Shown one piece after another: positions 1-49,553 of a stretch of 49,553 nucleotides of DNA. The translations under genes and the position numbers were made by a program. The first letter of the stretch is position 1, and each line of letters starts with the position of its first letter. The stretch comes from a virus: the IMG/VR virus record IMGVR_UViG_3300042309_001350, positions 1 to 49,553 of that record. The stretch is one strand, 5' to 3'. Under the pieces are notes generated by a model that saw nothing but the letters and a program-made list of their open reading frames with translations, was not told where the DNA came from and did not search any database.

Positions 1-505
1 AGCTGAATGTGAACACAATGTGGTTGGAGCAGATGTCGGGCACGGCAACCGGTGTTCCCACGTCGCAGATGCTGGCTGCCACTCCGGACGGGTCGAAGGT
101 TTTCTTCACACAGAACAACCCCGGCGGAGTGTTCGTCCTCGACACCGCGACCAACAAGGCCGTAGCCACCCTTGACGCCAACGTCCCCGCGTTCGGCGTC
201 GTGGTGGCCGCGGGCAAGGTTTACGTATCACACCGCAACGCAAAGGTGGTCACCGTCTACGACGCGAACACGCATGCCAAGATCACGACAATCCCGGTCA
301 CCAACGGCACCGAACAGCTTGCGGCAAACCCGCAGGAATCAGGCGTTTTTGCAGCCAGCCCGGCGGGTAAATGTGTGTACGCCATCGCAACCACGTCAAA
401 CACAATCACCAAGACGATTACTGACCCCGCCGGTGTGGGTAAGGGCATCGCGGCCAACCAGCAGGGCATCTACTCTTGCGCTGGCAATCAGGTGACTCAG
501 CTCAA
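1..505. repeat. Terminal near-repeat, left copy
   Basis: Bases 1-505 align without gaps to 49049-49553 with about 32 differences by eye. The first 127 bases are identical. Differences cluster at about 128-225 and 473-484. Both copies lie in the propeller gene in the same frame. Confidence 0.9.
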
Positions 506-950
506 TGCAGCCACCGGAACCGTCATCACCCGGTACACCGCCCCCGATGCCACGCACGTGTTTAACAGCCTGACCGCCTTCAGCGCCAACGGGGAACACC
601 GCCTCTACGCATGTAGCCCGGTGGCCGATGCGGTGTACGCGTTCGGTTTTGACTCCGGGGGTGTGGGATTCCTCCGGAAGATAATTCAACTCCCCGACCT
701 GACCGGACCGGTTCACCTCAGCGTGTACCGCGACGGAGCGTGGGGAGTCACGGCCAACGGGGACACGAACAACGCCGCCAAGAACAACCACTGCGTCCTC
801 TATCTGGGACAGCCTGGTGCTGTCGCACTCAGCGCGTTCAAGATCGCCCCTGAGGACCGGTGGGTGGTCGATCCGGAGCACGACGCCTACCCGGAACTCC
901 CGCCGCAGGAAATGCCGGACCCAGAGCCGCCGGAAGAGCCGATGGGATGA
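1..950 (+). CDS. Beta-propeller (YncE/YVTN-like) tail protein, 5'-truncated by contig end
   Basis: The frame is open from base 1, with the GTG at 9 lying inside the gene, and it runs 313 residues to a TGA at 948-950. It has repeated blade-like segments with ATPDGSKVFFTQ, VFVLDTATNKAVATL and VVTVYDANTHAKITTI, the pattern of YVTN-type beta-propellers, and ends in a Pro/Glu-rich tail. The same gene, with its true start at GTG 48811, runs off the other end of the contig, so this is the C-terminal part of a protein of about 395 residues or of a tandem paralogue. As the last gene after the fibre genes and before lysis, it is probably a virion adhesin or receptor-binding protein. That role is inferred from position and fold pattern. 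Confidence 0.75.
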   Translation, partial: LNVNTMWLEQMSGTATGVPTSQMLAATPDGSKVFFTQNNPGGVFVLDTATNKAVATLDANVPAFGVVVAAGKVYVSHRNAKVVTVYDANTHAKITTIPVTNGTEQLAANPQESGVFAASPAGKCVYAIATTSNTITKTITDPAGVGKGIAANQQGIYSCAGNQVTQLNAATGTVITRYTAPDATHVFNSLTAFSANGEHRLYACSPVADAVYAFGFDSGGVGFLRKIIQLPDLTGPVHLSVYRDGAWGVTANGDTNNAAKNNHCVLYLGQPGAVALSAFKIAPEDRWVVDPEHDAYPELPPQEMPDPEPPEEPMG

Positions 951-1030
951 TCGCCAACACCATGATCGTCGTCGCTTCTCTGGCGGTCGGAATTTTCTGG
1001 AACCAACTCCTTTACAACAACTTCAAGTAA
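947..1030 (+). CDS. 27-residue single-helix membrane peptide
   Basis: ATG 947 overlaps the TGA of the propeller gene (ATGA), and the frame ends at TAA 1028-1030. The peptide begins MIANTMIVVASLAVGIFW and is one hydrophobic helix followed by a short polar end. It sits just before the endolysin and holin genes. Translational coupling and position suggest a small lysis-module membrane peptide, perhaps a holin accessory, but there is no family evidence. Such short genes are easily missed. Confidence 0.6.
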   Translation: MIANTMIVVASLAVGIFWNQLLYNNFK

Positions 1031-1033
1031 CCC

Positions 1034-1046
1034 CTAGGCCGTCCCC
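1034..1046 (+). promoter_or_regulatory. 13-bp leader motif shared with the major tail gene
   Basis: CTAGGCCGTCCCC lies 34 bp before the endolysin start and recurs exactly at 33292-33304, 41 bp before the major tail protein gene. Two CCTAGG hexamers at about 1033 and 1052 could pair, and the second lies in the Shine-Dalgarno AGGAG. It may be a late-gene leader element. Confidence 0.45.
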
Positions 1047-1067
1047 GCGAACCTAGGAGCCGTAAAA

Positions 1068-1991
1068 ATGCCAATGGTGTTGGGCTACAACAACTCTCAC
1101 GATTTAGTTACGCAAGAGACATATTATAATTGCGGGCCTGGGTCCTGCCAGCTGGTTTTGAACGCCAGGGGCATTAATGTCACCGAGGCTGAGCTCAGCG
1201 GGGTCCTGGGGACGACTGTCAACGGCACGCCGTCGATCGACAACATCGCGAACGGGTTGAACCACTACGACCCCGAGGCGGCGTACTCGTCGATGTGGAT
1301 GACGAACGACCCGCCGACGTCCGCTGAGGTTGACTTGATGCGTGAGCGTATCCAGCGCACGGTGGCAGCTGGCAGGGGTGGCGTCGCGAATGTCGTTGTG
1401 CCTCCTGCGAATTACCCCCAGGCGGTACCGAAGAGCGACCCGAACTTGCCCGGTGCTGCGGGCGTGTCGCCCGGCTACGGCGGAGGCATTGTCTACCACT
1501 ACATCAGTTACCTCGGATTCGATGCTTCCGACGACACCGTTTTCATCGTCGATCCGGGCTTCCAACCTGCTGAATACTGGGTTACCACAACACAATTGGC
1601 GTCGATGGTGACTCCGCACGGGATCGTGTACAGCTCATCCGCGCCGGAACTCACCCCGGCGGCTCCGGCTGCACCGGCACCTGGTGCACCGGCACCTGGT
1701 GCACCGGCTCCGGCGCAGGAAGGTATCCCGACGATCATCGGCCGCAACGGTCCGAAGCCGTACACCGCGTACAGCATCGACGACAAAGTCTCACATACGG
1801 CACACGAGGTGACCATGTGGCTGCCCGGCCGCACGTTGACGGATGGTCTGCGGGAAGTCATCGACAACCCGACGCGGCCTGACACCACGTTGGGCCATGC
1901 AATCAACGCCGCCAGCCTGGCGCGCGTTAACCACCTCATCCTCACCCGTCTCGCCGCCAAGATGGGCGTCGACGTCAAGGACGTGACCTGA
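1068..1991 (+). CDS. lysA: Endolysin, C39-like cysteine peptidase (lysin A, protease part)
   Basis: A 307-residue protein with AGGAG about 10 bases before ATG. The N-terminal domain (about 10-190) has Q16 and C22 in the spacing Q-x5-C with NCGP around the cysteine, then H144 and D162, matching the Cys-His-Asp layout of C39/papain-like peptidases found at the N-terminus of actinophage lysins. A Pro/Ala/Gly linker with APGAPAPG repeats follows (about 197-215), then a C-terminal domain of about 90 residues that I do not recognise and which may bind the wall. It should cut peptide stems of peptidoglycan. The glycosidase half of a usual lysin A is absent here and may be supplied by the GH19 gene at 18608. 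The next genes are holin-like. Confidence 0.85.
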   Translation: MPMVLGYNNSHDLVTQETYYNCGPGSCQLVLNARGINVTEAELSGVLGTTVNGTPSIDNIANGLNHYDPEAAYSSMWMTNDPPTSAEVDLMRERIQRTVAAGRGGVANVVVPPANYPQAVPKSDPNLPGAAGVSPGYGGGIVYHYISYLGFDASDDTVFIVDPGFQPAEYWVTTTQLASMVTPHGIVYSSSAPELTPAAPAAPAPGAPAPGAPAPAQEGIPTIIGRNGPKPYTAYSIDDKVSHTAHEVTMWLPGRTLTDGLREVIDNPTRPDTTLGHAINAASLARVNHLILTRLAAKMGVDVKDVT

Positions 1992-1992
1992 C

Positions 1993-2469
1993 ATGGCCGA
2001 CACCATCCTCATGTCATCTCGGTTCTGGCAGCAAACTTCGGTACGCATGGTGCGCACAGCCGCCCAGGCCGCCGGGGGGGTACTCGGCGTCAGCGCCACC
2101 GGAGGTATCAGCGCCAACTGGCAGCAGGCTTTGTCGGTCGGCGCGGCGGCGGCGGTTATCGCGCTGCTGATGAGCCTCGAGAAAATCGAAGAGTTGCCGC
2201 CGGACACCGCCGAAGAAGCAGCGGTGGATGCCATGCTGGCCAAGCAGGGCATCGACTCGGGGGCCCCGCTGCCCCCTTTACCGCAGACGTCGTCGACGAC
2301 CCCGGCGACAACCGTGACGAACGCGCCGAACTCGTATGTGCCGCCGACGGTGACGATTGCACCCCCGCCGCCGGTCTCTTCTACGCAAGTGAATTACGTG
2401 CCCGCCTCGGCCCCCGTTACAAGCCCGGCCACCACGTCTGGCTACCCGACTCTCGGTGACCCGGTATGA
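1993..2469 (+). CDS. Holin (r1t-like)
   Basis: A 158-residue protein starting 2 bases after the endolysin stop. The beginning, with FWQQTSVRMVRTAAQ, and two hydrophobic stretches (about 24-40 and 44-60) resemble r1t-type holins that follow lysin A in actinophages. The long C-terminal tail (about 90-158) is rich in Pro, Thr and Ser and is probably disordered. It should form membrane lesions that release the endolysin or collapse the membrane potential. Its stop overlaps the next start by 4 bp. The family call rests on the N-terminal pattern and the neighbour. Confidence 0.75.
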   Translation: MADTILMSSRFWQQTSVRMVRTAAQAAGGVLGVSATGGISANWQQALSVGAAAAVIALLMSLEKIEELPPDTAEEAAVDAMLAKQGIDSGAPLPPLPQTSSTTPATTVTNAPNSYVPPTVTIAPPPPVSSTQVNYVPASAPVTSPATTSGYPTLGDPV

Positions 2470-2663
2470 CGTCGCCGGAGTCACTTAAGGCGACGTTGAC
2501 CAAGAATCCGGTGACGCTGGCCACCGCGTTGGTGTCAGCGGCGTGGATGTTGTCGATGATCCTGCGGGCGAAGAACCCCGAGCTGCCCTTCGGGCCCGCT
2601 GCTGACGGCCTCATGACGACGATGGCGGGCTACTACTTCGTGGACAAGGGGAAGAAACAATGA
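2466..2663 (+). CDS. Small lysis-cassette membrane protein
   Basis: A 65-residue protein whose ATG overlaps the holin stop (ATGA). One clear hydrophobic segment (about 15-34, LATALVSAAWMLSMIL) and a second weaker one near 48-58 are followed by a basic end, DKGKKQ. Size, topology and place between the holin and another membrane protein suggest a second holin or antiholin. No family is recognised. Confidence 0.65.
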   Translation: MTSPESLKATLTKNPVTLATALVSAAWMLSMILRAKNPELPFGPAADGLMTTMAGYYFVDKGKKQ

Positions 2664-3067
2664 CTCTGCAGACCCCCGGCATCGTCATGCTGGCCGCCGC
2701 GGTGGCGGCCCTCGGTTTCATCGTCGGCGGCTCATGGGCCCGGCGGAAAGAGACAGGCGCAAAAGACACCGCGACCGGAATCGCTTTCCTTCTCGTTGGC
2801 GCTCTGGCCGTCGGCAACCTCGCCGTGATTGGCGTCAAGCAGAGGACATACTGGGCCACTGCGACGGTCAAAATCGCGCAATTCGAGGCGTGCGACATCG
2901 CGGTCCTGGAGGCTATCAAGGCCCGCGACGCGGTGAACGCTAGCCGCAACGAGCTGGTCATCAAATACGTCGCGAACCCGTCCAATTCGGTTGAGCTACT
3001 TAAGGCATTGGCCGCACCGCTGCCGCCGTTGCCGGAATGCGTTGTGCAGGACGGAAAACGGGGCTAA
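2660..3067 (+). CDS. Membrane protein of the lysis cassette, unknown function
   Basis: A 135-residue protein overlapping the previous stop by 4 bp. It has two hydrophobic segments (about 7-26 and 40-60) with a basic RRKE loop between them, then a soluble C-terminal part of about 75 residues with Cys near 78 and 127. Two transmembrane helices plus an exported tail would be compatible with a spanin-like or holin-accessory role, but no lipobox is present and the assignment is speculative. It is the last gene of the tight lysis block; a 97-bp gap follows. Confidence 0.6.
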   Translation: MTLQTPGIVMLAAAVAALGFIVGGSWARRKETGAKDTATGIAFLLVGALAVGNLAVIGVKQRTYWATATVKIAQFEACDIAVLEAIKARDAVNASRNELVIKYVANPSNSVELLKALAAPLPPLPECVVQDGKRG

Positions 3068-3164
3068 CCACGCAGCTCAGGGGTTTGCACAATAAGGGCG
3101 TCCGGTCACCGGGAAACAATAAAAGTGCAAGCAAAATACCTCCCGAAAGGGCAGCCGTCCCAAC

Positions 3165-3929
3165 ATGAATGCACCGATCATAACCACGCTCGACCTTGAG
3201 ACCAGGCCGACTGAGGCGTACGTATGGGGGCTGTTCGACCAGCGGGTGGCCTTGAACCAGATCATCCGGCCCGGCGGGATCATCCTCGTCGCCGCACAAG
3301 AGGTGGGTAAGAAGGTTCATTCTCGCGCCGAATGGGACGGGGGCGGCTGGGAAGCCATGATGCGGTGGGCCTGGGACGTCTGCGACCGGACCGATTACCT
3401 GGTGGGCTACAACAGCATCGGCTTCGACGTGAAGCATCTACAGGCCGCCTGGGCTGAACTCGGAATGACGCCGCCGTCGCCGTGGCGCAACATCGACCTG
3501 CTGCGCACCGTGCGCGCCAACTTCCAATGGCCCAGCAAGAAACTCGAATTTGTCTGTCGACAGCTAGGGGTCAGCCACAAGACTGATCCGGGCGGTTTTT
3601 CGACTTGGGCGGACATCTTGAACGGTGATGACAAGGCCCGCGTCGCGGCGCAGAAACGCATGCGGAAGTACGCGGAGAACGACGTCAAGATCACGACCGA
3701 ATTGTTCGAGCGCCTCCGCCCCTGGATCACGGGAATCAACATCCCGCTGGTTGATGGGACGGGCGAAGAGCGGCCAGCATGCACAAACTGCGGCGGCGAG
3801 AACATCATCCGCAAGGGCACCGCGTTCACGAATACAACTTCGTATAAGCGGTACGTCTGCACCGACTGCGGGAAGTGGCTCAGGGCACGTAAAAGCGAGT
3901 CGCTGAAGACCGTGTTGGTGGGTGCCTGA
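3165..3929 (+). CDS. DEDDy 3'-5' exonuclease (RNase H-like fold) with C-terminal zinc ribbon
   Basis: A 254-residue protein. The exonuclease motifs are in order: I, D10 and E12 in TLDLET; II, N83 and D88 in GYNSIGFD; III, Y169 and D173 in YAENDVK. This is the DEDDy pattern of the DnaQ/PolB-type proofreading exonuclease superfamily. A C-terminal zinc ribbon has C206/C209 and C232/C235. It should remove nucleotides from 3' ends of DNA or RNA. It has no polymerase domain, and the primase lies in a different operon. It is overlapped (TGATG) by the next membrane protein and is first in the operon containing the FtsK-like translocase, which suggests DNA handling linked to that translocase. Confidence 0.8.
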   Translation: MNAPIITTLDLETRPTEAYVWGLFDQRVALNQIIRPGGIILVAAQEVGKKVHSRAEWDGGGWEAMMRWAWDVCDRTDYLVGYNSIGFDVKHLQAAWAELGMTPPSPWRNIDLLRTVRANFQWPSKKLEFVCRQLGVSHKTDPGGFSTWADILNGDDKARVAAQKRMRKYAENDVKITTELFERLRPWITGINIPLVDGTGEERPACTNCGGENIIRKGTAFTNTTSYKRYVCTDCGKWLRARKSESLKTVLVGA

Positions 3930-4240
3930 TGCTCTGGCTAGCCGCCATTTTCACCGGCCTAGCGTTTCTTGTCGGCAACGGCATGAACGAGGCCGGGTGG
4001 GGTGTGACGTTCGGTTTCGCGGCGTTTATCTGTGCGTGGGCGTGGTTCATCGCACCGAACGTAGAGCCCGCTGAGGCAAGCGAACAGCAGCCGGAGTATG
4101 CCCCGGAGCCGGTTCAGCAGGCCGCACAGGAGATGCCACAGGGCCCGCCGCCGTGGATGTTGCGGGGGTTCGACGACGACCACGCCGACCTCCTCCCGCC
4201 GACTGCAGTGGCGCCTACCGCCGCGCCCGAAGCGTGGTGA
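3929..4240 (+). CDS. Two-helix membrane protein before the translocase
   Basis: A 103-residue protein with ATG overlapping the exonuclease TGA. Two N-terminal hydrophobic segments (about 1-17 and 24-42, with AGWGVTFGFAAFICAWAWF) are followed by a Pro/Glu-rich soluble tail. It ends 3 bases before the FtsK-like gene. In actinobacterial conjugative plasmids small membrane proteins (Spd type) accompany the FtsK-like TraB. This protein could play such a partner or membrane-anchor role, because the translocase itself has no membrane segment. That is inference from layout. Confidence 0.6.
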   Translation: MLWLAAIFTGLAFLVGNGMNEAGWGVTFGFAAFICAWAWFIAPNVEPAEASEQQPEYAPEPVQQAAQEMPQGPPPWMLRGFDDDHADLLPPTAVAPTAAPEAW

Positions 4241-4243
4241 CGC

Positions 4244-5848
4244 ATGGGCAACATGTGGGACGCCCGGCAGGCTCGCAGAACCTTCGAGCACGCCGCAGAC
4301 CAAAAGATTAGGGTGGCTCAGCAGACGGCGCAGGCCCGCGCCGACGCTGCCGCACAGATGCACAATCACAAGCTGGCGGTCGAGGCGGAGCGGCAGGCAA
4401 TGGCCGCGCCGGTCATCGACTACCACCACGACGACGACCCCCAATGGGCGACGGCCCTCACCGTCCCCGGCCTCCCTTGGGATGGCACACAACTGCCGGG
4501 CAACGCCATCCCCGCGGGGGATGGCGTCCTGGCAATGATCTATCCCGGCGGCTACGTCGCCAGCGTCCTACGCGTGGTCGCGGCGGTCGACCCCGCCGCC
4601 CTGGACGACCCCGCGTGGCCCGACTACGCATCCGCGGTGGCACCGGTCTACACCGCGGTGGGGCAGTGCTACCCCGGCCTGCGCATGCTACGCGACCGGG
4701 ATTTCATGGCCCGGCTGAGCGACGCCGCCAGGCTGACCATCGCGCACCGCACGACGGAGCCGTGGCAGGGCCACTACAGCTACGGCACGCGAATCCGCGA
4801 GACGCGGCACATCATTTCCATCAGCGGCGTACGGGTAACCGCGGAGGGATTGCGACTTCGGTTCAAGCACCGCCCCGGCGACACCGCGGAGCTGTGGGAA
4901 AAGGCGCTGCCCGCGCTGAAGCTCGAGTTGCGCGCATCCGGATTCACATGCGGCGAACCGACCGTTAGCCAGCACAGCAGCGGCGACATCGTCCTGGCGC
5001 TGAACGATCAGAACCCCGCCGAGAATGTCGATGCACCGCGCGGCGTGACGCCGTTCGACGCGGAGAACGGCCGAAGCCTGGTCGGCGTGGATGTGAAGTC
5101 AGGGGAGCCGGTCTACCTCACTTGGAAGAACCATGCGGGCTTGCTCGTCGGCGGCAGCCCCGGCGGTGGTAAGACTGGATCAACCTTGCCGATCATCGCC
5201 GGGCTCGTCGGGCAAGCCGTCATCCACATCTTCGACGGGAAGGGCGGATTTGATTACGCGATTCTGGAGCCCTACGCCGCGACCTTCGACGCGAGCGGTG
5301 ATCTCGACGCCCCGGTGGCCACGCTCAAGGCACTGTCCGACGGAATCCCGGAACGCGCTAAGGCCGTTCACGACGCGACGGGTAAGAAAAACTTCTGGGA
5401 CATGACCCCCACCGAGTGGAAGAAGCACAACCTGCCGCCAGTGTTCGTGGTGATGGACGAATGCCACACCTGGCTCGATCAGACGGGGATGAGCCCGGCG
5501 GAAAAGAAAGTCGCCGCAGAGATTTCGAGGCACGTCCGGACGTTGATTCTCAAGGGTCGGTTCGTCGGCATCACCGTCATCCTGACGACACAGAAGAGTG
5601 ACGCCACGGCCATCCCCACGCGTATTCGGGACAACTGCTCAAACCGAATGGCGTTCCGCACGACCACGCCGGAGCATTCCCGGACGATCCTCGGCGCGCA
5701 GGCCGCTGAAGCACCGGACGCTAGCAAAATTCCGCCGTCCACGCCGGGCCGCTGTGTCGTGGTGAGCGACGGCGGCGTTGCCCTGACGCAGGCCACCTGG
5801 GCGACCGACGAAGACATCTCCGACTACCTGAAAGGGGTATGCCGATGA
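4244..5848 (+). CDS. FtsK/SpoIIIE/TraB-like double-stranded DNA translocase
   Basis: A 534-residue protein. The N-terminus (about 5-55) is a charged, Ala/Gln-rich probable coiled coil with no membrane helices. A middle domain (about 90-290) leads to the FtsK motor: Walker A GGSPGGGKT at 303-311 and Walker B VFVVMDECH with D405/E406, then TTQKSDATAIPTRIRDN, typical of FtsK/TraB ring ATPases. No gamma winged-helix domain is seen at the end. It should pump double-stranded DNA. FtsK-like genes are known in some actinophages and in actinobacterial conjugative elements. Flanking small membrane proteins on both sides resemble tra-spd operons. The start has no strong Shine-Dalgarno, and ATG 4253 is an alternative. 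Confidence 0.88.
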   Translation: MGNMWDARQARRTFEHAADQKIRVAQQTAQARADAAAQMHNHKLAVEAERQAMAAPVIDYHHDDDPQWATALTVPGLPWDGTQLPGNAIPAGDGVLAMIYPGGYVASVLRVVAAVDPAALDDPAWPDYASAVAPVYTAVGQCYPGLRMLRDRDFMARLSDAARLTIAHRTTEPWQGHYSYGTRIRETRHIISISGVRVTAEGLRLRFKHRPGDTAELWEKALPALKLELRASGFTCGEPTVSQHSSGDIVLALNDQNPAENVDAPRGVTPFDAENGRSLVGVDVKSGEPVYLTWKNHAGLLVGGSPGGGKTGSTLPIIAGLVGQAVIHIFDGKGGFDYAILEPYAATFDASGDLDAPVATLKALSDGIPERAKAVHDATGKKNFWDMTPTEWKKHNLPPVFVVMDECHTWLDQTGMSPAEKKVAAEISRHVRTLILKGRFVGITVILTTQKSDATAIPTRIRDNCSNRMAFRTTTPEHSRTILGAQAAEAPDASKIPPSTPGRCVVVSDGGVALTQATWATDEDISDYLKGVCR

Positions 5849-5997
5849 GCATCCTGGACCGCATCGGGCTGCACGACGAGCTCTACGGCACACGCATCAC
5901 GCTATACGCCGCGGCGTTGGTTGGTTCGGTGGCGGGCGTACTTTTCGCTGCCACCGTGCACGGCACCGCCTGGGCCCTGACAACGCTGGGAGGCTAG
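5845..5997 (+). CDS. 50-residue membrane protein
   Basis: ATG 5845 overlaps the translocase TGA (ATGA), with AAGGGG 8 bases upstream; ATG 5839 is in frame but too close to that site. The protein has an amphipathic start (MSILDRIGLHDELYGTR) and one long hydrophobic segment, about 18-45. The C-terminus is short. It is translationally coupled to the translocase. Function is unknown; it is a possible Spd-like membrane partner. Confidence 0.6.
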   Translation: MSILDRIGLHDELYGTRITLYAAALVGSVAGVLFAATVHGTAWALTTLGG

Positions 5998-5999
5998 CG

Positions 6000-6221
6000 A
6001 TGTGGATCGTGATCAAAATTCTCGGCCTCGAAGTTTTAGCCGTCGGCATCGGCCTCATGGATGACGACGACACCGCGACGCGCTACATCGACAACAGCGG
6101 CGGAAGCTTTGAGTTGGCGCCGGAAGAGACCGAGGGGTGGGAGCCGAGCGAGGACTGGGAATACGAAGAGGACGCGTCCACTCTCACCCGCCGCCCCCCG
6201 TTTGGATTTTTACATGCCTGA
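6000..6221 (+). CDS. Small protein: N-terminal membrane helix, very acidic C-terminus
   Basis: A 73-residue protein preceded by GGGAGG. It has one hydrophobic segment (about 2-20, WIVIKILGLEVLAVGIGL), then an acidic region rich in Asp, Glu and Trp (about 21-60). It follows the previous small membrane gene by 2 bases and overlaps the next by 8 bases, so it is part of one translationally coupled string. No family is recognised. Confidence 0.55.
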   Translation: MWIVIKILGLEVLAVGIGLMDDDDTATRYIDNSGGSFELAPEETEGWEPSEDWEYEEDASTLTRRPPFGFLHA

Positions 6222-6381
6222 CTGGCAAATGCATAGCCGACGACGACGCGAACAGAGCGCGCTGACCTACGGGTCGCTCGGCTTCCTCGCGGGTGTGATC
6301 GTGGCTTTCGGCGCGGGATCATGCTCAGCCCCGGAGGCTTATCCGCCGCAGCCTTTGCAGTTCGAAGAGAGAACCCGATGA
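6214..6381 (+). CDS. 55-residue putative lipoprotein or membrane protein
   Basis: The start is ATG 6214, inside the end of the upstream gene; longer forms of this frame run antisense-like through that gene and are unlikely. The N-terminus is basic (HSRRRREQ), then comes a hydrophobic core (about 19-35) ending in GAGSC, which could be a relaxed lipobox with Cys at 37, followed by a short Pro-rich tail. Prophage lipoproteins of this size often act in superinfection exclusion, but this is only a size and signal argument. Its stop overlaps the next start (ATGA). Confidence 0.5.
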   Translation: MPDWQMHSRRRREQSALTYGSLGFLAGVIVAFGAGSCSAPEAYPPQPLQFEERTR

Positions 6382-6500
6382 TGGCTTTGATCGGGCTGTG
6401 CGCACTCACCGGCGCCGCCGTTGGCGGCTTTATTTTTGCCTTCTTCGGCTACTACTGGGCCGAACTCTGGACGTGTGAAAAAGAAACTTCCGAAGATTAA
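6378..6500 (+). CDS. 40-residue membrane protein
   Basis: ATG 6378 overlaps the previous TGA and the frame ends at TAA 6498-6500. It contains one hydrophobic helix (about 3-30, with GAAVGGFIFAFFGYYW) and an acidic end, EKETSED. It is the last of the string of small genes after the translocase and lies 6 bases before the tRNA-like RNA. No function can be assigned. Confidence 0.5.
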   Translation: MMALIGLCALTGAAVGGFIFAFFGYYWAELWTCEKETSED

Positions 6501-6506
6501 AACCTA

Positions 6507-6589
6507 GGGGCTGTGAGGGTTCGACGCGACGCCGAAATCCGCATGCGGAACCGTCGCGGACGCCGGTTCGACTCCGGCCAGCTCCACTA
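6507..6589 (+). ncRNA. Mini tmRNA-like RNA: alanine-type tRNA-like domain with a short P2 stem
   Basis: 5' GGGGCTG (6507-6513) pairs with CAGCTCC (6579-6585), seven pairs including a G-U at the third pair, the alanyl-tRNA synthetase identity element. The T-arm is GCCGG-TTCGACT-CCGGC (6562-6578), followed by A and then CTA where CCA is expected. After the acceptor strand comes GGTTCGAC, as in the stemless D-loop of tmRNA, then a stem GCGACG/CGTCGC (6526-6531 with 6552-6557) closed by CCG/CGG. There is no anticodon arm and no room for a tag-encoding messenger part (tmRNA is usually over 300 nt). It could be a TLD decoy, a functional mini-RNA or a deleted tmRNA relic. It is probably co-transcribed with the genes upstream. 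Confidence 0.6.
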
Positions 6590-6784
6590 ACCACGGGACA
6601 TCGCGGCGACCTCTGAGGCCGCCTCGGCAATGGCCGGAGAGATGAACACGGGCTTATCCACCCATGCTTCCAGCAGGTCCCGGATAACCCTGGCGACAGG
6701 AATACCCTCGGCCTCCGATTTGTCCATCACGCGATCCCACAGCTCATCGCTGATGCGAAACGTCCTCATTGCGTTCAAACTCAT
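6587..6784 (-). CDS. Ribbon-helix-helix DNA-binding protein
   Basis: The chosen start at 6784 gives 65 residues; the longer frame upstream is low-complexity and has no ribosome site. The sequence MRTFRISDELWDRVMDKSE followed by VARVIRDLLEAWVD matches the beta-strand plus two-helix plan of Arc/MetJ or CopG-like RHH repressors. An alternative start is Met6, just before RTFRIS. A TATAGT-like -10 lies a few bases upstream on this strand. Its TAG stop falls exactly on the 3' end of the tmRNA-like RNA on the other strand. Next to attP, it may regulate integration or lysogeny. No toxin gene lies beside it. Confidence 0.7.
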   Translation of the reverse strand: MSLNAMRTFRISDELWDRVMDKSEAEGIPVARVIRDLLEAWVDKPVFISPAIAEAASEVAAMSRG

Positions 6785-6827
6785 ACGTACGACTATAGCT
6801 ATACAAACGTAAACCGTCAATCGCCAC

Positions 6828-6870
6828 GCCCGACTTCTGATCATGTTTTTGACCAGGGGTCGGGCCTTTT
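6828..6870 (+). terminator. Rho-independent terminator, rightward
   Basis: GCCCGAC (6828-6834) pairs with GTCGGGC (6859-6865), extended inside by CTGATCA/TGACCAG with one mismatch, and is followed by CTTTT. It would end rightward transcripts coming through the small-gene operon and the tmRNA-like RNA. Confidence 0.7.
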
Positions 6871-6911
6871 CGTGTCTGCCGGGCGGGTATGGGGGGGGTA
6901 CCGGGTGGGTA

Positions 6912-6930
6912 TTAGGGAAGCCTGACCTAA
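6912..6930. promoter_or_regulatory. DtxR/IdeR iron-box-like palindrome
   Basis: TTAGGGAAGCCTGACCTAA matches the 19-bp DtxR/IdeR consensus TTAGGTTAGSCTAACCTAA at 16 of 19 positions. It lies upstream of the RHH gene and left of attP. A better copy lies at 19808. Confidence 0.5.
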
Positions 6931-6988
6931 CGCCGGGCACCCTCCGGGAGGGTTCCGGGTGGGGGCCGGGTGCATCTGACATACCGAC

Positions 6989-6997
6989 TTAGTTTGT
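6989..6997 (+). repeat. Putative integrase arm-type site, left of core
   Basis: TTAGTTTGT recurs at 7214-7222 on the other side of the attP core. A related AGTTAGT follows at 7003-7009. Direct repeats flanking a core in this way are typical of arm-binding sites of tyrosine integrases with an N-terminal arm-binding domain. Confidence 0.45.
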
Positions 6998-7018
6998 GGC
7001 CCAGTTAGTGGATGAATC

Positions 7019-7028
7019 CGTTCGAACA
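7019..7028. promoter_or_regulatory. GTTCGAAC operator-like palindrome, left of attP
   Basis: CGTTCGAACA is one of four perfect GTTCGAAC palindromes noted (also 7121, 17273 and 17549). It lies 36 bp left of the attP core. Confidence 0.4.
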
Positions 7029-7063
7029 AAAACAAAACACGTTGCCACCTGCAGTTATCTCTG

Positions 7064-7106
7064 TGCGCCGTCAGGGTTTCGAACCCCGGACCCGCTGATT
7101 AAGAGT
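7064..7106 (-). other. attP: attP core: 3' half of a tRNA-Lys(CUU) gene
   Basis: Read on the minus strand, this 43 bp gives an anticodon loop CTCTTAA (anticodon CTT), the 3' anticodon stem, a variable loop, a T-arm with GGTTCGAA and an acceptor strand ACGGCGC. There is no matching 5' half, so it is not a gene but the part shared with the bacterial attB. Crossing over here would restore the host tRNA-Lys. The integrase starts 148 bp to the right. Confidence 0.85.
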
Positions 7107-7120
7107 TCTCGGTACCGTCT

Positions 7121-7130
7121 TGTTCGAACA
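7121..7130. promoter_or_regulatory. GTTCGAAC operator-like palindrome, right of attP
   Basis: TGTTCGAACA, a perfect 10-bp palindrome 14 bp right of the attP core. The identical 10-mer is at 17549-17558 in the early control region. Confidence 0.45.
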
Positions 7131-7177
7131 GCCTTGTTCCTGTAAAATTGCTGGTAGAGGCGTGAATAGGATAGGCT

Positions 7178-7206
7178 TTGCATACGTACTGTGTACATGC
7201 TGTAGT
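7178..7206 (+). promoter_or_regulatory. Putative integrase promoter
   Basis: TTGCAT (7178-7183), a 17-bp spacer and TGTAGT (7201-7206) lie about 50 bp before the integrase ATG. The -35 and spacing are good and the -10 is moderate. Confidence 0.45.
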
Positions 7207-7222
7207 TAGTAAGTTAGTTTGT
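7204..7222 (+). repeat. Putative integrase arm-type sites, right of core
   Basis: AGTTAGT at 7204-7210 and 7212-7218 and TTAGTTTGT at 7214-7222 repeat the motifs seen at 6989-7009. They overlap the -10 region of the likely int promoter, so integrase could regulate its own gene. Confidence 0.4.
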
Positions 7223-7254
7223 AGTCGCGCCCGGTACGTACCCGGAGGGGAGAC

Positions 7255-8505
7255 ATGACGGAAAAGGCCAAGAAACGACGACGTGCCCGCGGCGAGGGCT
7301 CCATCGTCCAACGTGCAGATGGGACCTGGGCGGGCGTTATCGACATCCCCAGCACCGACGGCCGCCGGAAACAGAAGTGGGTCTACTCCAAGGACTACCG
7401 GACCTGCGTCGCCAAGCTGAACAAGTTGAAGGCCGACGTCGCCTCCGGAATCGTGCTCAACGACACGACCACGCTCGGCGCCTGGCTAGATCATTGGCTC
7501 AACGTCGTGCACAGGGATCATGTCCGGCCGAAGACTTTCCGGGACTATCAATCCGTGGTCGAACAGATCACCGCGATCATCGGAAAACGAAGGCTCGGAA
7601 CCTTAACTCCGGAGGACGTGCGCAAGATGCACACAGCCCTCGGGATAGGTCGCAGACGTACGGTGAAGGCCCACGCGGTGCTGCAGCGTGCGCTCGGTGA
7701 CGCGGTGTCGGAAGGGCTGATTGTTCGCAACGTCGCGGCGGCAACGAGGAAGCCTCCGGTCGTAACTTCGGGGCGCGCCGCGTTCGACGAGGCGACGGCG
7801 AAAACTATCATCGGATTCTCTGCGACCAATCGCCCCGCCGCAGAGGCGACGCGTTGGGCGATGGCATTTCTGAGTGGACTCAGGCAAGGTGAAGTGATCG
7901 GTCTTGAATGGGATCGGGTAGACCTGGACGGCGACGTTATCGACGTCTCGTGGCAACTCCAGAGTCTCCGCAAGGACCACGGATGCGGCACCAAGCTGGC
8001 CGACGGAAAGTTCCCCTGTGGGCGAATCAAGGCGGCGTATTGCCCCGATTCCGTCCTGGCTGTTCCCCCGGATTATGAAATCCGAGAGGTCTACAAGTCG
8101 CTCTATCTCACCCGACCAAAAACCTCCGCCGGGCAGCGGTTCGTGCCGTTGATAGAGCCCCTGGCCGACGCGCTACGGGCGATCAAAGCGGATGGGCCGC
8201 GCAATCCCTACGGCCTGGTTTTCTGCCATGCCGACGGTCGCCCGATATCCCCTCGGGATGACCACGACGCGTGGGTCGCGCTAATGGTCGACGCCGGGGT
8301 CACCAAGCCGGGCGAGCCGACACCGGCGCTCCATTCTGCGCGGCACACCACGGCGACGTTGCTACGCGCGGCGGGGGTCGATGAACAGACGCGAATGGCC
8401 ATCCTTGGTCACGTCAGCGTGGAAGCGCAACGGACGTACGCGCACGACAATATCGAACTGAAACGCAAAGCTATGGACGCGCTCGCGGGATTGGCGCTGG
8501 GTTAG
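7255..8505 (+). CDS. int: Tyrosine integrase
   Basis: A 416-residue protein with GGAGGGGAGAC before ATG. The N-terminal 65 residues (basic KKRRRARGEGSI, then beta-strand pattern) look like an AP2-type arm-binding domain; a core-binding SAM-like domain covers about 70-165. Catalytic residues: R210 in LSGLRQGE, K289, H360-x-x-R363 in HSARHT, H386 in LGHVS and the nucleophile Y395 in RTYAH. Cys244, Cys255 and Cys263 form a small Cys-containing insert, as in other actinophage integrases. It should integrate the phage at tRNA-Lys via the adjacent attP. It is complete. Confidence 0.97.
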   Translation: MTEKAKKRRRARGEGSIVQRADGTWAGVIDIPSTDGRRKQKWVYSKDYRTCVAKLNKLKADVASGIVLNDTTTLGAWLDHWLNVVHRDHVRPKTFRDYQSVVEQITAIIGKRRLGTLTPEDVRKMHTALGIGRRRTVKAHAVLQRALGDAVSEGLIVRNVAAATRKPPVVTSGRAAFDEATAKTIIGFSATNRPAAEATRWAMAFLSGLRQGEVIGLEWDRVDLDGDVIDVSWQLQSLRKDHGCGTKLADGKFPCGRIKAAYCPDSVLAVPPDYEIREVYKSLYLTRPKTSAGQRFVPLIEPLADALRAIKADGPRNPYGLVFCHADGRPISPRDDHDAWVALMVDAGVTKPGEPTPALHSARHTTATLLRAAGVDEQTRMAILGHVSVEAQRTYAHDNIELKRKAMDALAGLALG

Positions 8506-8508
8506 ATC

Positions 8509-8916
8509 ATGGAATCGACGGCGAAACTTCTGGCGGCGGCGTGGGCGGCGGTGGCGCGCTCAGAGGCGGTCAACTGCTACCCGCTGCTACGCGACGCGAC
8601 GTGGAGCATGGAAGACGGCGGTGAGGATTACGGCGCGGGGCTGGCCACTGAGCGATTCCGCGCCGTGATCGGGCTGGCCGTGCTGGACATTCTGGGTGAG
8701 CATCTCCCGCGGCCCGTCGCTGCGGCGGCGTGGCGTGACGTGGTGCGGACCTGCAACTCCGCGTACGGGATGTTGGCGTGGAGGTTGGCGAAGTCGGCGG
8801 TGATGGGGCTGTCTGCCGAAGAAGTTGTAGCCGCCGCCGAGACGGCAGTGGTGGAGGCGATCCCTTTTCTCGAATCGCGTTTTGGGGACGATTTGGCACG
8901 GGCGGCGCGGGTCTAG
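8509..8916 (+). CDS. Unknown helical protein downstream of integrase
   Basis: A 135-residue protein starting 3 bases after the integrase stop, so it should be co-transcribed with int. Ala-rich and mostly predicted helical by composition, with Cys23 and Cys82. No HTH or other motif is recognised. It converges on the leftward operon, its last 4 bases overlapping the end of the 8913 gene. Position beside int makes a lysogeny-related role possible, but nothing in the sequence shows it. Confidence 0.6.
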   Translation: MESTAKLLAAAWAAVARSEAVNCYPLLRDATWSMEDGGEDYGAGLATERFRAVIGLAVLDILGEHLPRPVAAAAWRDVVRTCNSAYGMLAWRLAKSAVMGLSAEEVVAAAETAVVEAIPFLESRFGDDLARAARV

Positions 8917-9185
8917 CTCCGGGCTAGGACCACCGCGGGGTGCGGATCACCGACCAGCTCCGGCCGGGGTCGGCCCGGTGTAACTTGCCAGTCGCCGTCG
9001 GTGACCAGCGCTGAGGCGACGATCGGACGCATGTACCGGCCGTAGTGCCGGGGTAGCCCCCGCAGCTCCTGGACTTCGATGACGGCGCACCCGGCGGGGT
9101 CAAAACCACCCTCGTAGCCGTCGACGAGAACAAGTGCGTCCGGGGGCAGCTCGGACAGCAGCGCGATCAATTCGGAGACGGTCAT
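8913..9185 (-). CDS. Small conserved-looking protein, last gene of the leftward operon
   Basis: A 90-residue protein with ATG overlapping the upstream TGA (ATGA). It begins MTVSELIALLSELPPDALVLVDGYEGGFD, the opening of small orphan proteins common in phages and plasmids (a helix, then a beta-strand with ADV/DG). Function is unknown. It ends the leftward operon and meets the int transcript tail to tail. Confidence 0.65.
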   Translation of the reverse strand: MTVSELIALLSELPPDALVLVDGYEGGFDPAGCAVIEVQELRGLPRHYGRYMRPIVASALVTDGDWQVTPGRPRPELVGDPHPAVVLARS

Positions 9186-9415
9186 GGCATCAGGCTCTCA
9201 CCGTCAGGCATTTCCCCCGGCGGTGGTTCGATCCACCGGCCCGCGCCGATGCCGGGCGGTCTGAAAAAAGCGGGGTCACCGGCGTAGGCAAACCGCAATG
9301 GCGTGCCGCCGTCGGCGCGGTAGAGCTCGACCACATATGCGTAGCCGCTGTAAACCCCCGGCGATTCACTCATTATTTCGGCGGCGAAGGCGGCGATGGC
9401 GTCGTGCATTTCCAT
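9182..9415 (-). CDS. Small unknown protein
   Basis: 77 residues from the chosen ATG at 9415 (MEMHDAIAAFAAEIM). A longer open frame extends to 9646, but that extension runs antisense over the HTH gene and has atypical composition. The second ATG at 9409 has a GGTGG at a better distance. The middle, GYAYVVELYRADGGTP, suggests a beta-sheet fold; the end is Pro-rich. Its stop overlaps the next start by 4 bp. Function is not known. Confidence 0.5.
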   Translation of the reverse strand: MEMHDAIAAFAAEIMSESPGVYSGYAYVVELYRADGGTPLRFAYAGDPAFFRPPGIGAGRWIEPPPGEMPDGESLMP

Positions 9416-9485
9416 GCCACCATCATGCCGTCCATCACCGACAATCCGCGTCGGCCCCAAAGGTGGCCGCCGAACACGTTCGCCG

Positions 9486-9674
9486 TCACAACCGAACTTC
9501 GGCGGAAGTCGGCAAGGACTGGATGTACTCGTCGAGATCGGTGACCGCGTACTTATATGTTCTGCCATCGGCGACCGCCAGCAGCTTGCCCGCGCGGCGA
9601 AGCTCATCCACCCGTCGCGGGCTCGTGGCCAAATACTCGGCCGCACCGAACTTGTCTTTCAAACCGCCGCTCAT
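9486..9674 (-). CDS. Small HTH protein, excisionase-like
   Basis: 62 residues, ATG overlapping the upstream stop (ATGA). The sequence FGAAEYLATSPRRVDELRRA followed by a short strand and YAVTDLDEYI is the pattern of MerR/excisionase-type winged helix proteins (HTH_17 family). A protein of this kind could act as the recombination directionality factor for the integrase or as a small regulator of the early region. Distance from int (about 1 kb) and opposite orientation fit expression in the lytic state. Confidence 0.7.
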   Translation of the reverse strand: MSGGLKDKFGAAEYLATSPRRVDELRRAGKLLAVADGRTYKYAVTDLDEYIQSLPTSAEVRL

Positions 9675-10549
9675 GCGAGTACCTCCTGTTGGGTCCTACG
9701 GGGGCGGCGACGCGAACGATGCGTGCCGCTGTGTTTCGGCGACTCGTCGTCGCCGTAGTTCATGGCGTCCAGGGCATCGCTGAACGCGTAGAGAGCCACG
9801 GCTCCCGGCTCACGTCGGAGATTCCTCCGACCGTCCGTGTGTAGATACATCCGTGGGTTGACCTTGCCCATGCGCGCGTAGAGCGACGACTGGGCGACGT
9901 CGTAACCGAGCAGCCGTAGTAGCCGCAGGAGGTTCATCACCGTCTGGGGCTCATCGTCGACGCGACTCAGAAGCCGTTCCCGGATCGCCTCGACGTCGTG
10001 TAGGGCATGGCACCGGCCGCACTCGACGTACCGGGCGTCGCTCTCTGCCCGCAGCTCGAACCCGCACTTGTCCCCGCTGTCCAGCACGGCGTCGCAGGGT
10101 CCGAGATAGACGTCTGGCGGACGGTTGATAACGCGCAGGGCCGCTGCGTTAAACCGCAGCGTGTCGGCCAGCATGGTGGGTGCGATGTCCAGCGCCATCA
10201 CACGGGTGATGTTGTGCGCCAGGAACTGGCAGGTAATGGTCGGCAGCAGGAACTCGCGACTCCCGGAGACCGCCTCCACCCATCGGGCGGTGGACACGGC
10301 GATGTCCCGGAGAAGGTCGGAGGATCGCACATCCAAGGGCATCGGCGCCGGTCCTCGAGAGCGTCGCTCCTTGCCGCTCTGCAGACGGGCCTGCCCGTAC
10401 GCCGCCTCCGAGAGTCTGGCGATGAACCAGGACAGCCCCGGCTGGTCCCCGTTACCGATCAGCGCGTGCCGAAGCTTTTTTGCGCAACTCCAGCACAAAA
10501 CCTCGCTCGCGTGCGCGCCGCAGCTTCCGCACTTTCGGGCTTCGCTCAT
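9671..10549 (-). CDS. Protein with two zinc-ribbon-like Cys clusters, probable DNA-binding
   Basis: 292 residues from ATG 10549, which has GGAGGAGGG upstream and overlaps the previous stop; the longer frame to 10624 has no such site. Cys7, Cys10, Cys19 and Cys22 form one zinc cluster, and four more Cys lie in the middle (CDAVLDSGDKCGFEL and YVECGRCH). The C-terminal part (QSSLYARMGKVNP) may form a helix-turn-helix, followed by a basic RSRRRPRR end. It lies between a resolvase-like nuclease and an excisionase-like protein. It is probably a nucleic-acid-binding regulator; the precise role is unknown. Confidence 0.65.
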   Translation of the reverse strand: MSEARKCGSCGAHASEVLCWSCAKKLRHALIGNGDQPGLSWFIARLSEAAYGQARLQSGKERRSRGPAPMPLDVRSSDLLRDIAVSTARWVEAVSGSREFLLPTITCQFLAHNITRVMALDIAPTMLADTLRFNAAALRVINRPPDVYLGPCDAVLDSGDKCGFELRAESDARYVECGRCHALHDVEAIRERLLSRVDDEPQTVMNLLRLLRLLGYDVAQSSLYARMGKVNPRMYLHTDGRRNLRREPGAVALYAFSDALDAMNYGDDESPKHSGTHRSRRRPRRTQQEVLA

Positions 10550-10929
10550 TTGCCCTCCTCCATCCAATGGCTCCGGTCTCCCGTAATCAGTGCGGCGAGA
10601 TCGGCGAGTGTCATCACGACCCATTGCTGAGCCGGGTCGGAGACACCGCGACGCTTTGCCACCACGACGCCCGCTAACGCCTTGTCATGCACGGCTTCCT
10701 GCTGGGCCTCCCGAACCCACTGAGGCAGGCTGAGGGTGGCGCAGTCCTTCGTCTCCACCACAACCCGTTGTCCGTGCGCCCTGACGCCGCCGATGTCTCC
10801 GGTGTCCCTGCTGCCGGTCTTCACCTTGCGGTCGATGTATTCGCATTCCAGAGCGTCACGCAGATAGTCGGCGACCACCCGTTCGAACCTCGCGCCCGCG
10901 GCCTTGGCGGACGTCCTCGACCGCGCCAT
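10546..10929 (-). CDS. PD-(D/E)XK nuclease, Holliday-junction-resolvase-like
   Basis: A 127-residue protein: an N-terminal helix with E16, then GSRDTGDIGG (D42, D45) and VVVETKD (E59-x-K61), the D...ExK active site, then a Gln/Glu helix and AGVVVAKRRG strand. This layout is that of small RecU/Hjc-like or RusA-substitute nucleases encoded with phage primases. It should cut branched DNA during replication or packaging. It overlaps both neighbours by 4 bp. Confidence 0.75.
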   Translation of the reverse strand: MARSRTSAKAAGARFERVVADYLRDALECEYIDRKVKTGSRDTGDIGGVRAHGQRVVVETKDCATLSLPQWVREAQQEAVHDKALAGVVVAKRRGVSDPAQQWVVMTLADLAALITGDRSHWMEEGK

Positions 10930-13526
10930 CAGATGACCCTCCCGTCCATCAGGAAGTTGGGCACCGCGTCGGGCTGGATGTTCAGGCCGGTGCGGAACCG
11001 TGTGCCGCCATGACCCTTAGCCGTGCCGATGTTGAAACGTGCGGTGAGTTCGCGACCGACCTGCCGCATGGGCATCTCGTCCTCGTTGTTCTCCCGGCAC
11101 CACTTGGTGTAGACGTGAGCCAGCGCGCTGTTGGCGACCTTCTCGCTGTCCGGCTGTCCGACCACCAGGCACTCTTCGACAAACCTCCCCATGTGGTCTT
11201 CTTGGCGGGCGTACTCCTCGGTGGCGTCCTCGACGCTCTTCGGGGTAGCCACTCCGAACTTCAGGACATCCATCGCGCCCTCGACGATCCAGGCCATGAT
11301 GGCGTCGCCCTCTTGCTGCACCAGAACCTTGGACAGCTTGGCGACCCGCTTGTGATGCGGCACGGTGTAGCCGAAGTGGATCAGCCGAAGACGACGCCAG
11401 AACGACGGTCCGCCCGCTTCCACCGAGGGCTGGTAGTTACCCATCAGCCACAGCGTGTGTGAGGGCTCGAAATCGAAGCCGTCCTGGTACATGAAGCGAC
11501 CCGTGAGGGTGTCGCCACCGGTGAGGACCTTGACCTTGCCCTCGTCAAACTTGCTGCCCTGATTGACCTCCGACGCGACCACCAGACGGGCGCCCCGCAA
11601 CCGGGCAATTTCCGTCTCGTGCTTCTCACCACGGCCCGCCATCAGGAAGTTGATCGGGGCGATGATGGCGTAGGTGCCGAGAACTTTCTGGATCGTCTCC
11701 AGGAACTGCGTCTTGCCGTTCTTGCCGACGCCGTACAGGAAGGGGAGAATCTCCTCCCGGACTTCCCCTAGCGCCGTCAGCCCGCACAGCCGCTGGATGT
11801 AGCTGATCATCACCGGATCGCCACCGAACGTGTCGTTCAGGAAGTCGTTCCACAGCGGCCGCGGTGCGAGGGGGTCGTACCCCACACCACAGGACCGGGT
11901 GTGAAATCCGCTCGCGGTCGGAGGAAGCAAAGTCCCCGTCTGCAGATCGACGACACCGGACTTGGTGTTGATCAGGTAGGGGTCCGAGTCCAGTTCGGCG
12001 ACGTCGATCTGCATGTGCTGATGGCGCCGGGCCAGGCCCGAGATCGCCGACAACTTCGCCGCCGACAAGTTCTTGAACTTGAACTTGACCTTCTGAACCG
12101 AGTCCGCGTTGATCGCCTCGACGGTCTCTCGCGCCGCCTGATAGGAGGCCGAGTCGTCCGCCTGCGGGGCCCACAGATGGCCCGTCCAGCGCAGCCACTT
12201 CGCCATGTCGGGGCAGTACCGCAGATGATCGCGGTGCCGGAGGACGAGAAGGTCCGCGGCTCCGGTGTCGGTCATCGACGGGTTGAACTGCTCATCCTCA
12301 TCGTCATCGGCGGCGCCGGAGATGGTGGTGGATGTTCCGATCAGTCCGGAGAAGTCGTCCTCGTCCTCATCGTCGACTTGACCGGCCGACTGCACAGGGA
12401 CACTGTGCGGCTGCACAGGGGCACTGTCCGCCCGCGGCTGCAGGGTCATCGGTACGCCCTCGGCCATCTCCGAGAGATGGAGGTGGTCGCCCAGCTCCTT
12501 ACGGAGGTGTCCGTCGCTCATCGCCGAGACCTTGGCGATGGCGAAGGCCAACGCGTCGGGCACCTCGTTCGGCGGCACGGTGCGCACCTCACCGCTGATT
12601 CCGTCCGCACACATCTGGCGGAACCGGGAATCCAGGATGTCGTATCCGCGGCGATAGTCCTCCTCGGTCAGACATCCCCGGCGGTGCATGCCGACCAGGC
12701 GGACCATCTGGCCGACCAACCACGGGTGGCGGCCGGTAGTGGGGACGTCCCCCGCCCAGCCCTCCAGCGTCTTGATGACGTAGCCGCAACGCTCCGTGGC
12801 GAATGCCCACTCGTCGGGTACGGACACGACCGGGGCCGTGGTGCCGCTGAGACGCGACAACATGTCACCCTCGGCCTCCGGGATTCCGAACTCGTCGAGA
12901 CGCTGCTCGAGCTCGTCAATCGACATGGGGGCGCCGGGTGCCTGCTCACCGACGACCTCGATCGGTTCGCCGTAGCGGTGGTTGAAGCTGCCCGGCACCC
13001 GCAGGACGCGGGGCAAATCGAAGACCGAGTCGACCTTGCACCCATGACTGGAGGCCACGCGACGGACCAACTCCCCGAAGCGATGCAGAGCCGCCGCGGC
13101 ACGCTGCCGAGAGTCCGCGTCGGTGATCAGGAAGTCCTCGATCGGCCAGAGAGGTTGAAGGCCCCCGCCAGAGCGGACGATCACCGACGGCTGGACTCCC
13201 ACCGCCGAGGAGACATCGGCCATAACTTTTCGGGCCGTCTGCGGGCTGCCGCAACCCCCGGATTTAAAATCCAAGTCGATCCAGATTGCGGCCATTCGGG
13301 TGATGTCCTCGTAGCTGCCGCGTCCGGACATCATGCGCTGCACGGGGTTTACGCCGTAATAGACGTTCGCCGACGTTCCGAGAATGTCGACCAGGCCAGG
13401 CGCGTCGGCAACGGGGACAACGGCGCTCTTCCACACACCACCCGGAGGCAGGGTGTTGACCGAGACGAATTCCTCAGGGCCGTAGCCCAATACGTCGAAC
13501 AACAGGTCGTGGAGGTTGACGGTCAC
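10929..13526 (-). CDS. Primase-helicase fusion (AEP-type primase, D5-like SF3 helicase)
   Basis: 865 residues from GTG 13526, which has GGAGGT 6 bases upstream and overlaps the redoxin stop (GTGA); a longer frame to 13592 lacks this. The N-terminal part has AIWIDLDFK (D84, D86), SGGGLQPLWPI and PRVLRVPGSFNHR, typical of archaeo-eukaryotic primase/RepB-like domains. An acidic linker (about 395-430) separates it from a D5-type helicase with Walker A GVGKNGKT near 598-605, Walker B RLVVASEVN, and a LWLMGNYQP sensor. It should prime and unwind DNA for phage replication and is the largest early gene. Confidence 0.9.
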   Translation of the reverse strand: MTVNLHDLLFDVLGYGPEEFVSVNTLPPGGVWKSAVVPVADAPGLVDILGTSANVYYGVNPVQRMMSGRGSYEDITRMAAIWIDLDFKSGGCGSPQTARKVMADVSSAVGVQPSVIVRSGGGLQPLWPIEDFLITDADSRQRAAAALHRFGELVRRVASSHGCKVDSVFDLPRVLRVPGSFNHRYGEPIEVVGEQAPGAPMSIDELEQRLDEFGIPEAEGDMLSRLSGTTAPVVSVPDEWAFATERCGYVIKTLEGWAGDVPTTGRHPWLVGQMVRLVGMHRRGCLTEEDYRRGYDILDSRFRQMCADGISGEVRTVPPNEVPDALAFAIAKVSAMSDGHLRKELGDHLHLSEMAEGVPMTLQPRADSAPVQPHSVPVQSAGQVDDEDEDDFSGLIGTSTTISGAADDDEDEQFNPSMTDTGAADLLVLRHRDHLRYCPDMAKWLRWTGHLWAPQADDSASYQAARETVEAINADSVQKVKFKFKNLSAAKLSAISGLARRHQHMQIDVAELDSDPYLINTKSGVVDLQTGTLLPPTASGFHTRSCGVGYDPLAPRPLWNDFLNDTFGGDPVMISYIQRLCGLTALGEVREEILPFLYGVGKNGKTQFLETIQKVLGTYAIIAPINFLMAGRGEKHETEIARLRGARLVVASEVNQGSKFDEGKVKVLTGGDTLTGRFMYQDGFDFEPSHTLWLMGNYQPSVEAGGPSFWRRLRLIHFGYTVPHHKRVAKLSKVLVQQEGDAIMAWIVEGAMDVLKFGVATPKSVEDATEEYARQEDHMGRFVEECLVVGQPDSEKVANSALAHVYTKWCRENNEDEMPMRQVGRELTARFNIGTAKGHGGTRFRTGLNIQPDAVPNFLMDGRVI

Positions 13527-13792
13527 TTGGCACCTCCGACCACAGGCTCGTTGGTGATGGACTCCAGGCGGGACGGGCTGTGCCCGGACCACCAGACCTC
13601 GGCGCCGTTGTCGCGGTGCAACTCGACGACGGGGGAGATGGTGTAGCCGCGCTGCTTGAGCTCGACGGCGGCTTTAGGGTCGTGGTCCAGACGGACCTCG
13701 GTGAACGGGATGTCGCGCTTGCGCAACCAATACTTGGTCGCTTGGCATGAGACGCACGACGGGCCGGTGGTGTAGACCTTGATGTCGGGCAT
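13523..13792 (-). CDS. NrdH/glutaredoxin-like redoxin
   Basis: 89 residues from ATG 13792, which has AAAGGAGG 10 bases upstream; ATG 13801 and 13813 are in frame but badly spaced. It begins MPDIKVYTTGPSCVSCQATK, a thioredoxin-fold strand leading to C-V-S-C (C13, C16), and contains GYTISPVVEL, the cis-Pro region. NrdH-like proteins donate electrons to ribonucleotide reductase. No reductase gene is present here, so it would serve the host enzyme and raise dNTP supply. Confidence 0.85.
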   Translation of the reverse strand: MPDIKVYTTGPSCVSCQATKYWLRKRDIPFTEVRLDHDPKAAVELKQRGYTISPVVELHRDNGAEVWWSGHSPSRLESITNEPVVGGAK

Positions 13793-13857
13793 AATCGACA
13801 TGCCTCCTTTCATTTCTTCTCTGGTGGTTTTGGTGGTGGAGATGAGGGGGGCCTCAG

Positions 13858-13908
13858 GCCCGGAGGACGGCGCGGCTTCGTTTGCCGCGTGCCGCGCCGC
13901 CTCCGGGC
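13858..13908 (-). terminator. Long GC hairpin between SSB-like gene and redoxin gene
   Basis: GCCCGGAGG-A-CGGCGCGGC pairs with GCCGCGCCG-CCTCCGGGC: 18 pairs with one bulge and a 14-base loop. It lies directly after the stop of the upstream gene (leftward). There is no U-run, so it may be an attenuator, RNA-stability element or imperfect terminator. Confidence 0.55.
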
Positions 13909-13915
13909 GCTTCGG

Positions 13916-14479
13916 CTAGCTCAGGGCGGCGAGTGCGGCCTGGGCCTCGGGGGTGGTAACCGTTCCGGTCAGGAACGGGTTACCGACGGTCACCGGGTTC
14001 GGTGCCGGTGCGGCGGTGACCGGGAAGGGATTGACCGGTCCCGCGGCTGCGGGGGCGGTGCCCAGAACCTCGGCCTGCCCGGAGGCGGGCGGGGCGTAGA
14101 CGGCGCTGTACTGCTTCGCACCCGAGATGCCCGGACGCGCCGGTTCGCCGTTGCCCACGTAGGTGACCGACAGGCTGCCGCCGGGGTCGAGCTGCGTGCG
14201 CCCGGCCCCCTTGACGGCGGCGGCGATGGCGGTGCGCATCTGCCCCTTGACGAAGACCCGCTGTTCGCCGGTCGGCGTCTTGAGGGTGATGACGAGCTGC
14301 ATTTTCGGCTTGCCGTCGGGCCACGCCAGCGGTGCGCCGGTACCGAACTCGCGCTGCTGCATGAGCTCGATGTCGCCGACGATGGTGCCCGTCACGGTGG
14401 TGTTGGGCACCGGGAACTTGGCCGCCGGTGCGCCGCCACCTCCGGTGAGGAAGGCAGCCGATGCGTTGATGTTCGACAT
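13916..14479 (-). CDS. Putative single-stranded DNA-binding protein
   Basis: 187 residues. An N-terminal part of about 115 residues with alternating hydrophobic strands (TTVTGTIVGDIELMQQ, KMQLVITLKT, QRVFVKGQMR, LSVTYVGNG) is compatible with an OB fold; the C-terminal third is Ala/Pro/Val-rich and low-complexity, as in many SSB tails. It sits between the RecB-like exonuclease and the primase, where actinophage SSB-like proteins occur. I cannot see a decisive motif, so the call is moderate. Confidence 0.55.
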   Translation of the reverse strand: MSNINASAAFLTGGGGAPAAKFPVPNTTVTGTIVGDIELMQQREFGTGAPLAWPDGKPKMQLVITLKTPTGEQRVFVKGQMRTAIAAAVKGAGRTQLDPGGSLSVTYVGNGEPARPGISGAKQYSAVYAPPASGQAEVLGTAPAAAGPVNPFPVTAAPAPNPVTVGNPFLTGTVTTPEAQAALAALS

Positions 14480-14569
14480 GGTGGTGTTACCTCTTGTTTC
14501 TCTTCGTTGTGTTTTCTTTGTTGGATGCGCCCTTGCTTCACCACCGGGGCACGCGGTGGGGTTTGTGGG

Positions 14570-15418
14570 TCAGGCGCCCTGACAGGACCAGGCGCCCTCG
14601 GCGGGTGCGGCGCTGAAAAATGGGCAGAAACGACAGCCCGACTCGGTGGCCGGGACCATCTCCAGCGACGCGTGGTTCTCGCGGGCGTTGAGGGCCTCGA
14701 CGGCGGTGCGAATCTTCTCCAGCCGGTCGATAGCTGCTTCGGCGATGGACGCGTCGAACGGCTCCGACCAGACCCACGCCTTGCTCAAGAACGACGCACG
14801 GGGGATGAACCAGATCGCCACGCGCTCCACGCGATAGCCCGCGTTGCGGTAGCCCAGCCCGTACAGGTGAGCCTGTACGCGGTAGTGCTCCGGCGGACCG
14901 AACCTGCGGTACTTACTCGCCGCACTCGCGCCGACGAACTTGTGATCGACAACGGTGCCGGAGAGACGGCTGTAAAGGTCACAGGTACCCGACAGTCCGG
15001 GGGCGATCTCCAGCCGCCGCTCAGTGATCCACGGCCCGACCTCCTCGCCCGTGATGGGGTCGGTGGTGGTGCGGGCCTCGGTGCCGGGGTGGTTCTGGGC
15101 GTGCTCCAGGACGCGGGCGTTGTCGGAGTTAAAAGCGTCCTCGAGTTTGGCGTGTCCGGCGGTGCCCAGCCACGCGGGCAGCGGGTCGCCGCCGGGATTG
15201 ACCGCGGGGACGCCGGTCACCTTGGCGGCGATCTGGCGGGCACAGGGATGGCCGATCTCGGACGGGCCGATGGCGCGCTGAAGGCTGCGGGGGTGGGTGT
15301 CCCAGTCCTCGGTCAGGACGCGCTTCAGCCGAGCCAGGATGGCGTCATTCGCCGACTGATTCGGATCGTCGTCATCGGCAATACCGGCGACGTCCAGGAA
15401 CTCTGCTGCGGTGGTCAT
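14570..15418 (-). CDS. RecB/Cas4-like PD-(D/E)XK exonuclease
   Basis: 282 residues from ATG 15418 (the frame extends to 15481 without a good start). Motifs: GPSEIGHPCARQ (C59), H90 in GTAGHAKLED, GTCDLYSR (D147), VVDHKFVG (D158-x-K160) and QAHLYGLGY (Q182), the RecB-family nuclease core. Cys262, Cys265 and Cys279 at the end plus C59 could bind an iron-sulphur cluster, as in Cas4 and AddB. It should resect DNA ends for recombination or replication together with the SSB-like neighbour. No CRISPR array is present. Confidence 0.85.
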   Translation of the reverse strand: MTTAAEFLDVAGIADDDDPNQSANDAILARLKRVLTEDWDTHPRSLQRAIGPSEIGHPCARQIAAKVTGVPAVNPGGDPLPAWLGTAGHAKLEDAFNSDNARVLEHAQNHPGTEARTTTDPITGEEVGPWITERRLEIAPGLSGTCDLYSRLSGTVVDHKFVGASAASKYRRFGPPEHYRVQAHLYGLGYRNAGYRVERVAIWFIPRASFLSKAWVWSEPFDASIAEAAIDRLEKIRTAVEALNARENHASLEMVPATESGCRFCPFFSAAPAEGAWSCQGA

Positions 15419-15531
15419 GGTGGGAACGGCCTTTCTCGTACTTTTAGTTTGTGGGCTGCAGCGGACGGTGAAGTTGTGCAAATCCGTGAGCTGCGGTGTC
15501 TCAGAGGGTTTTTCAGTTTTCGGGCTGTGGT

Positions 15532-15579
15532 CCCGGTTCCGCCCGCCGGAGGAACGGACATCCGACGAGCGGAACCGGG
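15532..15579. other. GC hairpin between two leftward genes
   Basis: CCCGGTTCCGC (15532-15542) pairs perfectly with GCGGAACCGGG (15569-15579), 11 pairs, in the gap between the 15612 gene and the exonuclease gene. No U-run follows on the minus strand. The 16383-16477 and 13816-13915 gaps contain similar hairpins. Confidence 0.5.
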
Positions 15580-15611
15580 CGACTCAGTTAGCCGTCAGGC
15601 CGACCGGTCGA

Positions 15612-16382
15612 TCACAACCCCACGGCCGCGTCGTCCACGGGGGCCGCGACGCTGAGCGGCACTCCGTGAGCGGTCTCGGGCGTGGGGATGAGGGTGGACA
15701 GGCCGCCGGACAGGCTGCCTCCCAGCGGGTGCGTGCCCGCGTCGGGATCGGACGACTTGACCCAGACACCCGTGTTGGGGTGTTCGTCGAGCACCAGGGC
15801 CGCCAGCGTGACGACCAGGGCGGTCTTTTCGTAGTCATCCAAGTCGCGGACGCGTGCCCATACCTCCCCGGCGTCGATGTCGCGGACGTCCTCGATCAGT
15901 TCGGCCGCGGTGCCGTAGATCGCCGAGCAGAACTCGCGGTGCCGTGCGCCGCCGTCGAACTTGATGCGGGGCATGCTGGCGGCCGGGTTGACGTCCTGCT
16001 GGATGCGGGCGGCACCGGCGCTGGTCTGCGGTCGCAACAGCAGTGCGATGGTCGCCACCGCGGAGGGGGAGAACATGTCGGTGGCCGGGTCCCACCCGGC
16101 GGCGACGAGTTCGGCCTCGTTTCGGCTGATCACACTGCGCAAGGTCGTGTGCTGACGGATGCGGAAGAAATCCGCCACGAACTTCCGGGGCACATTGCAG
16201 GTGACGCCGCACGCGGTGACGCGCTGGAGGCCGCGGTCGGCGACCATCTTGGCGCGCTCCTCGCGGTCGCGCTGTGCGGACTTGCGCTGCCGCCGGGCGG
16301 CGGTCTCGTTGCGCGTGTCCTCGTCGGTGATCGGTGCGGGATCGAACCGCGGATCGAATTCCGGTAAAGTGGTGCTGGTCAT
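15612..16382 (-). CDS. Unknown early protein
   Basis: 256 residues with AGGAG 8 bases before ATG. The N-terminal 50 residues are charged (RRQRKSAQRDREERAK), followed by a probably folded part with ACGVTCNVPRKF (Cys58, Cys62) and several helices. It lies upstream of the RecB-like exonuclease and SSB-like genes in the replication operon, so a recombination accessory role is plausible; no annealing-protein motif was recognised. Confidence 0.6.
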   Translation of the reverse strand: MTSTTLPEFDPRFDPAPITDEDTRNETAARRQRKSAQRDREERAKMVADRGLQRVTACGVTCNVPRKFVADFFRIRQHTTLRSVISRNEAELVAAGWDPATDMFSPSAVATIALLLRPQTSAGAARIQQDVNPAASMPRIKFDGGARHREFCSAIYGTAAELIEDVRDIDAGEVWARVRDLDDYEKTALVVTLAALVLDEHPNTGVWVKSSDPDAGTHPLGGSLSGGLSTLIPTPETAHGVPLSVAAPVDDAAVGL

Positions 16383-16438
16383 TACGAGCTCCTATGACTC
16401 TCTTGAACGGTGTTGCTGGATTGCTTGTGGTGGCAGGT

Positions 16439-16463
16439 GGCCGGGCGCTGAGAACGCCCGGCC
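16439..16463. other. GC hairpin between leftward genes
   Basis: GGCCGGGCG and CGCCCGGCC form a 9-bp stem with a 7-base loop, just past the stop of the 16478 gene. No U-run. Confidence 0.45.
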
Positions 16464-16477
16464 GCCGCCGTTATGTG

Positions 16478-16687
16478 TCAGACCAGGGGCCAGTCCTCCA
16501 GGAGATCAGCGGCCTGCCGGAGGCCGCGAGCGACCGCCGAGTCCGTCAGGCGGTTGCTGTGGGCCAGCGCGCTGGTCCAGTGGGCCTGCTGGGTCTCGTG
16601 GCACTGCCAGCCGGTGAGGGCGAAGTAGAGCGCCTGAGCGAACGCCTCCCGTACACACGGCTCCGGGCTGCTGAGCTTCTCGATCAC
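16478..16687 (-). CDS. Small unknown early protein
   Basis: 69 residues from GTG 16687, which overlaps the previous stop (GTGA). Helical, Ala/Leu/Gln-rich, with WQCHETQQAHW in the middle. Third gene of the leftward early operon. No family is recognised. Confidence 0.55.
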   Translation of the reverse strand: MIEKLSSPEPCVREAFAQALYFALTGWQCHETQQAHWTSALAHSNRLTDSAVARGLRQAADLLEDWPLV

Positions 16688-16797
16688 TTGTCCTCCTCCT
16701 CGATCACGATGTCCGGCGTGGTCCGCAGGGTGTCCCAGACGCGGGACGCGGTGCTGTCGCCGCCGCTGTCCGCCATCGGGTTGATGAACATCGCCAT
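16684..16797 (-). CDS. 37-residue unknown early protein
   Basis: The start is ATG 16797, five bases after the previous stop-overlap region (TGATCATGG); longer upstream readings of this frame are out-of-frame shadow of the 16800 gene. It begins MAMFINPMADSGG and ends in an acidic IVIEEEDK. It is coupled to both neighbours, which is the main argument that it is real. Confidence 0.45.
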   Translation of the reverse strand: MAMFINPMADSGGDSTASRVWDTLRTTPDIVIEEEDK

Positions 16798-16799
16798 GA

Positions 16800-17015
16800 T
16801 CAGACCGCCTTCGCGGTGTCGGTGGCGATCGCCAGGACGTAGCGGAGGGTGTCGGTGCCGACGCGGTCGGTGACGAGCCCCACGATGTAGCGGATGGCGA
16901 CGTCGTTGTCGGGCTCGCCCGCCAGGTTGATGGCGGCGTTGAGCAGTGCCCCGGTCGACATCGACTCGAAGTCGATCGTGAGCGGCTTGTTGTGGAACCG
17001 CTTCGTAGTGGTCAT
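16800..17015 (-). CDS. First gene of the leftward early operon, unknown
   Basis: 71 residues, with GAGAAGAAAG upstream of ATG. It starts MTTTKRFHNKPLTIDFE and has a compact helical remainder with GLVTDRVGTDTLRYVLA. It is the first gene leftward from the control region, so it is likely made early. It might be a small regulator, but no HTH is evident. Confidence 0.55.
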   Translation of the reverse strand: MTTTKRFHNKPLTIDFESMSTGALLNAAINLAGEPDNDVAIRYIVGLVTDRVGTDTLRYVLAIATDTAKAV

Positions 17016-17275
17016 GTCGTTGACTTTCTTCTCGGTGGTGTGCCAGCGGTGTTGCTGACATGACCTAATCTACACACGATTGGCGACGCTGCAACGCAAC
17101 AAAAACGGCCCTACCAGCAGTGATGCATGGTTTCTGATGACAAAACGACCCAATGGGGGTCCGTCAAAGGGTTAGCTGCGAGTAGCTGTCATAAGGAATC
17201 GTGACAAGGCACTGGAGAAATGTGACGAAGGCCACATTCTTGGGGGTGTGTCGCGCTGGATTGGCGTTCGAGCGT

Positions 17276-17291
17276 TCGAACATGTGTTCTA
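17276..17291. promoter_or_regulatory. LexA (SOS) box-like site
   Basis: TCGAACATGTGTTCTA fits the actinobacterial LexA box TCGAAC-N4-GTTCGA with only the last two bases off. It lies about 260 bp upstream of the leftward early operon. It overlaps a GTTCGAAC palindrome (17274-17281). If LexA binds, SOS induction could be wired directly to early transcription. Confidence 0.5.
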
Positions 17292-17323
17292 TAGGTGGAT
17301 CACCCTCTGGCGGGTGTCGGGGT

Positions 17324-17384
17324 GTAGGTTCGACAACCTACGTTTATAAATAGGGCGGCATCATGCCTCCGGGTGATGCCGCCC
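17324..17384. repeat. Operator-like palindrome plus hairpin, copy 1
   Basis: GTAGGTTCGACAACCTAC (7-bp arms, 4-bp centre) is followed by an AT-rich gap and then GGGCGGCATCA ... TGATGCCGCCC, an 11-bp inverted repeat. The block is repeated at 17422-17463 with three differences in about 42 bp. Confidence 0.6.
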
Positions 17385-17421
17385 TGAGAGGCCCCATGCC
17401 GCCGCCGGAGAGGGTGCAACT

Positions 17422-17504
17422 GTAGGTTCGACAACCTACGTTGATGAATCGGGCGGCATCATAGGTCAAAATGGAGGCATCAAACGGAGGCATGATGCCG
17501 CCCG
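17422..17504. repeat. Operator-like palindrome plus hairpin, copy 2
   Basis: The same 18-bp palindrome at 17422-17439, then CGGGCGGCATCAT (17450-17462) pairing with ATGATGCCGCCCG (17492-17504) across a loop carrying two GGAGGCAT octamers. Centre-to-centre distance from copy 1 is 98 bp. Confidence 0.6.
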
Positions 17505-17550
17505 GAAAAATGAGGGTGTAGGTGGGTCTGACCTGCACCGATAGGTTTTG

Positions 17551-17603
17551 TTCGAACATATGTACGGAGGCATGAACGGAGGCGTATCTGACCTGCACCG
17601 ATA
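17551..17603 (+). repeat. Iteron-like composite unit, left (direct)
   Basis: The order is TTCGAACATATG, GGAGGCAT, GGAGGCGTA, then TCTGACCTGCACCGATA (17587-17603; also at 17527-17543). The 28 bp at 17569-17596 are perfectly inverted at 17777-17804. Confidence 0.6.
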
Positions 17604-17639
17604 CCTTGCGACCTGGTCTTTTATACCCCTATGGAGGCA

Positions 17640-17730
17640 TACCCTCTGGAAAGTATTGAATACATAATAAATAGAGCTATATAGGGGCCTATATGGGGAG
17701 AAAATGTATAGAGAGAAAACTTTTCGACCC
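17640..17730. promoter_or_regulatory. AT-rich core with promoter-like sequence
   Basis: This is markedly AT-rich in a GC-rich genome and lies at the centre of the inverted units. TTGAAT (17656-17661), 16 bp, TATATA (17678-17683) could be a rightward promoter; CTATATAGGGGCCTATATGG is a near-palindrome. It could be a duplex-unwinding element or divergent promoters. Confidence 0.45.
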
Positions 17731-17776
17731 CTACGCCGCCCGCGGTGGCTATAAGCCCAGCTCACAGAGAATCACC

Positions 17777-17890
17777 GCAGGTCAGATACGCCTCCGTTCA
17801 TGCCGCCCAAAAATGGACAAAAGCCCAGGTCGCTAGGTATCGGTGCAGGTCAGGTACGCCTCCGTACTGATGCCTCCGCACATATGTTCG
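17777..17890 (-). repeat. Iteron-like composite units, right (inverted)
   Basis: 17777-17804 is the exact inverse of 17569-17596. 17838-17890 is an imperfect inverse of the whole left unit: TATCGGTGCAGGTCAG, then ACGCCTCCGTA, GCCTCC, CATATGTTCGAA. Symmetry centre is near 17687-17720. Confidence 0.6.
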
Positions 17891-18184
17891 AATGAGGTGT
17901 TCGAAGACGACCTCTCCCCACAGCCCCGGCGGCACCCCGGCGCCGCCAAAAAATGCACAACTTTGCCGTCCGCTCGCTTCTTTAGAATGGGAAGTGCAGT
18001 AGGACAACTGTGCCATTTTTCGGCCGGATGACTTTCTGCCTCTGGTGGTGGTGTATTACCCGCGCGGCGGCCCTGGCATAACACGGGGCGCTAACAGTTA
18101 CCTTTCTCTGCCCGTCAGGCTAGCCGGGCCGCCGCGCCACACCCCCCGCCAAACCCCCGAACACAAATCCCGCCGGAGGCGTTC

Positions 18185-18307
18185 ATGGTCGCGTACCCCT
18201 GCCGCTGGTGCCGCTGCAACTGCAACGACGGCGACGACATCTGTGACACCTGCCTGATCCGGCTGCAGGACTGCTACCACGAATGCGTCGCGGAGGACCT
18301 GCAATGA
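18185..18307 (+). CDS. 40-residue cysteine-rich protein
   Basis: ATG 18185 has GGAGG 6 bases upstream; TGA at 18305-18307 overlaps the next ATG (ATGA). It begins MVAYPCRWCRCNCN and contains CDTC, then two more Cys, eight Cys in 40 residues, so it should bind zinc. First gene of the rightward small operon ending at the HNH gene. Small zinc-binding phage proteins often alter host machinery, but no specific role is shown. Confidence 0.6.
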   Translation: MVAYPCRWCRCNCNDGDDICDTCLIRLQDCYHECVAEDLQ

Positions 18308-18615
18308 GTGTCTACGCCGACGGCCATGAGGCCGTCAACCAGATGATCCACAAGGCGCGTCTCCGGCGTCACGACCACCGCGCCGCCGGTGGCAGCGACG
18401 ACGAGTTCATCGGCCGGTTGATCGAGGAGTTCGCCGAAGAGGCGAAGAACCATTCACCCGGCGCCGGTGCGGCGCATATGGCGCTCAGCGTCTACTGGAT
18501 GTCGCGATTGACTGACAAGGTGCTCGAGCTTCAGGACGCGGTCAGCATGCGCAACGACGCACTACGTACGGCGTGGGCCCGTATCGACGCCGACGAGGCG
18601 CTACGGGATGCCTAG
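18304..18615 (+). CDS. Unknown protein upstream of GH19 lysin
   Basis: 103 residues starting at ATG 18304 inside the previous stop; a longer reading to 18283 has no ribosome site. Mostly helical; begins MSVYADGHEAVNQMIHKARL, with His- and Glu-rich helices and a Met-rich middle. It overlaps the GH19 start by 8 bp. No family is recognised. Confidence 0.6.
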   Translation: MSVYADGHEAVNQMIHKARLRRHDHRAAGGSDDEFIGRLIEEFAEEAKNHSPGAGAAHMALSVYWMSRLTDKVLELQDAVSMRNDALRTAWARIDADEALRDA

Positions 18616-19294
18616 CACCTCTGGTGACTTGGCCGCCACCCTGGCTAACGCCATGGGCAACGCGCTGTCGCTGGATGAGTACCGAAGGCTTTTGCCCGGT
18701 TTTCTCGAGGGACTACGGCAGGCCGAATGCACCAATGAGCTCCGCGTCGCGCAGTACATCGCCCAGACTGGTCACGAGAGCTGTGGTTTGCTCTATCGCA
18801 CCGAGCTGGCGGACGGTTGGGCCTACGAAGGCAGGGCCGACCTGGGCAATTGTCAGCCCGGAGACGGGCCCCGGTACCGGGGTCATGGTTATCTGCAGAT
18901 CACGGGCCGGGGAAACCATCGGGCCGTGTCTGAGTGGGCGTTCTCAAAGGGCCTTGTCGCTACCCCCACCTGGTGGGAAGACAACCCCGACGACCTGGCG
19001 AGTGAGCAGTGGGCCGCCGTAGGCGCGTCCTGGTATTGGACCGTCGCCCGTCCCCAGATAAACGCGATGTGCGATTCCGGAGACGTAGAGGGTGTAACCC
19101 GCGCCATCAACGGCGGCTTGAACGGTTTTGACGATCGCGTCAATCGCTACAACCACGCTCTGCCGTTGGCGGGGCAATTCATCCCGGCCGTCCTGGAAAC
19201 CGGAGATGCTTTCATGGCGCTCAGTGATGACGAACAGCGTGAACTGTTGGACCTGTTGCGCCGCGTCGCAGCGTTGCTAGGGGCCCGACGGTGA
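18608..19294 (+). CDS. GH19 (chitinase-class) peptidoglycan glycosidase, lysin A glycosidase part
   Basis: 228 residues. Domain about 8-195: AQYIAQTGHESCGLLYRTE with catalytic Glu57 and a second acid E66, then GPRYRGHGYLQITGRGNH, and a C-terminal WYWTV...INGG segment, all hallmarks of GH19 enzymes used by phages as endolysins. The end (about 200-228, LSDDEQRELLDLLRRVAALL) is an amphipathic helix. It should cut the glycan chains of peptidoglycan. It lies far from the holin and the C39 peptidase (about 17 kb). It is followed by a coupled 19-residue hydrophobic peptide. Confidence 0.9.
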   Translation: MPSTSGDLAATLANAMGNALSLDEYRRLLPGFLEGLRQAECTNELRVAQYIAQTGHESCGLLYRTELADGWAYEGRADLGNCQPGDGPRYRGHGYLQITGRGNHRAVSEWAFSKGLVATPTWWEDNPDDLASEQWAAVGASWYWTVARPQINAMCDSGDVEGVTRAINGGLNGFDDRVNRYNHALPLAGQFIPAVLETGDAFMALSDDEQRELLDLLRRVAALLGARR

Positions 19295-19350
19295 GCACCA
19301 TCGTCCAGGTAATCACCGACTGGATTTCCGTGTTTGTGTCTGTGGGCTGA
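19291..19350 (+). CDS. 19-residue hydrophobic micropeptide between GH19 and HNH genes
   Basis: GTG 19291 overlaps the GH19 TGA (GTGA), and its TGA 19348-19350 overlaps the HNH ATG (TGATG). The sequence reads MSTIVQVITDWISVFVSVG, an amphipathic hydrophobic helix. The precise stitching to both neighbours suggests real translation, either as a membrane-active peptide (lysis helper) or just as a coupling device for HNH expression. No homologue is recognised. Confidence 0.5.
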   Translation: MSTIVQVITDWISVFVSVG

Positions 19351-19619
19351 TGCCGCAGCACCGTAACACCGCCGTCCGCGACCGGCTCCGGCGCATCATC
19401 GCCAAGGACGAGCCGCCCTGCCACCTCTGCGGGGAGTCGATCGACTACAGCCTGCCGCACAGCCACCCGCGCAGCTTTCAGGTGGATCACGTCCTACCCC
19501 GCGCCCGCGGCGGCTCCGACACTCTCGACAATTCTGCCGCCTCACACCGTTCCTGTAACAGGTCGAAGAGTGACCGCGTCCATGCTAGTGTGACTTTCGA
19601 GACCGAGCGGTCCTGGTAA
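19350..19619 (+). CDS. HNH endonuclease
   Basis: 89 residues. C24-x2-C27 and a C-terminal H66-x2-C69-N70 enclose QVDHVLPRARGGSD (D46-H47), the HNH fold with a zinc-bracing pair. In many cos phages a small HNH protein works with terminase to cut concatemers. Here it lies 4.3 kb before terminase, separated by the accessory island. Confidence 0.9.
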   Translation: MPQHRNTAVRDRLRRIIAKDEPPCHLCGESIDYSLPHSHPRSFQVDHVLPRARGGSDTLDNSAASHRSCNRSKSDRVHASVTFETERSW

Positions 19620-19711
19620 AACTCAAAATAAAAATTCGCGCATTTTTGAAAATAAAAATTCGCCCAATTTTGAATCCAGGCGAGGGTGCATACCAAATCA
19701 CGAATCGCAAC

Positions 19712-19789
19712 ACCGGAATCGAAACACCGGAATTATAATACCGGAATTATAATACACGAATTACAGTTCCGGTATTGCAATACCGGAAT
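19712..19789. repeat. ACCGGAAT repeats with 22-bp perfect palindrome
   Basis: ACCGGAAT occurs at 19712, 19726, 19740 and 19782. At 19767-19788 the half TTCCGGTATTG meets its exact inverse. TATAAT hexamers occur at 19734 and 19748. This is an AT-rich operator/promoter-like site in a GC-rich surrounding. Confidence 0.55.
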
Positions 19790-19807
19790 TATACTTCGTA
19801 TATCCCC

Positions 19808-19826
19808 TTAGGTAAGGCTAACCTAA
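19808..19826. promoter_or_regulatory. DtxR/IdeR iron box, near-perfect
   Basis: TTAGGTAAGGCTAACCTAA matches the consensus TTAGGTTAGSCTAACCTAA at 18 of 19 positions. No gene starts directly downstream on either strand, the nearest being the 20359 gene on the minus strand, so the target is unclear. Confidence 0.65.
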
Positions 19827-19845
19827 CCGCGGGGCCTGTGCGCTA

Positions 19846-20184
19846 CCGGTGCCGACATAGCCGGTGCCGCCGTTGGCGGGTGCCGACATAGCCGGTGCCG
19901 CCGTAGCGGGTGCCGGGCGTGCTTGTACATCGCCGGTGCCGGTGCCGACATAGCCGGTGCCGCCGTTGGCGGGTGCCGACATAGCCGGTGCCGCCGTAGC
20001 GGGTGCCGGGCGTGCTTGTACATCGCCGGTGCCGGTGCCGACATAGCCGGTGCCGCCGTTGGCGGGTGCCGACATAGCCGGTGCCGCCGTAGCGGGTGCC
20101 GGGCGTGCTTGTACATCGCCGGTGCCGGTGCCGACATAGCCGGTGCCGGGCGTGCTTGTACATCGCCGGTGCCGCCGTTGGCGG
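19846..20184. repeat. 93-bp tandem repeats built from GGTGCCG units
   Basis: GCTTGTACATC recurs at 19921, 20014 and 20107 (period 93) and again at 20154 after a truncated unit. Each 93-bp unit consists of three related blocks of about 31 bp starting GCCGACATAG or GCCGGGCGTG. GGTGCCG occurs many times, always on the plus strand. Confidence 0.8.
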
Positions 20185-20358
20185 GCCGGTTGCTCTGTGT
20201 CGGTGCCGGGTGCATCGGCGCCGGGGCGGCCGGGGCCTGTGTTGCCCTGTGGCGGCCTAGCCGGTGCCGGTGCTTGTGGCTATGCCCGTCGGGGCCTTTG
20301 GTGCGTCTGTGACGCTCTGAGGGGCCTTAAACGGCGTTTACCCAGCACGCGTTAAGCG

Positions 20359-20469
20359 CTACCGGGTGCTGGTACACCGATACCCGGCGCGGGCTATGCC
20401 CGGCCGGTGTGCGGCTGTCGACACCCGCGGCGGCGAATTGCTACCGCGGGTGCCGTGTTCAGTTGTCAT
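20359..20469 (-). CDS. 36-residue hypothetical protein
   Basis: The ATG at 20469 is preceded on the minus strand by AAAGGGGGGAGAC, the strongest ribosome site in this island. The product starts MTTEHGTRGSNSPPRVS and is basic and Pro/Ser/Arg-rich, without recognisable motif. The good start site is the only reason to list it; composition is close to that of non-coding frames. Confidence 0.35.
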   Translation of the reverse strand: MTTEHGTRGSNSPPRVSTAAHRPGIARAGYRCTSTR

Positions 20470-20592
20470 GTCTCCCCCCTTTCCTGTTGGGGGCTCTCTA
20501 CTGTCCCGCCGGAATTGGCGGGGACATGGTGCGCGGCGGGGCGTTCGAAGTCCTACCCCCGGCAACGGGTGCCGGGCGTCGCGCTAAATGAA

Positions 20593-20633
20593 AAACACCC
20601 GCCGGGGGCGTGATGCCTGTCCGGCGGGTGTTT
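20593..20633 (-). terminator. Terminator of cassette 1
   Basis: AAACACCCGCCGG pairs with CCGGCGGGTGTTT (13 pairs) and is flanked by A-runs that give TTTTT on the minus strand, 11 bp after the stop of the 20644 gene. Confidence 0.85.
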
Positions 20634-20643
20634 CCATCCTTAC

Positions 20644-20958
20644 TTATGCGGCGGTGTGCTTGAGCGCGTAGCCGTCATCGTGCAATGACCGCGCGATGCC
20701 GTACGCGACGTGCCCGGCCTTGTCGTAGCCGCCACCACCCATGATCACCGCGTGCCGGTTCCGGCTGTAGCGGTATCCCAACGCGCGCGCGACGATCCGC
20801 GAGACATCCCACGGGGCCTGTCCGGGCTTGACCTGCAACACCCCGACGTAGGCGTTATCGCCGTTGTATCCCTTGTTGACGGTGACAACGGTAGACCCGG
20901 CCGGGAAAATGCGCGCCAGGTCCTCGCGGGCGTCGGCTTTGCTGTAGTTGTTTGCCAT
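20644..20958 (-). CDS. Cassette 1: small unknown phage/plasmid orphan protein
   Basis: 104 residues with AGGAT before ATG. It begins MANNYSKADAREDL and has a C-terminal YSRNRHAVIMGGGGYDKAGH with ...HDDGYALKH at the end, a Gly-rich turn plus C-terminal pattern I recognise from uncharacterised small actinophage and plasmid proteins. Function is unknown. It is a one-gene unit with its own promoter (21012-21038), leader hairpin and terminator, oriented against the surrounding late genes, so probably expressed in the prophage. Confidence 0.7.
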   Translation of the reverse strand: MANNYSKADAREDLARIFPAGSTVVTVNKGYNGDNAYVGVLQVKPGQAPWDVSRIVARALGYRYSRNRHAVIMGGGGYDKAGHVAYGIARSLHDDGYALKHTAA

Positions 20959-20983
20959 TTCGGTTTCGATCCTTTGAACGTGT

Positions 20984-21038
20984 CCCCGCGTTTCGGGGGC
21001 TGTGACTCAAAGATATACAGAGTTTCCCGAACGCGCAA
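20984..21038 (-). promoter_or_regulatory. Cassette 1 promoter and leader hairpin
   Basis: On the minus strand TTGCGC (21033-21038), 15 bp, TATATC (21012-21017), then a CCCCG-loop-CGGGG hairpin (20984-20998) before the AGGAT ribosome site. The same layout recurs for cassettes 2 and 3. Confidence 0.65.
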
Positions 21039-21077
21039 CGAATAACGCCTAAGAAGTTTCTGAGAAACAAAAAGAAA

Positions 21078-21101
21078 CCCCGCCGGATCATTCCGGCGGG
21101 G
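21078..21101 (-). terminator. Terminator of cassette 2
   Basis: CCCCGCCGGA-TCAT-TCCGGCGGGG, followed on the minus strand by TTTCTTTTTG. It lies 22 bp after the 21123 gene and just upstream of the cassette 1 promoter. Confidence 0.85.
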
Positions 21102-21122
21102 CCTCTTGGCGGGTGTTGCGCG

Positions 21123-21923
21123 TTACGCGGCGTTAATGGCCTCTGCAACCTCTTTCGGCGTCATAATCGCGGCTAAAGTGGCAACCAACCCCGCGCGGCC
21201 GGGCTTGCCGTTTTCGGCCTCTGCTAGCACCATGGCAAGCGCGCGCACGCGGTCCCGGCTCTCTGCGGCCTCTTTGGCGGCCTTGTCCGCGGCCTTGTCC
21301 GCGGCCTCTTTGGCGCGACGGGTACGCAATTCAACCTCGTATTCGACGGCGTCGCGGGCCTCACCCCGCATGTATTCCTCATTGCCGTCAAGGCCGTAAT
21401 AGCCGTGACAGGTGTCGACGGTTTCACCGTCCTCATTCTTGGCGAACCAAAAGAACACCTCACCGGCAGACCATGCCGTCCACTCACTCAGCATCCCCGC
21501 CGGGTCTCCGTTGCCGTCATCAAGTGCGCAAAGGGCAACCCCGTACACGTCCGCGGGCTCCGCGTCGGAATCAAGTGGGCGGTAATCCTCATCGAACAGC
21601 ACCGCGCCAAACCCGGCCAGATTGAGCCACCGCAAAAACGCGGCCGGGCTGATAGTGCGCATCTCGTTCCACGTAAACTGATAATCCGTTGAGTAGTGGC
21701 GGTACTCATTACCGGTTAACAGTCGTTCCGACACGTTCAGCACGTGCCGCGGAATGTGGACGCATGTGCAATCCGTGTGCACCTTGTCGCCCTTGGTGAT
21801 AAGGGCAATACCGCACGCGTCCGGGGGGCTGTCGTAGCCGCGTTCATCCTCATACGCAATCCCGATCTCGAACACCCCGAACGGCGTTTCGATTTCATGG
21901 CTTTCAGCGATTGTTCCGTTCAT
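21123..21923 (-). CDS. Cassette 2: unknown 266-residue protein
   Basis: The chosen start, ATG 21923, has AGGAT 8 bases upstream; the frame extends to 22031 through the leader and promoter. It begins MNGTIAESHEIETPFGVFEIG, has a beta-rich first half with a CTC pair (HTDCTCVH), Asp/Glu-rich middle and Trp-rich WTAWSAGEVFFWF, then an Ala/Lys coiled-coil (about 200-245). Acidic overall. No family is recognised. Single-gene unit with own promoter and terminator. Confidence 0.7.
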   Translation of the reverse strand: MNGTIAESHEIETPFGVFEIGIAYEDERGYDSPPDACGIALITKGDKVHTDCTCVHIPRHVLNVSERLLTGNEYRHYSTDYQFTWNEMRTISPAAFLRWLNLAGFGAVLFDEDYRPLDSDAEPADVYGVALCALDDGNGDPAGMLSEWTAWSAGEVFFWFAKNEDGETVDTCHGYYGLDGNEEYMRGEARDAVEYEVELRTRRAKEAADKAADKAAKEAAESRDRVRALAMVLAEAENGKPGRAGLVATLAAIMTPKEVAEAINAA

Positions 21924-21942
21924 TTCTCGATCCTTACTCTTT

Positions 21943-21999
21943 GTCCCTGCGTTTCGGGGACTGTGACTCAAAGATATACGAACACCGCCGAACCGGCAA
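21943..21999 (-). promoter_or_regulatory. Cassette 2 promoter and leader hairpin
   Basis: TTGCCG (21994-21999), 15 bp, TATATC (21973-21978) on the minus strand, then a GTCCCTG/CGGGGAC hairpin (21943-21961). Confidence 0.65.
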
Positions 22000-22038
22000 T
22001 CAATAACGCCTAAGAAGTTTCTGAGAAACAAAAAGAAA

Positions 22039-22062
22039 CCCCGCCGGAATTGTCCGGCGGGG
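22039..22062 (-). terminator. Terminator of cassette 3
   Basis: CCCCGCCGGA-ATTG-TCCGGCGGGG, identical in stem to the cassette 2 terminator, followed on the minus strand by TTTCTTTTTG. Confidence 0.85.
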
Positions 22063-22082
22063 CCTCTTGTCGGGTGTCGGCG

Positions 22083-22436
22083 TTACGCGTCGATAAGCGC
22101 CAAAACACCATCAGCGGCGGCGTCGGGGGCCAATCCGTCGCGCTTGGCCTTGTCGATCATGGCACGCTCTGCGGCGTCGAATTCGCTAAAGTGAATCCCG
22201 ATAGCGTCGGCAACGGCGGCAAGATAATCGTTAACCGGGCAAAGGTCTGCCGCGTGATATGGGGCCGGGATGAATCCGGCGGCGTAGTTCACGTTATCCC
22301 ACCTAACCCGGTATTCCGTCGGCGCGCCCGGCGTCGGGATGACGTTGATAACGGTGCCCGCCGTTCTGGTGTCAGGCTGTCCGAACGGGTGCACGATGTA
22401 CCAGACGCGCGCGCCCGTCTTGAATTTGTTTGCCAT
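22083..22436 (-). CDS. Cassette 3: unknown 117-residue protein
   Basis: The ATG at 22436 has AAGGATCGG upstream. It begins MANKFKTGARVWYIVHPFG, contains AGTVINVIP and EYRVRWDNVNY, a small beta-barrel-like (SH3-like/KOW-like) start, and ends in a helical part. Function is not known. It shares expression signals, not protein sequence, with cassettes 1 and 2. Confidence 0.7.
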   Translation of the reverse strand: MANKFKTGARVWYIVHPFGQPDTRTAGTVINVIPTPGAPTEYRVRWDNVNYAAGFIPAPYHAADLCPVNDYLAAVADAIGIHFSEFDAAERAMIDKAKRDGLAPDAAADGVLALIDA

Positions 22437-22462
22437 GTCGTACCGATCCTTACTCTAAGTGT

Positions 22463-22518
22463 CCCCGCGTTTCGGGGCCTGTACTTAAAAGAATATACGA
22501 ACGGCGACGAACGCGCAA
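22463..22518 (-). promoter_or_regulatory. Cassette 3 promoter and leader hairpin
   Basis: TTGCGC (22513-22518), 15 bp, TATATT (22492-22497), then CCCCG-loop-CGGGG (22463-22477) on the minus strand. Confidence 0.65.
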
Positions 22519-22554
22519 CCGATACCGCCAACCAATTCCCCCGGCGTCGAATAC

Positions 22555-22673
22555 CGGTGCCGCCGTTGGCGGGCCGGTGCCGGGTCTCATCGGTGCCGCC
22601 GTTGGCGGGCCGGTGCCGGGTCTCATCGGTGCCGACTCTCTCGACGCTCTCGACGCTCTCGACGCTCTCGACG
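22555..22673. repeat. GGTGCCG direct repeats and a 9-bp tandem repeat
   Basis: A 36-bp unit at 22555-22590 is repeated exactly at 22591-22626; it contains GGTGCCGCCGTTGGCGGG, also found in the 19.8-kb repeats. Then four exact copies of CTCTCGACG (22638-22673). Confidence 0.8.
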
Positions 22674-22788
22674 GTGCCGCCGGTGCCGGTGCCGACACGC
22701 CCGCCAACACCTAGAACCGCGGGCCGGTGCCGGGGCCGGGTATCGTGTTCGACTGTCCGGCGGTGTCCGGCGTCGATAGCGTGAAACC

Positions 22789-22807
22789 GCCCTTAAGCAG
22801 GGCTTTT
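22789..22807 (+). terminator. Small rightward terminator
   Basis: GCCCT-TAAGC-AGGGC followed by TTTT. It would insulate the methylase-terminase operon from upstream transcription. Confidence 0.5.
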
Positions 22808-22853
22808 AGCCGCATCGGTGCCGCGTCGGGGGGCCTACACGACATACCCCTAG

Positions 22854-22998
22854 CGGGTATACCCGTAAAAAGTGCCTCTGACCAGGGGTTTTGCAGCTAT
22901 ACCCCTAGGGGGTACCCCCCACCCAACCGGTTGGTAGGCGCCGCTCACGGCATAGGCACGTACCCCCCCTGGTATTTTTCCACGAAGCCTCCTTCGTG
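22854..22998. repeat. Cluster of short palindromes, candidate cos/packaging region
   Basis: CGGGTATACCCG (22854), TACCCC-TAG-GGGGTA (22900), CCAACCGGTTGG (22923), TACC-N6-GGTA (22961) and CACGAAG-N4-CTTCGTG (22981) lie within 145 bp upstream of the methylase and terminase genes. Inverted repeats near the small terminase gene are typical of cos regions. The cut site is not identifiable by eye. Confidence 0.4.
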
Positions 22999-23022
22999 AT
23001 TTGAACCCCAAATCGAGGTCCC

Positions 23023-23925
23023 ATGTCCGGAGCCCGGCTTTTTGTGTCCCCGCTGCGCTATCCAGGCGGTAAAACGCACTTCACCCCCAAGTTTGTCCGG
23101 TGGTTGGGCGATCGTTCGTTCACGGCCATTGTGGAGCCGTTTTGTGGGGGAGCGTCGATGTCATTCGGCCTGCTTAAGACAGGAATAGTCCAGCAGGCGC
23201 ATATCAGTGACGCCGACCCGTATCTGATCAATTTCTGGACCGTGGCCGCCACGGAGCCGGAGAAATTGATCGCCGACTTCATGTCCGAGCCGCTGTCGCG
23301 CGAACGCGCTGAATGGTGGCGATCCGTGGAGCCGGAAAGTCTGGACGACCAGACCCGAGCCCTACAGGCCCTCTACATCAACCGATCCAGCTTCGGCGGC
23401 TCGTTCTTCATGTCGGGGATACGGTTCCGCGCCGACAACGATGAGCGGGTCGCGCGGGGAGAAGCCCGAGAGACACTGTCGGAACTCTTCCAGCGCGAAA
23501 AAGTTGCCGCCGGTATCCGGCAGGTCGCCGAGTGGCATGGCACCGGAAGATTGACCATCTCCCACCGCGACTACACCTCTGCCGCGGCAGACGCCCCGGA
23601 CGGGTCGCTGATCTACCTTGACCCGCCCTACGTCGTGAAGGGCTCGAAGCTCTATACCCACGTCTTCAACGACCAGGACCATAAACAACTGGCCGAGACC
23701 GTCTACGCGCTGTCCGAGACGCACAGCGTCGCTGTGTCCTATGACGACCACCCGCTGGTGCGCGATCTGTACTCAGAGCCGCCGATGCTGTTCCACCACC
23801 CGTCGTGGAGCTATTGCATGACCCGCGGCGTGGGCCGCAACAGCGCCGAGCTACTCATCACCAACTTCTCCGGCGGGTCGTTCGAAAAGCAACCGACCAG
23901 AAGGACATCCCGTGGCCGACACTGA
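23023..23925 (+). CDS. DNA N6-adenine methyltransferase (Dam/D12 class)
   Basis: 300 residues, GAGG 5 bases before ATG. PLRYPGGKTHF at 10-20 (the D12-class opening), VEPFCGGASMSF at 37-48 (SAM-binding) and YLDPPY with DPPY at about 200-203 (catalytic). It should methylate adenine in a short target, probably protecting phage DNA from host restriction or marking DNA for packaging. No restriction partner is nearby. It overlaps the small terminase gene by 14 bp. Confidence 0.93.
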   Translation: MSGARLFVSPLRYPGGKTHFTPKFVRWLGDRSFTAIVEPFCGGASMSFGLLKTGIVQQAHISDADPYLINFWTVAATEPEKLIADFMSEPLSRERAEWWRSVEPESLDDQTRALQALYINRSSFGGSFFMSGIRFRADNDERVARGEARETLSELFQREKVAAGIRQVAEWHGTGRLTISHRDYTSAAADAPDGSLIYLDPPYVVKGSKLYTHVFNDQDHKQLAETVYALSETHSVAVSYDDHPLVRDLYSEPPMLFHHPSWSYCMTRGVGRNSAELLITNFSGGSFEKQPTRRTSRGRH

Positions 23926-24178
23926 GACACCCACACCGCCCGTGACGATCGGCGAGGCCGCCCGCAGCGGTGACCGCCGGGCCCTGCTGGTCGCCATGCG
24001 CGACCGGATCGCCTCCACCGTCGAGGACCCCTCATGTCCTCCGCGCGACCTCGCTGCCCTCACCCGGCGGCTCCAGGACGTCGCTAAGGAGATCGAGACC
24101 ATCGACCAACAGTCCGCCGGTGAGCACTCCGTGGTCGCCGACACCGATGACGAACCATTCGACGCAGCGACTCTCTGA
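23912..24178 (+). CDS. terS: Terminase small subunit
   Basis: 88 residues from GTG 23912 with AAGGA upstream. IGEAARSGDRRALLVAMRDR and DLAALTRRLQDVAKEIE are the helices of the short small-terminase family that precedes terL in many actinophages. It binds the packaging site and recruits the motor. It overlaps terL by 32 bp. Confidence 0.8.
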   Translation: MADTETPTPPVTIGEAARSGDRRALLVAMRDRIASTVEDPSCPPRDLAALTRRLQDVAKEIETIDQQSAGEHSVVADTDDEPFDAATL

Positions 24179-25577
24179 GGTCGCCCGCTACGTCGTCGCC
24201 CCAGAAGGGCTGACGAAGACCGGCTGGCCCGCCGTGCGCGAAACATGCGGGCGGTTGGGCTGGTCGTTCGACGGCTGGCAGGACGATGCCGGAAAGCTGC
24301 TGCTCGGCAAGCGCGGCGACGGCCTCTACGCCGCCGACCTGGTGGCCATGAGCATCCCCCGCCAGGTGGGCAAGACCTTCTTCATGGCGGCCAGCGTGTT
24401 CGCGCTGTGTCTCCTGAATCCTGGACTGACGTGCATATGGACCGCCCACCGCGTCAAGACCGCGAAAGAGACTTTTAACTCCATGGGCGGCATGGCCGCG
24501 CAGGAGAAAGTCGCCCCGCACATCAAGTCGGTCGTACGGGCCCGCGGCGACGAGGCGATCACCTTCACCAACGGCTCCCGAATCCTCTTTGGCGCCCGCG
24601 AGGCTGGCTTCGGCCGCGGCTTCACCAACGTGAGCATCCTGGTGTTCGACGAGGCGCAAATCCTTACCGAGAGCGCCCTCGAGGACATGATCGCCAGCCA
24701 GAACGTCGCGGCCAACCCGTTGACCATTCTGGCCGGTACGCCGCCGCGGCCCAGAGACCCCGGCGAAGTGTTCACCATGATCCGCCAAGACGCGTTGGCG
24801 GGGGAGAGCCAGGAGACCCTCTACATCGAGCTGAGCGCCGACGAGGGCTGCGATCTACTCGACCGCAGGCAATGGCGTAGGGCCAACCCCAGCTTCCCGC
24901 AGAGGACCCCTGAGCGGGCCATGCTGCGGATGAAGAAGAACCTCTCCGACGACAGCTTCCGCCGCGAGGCGCTGGGTGTCTGGGACGAGGTGTCGGTGCA
25001 CAAGCCACTCACCACGCCACAGCAGTGGAAGGCGATGTCCGACGTCGGCCCCACCGACAGTGCGCGCCCCTCTTCTCTCGGGGTGGATATGAGCCACGGT
25101 CGCGACATCAGCATCGCGGCCTGCTGGGTGGAGGGCGACAACGCCCATATCGAGACCGTCTGGGACGGTAGCGACCCCGCGTTGGCCGTCGAATGGCTGA
25201 CCGCCCGTGCCGGTCGCCGTATCCCCGTGGTGCTCGACGCGGCATCCCCGGCGGCATCCCTTGTGCAGGAATTGAAGTCGCGCCGGTGCAAGGTGGTCGT
25301 CACCTCGGCCACGACGATGGGCCAGGCGTGCGGGCTGCTGGAGAACCGCATCGCCACCGACACCCTGACTCACGCCGCACAGAAGAAACTCACCGACGCC
25401 ATCCTGTCGGCACGCCGCCGCCCCATCCGGGACGCGGGCGGCTGGGCACTCGACCGCAGTGACCCCACATCCCAGATATATCCGATCGTCGCAGCGACTT
25501 TGGCCCTCTTCGGAGCCACGGCCGAGTCCCGTCCCGCCGCCGCGAAGAGCACGAGAAAGGTACGGGTGCTGAGTTGA
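24147..25577 (+). CDS. terL: Terminase large subunit
   Basis: 476 residues from ATG 24147 (longer readings upstream are the out-of-frame shadow of terS). ATPase: Walker A IPRQVGKT at 70-77, Walker B ILVFDEA with D168/E169. Nuclease: LGVDMSHGRD near 313, VVLDAA and a late Asp near 445. It packages DNA into the prohead and cuts it. Complete and of normal length. Confidence 0.96.
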   Translation: MTNHSTQRLSEVARYVVAPEGLTKTGWPAVRETCGRLGWSFDGWQDDAGKLLLGKRGDGLYAADLVAMSIPRQVGKTFFMAASVFALCLLNPGLTCIWTAHRVKTAKETFNSMGGMAAQEKVAPHIKSVVRARGDEAITFTNGSRILFGAREAGFGRGFTNVSILVFDEAQILTESALEDMIASQNVAANPLTILAGTPPRPRDPGEVFTMIRQDALAGESQETLYIELSADEGCDLLDRRQWRRANPSFPQRTPERAMLRMKKNLSDDSFRREALGVWDEVSVHKPLTTPQQWKAMSDVGPTDSARPSSLGVDMSHGRDISIAACWVEGDNAHIETVWDGSDPALAVEWLTARAGRRIPVVLDAASPAASLVQELKSRRCKVVVTSATTMGQACGLLENRIATDTLTHAAQKKLTDAILSARRRPIRDAGGWALDRSDPTSQIYPIVAATLALFGATAESRPAAAKSTRKVRVLS

Positions 25578-27037
25578 GTCTTCTCTACATCCCCGGCCTG
25601 TCCGAAGCCGATCAGGCGACGTTGACAGAGCTACTGAACCAACTGGACTACAAGACACCGCGCAATCTGCTCAAGGAGCAGTATTACAGCGCCAAGTACG
25701 TTCTCCGCGATCTCGGCGTATCGGTCCCGCCCAAGTTCAGAAACTTCGAAGCCGTGCTCGGATGGCCCGCCAAGGCCGTTGACAGCCTCTCTCGCCGGTG
25801 CAATCTCGAGGGCTTCGTCATCCCCGGCACCGACGTCGCCAATATGGGTATCGACGAGGTGTGGCTCGACAACCGCATGGAGATCGAGTCGTCGATGGCG
25901 CACGACAGCGCCATGATTCACTCCTGCAGCTTCGTCTGCACCATCCTGGGCGACGAGCAGTCCGGCGAGCCGCCGGTAATCATGATGGCCAAGAGCGCCT
26001 TTGACGCCACCGGCCTCTGGGACTCCCGGCGCCGGGAACTGTCCGCGGCCCTGTCCATCATCGAACGCAGCGAGGGCCTCACCCCGCTGACGATGGTGAT
26101 GTACCTACCCGACCGCGTGCTGATCATGAGCCGCGACGTCGACGGCGGTAAATGGCGTGTGGATGAGCGCAGGCACAGCCTCGGGCATGTACCCGTCGAG
26201 CTGCTGCCGTTCAACCCACGGCTGAACCTCCCGTTCGGTCGGAGCCGGATCACCCGCTCGGTCATGAGCATCACTGACTCCGCCCTTCGCACCGTGGTGC
26301 GTTCGGAAATCGGCGCCGAGTTCTACACGGCGCCGCAACGCTGGGCCCTGAATGTCCCTGCGGCGGCCTTCGAGGATGGCGGCTGGTCTGCCGTCCTGGG
26401 CCGCATGATCGCGTTGGAGCCGCCGCTGCTCGACGACGAGCTCGACCCGGCCTACAAGCCGGAACTGGGCCAATTCCCGCAGGCGTCAATGCAGCCGCAC
26501 AGCGACCAATTACGCCAATGGGCAACGCTGTTCGCCGGTGAGACCAACATCCCGGTGTCCTCTCTCGGCGTCGTGCAGGACAACCCCTCCAGCGCCGAGG
26601 CTATCTACGCGGCCAAGGAAGACCTGATCGTCGAGTGCGAGCACGCCAACCGCGTCTTCGGCCGAGGCTGGGTCGGTGCCATGCGTAACGCCGTGATGCT
26701 GCGCGACGGCCTGTCGGAAGAGACCGACGAGCTGAAGAAGCTCCAGGTGGTCTGGCGCGACCCGTCCACCCCGTCTCGCGCCTCCTCCGCCGACGCGATG
26801 GCAAAGACCGTCGCCACGTTGCCGTGGATCGCCGAGTCCGAGGTGACGCTGGAGAAGTTTGGCTTCTCCCGCACCGACATCGACCGGCTGCGTGAGGACA
26901 AGCGCAAGGCGTCGGTGACCCAGTTGCTCGACAGCATGCGGGCCACCGCCATGCAGGCACAGCGCCCCTCTGCCGGACAATCCGCAGCCCCTGAACAAGA
27001 CAATCAGCAGGTGACCGATGCCCGTAACGGTCGCTGA
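25574..27037 (+). CDS. Portal protein
   Basis: 487 residues from TTG 25574 overlapping the terL stop (TTGA). The length, the place right after terL, and the helical C-terminal half with an SLGVVQDNPSSAEAI-type segment fit the SPP1/HK97-like portal family of actinophages. It should form the dodecameric DNA gate. It overlaps the next gene by 20 bp. Confidence 0.92.
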   Translation: MSLLYIPGLSEADQATLTELLNQLDYKTPRNLLKEQYYSAKYVLRDLGVSVPPKFRNFEAVLGWPAKAVDSLSRRCNLEGFVIPGTDVANMGIDEVWLDNRMEIESSMAHDSAMIHSCSFVCTILGDEQSGEPPVIMMAKSAFDATGLWDSRRRELSAALSIIERSEGLTPLTMVMYLPDRVLIMSRDVDGGKWRVDERRHSLGHVPVELLPFNPRLNLPFGRSRITRSVMSITDSALRTVVRSEIGAEFYTAPQRWALNVPAAAFEDGGWSAVLGRMIALEPPLLDDELDPAYKPELGQFPQASMQPHSDQLRQWATLFAGETNIPVSSLGVVQDNPSSAEAIYAAKEDLIVECEHANRVFGRGWVGAMRNAVMLRDGLSEETDELKKLQVVWRDPSTPSRASSADAMAKTVATLPWIAESEVTLEKFGFSRTDIDRLREDKRKASVTQLLDSMRATAMQAQRPSAGQSAAPEQDNQQVTDARNGR

Positions 27038-27968
27038 GCGACGCTACATCCTCGACACCATCAGTGGCATGGCCGCCACCGACATCAACAACCTCTGGTA
27101 CGCGGCCGAGCAGCAGAACGAGGTGGATTTCGCGGCGTTCGTCATCGCGGCGTTCCCGTACGTCATCGACCCCTACCATCAGCTCGCCGCCATGACGTCG
27201 GCGACGCTGTTCGAACTGGATCATCCCCGCGAGGTGAGCACCGCCGCGAAAGTGGCGAACGCACAGCGCGAGAGCGTGATCCGCGAGGCCACCCAGATAC
27301 TCAAAGAGGCCGCCGGTGAGGCTGCTGTATCAGTTCCAACTGATATCCCCGCGGCGCCTCCGAAGACAAAGGTAAGCGCCACGGTCAAGCTGCTGGACGC
27401 AGTTCAGACCGCGCCGACTGGGCCGACTCTCCTGGCGGAGCCGCTACCCATCGAGCAACTCACAAAGTCCGCCGAATGGGCTCTGGGCGCTAACGGCACC
27501 GACGCCATCGGGCGTATGTCCGGGACGGCCCAGCGAGCCGTGTACGGCGCCGACCGGGAGACCACCGCCATCAACGCGGAGGCGTCCGGAATGCGGTGGG
27601 TTCGGGTTGCCCAGTTTGACGCCTGCGCATTCTGCAGAATGCTCGCTAGCCGGGCCGCCTCCGACGATTTCAGTGACAGTTACGAGTCCGCTAAGTCGGC
27701 CCTCACCGTGGTGGGACGTAAGAGCAACGGCGAGCCCCGCGGCAAAGGCAAACTCGGCGGTCTGTACCACGACCACTGTCGCTGTGTCGCCGTGGCGTTC
27801 CCCGAGACCCGCAACCCCATCCCGTATCTCCGGGAGATCGAGCCGTCATACGCCGAAATGGCGCTGCAGTTCGATGCCGAGTACCGCGACGCCCGTAAGA
27901 AGGCGAAGAGCGGTGACCCATACAAGATTCTGGCCGCCTGGCGTGAACTCAACGAAGGCGTTGCCTGA
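27018..27968 (+). CDS. MuF-like minor capsid protein
   Basis: 316 residues directly after the portal. The C-terminal half has FDACAFCRMLASR and LYHDHCRCVAVAF, the Cys/His signature of the SPP1 gp7/MuF-like minor head proteins. The N-terminal half is helical. Such proteins sit inside the head near the portal and may be ejected with the DNA. Confidence 0.85.
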   Translation: MPVTVAERRYILDTISGMAATDINNLWYAAEQQNEVDFAAFVIAAFPYVIDPYHQLAAMTSATLFELDHPREVSTAAKVANAQRESVIREATQILKEAAGEAAVSVPTDIPAAPPKTKVSATVKLLDAVQTAPTGPTLLAEPLPIEQLTKSAEWALGANGTDAIGRMSGTAQRAVYGADRETTAINAEASGMRWVRVAQFDACAFCRMLASRAASDDFSDSYESAKSALTVVGRKSNGEPRGKGKLGGLYHDHCRCVAVAFPETRNPIPYLREIEPSYAEMALQFDAEYRDARKKAKSGDPYKILAAWRELNEGVA

Positions 27969-27992
27969 CAGCTCGCTGCAGATCGCAGCTAG

Positions 27993-28017
27993 GCGTTCTC
28001 GTGCGACACGAGAACGC
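27993..28017. other. Perfect 11-bp hairpin before the scaffold gene
   Basis: GCGTTCTCGTG-CGA-CACGAGAACGC, then ATCCCCC and a GGAGG ribosome site. No U-run. It lies in the gap between minor capsid and scaffold genes and may set relative expression by attenuation or mRNA processing. Confidence 0.6.
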
Positions 28018-28041
28018 ATCCCCCGCGATGGAGGACTCCTA

Positions 28042-28542
28042 ATGGCCGACCAAGAAACCACGTCAGTCGAGACCGACGCCCCCGATACCGCACCCGCTGT
28101 GGAGAGCGATTCCGAACAGCTCGGCGATGGTGGCAAGAAGGCTCTCGACGCCGAACGCCGACGGGCCAGCGCTGCCGAGAAGCAACTGAAAGCTCTGCAG
28201 GCACAGCTCGCCGACATCGAGGCCGCGAAGCTCAGCGACGCTGAGCGGACCGCTCTCGAACGCGACACCGCCGCAGCAGAACGTGACGCCGCGAGGGCGG
28301 AGCTGCTGCGCTACAAGGTCGCAACGAAGTTCGGCATCGCCGACGAGGACGTCGCGTTGTTCCTCACCGGCACCGACGAAGAGACCCTCACCAAGCAGGC
28401 CGAGCGTCTGGCGGATCGCACCAAAGCAACCGCCAACGATGGCCTGCGGGTCCCCGTGGAAGGCCGCAAGTCGAGTGTTCCCGCGTTGAACAGCGACGAT
28501 CTCGAAAACGCGCTGAAACGCAAGCTCGGAATCACCCCGTAA
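28042..28542 (+). CDS. Scaffolding protein
   Basis: 166 residues from ATG 28042 with GGAGG upstream. Acidic N-terminus, long coiled coil (about 35-105, AERRRASAAEKQLKALQAQL) and a C-terminal basic helix ENALKRKLG. It lies directly before the major capsid gene: the classic siphovirus scaffold. No protease gene is evident. Confidence 0.85.
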   Translation: MADQETTSVETDAPDTAPAVESDSEQLGDGGKKALDAERRRASAAEKQLKALQAQLADIEAAKLSDAERTALERDTAAAERDAARAELLRYKVATKFGIADEDVALFLTGTDEETLTKQAERLADRTKATANDGLRVPVEGRKSSVPALNSDDLENALKRKLGITP

Positions 28543-28574
28543 TCAAGTTCGATACTCAAGAAAGGGGCCAGTAA

Positions 28575-29513
28575 ATGGCTCAGGAAAACCCGACCCTTAC
28601 CGGTCAGTTCGACGGCTTCTTGCGTCCCGAGATGGCGCAGCCGTACTTCGAGGAGGCCCGCAAGCGCTCCTCGGTCCAGCAGCTCGCCCGTCAGATTCCT
28701 CTCGGAATCAACGGACAGGAAATCCCGTACACCACCTCCAAGGCCACCGCCTCGTGGGTGTCGGAGGCCGGTCACAAGCCGACCACCGAGCGCGGCATCG
28801 CTCTGAAGAGCATCAAGCCGCACAAGATCGCGGCCATCTCCGTGGTCTCCGCTGAGGTCGTCCGCGCCAATCCGGGCGGCTACATGGAGCTGCTGAAGGG
28901 CGACATCGCCGAGGCGTTCGCCGTCGCGTTCGACGTCGCCGTCTACCACGGCACCAACTCCCCGTTCGGCGCGTTCATCGACCAGACCAGCAAGTCGGTC
29001 GCTCTGGGCACCGCCCCGGCCGCCGAGGGGGGCGTCTACAAGGACGTCGTCAACGGCCTGGACGCCCTCGTCAAGGATGGCAAGGCGCTCAACGGCTTTG
29101 CCTTCGACAAGGTGGTCGAGCCGACCTTCCTGGGCAACGTCGACACCATCGGCCGCCCGCTGTTCATCGACACCCCGCCGGTGGACACCGCGTCGGTGAT
29201 CACCCCCGGTCGTCTGATCGGCCGCCCGGCCTACCTGGGTGACCAGATCAAGGAAGGCGACGTCGTCGGTTACGGCGGCGACTGGTCGCAGGTCGTCTGG
29301 GGTGTCATCGGTGGCATCTCCTGGAAGGTCTCGACCGAGGCCAGCGTGACCATCGGTGGTCAGCCGGTCAGCCTGTTCGAGCACAACTTGGTCGCGATCC
29401 TGGCTGAGGCCGAGTACGGCTGCCTGGTGAACGATCCGGAGGCGTTCGTCAAGTACACCTCCGGCACCGCTGCCGTCGTGCCGGACCCGGTCGTCGCCAA
29501 GGCGAGCAAGTAA
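28575..29513 (+). CDS. Major capsid protein (HK97 fold)
   Basis: 312 residues, GAAAGGGG before ATG. The N-terminal arm, the strand pattern IPLGINGQEIPYTT and VSEAGHKPTTERGIALKSIKPHKIA (E-loop region), and TPGRLIGRPAYLGDQI place it in the actinophage HK97-type capsid family. Highly biased codons, as expected of the most abundant virion protein. Confidence 0.95.
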   Translation: MAQENPTLTGQFDGFLRPEMAQPYFEEARKRSSVQQLARQIPLGINGQEIPYTTSKATASWVSEAGHKPTTERGIALKSIKPHKIAAISVVSAEVVRANPGGYMELLKGDIAEAFAVAFDVAVYHGTNSPFGAFIDQTSKSVALGTAPAAEGGVYKDVVNGLDALVKDGKALNGFAFDKVVEPTFLGNVDTIGRPLFIDTPPVDTASVITPGRLIGRPAYLGDQIKEGDVVGYGGDWSQVVWGVIGGISWKVSTEASVTIGGQPVSLFEHNLVAILAEAEYGCLVNDPEAFVKYTSGTAAVVPDPVVAKASK

Positions 29514-29530
29514 GTAAGTAGGACGCTGTA

Positions 29531-30073
29531 ATGGCCTTAGCAACGCAAGCTGACGTTGAGAACGCCCTCGGGAGATTTCTCGAGGCCGAGGAAGACGTCA
29601 CCACGCTGCTCGAGGAAGCCAGCGATCTGGCCGCCGCCTATCTGGGTGGCTACCCCGATCCTGTGCCCCAAGCGGTTTCGCGCGCCGTGGCGACCATGGT
29701 CGTCGCCGTGCTGCTGAAGCCGGAGGCCACTACAGCGGACTATCAAGCGGGAGGCTACAACGCCTCACGCGAACCGCTGACCATCCGCGTCGGCAACGAG
29801 AGCCAGACCACCACCGGTCCGTGGCTCACCAAAGCAATTCGAATTCGGCTGCGTCCCTACCGAATGCGCCCCGCTCAGAGGGCATACACGATCAACACCC
29901 GCGTACCGGAGGACCTCGATGGTGGCCAAGAAGACAAGCCCCAGCCCCGCAGCCAAAAAGGCCGCACCTACCAAGGCAGCCCCCAAGGCCGCTCCCAAGG
30001 CAGCCCCCGAAACTGCCCCGTCGGCGGCACCTGCACCGGCCCCTTCTGTCAAGGCTTCTGCCCCTGCTGCTGA
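29531..30073 (+). CDS. Head-tail connector (adaptor) protein
   Basis: 180 residues. The first ~120 (MALATQADVENALGRFL, PEATTADYQAGGYNA, RVGNESQTTTGPWLTKA) are typical of gp6/Gp15-like adaptors that follow the capsid gene. The last ~50 (PRSQKGRTYQGSPQGR, then seven Cys in CPVGGTCTGPFCQGFCPCC) are read from the overlapping collagen-like gene in another frame, a 155-bp overlap. The tail probably arose by loss of the old stop; a sequencing error is also possible. Confidence 0.75.
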   Translation: MALATQADVENALGRFLEAEEDVTTLLEEASDLAAAYLGGYPDPVPQAVSRAVATMVVAVLLKPEATTADYQAGGYNASREPLTIRVGNESQTTTGPWLTKAIRIRLRPYRMRPAQRAYTINTRVPEDLDGGQEDKPQPRSQKGRTYQGSPQGRSQGSPRNCPVGGTCTGPFCQGFCPCC

Positions 30074-31478
30074 GTCGGGCTGGGTCGCGCCGCAGTACGC
30101 CGCGCCGACCTACCCCTGGCAGCCTCCGGAGCCGGTGCCCGCACCGGAGAAGCCCGCGCCGGACCTGTCCTGGGACCGTGCCGACTACGCCGAACCGGTC
30201 ATCCCGTGGGAACTGAAAGAGGTTCCGGCACCAACCCCCGTTGTGGAGGTCGAGGAGCCCGACGAAGAGCCTCCGGTGCTGTACCCGATCCTCGACAACC
30301 GGGTCGATGGAGGCGGCGGAGGCACCGGAACCGTTGGGCCCGCAGGCCCAACCGGACCCGAAGGGCCCGCGGGGCCCCCCGGCGCTGACGGCGCCCCCGG
30401 CAAGGACGGAGTCGACGGAGCCCCCGGCAAGGACGGCGTCGACGGAGCCCCCGGCGCTGACGGCGTTGACGGCGCTGACGGCGCCCCAGGTGCCGCCGCC
30501 ACTGTCACGGTGGGCACCACTGTCACCGGCGCCCCGACCGATCCTGCCGCTGTCTCGAACTCAGGTGACCAGAACGCCGCCGTGCTGGATTTTGTTATCC
30601 CACAGGGCATTCAGGGGCCTCAGGGCGTTCCCGGCATCCAGGGCCAGCCCGGCTTAGGCATCACTTTCCGCGGTGGCGTCCAGACCGAGGCCGAACTCCC
30701 CGCGACCGCCGTTCAGGGTGACTTGTACGTCGTCGCCGAGCCCGCACCCGCACACGGTTTCGTCTGGGACGCTGACGCCGCCGGATGGATCGACGCGGGC
30801 CCGGTTCAGGGGCCTCAGGGCGTACCCGGCGAGCAGGGTTTGCCCGGCCGCGACGGCGCCGACGGCGCTGATAGCACTGTGCCCGGTCCAGCAGGCGCCG
30901 ACGGCGTAGACGGGGCCCCCGGTCCAACCGCTGTCTCGGTTGACGCGGGCAACGCGACCAAACTCGGCAGCGACGGGCTGATCTACACCCCCGCCCCGAC
31001 CGCAGTCACCGGTTTCCTTCCGCTTACCGGCGGGGAGATGACCGGGACGATCACTCTGCCCGCCGGTAGCAATGGTCTGGCGATCAAGGGCACAACGTAC
31101 AACCTGCTCGGCGGCTCCGGCGGCGTCGCATTCCGCAACGGGTCGACAAACATCATGACTTTTGCCGCATCGACCATGCAGGCGACCGTCCCCATCCAGA
31201 CGGTAAACTCGGCCACCGCTCTGCAGTTCGGCTCCGGCGGCCCGACTCTGGGTAGGGGCACTAACGGCATTCAAGCATCGACCACCATCGACGCGACCGC
31301 CGCGCCCACTGTCGCCGGGCACCTGACGAACAAGGCGTACGTGGACTCGACGGTGGCGGCTGCCGCGGTAGCCAACCCCGTAGGTGGTTCGGTGCCAGAC
31401 GTCAAGCTGTGGCTGGGGTCTCAGGCCGCGTACGACGCCATCACCCCTGACGCCAAAACGATCTACTACATCGTCTAG
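29919..31478 (+). CDS. Collagen-like virion fibre protein
   Basis: 519 residues, GGAGG 6 bases before ATG. Lys/Ala/Pro-rich N-terminus (about 1-50), proline-rich part, then Gly-X-Y repeats (about 143-195 and 230-250, GPAGPTGPEGPAGPPGADG and GAPGKDGVDGAPGKDGVDG), a globular section, more Gly-X-Y (about 290-330), and a C-terminal domain ending VKLWLGSQAAYDAITPDAKTIYYIV, as in phage head/tail fibre ends. Located between connector genes, it may be a capsid or neck fibre. It shares its C-terminal type and a 'VTVGTTVTGAP' block with the tail collagen gene at 46952. Confidence 0.85.
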   Translation: MVAKKTSPSPAAKKAAPTKAAPKAAPKAAPETAPSAAPAPAPSVKASAPAAESGWVAPQYAAPTYPWQPPEPVPAPEKPAPDLSWDRADYAEPVIPWELKEVPAPTPVVEVEEPDEEPPVLYPILDNRVDGGGGGTGTVGPAGPTGPEGPAGPPGADGAPGKDGVDGAPGKDGVDGAPGADGVDGADGAPGAAATVTVGTTVTGAPTDPAAVSNSGDQNAAVLDFVIPQGIQGPQGVPGIQGQPGLGITFRGGVQTEAELPATAVQGDLYVVAEPAPAHGFVWDADAAGWIDAGPVQGPQGVPGEQGLPGRDGADGADSTVPGPAGADGVDGAPGPTAVSVDAGNATKLGSDGLIYTPAPTAVTGFLPLTGGEMTGTITLPAGSNGLAIKGTTYNLLGGSGGVAFRNGSTNIMTFAASTMQATVPIQTVNSATALQFGSGGPTLGRGTNGIQASTTIDATAAPTVAGHLTNKAYVDSTVAAAAVANPVGGSVPDVKLWLGSQAAYDAITPDAKTIYYIV

Positions 31479-31487
31479 GGGTCGGGC

Positions 31488-32510
31488 ATGACATCACCAG
31501 ACAGCCGCAACCACATCATCGGTGGAATCGTCCCATCCAAGATCATGGTCGGTTCCAGTCCGGCCACCAAAGTCATGGTCGGAAGCATCCAGGTCTGGCC
31601 GACCGGGAGCGCATCCTCTCCGATCCCCGAGGTCAAGGGCACGGTGACCACAGCGACCGGCAACACCGTTGCTCTGCCCGCCCACAGCCTGGGCGACCTG
31701 ATCGTCGTGTTCGCCCAGAACCACAACACGTTGACAGCCGCCGCACCAACAATCCCTGCCGCTGATACCACGGTCCCGGCCTGGAACACCCTGTACAAGA
31801 ACACCAGCGACGACGGTGTGCCCATCCACGTCGGATGGTTCCTCGCTACGAGAACCAACCACAAATCCGGGGCGTGGACCGGGGCGAACGGCATGTCGGC
31901 GGTGGTATTCACCAACGTCAACCAAGTCAATCCGATTGGCTCGGTGGGCGGGGTCAAGAATGTTTCCACAGCCGGGTCATCCCCGGTCATCCCGGCGTTG
32001 AACGACCCCGGCCCCTCCGCGCTGATGACGTACTACGCCGTCGCCTATTCGACGGGCGGGTTCGGTGACCCGCCTGCCGGGTACGTCAAGCACTTCTCGG
32101 ACGCCCGGTTGTGCCTCAACACCAAGTCGGACACCAACGACTACGCCCCGGTGCGGATGTCGCATAGTTCCGGCGCGTCGTTGACGTGGCGCAACGTGGC
32201 GTTCGAGGTGCTGAGCCCCGACTATCCCGCCGAGGAACCGCCCTATCTGTACGGGGTGGAAGTGGAAAACCTCCCCGCCTACGAGGTGAAGTTCACGTTG
32301 AAGAAGGGACTACCCGTCAGCCCCGACGAGGCGTTCAACTTCGCCACCACCTCCCACAGCAACATGGGGGGCTACGTCACACGGGAGTTCACCAAGAAGT
32401 TCCCATCCTCCGGATGGAAAGAGTGCAGCATCCAAGACCTTTACGGCGACGGCACCGCCAACGCGGACAGCCGTAAAACCATCACCGTGCAGGTTCAGGC
32501 GAAGGCGTGA
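31488..32510 (+). CDS. Minor virion protein, adhesin-like
   Basis: 340 residues starting 9 bases after the fibre gene. The N-terminus has IMVGSSPATKVMVGSIQVWP, a short repeat followed by VWP that recurs in the start of the propeller gene (VYAGDEKVWP), so it may be a virion-attachment segment. The middle is beta-rich and Gly/Thr/Asn-rich, with a separate C-terminal part (EPPYLYGVEVENLPAYEV onward). It probably works with the collagen fibre. Head or tail position is not known. Confidence 0.7.
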   Translation: MTSPDSRNHIIGGIVPSKIMVGSSPATKVMVGSIQVWPTGSASSPIPEVKGTVTTATGNTVALPAHSLGDLIVVFAQNHNTLTAAAPTIPAADTTVPAWNTLYKNTSDDGVPIHVGWFLATRTNHKSGAWTGANGMSAVVFTNVNQVNPIGSVGGVKNVSTAGSSPVIPALNDPGPSALMTYYAVAYSTGGFGDPPAGYVKHFSDARLCLNTKSDTNDYAPVRMSHSSGASLTWRNVAFEVLSPDYPAEEPPYLYGVEVENLPAYEVKFTLKKGLPVSPDEAFNFATTSHSNMGGYVTREFTKKFPSSGWKECSIQDLYGDGTANADSRKTITVQVQAKA

Positions 32511-32517
32511 TCCCCTA

Positions 32518-32811
32518 ATGGCTGACGAAGATGTCCGCTTCAGGTGGCGAGATAACAACTTCTACAAGATGCGTAGCGAGCCGCAGATCATCGCGGTCCT
32601 GGAGGCCATCGGGCGAGAGGTCGTTGAGAAGGCCAACGCACAAGTCGAACCCACACGGGGACTCGAGGCATACGGGATGGTCTCGAGCCAGGGCGCTCGT
32701 CGCCCGTATGGCCGCTGGCACGTTCGGGTCTATACCCAGACCAATGCGGCTAAGCGGTACGAGGCCGAGAACAACACTCTGGTGCGCTTAACTCAGGAAG
32801 CGGCGAACTGA
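32518..32811 (+). CDS. Neck/head-completion protein
   Basis: 97 residues; VLEAIGREVVEKANAQVEPTRG and PYGRWHVRVYTQTNAAKRYEAENNTL match the HK97 gp10-like or 'head-closure/tail-connector' small protein pattern found just before the tail terminator. ATGA-type contact with the next gene. Confidence 0.75.
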   Translation: MADEDVRFRWRDNNFYKMRSEPQIIAVLEAIGREVVEKANAQVEPTRGLEAYGMVSSQGARRPYGRWHVRVYTQTNAAKRYEAENNTLVRLTQEAAN

Positions 32812-33230
32812 TGCGCATCTGGCTTACACCTCAGCCCGCCCTCCTCGGCGCCGTGACGGTGCTCGAAGAGGCGTTCGGCACCTACGCGATGGTGTCTACC
32901 AAGCTGCCGTCGCGCAACATGCCGGACCGCTTCGTCAAGGTGTCTCGTATCGGCGGCCGACAGGACGATCCGGTTACCGACCGGGCCCGAATCCTCGTCG
33001 AGTGCTACGCCAAGGACACCGCCTCCGTGGAGCACATGTGCAACACGGCCCGTGCCGCCTACCGCAACGCCTGTGCTACCCGAGTAGCCGGTATGTGGAT
33101 CAGGTGGTATGGGAACGAGTCCGGGCCGGTGGATTTCCCACACCCCGGAATCGTCGACCGTGAGCGGTGGCAGTTCACCGCTGACCTGTGGATCAAGTCC
33201 AACCAACTTGCCACCCCAGAACCCCACTGA
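32811..33230 (+). CDS. Tail terminator protein
   Basis: 139 residues; begins MRIWLTPQPALLGAVTVLEEA, with RFVKVSRIGGRQDDPVTDRARILVECYA and a late W-F-T-A-D-L-W strand: the gpU/Gp-like tail terminator placed right before the major tail protein. It caps the tail tube and joins it to the head. Confidence 0.8.
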   Translation: MRIWLTPQPALLGAVTVLEEAFGTYAMVSTKLPSRNMPDRFVKVSRIGGRQDDPVTDRARILVECYAKDTASVEHMCNTARAAYRNACATRVAGMWIRWYGNESGPVDFPHPGIVDRERWQFTADLWIKSNQLATPEPH

Positions 33231-33291
33231 CCGAATCGGCCAGTGTCACAACTAAATACCAATCACAGAGATAACTGAATAACAACACCTT

Positions 33292-33326
33292 CTAGGCCGT
33301 CCCCAACGAATTGCCTTAGGAGGCAA
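33292..33326 (+). promoter_or_regulatory. Leader of the major tail gene: shared 13-mer and ribosome-site hairpin
   Basis: CTAGGCCGTCCCC (33292-33304) is the same 13-mer as upstream of the endolysin. TTGCC-TTAGGA-GGCAA (33311-33326) is a small hairpin holding the TTAGGAGG ribosome site. The 100-bp gap before a highly expressed gene may carry an independent late promoter; no clear -35/-10 is seen. Confidence 0.45.
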
Positions 33327-33332
33327 ATAATC

Positions 33333-33995
33333 ATGGCCGATTCAACTCAGGTCTGGGCCGCCACCATCCCCGCCGACGGCGCCGCGGTCTTCGCTGCCCC
33401 GATCGGCACCGCTCTGCCGACCGACGCCAGCACCGACCTCGACCCCGCGTTCGTCGATCTCGGCTGGGTCTCCGAAGAGGGTGTGTCCAACGGCATCTCC
33501 CGCGAGACCACCAAGCACTACGCCTGGGGTGGTGACGTGGTCAAGACCACGCAAGACCGCTACACCGAGACCGTCAAGTTCGCCCTGCTGGAGACCTCGC
33601 CCGAGGTGCTGCAGGTCGTCTACGGACGCACCAGCGTCACCGACGACGGCGCGGGCAACATCGAGGTCCACCACAGCTCGCAGATGCTGGAGCACCAGAG
33701 CTTCGTCATCGAGTTCGTCGACGGTGAGGCCATCGGCCGCATCGTGATCGAGGACGGCCTCGTGACCGAGCAGGAAGACCGGAAGTACAGCCACAAGGAG
33801 CTGTTGATGTACGGCCTGACGGTCGACGTCTACCGCCCGAAGGATGGAAGTGCTGCTGTCAAGCAGTATTTCTCGATCGGCGCCGGTACCGCTCCGGACC
33901 CCTCTACCGAGGTCCCGATCGGCACCCAGCAGGCCACCACCGTGTCGCGCACCGCGTCCGGTACCAAGACCTCCGCGGACAAGACCGCGGAGTAA
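33333..33995 (+). CDS. Major tail (tube) protein
   Basis: 220 residues. FVDLGWVSEEGVSNGISRETTKHYAWGGDVVK and KYSHKELLMYGLTVDVYRPKDGSAA are typical of actinophage tail-tube proteins; the C-terminal 30 residues are Thr/Ser-rich. Optimal-looking codons and strong leader fit high expression. Confidence 0.92.
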   Translation: MADSTQVWAATIPADGAAVFAAPIGTALPTDASTDLDPAFVDLGWVSEEGVSNGISRETTKHYAWGGDVVKTTQDRYTETVKFALLETSPEVLQVVYGRTSVTDDGAGNIEVHHSSQMLEHQSFVIEFVDGEAIGRIVIEDGLVTEQEDRKYSHKELLMYGLTVDVYRPKDGSAAVKQYFSIGAGTAPDPSTEVPIGTQQATTVSRTASGTKTSADKTAE

Positions 33996-33999
33996 TACC

Positions 34000-34048
34000 C
34001 TCCCCGGCCGGGCGGTGCTCTGGGACGGCCTACCGTCCGGCCGGGGAG
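34000..34048 (+). terminator. Strong hairpin after the major tail gene
   Basis: CTCCCCGGCCGG pairs with CCGGCCGGGGAG (12 pairs) starting 5 bases after the stop. No U-run follows. It probably lowers transcription into the chaperone genes or protects the 3' end of the tail-protein message. Confidence 0.6.
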
Positions 34049-34117
34049 CTCCACACATGCACCACCTTCAAGTCCGTCCCGCAAGTCCCGTAAGTAAGAC
34101 AGAAAGGCTGTCCCTCA

Positions 34118-34681
34118 ATGAAACCCATCGTTCTCGCAGGTTTTGATGACGCCCGCACCAAGCTGCCCGTGCAGGTCCCTGTGCGCGGCAAGACCAAGCC
34201 GGTCACCGTCAAGCTGCCCCGTTTCGACTATATCCCCGAGGAGACGTTCGACGCGCTGATGGCTGACCTGGAGCGTCTCGACGTCGTCCAGCAGGTCATC
34301 GCCGCCGCCAACGGTCTCGCCGAGGCTGAGGTCGGCGAAGAGGTCGAGGTCGAGTCCTTGATGGACGACGCCAAGAAGCAACTCTCCGACATGGGCGTCG
34401 AAGTTCAGCGAAACATGAAGCAGGGTCATGCATTCGACGTGCTGATCGCCAAAGACGACAGCGTGCTCGAGGCCCTCAAGCCGATGTCCGAGCAGAAGAC
34501 CCTGCCGCTGCGTAAGCGTTCCCGCGAGGTCGCGCTGACCATGCTGCGGCACGTCGTCACTCCTGAGGAACTCGCATGGTTCGAGGACCTGCCCACCGGC
34601 GCTCTCGATGAGCTGCTGTCCGCGTGGCGGGACGCGTCTACCCTCACACTGGGGGAATCCGAAGCCTCGCCGACGAGCTAA
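34118..34681 (+). CDS. Tail assembly chaperone, G protein
   Basis: 187 residues. Acidic middle (GEEVEVESLMDDAKKQL) and a C-terminal helix FEDLPTGALDELLSAWRDAS, as in actinophage G proteins before the tape measure gene. It ends in frame at 34681, but ribosomes can shift -1 at 34651-34657 to make the longer GT protein. It chaperones the tape measure protein during tail assembly. Confidence 0.88.
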   Translation: MKPIVLAGFDDARTKLPVQVPVRGKTKPVTVKLPRFDYIPEETFDALMADLERLDVVQQVIAAANGLAEAEVGEEVEVESLMDDAKKQLSDMGVEVQRNMKQGHAFDVLIAKDDSVLEALKPMSEQKTLPLRKRSREVALTMLRHVVTPEELAWFEDLPTGALDELLSAWRDASTLTLGESEASPTS

Positions 34682-35049
34682 AGGCTCACGGCGGGGCCAT
34701 TAGCTATGACCTGATCCGGGCGGGGTGGACCCGCTCGGATATAGGTGTCAGCTTAAGTTGGGCCGATTTAAAGGATTTCCTTCAATGGCTGCCTCCCTCC
34801 GGGGATAGCGCCTGGTATCGCGCCCGAAAACCGCAAACCTGGTGGGTGACACCAGAAATGCAGCTCATGGCCGGGCTCCTGTTTGCCGTCGAGGGCGGTA
34901 ATTGGCAGCGCGGCGGCGGGCAGGGCCCACAGCCCAAACCCGTGAAGTTCCCCGAAGAAATGAAACTCGGCGGCATCGACTCGGCCAAGGACCTGGCTGA
35001 GCGTAAAGAGCGTCTGAGACGGCGAAAGGAGAAGCGTGCCAACAGTTAA
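34118..35049 (+). CDS. Tail assembly chaperone, GT frameshift fusion
   Basis: Made by a -1 shift from the G frame into the frame read from about 34654 to TGA/TAA at 35049. The downstream part (GGIRSLADELKAHGGAISYDLI onward, about 130 residues) is open back to 34624 with no good start of its own and matches the T-domain position. The fusion would be about 310 residues. The last 14 bp overlap the tape measure start. Confidence 0.85.
34651..34657 (+). other. Programmed -1 frameshift site GGGGGAA
   Basis: In the G frame the codons are CTG GGG GAA. Slipping back one base lets tRNA-Gly re-pair on GGG and continue GGA ATC CGA in the T frame, exactly in the 58-bp overlap of the two frames. The A-site re-pairing is imperfect, so the exact slip point could differ by one codon. 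Confidence 0.7.
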
Positions 35050-38000
35050 TGGCGTAGAGCTGGCGACAGCCTACATCTCCCTCGCGGTCGAAACCGGTCA
35101 GGTCAAGGACCAGATCAGGAAGTCTCTCTCCGAGGCTGGCGCTCTCGGACGTGACGCGGGTAAGCAGATTAGCCAGGGCCTTGCCTCTGGGCTGGCTGAA
35201 ACCCCGATCAAGGCTCCGACCAAGAAGATGGTCAAGGAGGCCGTCAAGGACGGTACCGAGGCCGGGACCGCCGCGGGGAAGGCCGCCAACGACGCGTTGG
35301 TGAAAACGGCTAAGGGCAAGTCTCCGATCAAGGAAGTCCTCAAGGACGCCGAGAAGGACGGTGCCGAGGCCGGAGCGAAGGCCACCAAGGCTGTTGTTGA
35401 CGAGCTCAAACAGGTGCCCACGGACTCATCACCCGTCAAGGCGGTGCTGAAGGACGCCGAGACTGACGGCCGCCAGGCCGGGCAGAAGGCTGGCACCGCC
35501 GCGGCTGAGTCGATGAAGCGTTCGGGCTCCCAGTCCGCGTCTCCGGTCAAGGAGGCGCTGAAGGACTCCGGTAAGGACGGCAAGTCCGCGGGGGAGAGGG
35601 CCGGTAGGTCCGCCTCGGAGGGAATGAAGCGGACCACCAAGCCTACCCCTCCATCATTCTCGGAGACCATCGTCGCGGCTGGCGCCGCGGGGGCTAAGTC
35701 GGGCACCACTTTTGTCGAGGGCTTCACCGCGACAGCTCAGACTCTAGGTGCCGCGGCGAGTGTAGCGGTGGGTAAGACTCTCGGGCTGGGGATATCGGCG
35801 GGCATCGGTGCCGGGGCCATCGCGGGTCAGACCGTGACCAGCCTCACCAGCGGTCTGATGAGCATGCAAAGCGCTATCGCAGGTGTCGGCAACAAGCTCG
35901 GGAACACGCTGGGCTCCGCCATTACCGGGACCGCGAAGCGATCCCTCTACGCCGCCAGAATGTCTCTCGGGTTTGGTTCGGGGTTTGCTGCTGCGGGCTT
36001 CGCCGGTTGGGCTGTGTCCGGCGGCATGAAACGTCTGGAGACCCTCCAGGGCGCAGAGATTCAGATGGGCATCTATGTGCCGCCGGAAGAGGCGAAGCGG
36101 GTCACCGCGGACGTCCAGAAGCAGTTTGACGGCACCCCCATTCCGCTGACCGCAGCCATGCCTGCTGCGGCGAAGACGGTGGGCTGGGGATACAACGACG
36201 GCGAGCGCCGCACATACCTCGAGGCCGTGGCCAACCTGTCTGCCGCGTCGATGGGCAAAGTCGACTTCTCACAGGTGGACATGATCATGTCCCAGGTGAA
36301 GACGGCAGGATTCCTCACCGGCAACGAGATGGTGCAGTTCCGGAACGCGAACGTCGACATCGAAGGCATCGTCAAGAAGGCGATGGGGTGGGACGACGCC
36401 ACATACGCGAAGATGGATTCTCAGAGAAAGATATCCCTAAACACCATCATTGACTCGGTGATGCAGGTGATGCCGGACCTGAACCGTCGCCTGGGTGTTG
36501 AGACCCTCACCGGGGCGAAGTCGATGCTGTCCACCTCTGTACAGCGCATCGGTGCGAACTTCCTCGGAGCCGTGTTCGCCAACCCCAACGACCCGAACGA
36601 CGACGCCGCCACCGCGATGGCAAAGCAGCTCGGCAAAGTCATCGAGAAGACCAAAGCAATCGAGCAGTGGATTCTCGACAACCGCGACAGCATCCGGCAG
36701 TTCTTTGTCACCGGCAAGAACTATGCGGAGAAGTTTGTCGACGTGCTCTCCAAAGTCACCACGTCTCTTGTCGAGAATAAGGACGCGGTGCTGGGCGTGT
36801 TGGCGGCGTTCACCGGGTTCAAGGCTCTGACGGCCTTTGGCGGGCCAATCTTCAAAGTCTCCAACATGCTGGGTAAGGCCGCCTGGTGGACCGCAGCGTT
36901 ACTTCCCCGCGGCGCCGCCGCGGCCGGAGGGATGGCGCTGCGGGCCCGAGACCGTCGCAAAGACGGTAAGGGCGATGATGACGATGACCCCACGCCGAAG
37001 CGCGGTAGGACCGTTCGAGCGGCCTCTGCGATGTACGGCGGAGCCGGATGGATGTTCGGACGTACCCGTCAGGCATCTGCAGCAGCGGCCGCGGCCATCA
37101 AGCCGGTGTCGCGAGACCTCGCAGGCTCCGCGGCTTCGAGGTTCGGTCTGCTGAGCGATACGTTATTCCCTCAGGGGCTGTTCGGGCGTAGGGGTGTTCC
37201 GGACAACGCGTCCGACAACTTCCTCACCGGTGCCTCGGGCAGATCGCGCAGGCGCCGAGTCCGTGGACTGTTCCCGCTCGGCATGTCTGGGCGTAAGGGA
37301 CTACCTCGAAACGCATCAGATGACTTCCTGTCCGTCGGTACCGGAGGTGGGGGTCTGCTGAGCGATGTGATGGGAGCTCTCGGCTGGGGGACCAAGAAGG
37401 GCCTCAGTGCGGGTAAGAAGGCTGTCGGCGTGGGGCTCAAGGGGGGCGGGCTGCTGGCCCGCATGGGCAAGCGCGCCCTCGGCCTGGGCGGTAAAGGGAT
37501 CGGCGGCCTACTCAAGTTCGGCGTCACCAAGATTCCGATGGTCGGCGCCGCGGTGGCCGCCTACGACATGCTCCAGGAAATTCCCCAGGTACGGCAGTTC
37601 ACCGACCAGCTCCCCGAGAAGTTCCGCATGGCGAAGGAGTTTGTCCAGGGAGGGTTCGCGTCGGGGAGATTCCAAAAAGCCCTCACTGAGGCTAGAGATT
37701 TTGGTCTGAAGGTCGCTAAAGACGTCGGGATCAAAATGAAGGACGCCCTCGTCACTTCGTGGGGGTGGCTCAAGGTCAATGGCCCCAAGGCGCTGTCTGC
37801 AGCGTGGGGTTGGGTCAAGACCAACGTGCCGCCGATTCTCTCGTCGATCTGGGACTGGACCAAGACCAACGTACCTAAGGTGCTCTCTGCTGTCTGGGAC
37901 TGGACCAAGACCAACGTGCCGAAGGCGCTCGCAGCGGTATGGGACGTGACCAAGACGTATGCCCCGAAGGTTCTCTCGGCGGTGTGGAACTTCGCCAAAG

Positions 38001-41000
38001 ACGTCGGAACTAAGGCGATCTCCGGCGCGTGGAACTGGCTCAAGGACAACGGGCCCAAGATTCTCTCGGGCATCTGGAGCTGGATTCAGCGCACCGGAGG
38101 CCGCGTATGGGGGTGGCTGTCGGAGAAGGCCGCCGATAAGTGGGAAGACATCAAGAAGAGCGCCAAGGAGAAGCTGAACTCCGCGTGGGATGACGTCAAG
38201 GAATACGCGACTCTGAAGTGGAACGAGCTACTTGATGGCGCTAAGTCCAAGGTCGGCGAGATCACTCAGCCCATCACCGACGCCATCACCAGCGGGTGGG
38301 AGGGGGCCAAGGGCTTCGTCCAGAAGAAAATCTACGACTGGTTCGGCCCCGGAACGATGCTCGGGAAGTTCCTCGACTTCGTCGGTATCGGCTCCGCGAC
38401 GGCCAACGCAGACTCGCCCGGCAGTGCGCCGTTCAACCCCGGACCGAAGTCCCCCAAGTACGGCGGCTCTCCGAACGGAAGCCGCGAGCCGGGTTGGGGT
38501 GGAGATCGGAACAGCCCCGGAAACGCCGACCCGAACTACTACACTGGAGGCTCCGCCGCCAGCAACCCGGCGTCGCGGGCATCCACCCTCACTAACGACG
38601 TGACCATCGGGCCGGACCTCGTGCGGCAGCGTGGGTTTGATCGGCTGTACGAGCCTGGACTCAACGTCACCTATGGCAGCCCCGGACTTCCGGATTGGGT
38701 GTATCCGTTCGCCGAGCAGTTCGGCGTCGAGGCGTCCACCTACCCGACCGGCGGCACCCTCCATGAGGCCGGTTTCGCCTTCGACTTCCGCGGCACCCCT
38801 GAGCAGTTGGAGCGGATGTCGAAGTACATCCAGGACAACCTCGCTGAGCAGACACTTCAGCTCATCTACCAGTCCCCGGCAAACGGAAACACATACGGTA
38901 TCGCGGGCGGTGAGCTGGCCGGTCCCGGCACTGACGCGCCGAATTACTATGCGGCAGATTGGGCAGGCCATCAGGACCACATCCACTGGGCCACCGACGT
39001 CCCCGTCATACCCGGCGGTAAGGGTGTCGGTAGCGCGGCATCCGCCGCTGGTGCCACGGCCAGTAAGGCTGACGTCAATGTCAAGGGGCCCACCAGCATC
39101 ACCGTTATGGGTGATGCTGCCGTCGAGGGCAACCTCGCCGGTGCTCAGCTCGGCATGTCGGGGATGTCCAGCACGGGCGTCCCGATCGTCCAGAAAGCCG
39201 ACGGCACCTGGACCTCACCGAACCCTGAGTGGGCCAAGCTCATCCAGCGCGAGTCCGGCGGCGACCCGACCATCGTCCAGGGGATCATCGACATCAACTC
39301 CGGCGGCAATGAAGCCGAGGGGTTGTTCCAGATCACCCCGAAGACGTGGGCACAGTACGGTGGCTCCGAGCTCGCCCCGTCCGCGAAAGAAGCGACCCCA
39401 TACCAGCAGGCTGAGATTGCAGCCCGCATCCTCCGTAAGAACCCCTCCGGGTCGGACTGGGGCGCGGGTCTGGACGGACGCGAGGACGCCGGAAAACTTC
39501 TCGCCGCTCTGGACCAGAACAAGTACGCAGTGGGCGGTGGCGTCTGGGGAGCTGGCACCGCCACCAGTGACAGCATCCCGGCGATGCTGTCCAACGGCGA
39601 GCACGTTCTGACCGCCAAGGACGTCAAGAAGATGGGCGGACAGGGCTCGGTATATGCGTTCCGCGCCGCCCTACAGTCTGGGAAGGTACCGGGCTTCGCC
39701 GACGGCGGTGGTGTGTGGAGCATCTTCGATACCCCGGCCCCGGTGGACCCGAGTGTGCTGCGCGACATCGAGACCGAGCAGCGGGAGCGGGCTCAGGCGG
39801 CATACCAGGCCACCGAGAACAAGAAGGTGGTTGACGCCGACCCCGAGTCATCCGAGTACGAGCGGCTCGAGGCACAGCTCAATGTCCTCAAAACGACCCG
39901 CGATCTCAACTCATTCACGGCGGACTCGGTGGAGCGCCGTGCCGGGCGGGAGCCCAAGGACCGCAGCCTCCAGGAAAACGTCTACAGCGCCACGGATGAG
40001 TTGTCGCTCTCCAGGGCGAGGCTGTCCGAGGTCATGGCGAACACGGACTCGACGCCGCTGGAGAAGAATGACGCGCAGTTCGCCGCCGACACGGCGCAGC
40101 GGGACTACACCTTCGCGGTGCAGGACGCGCTGAAAGCCAACGGAGGCGGCGAGAAGCCTGACTTCGTGAAGAACCTCATCCGCACTCAGGGATTCACCCC
40201 GAGCGGCGGTGGCGGTAAGGCAGGCACCTCAAGCCTCGCCGGTTTCATCAACATGGGCGGCGAGTTCGTCAACGGCCTGATCGACACTGGAGCGTCGCTG
40301 GTTCAGTCCGCGGCGACCGCTGCTGCTGCCGTGGGCACAGCCGGAGCCGGTGCTGCCGCAGCCCCCGCGGCCGGTGCCGCTGCCTCTTACGGTATCCAGC
40401 TCGGCGCCGCCACGCTCAAGCGTGGTGTGAGTTGGGGATTCGAGATGGCCGGTATCGGCGCGGACGCCCTTATCTCTCAACTGTTCCCGTTCGGCGGACC
40501 GCCGCGATGGATCGGCTACGACTACTCCAGCATGATGCCTCAGCTCGGCATCCAGGAAGCCGCGCTGACGACCATCGAGCAGTACGGACAGCAGGCGATC
40601 AATGCGCAGAATCCGCAGAATCGTGTGCAGATACCGCAGCCGTTGTCCGCACCCCCTCCACCGGCACCGGCAGCCCCGGTCAGGCCGCCGGTGTACCCGA
40701 TCCCCGGTATGGACAAGCCCATGCCCGATCTCACCAATCAGGGGGTACAGGCTGGCGGAGCACTCGGTGCCGGGCTAAGCCTGGACGACATACTCCCCAA
40801 GTTCGCCTCCGGCGGTGCAGTCGGTATCTACGACCAGGGCGGCGTCCTTGAGCCTGGCGGCATCGCGGTGAACAAGTCCAGGACCCCGGAGGCTGTGCTG
40901 ACTCCGAGCCAGTGGAAGTCGATGGAGGCCGCCGCGGCGCAGCCCGCCAAGGGTAACGACGCGCCGATGGTCAAGATCGACGCCATCTACGGCATGAGCC

Positions 41001-41074
41001 CTGAGGACGTCGCCAGCCAGATCGAGCAGAAACAGCGTCTCGCTGTCATGCAATACGGAGGTCGTCCCTACTGA
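35036..41074 (+). CDS. Tape measure protein with two peptidoglycan-hydrolase-like domains
   Basis: 2012 residues from GTG 35036 with AAAGGAG upstream. About 30-210: four Lys/Ala/Asp repeats of ~40 residues (SPIKEVLKDAEKDG type). About 230-340: hydrophobic Gly/Ala segment. About 900-1030: Trp repeats (VLSAVWDWTKTNVPK). About 1190-1330: M15-peptidase-like domain with HEAGFAFDF and HQDHIHWA (metal-binding His/Asp). About 1380-1490: lysozyme/transglycosylase-like domain with LIQRESGGDP and GLFQITPKTWAQYGG, similar to Rpf/SLT proteins. Then coiled-coil and membrane-like Ala segments. It sets tail length (about 0.3 micrometre if about 1.5 angstrom per residue, by the usual rule) and probably cuts the wall during DNA entry. 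Confidence 0.95.
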   Translation: MPTVNGVELATAYISLAVETGQVKDQIRKSLSEAGALGRDAGKQISQGLASGLAETPIKAPTKKMVKEAVKDGTEAGTAAGKAANDALVKTAKGKSPIKEVLKDAEKDGAEAGAKATKAVVDELKQVPTDSSPVKAVLKDAETDGRQAGQKAGTAAAESMKRSGSQSASPVKEALKDSGKDGKSAGERAGRSASEGMKRTTKPTPPSFSETIVAAGAAGAKSGTTFVEGFTATAQTLGAAASVAVGKTLGLGISAGIGAGAIAGQTVTSLTSGLMSMQSAIAGVGNKLGNTLGSAITGTAKRSLYAARMSLGFGSGFAAAGFAGWAVSGGMKRLETLQGAEIQMGIYVPPEEAKRVTADVQKQFDGTPIPLTAAMPAAAKTVGWGYNDGERRTYLEAVANLSAASMGKVDFSQVDMIMSQVKTAGFLTGNEMVQFRNANVDIEGIVKKAMGWDDATYAKMDSQRKISLNTIIDSVMQVMPDLNRRLGVETLTGAKSMLSTSVQRIGANFLGAVFANPNDPNDDAATAMAKQLGKVIEKTKAIEQWILDNRDSIRQFFVTGKNYAEKFVDVLSKVTTSLVENKDAVLGVLAAFTGFKALTAFGGPIFKVSNMLGKAAWWTAALLPRGAAAAGGMALRARDRRKDGKGDDDDDPTPKRGRTVRAASAMYGGAGWMFGRTRQASAAAAAAIKPVSRDLAGSAASRFGLLSDTLFPQGLFGRRGVPDNASDNFLTGASGRSRRRRVRGLFPLGMSGRKGLPRNASDDFLSVGTGGGGLLSDVMGALGWGTKKGLSAGKKAVGVGLKGGGLLARMGKRALGLGGKGIGGLLKFGVTKIPMVGAAVAAYDMLQEIPQVRQFTDQLPEKFRMAKEFVQGGFASGRFQKALTEARDFGLKVAKDVGIKMKDALVTSWGWLKVNGPKALSAAWGWVKTNVPPILSSIWDWTKTNVPKVLSAVWDWTKTNVPKALAAVWDVTKTYAPKVLSAVWNFAKDVGTKAISGAWNWLKDNGPKILSGIWSWIQRTGGRVWGWLSEKAADKWEDIKKSAKEKLNSAWDDVKEYATLKWNELLDGAKSKVGEITQPITDAITSGWEGAKGFVQKKIYDWFGPGTMLGKFLDFVGIGSATANADSPGSAPFNPGPKSPKYGGSPNGSREPGWGGDRNSPGNADPNYYTGGSAASNPASRASTLTNDVTIGPDLVRQRGFDRLYEPGLNVTYGSPGLPDWVYPFAEQFGVEASTYPTGGTLHEAGFAFDFRGTPEQLERMSKYIQDNLAEQTLQLIYQSPANGNTYGIAGGELAGPGTDAPNYYAADWAGHQDHIHWATDVPVIPGGKGVGSAASAAGATASKADVNVKGPTSITVMGDAAVEGNLAGAQLGMSGMSSTGVPIVQKADGTWTSPNPEWAKLIQRESGGDPTIVQGIIDINSGGNEAEGLFQITPKTWAQYGGSELAPSAKEATPYQQAEIAARILRKNPSGSDWGAGLDGREDAGKLLAALDQNKYAVGGGVWGAGTATSDSIPAMLSNGEHVLTAKDVKKMGGQGSVYAFRAALQSGKVPGFADGGGVWSIFDTPAPVDPSVLRDIETEQRERAQAAYQATENKKVVDADPESSEYERLEAQLNVLKTTRDLNSFTADSVERRAGREPKDRSLQENVYSATDELSLSRARLSEVMANTDSTPLEKNDAQFAADTAQRDYTFAVQDALKANGGGEKPDFVKNLIRTQGFTPSGGGGKAGTSSLAGFINMGGEFVNGLIDTGASLVQSAATAAAAVGTAGAGAAAAPAAGAAASYGIQLGAATLKRGVSWGFEMAGIGADALISQLFPFGGPPRWIGYDYSSMMPQLGIQEAALTTIEQYGQQAINAQNPQNRVQIPQPLSAPPPPAPAAPVRPPVYPIPGMDKPMPDLTNQGVQAGGALGAGLSLDDILPKFASGGAVGIYDQGGVLEPGGIAVNKSRTPEAVLTPSQWKSMEAAAAQPAKGNDAPMVKIDAIYGMSPEDVASQIEQKQRLAVMQYGGRPY

Positions 41075-42582
41075 TGTCCGAGTCCGCTAAAGAGCCAGGC
41101 GTAACCGCCGTACGAATCCGCCGCGGGGACAGGGTATTCCATGTCCACGGGGAGAACGCCGGAGCCGAGGGCGTCTATCTCGCCGAGGGTCAGGTGCAGG
41201 GTCTCTACGACTCCCCGGTCAAGACCACCTATAAGAGCGGTGCGTTCCAGGTCGGCAGCCGGTTCAAGGGTATGAAACGCGACCACCGCGACATGGTGTT
41301 GGGTTTCCACGTCATCGACACCGCTACATCGTATGAGTTCAACGAGTCCGCGTTTAGGCAGATGTTCCAGTACCAGCTCGACCCGTGGGACGTAGACCGC
41401 ACCCCGACGGTGATCGAGGTGGAGACCGAGCTCTCCGGCGTCCGCTGCATTGATGTGCTGATGTTCGAGCAGCCCGAGTTCGCCGCGGCCATCGACCCGC
41501 TAAAGCAGCAGCACGGCAATCTGCTGATGAAGCTGCGCGCGGCCAACCCCGATTGGTACGAGCCCGACTACACGGACACCTTCTCGTCGGACGCCCCGAG
41601 CGCGCAGGGTTTCATCACCGTGGAGAACTCCACCGACCAAGTGGCCTATCAGCGATTCGTTCTGACACAGGCTGTTTGGACCCTCCCTGACTGTCAGTGG
41701 GTCGGTGCCCCCGCGGCGCGGCAGCCCGGCGGAGAACTCGCTGAGCGTGCCGTGGACAAGGTCGACATCGCCACCGTCTCCGGCGGCGCCGTGGTGGACT
41801 GGGACCGCTCACAGCTCGCATTCCGCGACGCCAACGACACCAACCTCCAGGCCCGCGTCGGGCAGCGATTCCTCATGTTCCCGATCCCGCCGCACACCCC
41901 ACCCACCCCGTTGCCGATCAGCTACAGCGGCGCACCCAAGGACAGCGGCGCCATGGCGCGTCTCGAGGTGCCCCGGCGGTGGAGTCGTCCGTGGGGGATG
42001 GAGCTGCAGATGACGGTCAGCTACGAGCCCCCGCTGGGCACGGCACGGTTTACCGCCCCCGGTGAGTTCAGCTACGAGATTCCGCCCGGCGCCACGCATC
42101 TCGATGTGGTCATGCTGGGCGGCGGCGGCGGCGGCGGTGCGGGCACCCTCATCACCGGCACCGGCGGTAGCGCCGGACAGTGGCAGACAGTCACGCTGGA
42201 GCGGGGCAAGGAAATCCCGATGGGCGTGGCCGTGCTGCGAGGCGCGGTCGGTGCGGGCGGTAAGTGTGGCGGCTACAACGGCCTGACCCCGAAGGACGGC
42301 GAGGACGGTTTCCCGTCGCGGTTCCTGATCGGCACCGGACAGCCCCAGACCGCCCCCGGTGGTCTGGGTAGTGGCCATATTGATCACGTCTCCGGCGACG
42401 ACGTAGGCCCCCGCACGATCAACGTCAACGGCTACGAATACCGCGGGGGCGGTACCCGCGAGACCCCCGGCGGCTCCGGTGAGACGCCAGGTGGCGGCGG
42501 CGCCGGTGGCTGGCCGGTGTCGCCCGGCGGTGACGGTGCGCGCGGGCAGGTGTGGATTCGTGCATACCGGGTCGAAGAATGA
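41074..42582 (+). CDS. Distal tail (Dit-like) minor tail protein with Gly-rich C-terminus
   Basis: 502 residues, TGATG overlap with the tape measure gene. N-terminal 330 residues (YDSPVKTTYKSGAFQVGSRF, ATSYEFNESAFRQMF, DWYEPDYTD) match the first minor tail protein of actinophages (Dit/gp-like). The last 150 residues are very Gly-rich (LGGGGGGGAG, GGTRETPGGSGETPGGGG), a pattern of receptor-contacting Gly-rich tips. Confidence 0.85.
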   Translation: MSESAKEPGVTAVRIRRGDRVFHVHGENAGAEGVYLAEGQVQGLYDSPVKTTYKSGAFQVGSRFKGMKRDHRDMVLGFHVIDTATSYEFNESAFRQMFQYQLDPWDVDRTPTVIEVETELSGVRCIDVLMFEQPEFAAAIDPLKQQHGNLLMKLRAANPDWYEPDYTDTFSSDAPSAQGFITVENSTDQVAYQRFVLTQAVWTLPDCQWVGAPAARQPGGELAERAVDKVDIATVSGGAVVDWDRSQLAFRDANDTNLQARVGQRFLMFPIPPHTPPTPLPISYSGAPKDSGAMARLEVPRRWSRPWGMELQMTVSYEPPLGTARFTAPGEFSYEIPPGATHLDVVMLGGGGGGGAGTLITGTGGSAGQWQTVTLERGKEIPMGVAVLRGAVGAGGKCGGYNGLTPKDGEDGFPSRFLIGTGQPQTAPGGLGSGHIDHVSGDDVGPRTINVNGYEYRGGGTRETPGGSGETPGGGGAGGWPVSPGGDGARGQVWIRAYRVEE

Positions 42583-44261
42583 CCGCCCCCGGAATGACCC
42601 TCTCGCTGCCCGAACAGATCGAGCAGATCAAGCGTGCGGTCGAGAGGCAGAAGCAGGCAGAAGACAACCTCCGCCGCGAACAGCCTCTACTCCGCTTCTG
42701 GGATGCAGAGTGGCGGCTCCAACACGTCGGCGGCGTCGAGGTCAAGGCTCAGTTCTCCTGGGTCTCCAACGACACCGGCCCCGGACAGGTGGAGCTGCCG
42801 CTGGATTCCCCGGTGGCGCAATGGATTCACGATCACGTAGGCCGCCTACAGCGCGGTGAGGGTCGCAACGTCGGTATTACCGTGGACTATTGCGGCGCCC
42901 GGTGGAGCGGCATCATGGACAAGTACGTGGTCGAGCAGCGTGAAGATGGCGACACGGTACTCATAGTCGATTTCATGCACGATTATGAACACCTGAAATG
43001 GGTTTCCGTATGGAGTAACCCCTGGCTGCCAGCGGCCTTCCAGGCGCCTCGCGCGTTCGTGCTTGCCGGACCTGTGGATTGGTGCCTCAAGACAGCTCTG
43101 CTGGCAAACCTCACCCGCGAGCACAACCCCTTCGTCACCTGGCCCGACGACCCGCTCGATCCGGCGGGGTGGCTACAGCCGTGGATGGATGTGTCCAAGT
43201 GGCATATGGTCGTTAAGCCGACGAGCTTCATCGAAAGCATGGAGTCCGGAATCGTCTGGGGCGTCCTGACATCCCGCTGGGCGACATGGCACGACATGGC
43301 TAAGACGATGCTGGAGGACAGCGAGCTGTCCGTCCGCTGCGACCGGTGGCTCGAGGGCGACCCGCCGCCGTGGGAGGGTGCCAAGCTGCGCAACGGGTGC
43401 CTCGTCATCGACATCGTGGACAAGTCCGGTGTATACATCGGAACCTCACACGGCGGCACCCTGGCGGATGGCCTGATCCGTACGGTGGCCGAGTTCAGCG
43501 ATGACTTCGTGGATTCGACGGTCAACCTCGCCGAGGACACCGAAACGCCGCAGGACTACTTCCGTATCGGGCACAAGTACACCGACAAGGTGCTGCCCTA
43601 CGTGGTGTTCCGCGAAGGCGACACCAGCCCGATCCAGTCGAGTCAGTGGATTTACAGTCCCTCCAAAGGGATTCAGGTGAACGTAGGCGGGCACAGCATG
43701 CCCGGCGTCAACGAGACTATATCCGCCTCGGTACAGGCCGTAGGCGATATCGTCGGCAACGTCGTGATGATCGGTGGCCTCGGGGGGTCACTTGATACCA
43801 TGCTGAAGCCTATCTACGAGGACACGATCCTGGCCTGGCAATCCGTAAAGTCAAGTGAGAGAGCGCAAAACAGCGGCTGGGAGCGTTTGTTCGAGTATTT
43901 CCAGCAGGGCGCTCAGCAGGCATACACCATCGCCTCCACCATCGTGTTACGTGCTGGGTTCTGGGCCACCAAGACCACTATCTCGTGGAAAGTTCAAGTG
44001 GCAGACGGACTCCCGTACTTGATCGGCGACCGCGGCAAAGGCCACTTCTTCCTTGACGACCGTGTTGGCCTTGTCCTCAAGGGCGACACCACTATTCACA
44101 TGGACCGTGCCCGCAAGCTCGACCTTGCGTGGGACGAGACCAACCCGCCGGAGTGGGCGATCACTATCGGCGACGACAGAAACCTTCAAGACCCTGCCCA
44201 GAGGGCCTTCGGCAAGATCGAAACTCTGGTGGCAGGTCTTCGCGACCTAGGAGTGTGGTGA
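42579..44261 (+). CDS. Minor tail protein (Tal-like baseplate protein)
   Basis: 560 residues from ATG 42579, overlapping the previous stop (ATGA); a longer reading to 42552 is not needed. FWDAEWRLQHVGGVEV, GRNVGITVDYCGARWSG and GGHSMPGVNETISASVQAVGD mark the second actinophage minor tail protein, which contacts Dit and the tape measure. Slightly hydrophobic GNVVMIGGLGGSL segment near 410. Confidence 0.85.
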   Translation: MTAPGMTLSLPEQIEQIKRAVERQKQAEDNLRREQPLLRFWDAEWRLQHVGGVEVKAQFSWVSNDTGPGQVELPLDSPVAQWIHDHVGRLQRGEGRNVGITVDYCGARWSGIMDKYVVEQREDGDTVLIVDFMHDYEHLKWVSVWSNPWLPAAFQAPRAFVLAGPVDWCLKTALLANLTREHNPFVTWPDDPLDPAGWLQPWMDVSKWHMVVKPTSFIESMESGIVWGVLTSRWATWHDMAKTMLEDSELSVRCDRWLEGDPPPWEGAKLRNGCLVIDIVDKSGVYIGTSHGGTLADGLIRTVAEFSDDFVDSTVNLAEDTETPQDYFRIGHKYTDKVLPYVVFREGDTSPIQSSQWIYSPSKGIQVNVGGHSMPGVNETISASVQAVGDIVGNVVMIGGLGGSLDTMLKPIYEDTILAWQSVKSSERAQNSGWERLFEYFQQGAQQAYTIASTIVLRAGFWATKTTISWKVQVADGLPYLIGDRGKGHFFLDDRVGLVLKGDTTIHMDRARKLDLAWDETNPPEWAITIGDDRNLQDPAQRAFGKIETLVAGLRDLGVW

Positions 44262-44719
44262 CCTTGCTACCCGGAGACTTCCCGACCCGCGAGAACTGTG
44301 ACGCCACGAATCCTGAAGAGGCGTTTCTCTGGATGTTCGCGGCGCTGCCCGGTGTCAAGGGTGCCCCGCTGATCATGCCGGTGAGCTACTACCGCCATGT
44401 CAGCAAGCGGCTGTGGGACCTCGGCTGCCGACCCGCCGAAGAGCCCACCCTCGAGTGGGTGCCACCGAACAGCAGCGACCCGAACTGGCTGACCTCGCCC
44501 GGCAGGTGGGTGCCCGCTGGCACCGCCCCGAAGCGCAGCGAGCACGACCAGGCACGCGACGCCGTGGCTAAGATGACGGCTCAGCAGAAGCACGAATTGC
44601 TGACCATCCTCAGCGGCGGCGAGCCGTTCCCCGATAGCCCCACGGGCCGGGTGGCCGCGTCGCTGAGCGCACACCAGCGCACGGTCGTGCGTGAGGTGCT
44701 ACAGGGCGTAGCGGAATGA
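44258..44719 (+). CDS. Small minor tail-associated protein (DUF2744-like)
   Basis: 153 residues from GTG 44258 (GTGA overlap, AGGAG upstream); the frame is open to 44129 but that is shadow. FPTRENCDATNPEEAFLWMFAALP and MPVSYYRHVSKRLWDLGCRP are what I remember as the DUF2744 family found between minor tail genes in mycobacteriophages. Function is unknown; probably a baseplate component. Confidence 0.75.
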   Translation: MTLLPGDFPTRENCDATNPEEAFLWMFAALPGVKGAPLIMPVSYYRHVSKRLWDLGCRPAEEPTLEWVPPNSSDPNWLTSPGRWVPAGTAPKRSEHDQARDAVAKMTAQQKHELLTILSGGEPFPDSPTGRVAASLSAHQRTVVREVLQGVAE

Positions 44720-46599
44720 CCTACCCCCAAGGCGGCACACCCGAGAACTCCGCCAACTACGACAGCCTCGCGGCGTTCGCGGCCAAGACAGAGGAAGAGT
44801 GGGAAGCCGAACTACGCGGCGAGCAGAGGCAGCCGTGGGACTTCCTGCTCAAAGGATTCTTCCAAGACCTCGACCTCAAGCAGCCGTTCGCCGTCGCGGT
44901 GATGGGCGGTATCGCCGAGGGTCTAGGGCTCGGTGACGTCTGGGAGGACTGTCAGGACGTCATCAACGCACTCCAACAGTGGGTGTACGACATCCCCGTC
45001 GTCGGCGACATCCTGTACCTCATCAACGAGGCCATCGCGGAGGTCATCGCAGCCCTGACGGGAGTACCAGGCGACGGCATCCCGGAACTCGAGGAGTGGT
45101 CCGAGGGCCTGATCGAAGACGTCGAGAAGCTATTCAAGGACCTCACGAACCTGCTCGATGATCTGTGGCACGACCCCGCCGCGGTGATCGGCAAGCTGTA
45201 CGACGTCACCGTTGACGGGATCACCTCAGTAGGCGACCTGCTGGGCATCTCCCAGGCGGCTAGCGAGATCGCCAACACGGCTCAGAATGTCGCGGAGGCG
45301 GCCTTCGACCTGGGGCAGGAAATCGTCGACTCGGTGGTGCAGGGCTTCCACGGCTGGTGGAACGAGACCGGCTTCGCCCCTCTCGATCTGCAGACCATCA
45401 ACACCACCATCGCCACCGCGGTGGCCGAGCTCAACGCCGCTATCGTCGCGCTACAGTCCTCCACCGCCGGGACCGCATTCAGCGGCACGGCTGTCTACGA
45501 GAACTTCACCGCTGGCGCACCGGCGTACCCGAACGGGCAGGCCCTAGGTGCACGGTGGGATCAGTGGTACGAGGGCAGCGGCGCCGCCCTGCTGGGCATC
45601 AACAACAACTACGCCGTGCTCACCGGCACATCGCTGGGCCGCACCGCTTACGCGCGCTACAAGGCCACTGGGACGATCAAGAACATCACCTCCAGCAACC
45701 GGCAGCGCATCGGCCTGGTGGCCAGCGTCCCGGCTAACTGGGGTCTTCGCAGCTACAACTACATCTACGGTCGCATGGCGCACAACGAGGCGAGTACGAA
45801 GAAGTACGTCTTCGCCAAGCTGAGCAACAACACCGCCGAGATCGGCTACCGCGCCGGTGGCGGCGAAGTGATCATCGGCAGCGCCCCGAACTTCCGCTAC
45901 AAGAACGGGGCCATCTACTGGTTTGAGTCTGGCTTCGGCGACAGCGACCGCACATACCGGTTGTTCGAGAACAGCACCCTGCTCCTCACCGTCACAGACG
46001 CCAGCAACGCCTCCCTGGTAGGTGCGGAATATCGCGGCGTCGGCTTCGGCATGTACTCGCCCAACAGCGTCACTCGGCCCGGTGTGGTGGCGGCGTTCGC
46101 CTTCCATGACAACGCCCCCATGCAGGTGCTCGGCTCGGGCCTGCGGAGGTGCCGAACCATCGGAACCACCGCCAAGCTCAGCAAGGGCAACCAGCCATTC
46201 CCCAAGGGCTGGTTCACCACGAGCGAGTACATGACGCGAGACCTGACCTACAACAGCGACACCAACACCGTCACCGTCGGCGCCAGCGGATGGTACGCGG
46301 TGGACATCGTGCAATACGCCAAAGGCCAGATCGGTCTACTCACCGGCGGCCTGATCCGGGCGGCCCTGTACCGCAACGGCCAGATGGAGCTCTCCGGCGC
46401 GCCGGTGAATGCCAACGCCAACACCGACATGCTCGGCTTCGGCGGACACTTCGTCGTCTACGCCAACAAGGGCGACACCCTGACCCCCTACTACATCTCT
46501 GAGTGGGAGTGCGCGGACTACCTCCGTGCCGACAGTGCGGGCAAGGGCACCTGGTTCGCCGTCGCCTTCCTGGGCAACACGCTTCCCGTTTCAACCTAA
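44716..46599 (+). CDS. Large minor tail protein with C-terminal beta-sandwich
   Basis: 627 residues (ATGA overlap). The N-terminal 240 residues are helical (DVWEDCQDVINALQQWVYDIP, EKLFKDLTNLLDDLWHD), typical of the actinophage tail protein that starts the fibre block; the rest is beta-rich with GWYAVDIVQYAKGQIGLLTGG and FGGHFVVYANKGDTLTPYY, a C1q/TNF-like fold of fibre tips. It probably binds the cell surface. Confidence 0.85.
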   Translation: MTYPQGGTPENSANYDSLAAFAAKTEEEWEAELRGEQRQPWDFLLKGFFQDLDLKQPFAVAVMGGIAEGLGLGDVWEDCQDVINALQQWVYDIPVVGDILYLINEAIAEVIAALTGVPGDGIPELEEWSEGLIEDVEKLFKDLTNLLDDLWHDPAAVIGKLYDVTVDGITSVGDLLGISQAASEIANTAQNVAEAAFDLGQEIVDSVVQGFHGWWNETGFAPLDLQTINTTIATAVAELNAAIVALQSSTAGTAFSGTAVYENFTAGAPAYPNGQALGARWDQWYEGSGAALLGINNNYAVLTGTSLGRTAYARYKATGTIKNITSSNRQRIGLVASVPANWGLRSYNYIYGRMAHNEASTKKYVFAKLSNNTAEIGYRAGGGEVIIGSAPNFRYKNGAIYWFESGFGDSDRTYRLFENSTLLLTVTDASNASLVGAEYRGVGFGMYSPNSVTRPGVVAAFAFHDNAPMQVLGSGLRRCRTIGTTAKLSKGNQPFPKGWFTTSEYMTRDLTYNSDTNTVTVGASGWYAVDIVQYAKGQIGLLTGGLIRAALYRNGQMELSGAPVNANANTDMLGFGGHFVVYANKGDTLTPYYISEWECADYLRADSAGKGTWFAVAFLGNTLPVST

Positions 46600-46609
46600 A
46601 GGAGTCCCA

Positions 46610-46948
46610 ATGGTAGAGGAACCAGTCATCACCGCCGTCATGGAAGTGGTGAAAGACATCCCCGAAGAGCATGTGCGACAGGTGCTTACAGCCCTGCACA
46701 CGATCAAGGAGGGCGCACCGGTGGGCACACTGGTGCGCGACCCCGCATCCGGCAACATCGCCTGCCGCGTCAATGAGGGCGGCGTGCCGGTATGGAAGGT
46801 GACCGCGATGGACGGCGGTACCTGGACAGATATGCAGCCCCGGCTTACGGGGTGGGTGGAGCTGGGCGGAACCGCAGAGCCCCCGCCGTCGAAAAGCAAG
46901 ACCACCAAGACGACCAACCTTCAGCCCGACGAAGAAAGAGAAGGCTAA
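46610..46948 (+). CDS. Small minor tail-associated protein
   Basis: 112 residues from ATG 46610 with AAAGGAG upstream. GTLVRDPASGNIACRVNEGGVPVWKV and TGWVEL look like a small beta domain, then a Lys/Thr/Pro tail. It lies between two fibre genes and may be a linker or fibre chaperone. No family call. Confidence 0.65.
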   Translation: MVEEPVITAVMEVVKDIPEEHVRQVLTALHTIKEGAPVGTLVRDPASGNIACRVNEGGVPVWKVTAMDGGTWTDMQPRLTGWVELGGTAEPPPSKSKTTKTTNLQPDEEREG

Positions 46949-46951
46949 ATC

Positions 46952-48814
46952 ATGGCAATGCCCCCCGTCGAGAACGAGTTGGTGTATTTCACCATCGTCG
47001 GCAACTACCGCGCCATGCTGGCGGATAGCCTGGTGGACACCGACTTTGACCCCGATCTCGGTGAGCTGACCGCGACGGTGACGTTCACTCCGCTGATCAA
47101 CACCGGCGACGCGCTGCTGGTCACCACCAGTAACCCGCCGGTGCACATCGTGTGTGCCCCGGTGGTGGGTATCATCGACACCGACGGCCGCCTCAAGCTG
47201 CGCAGGGATTTCACCGACGTGCCGGACGGGCCGTGGACCCCGATCAAGTTGCTGGGCAACTGCCCTCAGCTCGAGCTCGACCCCGACTTCCCGCTGGCAT
47301 ATCGCGTGAGCTTCACCAACGTACGCATCGGCGGCAAGCCGGGCGTGCTCAACAGCTACGATTTTGTCGCGCCGGACCATGAGGTGGAGCTCGATCTGGT
47401 CGAGGTCATGCGGCAGCCGGGCCTCCCCGCCACCGGCATCACCAAGCTGGCCCCCACTCAGGTGCGGGTCAATGAGAACGGTGATCTCGTCTTCAGCTTC
47501 ATGGGGGAGGACATCCCAGACCCCGTCGACCTCGGCAACATCGCGGGGGCGGAGGGTCCCGCGGGCCCTCCCGGAGAACCCGGCCCGGCCGGAGAGCCTG
47601 GCGCCGACGGGTTGGCGGCGACCATCGCCGTAGGCACCACGACCACCGGCGCCGCGGGTACGCCCGCTAGCGTCACAAATAAGGGCACGCCCAGCGCCGC
47701 GGTGTTCGACTTCACCCTCCCGCGAGGGGACGCCGGACCGCAGGGTCAGCAGGGTGTCCCCGGTCTCGGAATCCGGTACATGGGTGAGATCAGCGACCTT
47801 TCGGAGCTCCCGGCGGGGGCCACGCATGGCGACTTGTGGGTACTGGGCAACCGGGATAACCCGGACGTGCCCGCGCGTGCATACATCTGGAATAGCACCA
47901 CCTCCGTCTGGGACGACGGCGGCAACATCCAGGGCGCCCGCGGCGACGTCGGGCCCGCTGGCCCGGCTGGAGCCAAGGGCGACACCGGCGCCGCCGGTGG
48001 CGTCGGACCGGCCGGTCCCGCGGGCACTGCGGCGACCATCGCAGTGGGGACCACGACCACCGGCGCCGCGGGTAGTCAAGCAACAGTTACAAATAAGGGC
48101 ACCAACGCCGCCGCGGTGTTCGACTTCACCATCCCGACCGGCGCCGCGGGCCCGGCCGGAGCCAAGGGCGACCCCGGCGCCACCGGTCCCGCGGGCACTG
48201 CGGCGACCATCGCGGTGGGGACCACCACCACCGGCACCGCGGGCACCAACGCCACGGTCACGAATAAGGGCACGGCCAACGCGGCGGTGTTCGACTTCAC
48301 CATCCCCGCGGGACCGGCCGGGGCTAAGGGTGACACCGGCGCTGCCGGTGCAAAGGGTGACACCGGTGCCGCGGGTCCAGCCGGTACCGCGGCCACCATC
48401 GCCGTCGGCACGACCACTACCGGCGCCGCGGGGAGTTCGGCGACAGTTACAAACAAGGGCACGGCGGCGGCCGCGGTCTTCGATTTCAGCATCCCCGCGG
48501 GACCCGCAGGGGTCGCAGGGGCTAAGGGTGACACCGGCGCAGCGGGCCCACCCGGACCATCCGCCGTGTCTAAAGACGCCAACAACAGCGCGAAACTGGG
48601 CACGGACAACCTGATCTACGTGCCGACCAGCGCCGCAGCTAACGCGGTAACGGGCTACATCAACAACCCCGCCGCGGCCACAGCGGGGATGGGTCTCTGG
48701 GTGGGACCGCAGAGCTCGTTCGACACCCTGACCACCCGCGACGCGAAGATCGTCTACATCGTCATCCCGGCACCGGCTCTGGCTGATCCCAGCACCACCA
48801 AGGACGTCCAGTGA
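46952..48814 (+). CDS. Collagen-like tail fibre protein
   Basis: 620 residues. N-terminal 190: a beta-rich attachment domain (NELVYFTIVGNYRAMLADSLVD, LIKLLGNCPQ type). Then alternating Gly-X-Y stretches (GPAGPPGEPGPAGEPGADG) and four copies of a block IAVGTTTTGAAG...VTNKGT...AAVFDF. C-terminal end GLWVGPQSSFDTLTTRDAKIVYIV matches the end of the 29919 fibre. Likely a trimeric side or tip fibre. Overlaps the propeller gene by 4 bp (GTGA). Confidence 0.88.
   Translation: MAMPPVENELVYFTIVGNYRAMLADSLVDTDFDPDLGELTATVTFTPLINTGDALLVTTSNPPVHIVCAPVVGIIDTDGRLKLRRDFTDVPDGPWTPIKLLGNCPQLELDPDFPLAYRVSFTNVRIGGKPGVLNSYDFVAPDHEVELDLVEVMRQPGLPATGITKLAPTQVRVNENGDLVFSFMGEDIPDPVDLGNIAGAEGPAGPPGEPGPAGEPGADGLAATIAVGTTTTGAAGTPASVTNKGTPSAAVFDFTLPRGDAGPQGQQGVPGLGIRYMGEISDLSELPAGATHGDLWVLGNRDNPDVPARAYIWNSTTSVWDDGGNIQGARGDVGPAGPAGAKGDTGAAGGVGPAGPAGTAATIAVGTTTTGAAGSQATVTNKGTNAAAVFDFTIPTGAAGPAGAKGDPGATGPAGTAATIAVGTTTTGTAGTNATVTNKGTANAAVFDFTIPAGPAGAKGDTGAAGAKGDTGAAGPAGTAATIAVGTTTTGAAGSSATVTNKGTAAAAVFDFSIPAGPAGVAGAKGDTGAAGPPGPSAVSKDANNSAKLGTDNLIYVPTSAAANAVTGYINNPAAATAGMGLWVGPQSSFDTLTTRDAKIVYIVIPAPALADPSTTKDVQ
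47621..48530 (+). repeat. Repeated coding modules in the collagen-like fibre gene
   Basis: Modules starting ACCATCGC at 47621, 48035, 48206 and 48395 each encode TIAVGTTTTG, VTNKG and AVFDF followed by Gly-X-Y. Copies differ mainly at third codon positions, so the protein is kept while DNA drifts. Confidence 0.8.
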
Positions 48815-49553
48815 CCATCTACGCAGACGGGGTGGCCGCACCGTTCGCGAATGGCGTCTTCGCAGAGGCCGTCTACGCGGGTGACGAGAAGGTCTGGCCC
48901 GTAGGGATCGACACGCATGTCTACACACCGCGAAGCGGTATCGGCAACGGCGGTGAGTCCGCAAACGGCCAGACGTGGTCGGCATTCATTGCTGGGCAGG
49001 GGCGGATTCTGTTTTCGCGCAACGTCGGCGGAGGCGGTGCGACCAATGAGCTGAATGTGAACACAATGTGGTTGGAGCAGATGTCGGGCACGGCAACCGG
49101 TGTTCCCACGTCGCAGATGCTGGCTGCCACTCCGGACGGGTCGAAGGTTTTCTTCACACAGAACAACCCCGGCGGCGTGATCGTCTTCGACACCGTGACC
49201 AACAAGGCTGTCGCCACGCTCGACTCTGGCGTGCCCGCGTTCGGCGTAACCGTGGCCGCAGGAAAAGTCTGGGTATCACACCGCAACGCAAAGGTGGTCA
49301 CCGTCTACGACGCGAACACGCATGCCAAGATCACGACAATCCCGGTCACCAACGGCACCGAGCAGCTGGCGGCAAACCCGCAGGAATCAGGCGTTTTTGC
49401 AGCCAGCCCGGCGGGTAAATGTGTGTACGCCATCTCAACCACGTCAAACACAATCACCAAGACGATTACTGACCCCGCCGGTGTGGGTAAGGGCATCGCG
49501 GCCAACCAGCAGGGCATCTACAGCAGCGCAGGTAATCAGGTGACTCAGCTCAA
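48811..49553 (+). CDS. Beta-propeller tail protein, 3'-truncated by contig end
   Basis: GTG 48811 overlaps the fibre stop (GTGA) and the frame is open to the contig end (about 247 residues). It begins MTIYADGVAAPFANGVFAEA, then VYAGDEKVWP, a short attachment motif as in the 31488 gene, and enters propeller blades at about residue 85. From 49049 it repeats bases 1-505 with changes in the blade sequence (for example VFVLDTAT versus VIVFDTVT). It supplies the N-terminus missing at the left contig end or is a separate paralogue. Confidence 0.85.
   Translation, partial: MTIYADGVAAPFANGVFAEAVYAGDEKVWPVGIDTHVYTPRSGIGNGGESANGQTWSAFIAGQGRILFSRNVGGGGATNELNVNTMWLEQMSGTATGVPTSQMLAATPDGSKVFFTQNNPGGVIVFDTVTNKAVATLDSGVPAFGVTVAAGKVWVSHRNAKVVTVYDANTHAKITTIPVTNGTEQLAANPQESGVFAASPAGKCVYAISTTSNTITKTITDPAGVGKGIAANQQGIYSSAGNQVTQL
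49049..49553. repeat. Terminal near-repeat, right copy
   Basis: Partner of 1-505; identical over 49049-49175 (127 bp), then about 32 differences, about half of them silent. Both matches reach exactly to a contig end. Confidence 0.9.

Follow-up and report, generated by a model that had tools for sequence, protein, structure and literature searches.

A candidate moron-like island of three single-gene units that share one repeated expression module in a temperate actinobacteriophage

Introduction

Morons are promoter-gene-terminator units that lie between the core genes of phages. Their base composition commonly differs from that of the phage, although this is not essential.

Several described systems resemble the locus analyzed here in part. 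PeSLs (Arbiol 2010, Comeau 2014) are, as PMC4503421 describes them, composite promoter-terminator motifs of T4-like phages. In the cluster K phages the SAS and ESAS repeats closely precede the starts of accessory genes that are unrelated to each other (PMC3203893). The leftward early promoter Pleft of cluster A phages lies at the right end of the genome and is repressed in lysogens (PMC5712189), and in the L2 phage Crossroads the leftward genes of the right end are early, one having its own mapped promoter (PMC6426596). Antisense single units within lytic regions are expressed lysogenically in prophages of M. abscessus (PMC8092301) and in Salmonella ST64B (PMC7067206). Mycobacterial prophage-expressed genes are usually found near the attachment site (PMC8092301, PMC6426596).

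We have analyzed a phage genome with three consecutive leftward genes, called cassettes 1 to 3, each with its own expression signals.

Results

The phage genome

The window, meaning the whole stretch of DNA that was analyzed, makes up a virus record by itself, of 49,553 bp with 64% GC. Its ends (1-505 and 49049-49553) overlap by 505 bp with 93.7% identity, so it is probably a near-complete or complete, circularly joined genome, assembled from a mixture of at least two co-existing strains. The phage is known from metagenome contigs only. Its genes for a tyrosine integrase and an Arc-like repressor, the latter within 6587-6784, show that it is temperate. The leftward early region holds a primase/polymerase and a Cas4-like exonuclease, and the morphogenesis region is of the standard siphovirus type. 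The nearest terminases are those of M. abscessus prophages (~62%) and of the Weiservirinae (cluster K), and cluster K also supplies the nearest primases (~46%). No DNA similarity to the window was found among GenBank phages and plasmids, and exact peptide seeds for relatives of the terminase large subunit (TerL) had no match in GTDB genomes. The IMG/VR contigs that carry all three cassette genes are the same phage at 100% identity.

Elsewhere in the genome the endolysin is apparently split into two genes that are far apart, at 1068-1991 (+) and 18608-19294 (+), matching columns 5-196 and 197-411 of phrog_1519 respectively. The non-coding stretch 17323-17892, which precedes the leftward early operon, contains inverted repeats of 47-76 nt that are 75-94% complementary together with a 42-bp direct repeat, and is a possible replication origin or control region.

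Three unrelated genes

The three leftward units of the original prediction, with genes at 20644, 21123 and 22083, are all present (Table 1). Their proteins had been said not to resemble each other, and when P0001, P0002 and P0003 are compared with one another the similarity is indeed not above chance. The start of the cassette 2 gene is the ATG at 21923 behind a Shine-Dalgarno (SD) sequence; a longer ORF with a TTG start, extending to 22031, would cross the promoter. At 60-65% GC, against 64% for the genome, the three genes are like the rest of the phage in composition.

Table 1. Features of the cassette region and of the genes that flank it.
Feature	Positions	Strand	Remarks
HNH endonuclease	19350-19619	+	From PHROG and relatives; core gene left of insertion
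Cassette 1 terminator	20593-20633	-	Stem unrelated to that of cassettes 2 and 3; z -6.3
Cassette 1 gene, P0001	20644-20958	-	104 aa, pI 9.6, GC3 0.85
Module copy A	20966-21116	-	Cassette 2 terminator, AT/palindrome block, promoter, leader and SD of cassette 1
Cassette 1 leader core CCCCGAAACGCGGGGACA	20981-20998	-	Hairpin 20984-20998
Cassette 1 promoter-like signal	21010-21038	-	-35 TTGCGC 21038-21033
Cassette 1 -10 options		-	TATATC 21017-21012 (15 bp) or TATCTT 21015-21010 (17 bp)
Palindrome GTTTCTGAGAAAC	21056-21068		Upstream of cassette 1 promoter
Cassette 2 intrinsic terminator	21072-21107	-	16-bp stem and T run; -30.4 kcal/mol, z -6.3
Cassette 2 gene, P0002	21123-21923	-	266 aa, pI 4.5
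Module copy B	21927-22077	-	Cassette 3 terminator, AT/palindrome block, promoter, leader and SD of cassette 2
Cassette 2 leader core CCCCGAAACGCAGGGACA	21942-21959	-	Match to core search
Cassette 2 promoter-like signal	21971-21999	-	TTGCCG; TATATC (15 bp) or TATCTT (17 bp)
Palindrome GTTTCTGAGAAAC	22017-22029		Upstream of cassette 2 promoter
Cassette 3 intrinsic terminator	22033-22068	-	Stem of cassette 2 terminator, other loop; -30.3 kcal/mol, z -6.8
Cassette 3 gene, P0003	22083-22436	-	117 aa
Partial copy C	22437-22545	-	Cassette 3 promoter and leader, without terminator or palindrome half
Cassette 3 leader core CCCCGAAACGCGGGGACA	22460-22477	-	Match to core search
Cassette 3 promoter-like signal	22490-22518	-	TTGCGC; TATATT (15 bp) or TATTCT (17 bp)
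cos site	22949-22985	+	GGCATAGGC ... CCCCCC ... TTTTTCC
D12 adenine methyltransferase, stand-alone	23023-23925	+	Between cos and terminase
Terminase large subunit	23970-25577	+	Core gene right of insertion

Alignment places P0001 as a divergent member of a widespread, uncharacterized phage family (phrog_12365-like) with the motif 'SGM..R / GCGMDMGFHLVY', which is partly degenerated here in that SGM and most of GCGMDMGFH are lost. Its relatives (80 IMG/VR loci) are found in Gordonia and Microbacterium phages, where they lie near operon starts or right ends, in cyanophages and in many uncultured phages. The AlphaFold2 model (pLDDT 84.5) had no match in the PDB at E below 0.1, and in BFVD its fold matched only uncharacterized phage proteins. 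P0002 matches phrog_6186 in PHROG (E 4e-13) and is 33% identical to gp73 of the cluster A (Benedictvirus) phage Bluefalcon (tblastn, alignment); these relatives sit in the leftward right arm of a cluster A phage. P0002 has an extra charged, helical C-terminus compared with its phrog_6186 relatives, and its structure model was discarded as too poor (pLDDT 45). P0003 is an orphan with no significant phage relative, and a DUF1918-like match to its N-terminal region is weak (E 0.012, below the Pfam cut-off). None of the three proteins matched the PADLOC defence models at E up to 1, and none has a recognizable domain in Pfam or NCBIfam.

Promoter-like signals, leaders and terminators

On the minus strand each gene is preceded by TTGC(GC/CG), 15 bp and TATAT(C/T), and then by the leader core ACAGNCCCCGAAACGCNGGGACA and AAGGATCG. 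Across both strands of the whole window the pattern TTGCGC/TTGCCG-15 bp-TATATC/T occurs at minus-strand positions 21038, 21999 and 22518 only. An alternative -10 sequence (TATCTT, TATCTT and TATTCT in cassettes 1, 2 and 3) with a spacer of 17 bp is likewise restricted to these three sites in the window. Promoter spacing is normally 17 bp, and the actinobacterial -10 element is usually TANNNT. Because the 17-bp reading has both of these properties, the sequences lead us to favor it over the 15-bp reading; the three sites of the original prediction stand, but its 15-bp spacing gives the poorer match to TANNNT. A scan with the generic sigma-70 consensus called none of the three. The palindrome GTTTCTGAGAAAC, of which the window has just two exact copies, may be an operator or an UP element.

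The leader core CCCCGAAACGCGGGGACA is found three times in the window when one mismatch is allowed, compared with a mean of 0.08 in shuffled sequences, 0 of 100 of which reached three. A profile built from these three sites scores them at 65-73 bits against -5 for the next best. The expression signals had been described as identical in all three cassettes. A promoter and leader are shared, but they are near-identical, the three leader cores lying within one mismatch. Similarly, the proposed CCCCG/CGGGG leader hairpin is there in sequence at cassettes 1 and 3, but cassette 2 reads CAGGG in place of CGGGG. The stability of the hairpins relative to shuffles (z = 0.0, -1.0 and -0.75) is no better than composition predicts, and a stable RNA element in the leader is not supported.

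All three cassettes have a terminator of their own, a stem followed by a T run. Cassettes 2 and 3 share the same 16-bp stem (z -6.3 and -6.8), in agreement with the near-identical stems originally noted. The predicted strength of these terminators indicates that each unit is insulated. A match of the BSnc120 sRNA to the cassette 2 terminator was rejected, as its score is far below the gathering cut-off.

A repeated expression module

The signals belong to a larger repeated unit. Copies A and B form a direct repeat of ~150 bp that is 84-86% identical and occupies both intergenic regions, beginning where the gene before it ends; the partial copy C is 75-79% identical to A and B. The identity between A and B is distributed in blocks. 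It is 65% at the gene end, 89% in the terminator and 100% in the 31-bp AT block with GTTTCTCAGAAAC, falls to 52% in the -35/-10 spacer, is 100% from the -10 element to the hairpin and 90% in the leader hairpin, and is 60% in the 3' part of the leader. Cassettes 1 and 3 have their first codons in common (ATGGCAAACAA, 'MAN'), the homology extending just into the genes. Given that the elements are 89-100% identical and the spacers 52-60%, we infer that the copies are old and that the signals are under selection.

The original prediction had suggested looking for other genes behind the same signals in related phages, and none came to light. A loose pattern of the module retrieved nine other IMG/VR contigs, none of them a true copy; these were rejected as unrelated hairpins from phages at 37-47% GC. 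No copy was found in 84,980 GTDB genomes or in GenBank phages.

Immediately after the cassette 1 stop, at 20633-20644, there is an SD-like sequence AGTAAGGATGGA that is similar to AGTAAGGATCGA, with which the leaders of cassettes 2 and 3 end. It may be what remains of a fourth cassette that was lost.

An insertion between HNH and cos

The cassettes had been placed against the late transcription direction between the HNH and terminase genes. Both statements hold, and their orientation is opposite to that of the lysin, HNH and structural genes, but a cos site (22949) and the D12 adenine methyltransferase gene intervene before the terminase. The methyltransferase gene was not seen in the related loci examined. 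The relatives are 80 loci recovered by their related terminases, and in many of them the same HNH gene precedes that of TerL. The cos motif occurs in at least eight relatives, either between HNH and TerL or, where the contig stops short of HNH, just upstream of TerL. Two further contigs of this phage in IMG/VR start at 22954 and 22961, as expected of a cohesive end, which supports the position of cos. The motif GGCATAGGC-N-CCCCCC-N-TTTTTCC may help to orient other contigs of this phage group.

The distance from HNH to cos is 3,330 bp in the window, compared with 47-932 bp in seven relatives (47, 61, 95, 108, 129, 365 and 932 bp in L032, L056, L099, L066, L031, L037 and L094 respectively). P0001, P0002 and P0003 had no match in 13 relatives, using a P0001 profile that finds its own genome as positive control. 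A 3.3-kb insertion at this point, with genes absent from these relatives, indicates that the block is accessory cargo and not core, which is what the original prediction had supposed; the conserved gene order and content that it named as evidence to the contrary were not seen among the 13.

Given the position of cos, the cassettes occupy the far right of the virion genome, the promoter of the nearest starting about 430 bp from cos. They are ~13 kb from the integrase. GC-rich repeats border the block, among them a 25-mer present in identical form at 20166-20190 and 22554-22578, and these repeats could have mediated its exchange.

The adjoining stretch 19620-20300 is AT-rich and non-coding. Within it are 14-bp iterons and, at 19767-19788, the perfect 22-bp palindrome TTCCGGTATTGCAATACCGGAA; after these, at 19846-20148, come 3.3 repeats of a 93-bp unit at 100% identity. 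The IdeR/DtxR iron-box consensus TTAGGTTAGGCTAACCTAA is matched at 19808-19826 (18/19) and at 6912-6930 (16/19), with 0 in 100 shuffles. The first of these sites overlaps the promoter-like TTCGTATATC common to cassettes 2 and 3, here directed rightward into the non-coding tandem repeat, and the second stands ahead of the gene for the Arc-like repressor.

A mini-tmRNA ahead of the integrase

An 83-nt RNA at 6507-6589 (+), ~660 bp ahead of the integrase start, aligns from one end to the other with the Rfam tmRNA model, at 67 bits against a cut-off of 47 (E 4e-24). It is without the ~300-nt mRNA-like and pseudoknot part, and is thus a mini-tmRNA with the tRNA-like domain only. ARAGORN made no call for it. 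Streptomyces phage pSt2308 has a similar RNA within a tRNA cluster (L192:1501-1581, 61 bits). The two differ in bases, but pairing is kept in the T arm and the long stem, and they have the same inner GAAA-CCGCA-GCGGAAC. Full-length relatives were found in LuckySocke and GiJojo, and partial matches in BRock and Alone3. The mini-tmRNA possibly overlaps attP, although attP would normally carry only the 3' end. It may be more novel than the three-cassette finding.

Discussion

Lysogenic or early expression

The explanation that we prefer, with doubt and confidence about equally weighted, is that this is a moron-like accessory island of a temperate actinobacteriophage, in which three independent single-gene units reuse one expression module. 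The module would comprise the terminator of the prior gene, an AT-rich palindrome block, a sigma-A-type promoter, a short conserved leader and an SD sequence, with a different gene attached each time. Host RNA polymerase would then transcribe each gene apart from the lytic operons, so that the genes could be on in the prophage. The products may be small proteins that interact with the host or modulate competitors. The shared module might let cassettes duplicate or be exchanged by homologous recombination, as the PeSL motifs do among T4-like phages. We prefer this explanation because there is one promoter and one terminator for each gene, and the lysogenic antisense units of M. abscessus and Salmonella prophages argue for it as well; a moron-like role in the lysogen is plausible. 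Against it we count the position beside cos, ~13 kb from the integrase and not beside attP, the P0002 relatives in an early-lytic cluster A right arm, and the failure of the generic promoter scan to call the sites. Exchange of cassettes is hypothetical, since no other phage turned up with this module or with its genes reordered.

The strongest competitor, which we consider a real if lesser possibility, is that these are early-lytic genes of the right end. Leftward promoters by cos would fire as the DNA enters the cell and be off in the lysogen, and the products would be small host-takeover proteins. In the virion genome the cassettes, which run leftward, come last on the right and adjoin cos directly, just as Pleft of cluster A is at the right end and repressed in lysogens (PMC5712189) and the leftward right-end genes of Crossroads are early (PMC6426596). 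The relatives of P0002 in a cluster A right arm, and those of P0001 near operon starts and right ends, point the same way. However, early genes usually form long operons, and a promoter and terminator for every gene is more typical of morons. Moreover, at 8.9-17 kb there is a distinct leftward early operon, which lacks the cassette signals, and the candidate operator palindrome is common to just two of the three promoters.

In a bolder proposal the module serves as a dedicated adaptor for the co-regulated expression of interchangeable cargo, perhaps acting via GTTTCTGAGAAAC or the conserved 5' leader, which would constitute a PeSL-like system of separate origin with three new effectors directed at host or phage. 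We regard this as unlikely. Slightly more doubtful still is the specific suggestion, raised in the original prediction, that the genes encode prophage anti-phage defence or superinfection exclusion. Autonomous antisense single-gene units at a variable accessory site of a temperate phage would suit such a function, but the proteins lack both a PADLOC match and a recognizable domain, the cassettes are not close to attP, and the presence of the P0001 family in many phages favors a role in phage infection over defence of the lysogen; the suggestion is not upheld. It is highly improbable that an intergenic region was recently duplicated in tandem and that the module has no particular role in regulation, for although copies A and B are adjacent and alike, even similarity would be expected in place of the blocks observed, and the third copy keeps the same elements at 75-79% identity.

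If the moron-like explanation is confirmed, temperate actinophages, like T4-like phages, could standardize accessory genes by means of one terminator-promoter-leader unit, and such a repeat could flag uncharacterized cargo genes by sequence. For the present, the more limited gain is a mapped accessory site adjoining cos and, in it, three genes that are candidate effectors.

Comparison with known systems

Cluster K supplies some of the nearest primases and terminases, and its SAS and ESAS also repeat before accessory genes (PMC3203893). These are SD-overlapping motifs, whereas the repeat here is a promoter, leader and terminator. The SAS 13-mer GGGATAGGAGCCC gave no match with up to two mismatches, and the cluster K system was rejected on its absence. 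With Pleft of cluster A and with the L2 phages the locus shares leftward transcription beside cos at the right end, and the right arms of cluster A phages hold relatives of P0002. It differs from their right-end early genes in having three separately terminated units.

The likeness to PeSLs is that a repeated intergenic unit couples the terminator of one small gene with the promoter of the following one, and that the genes which separate the copies are unrelated. PeSLs belong to T4-like myoviruses with phage early promoters and are marked by shuffling of genes between related phages. Here the phage is a temperate, 64% GC actinophage with a tyrosine integrase, the promoter is of sigma-A type, there are two full copies only, and there was no sign of shuffling in the other genomes. 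To judge from its sequence the module would work like a T4 PeSL but is not a member of that group, because this phage has no relation to the T4-like ones and shuffling was not observed; we claim no shared ancestry.

The locus also resembles the morons. The island is an insertion between genes that are adjacent in relatives, where these have almost nothing; it runs against late transcription, and every gene has a promoter-like signal and its own terminator. The three promoter-like sites are conserved and unique in the window, but a generic scan calls none of them. Unlike morons, the genes stand three in a row on one duplicated expression module, have the base composition of the phage and are not next to attP. 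The three-cassette arrangement is real, is absent from relatives, and is a variation on a known theme.
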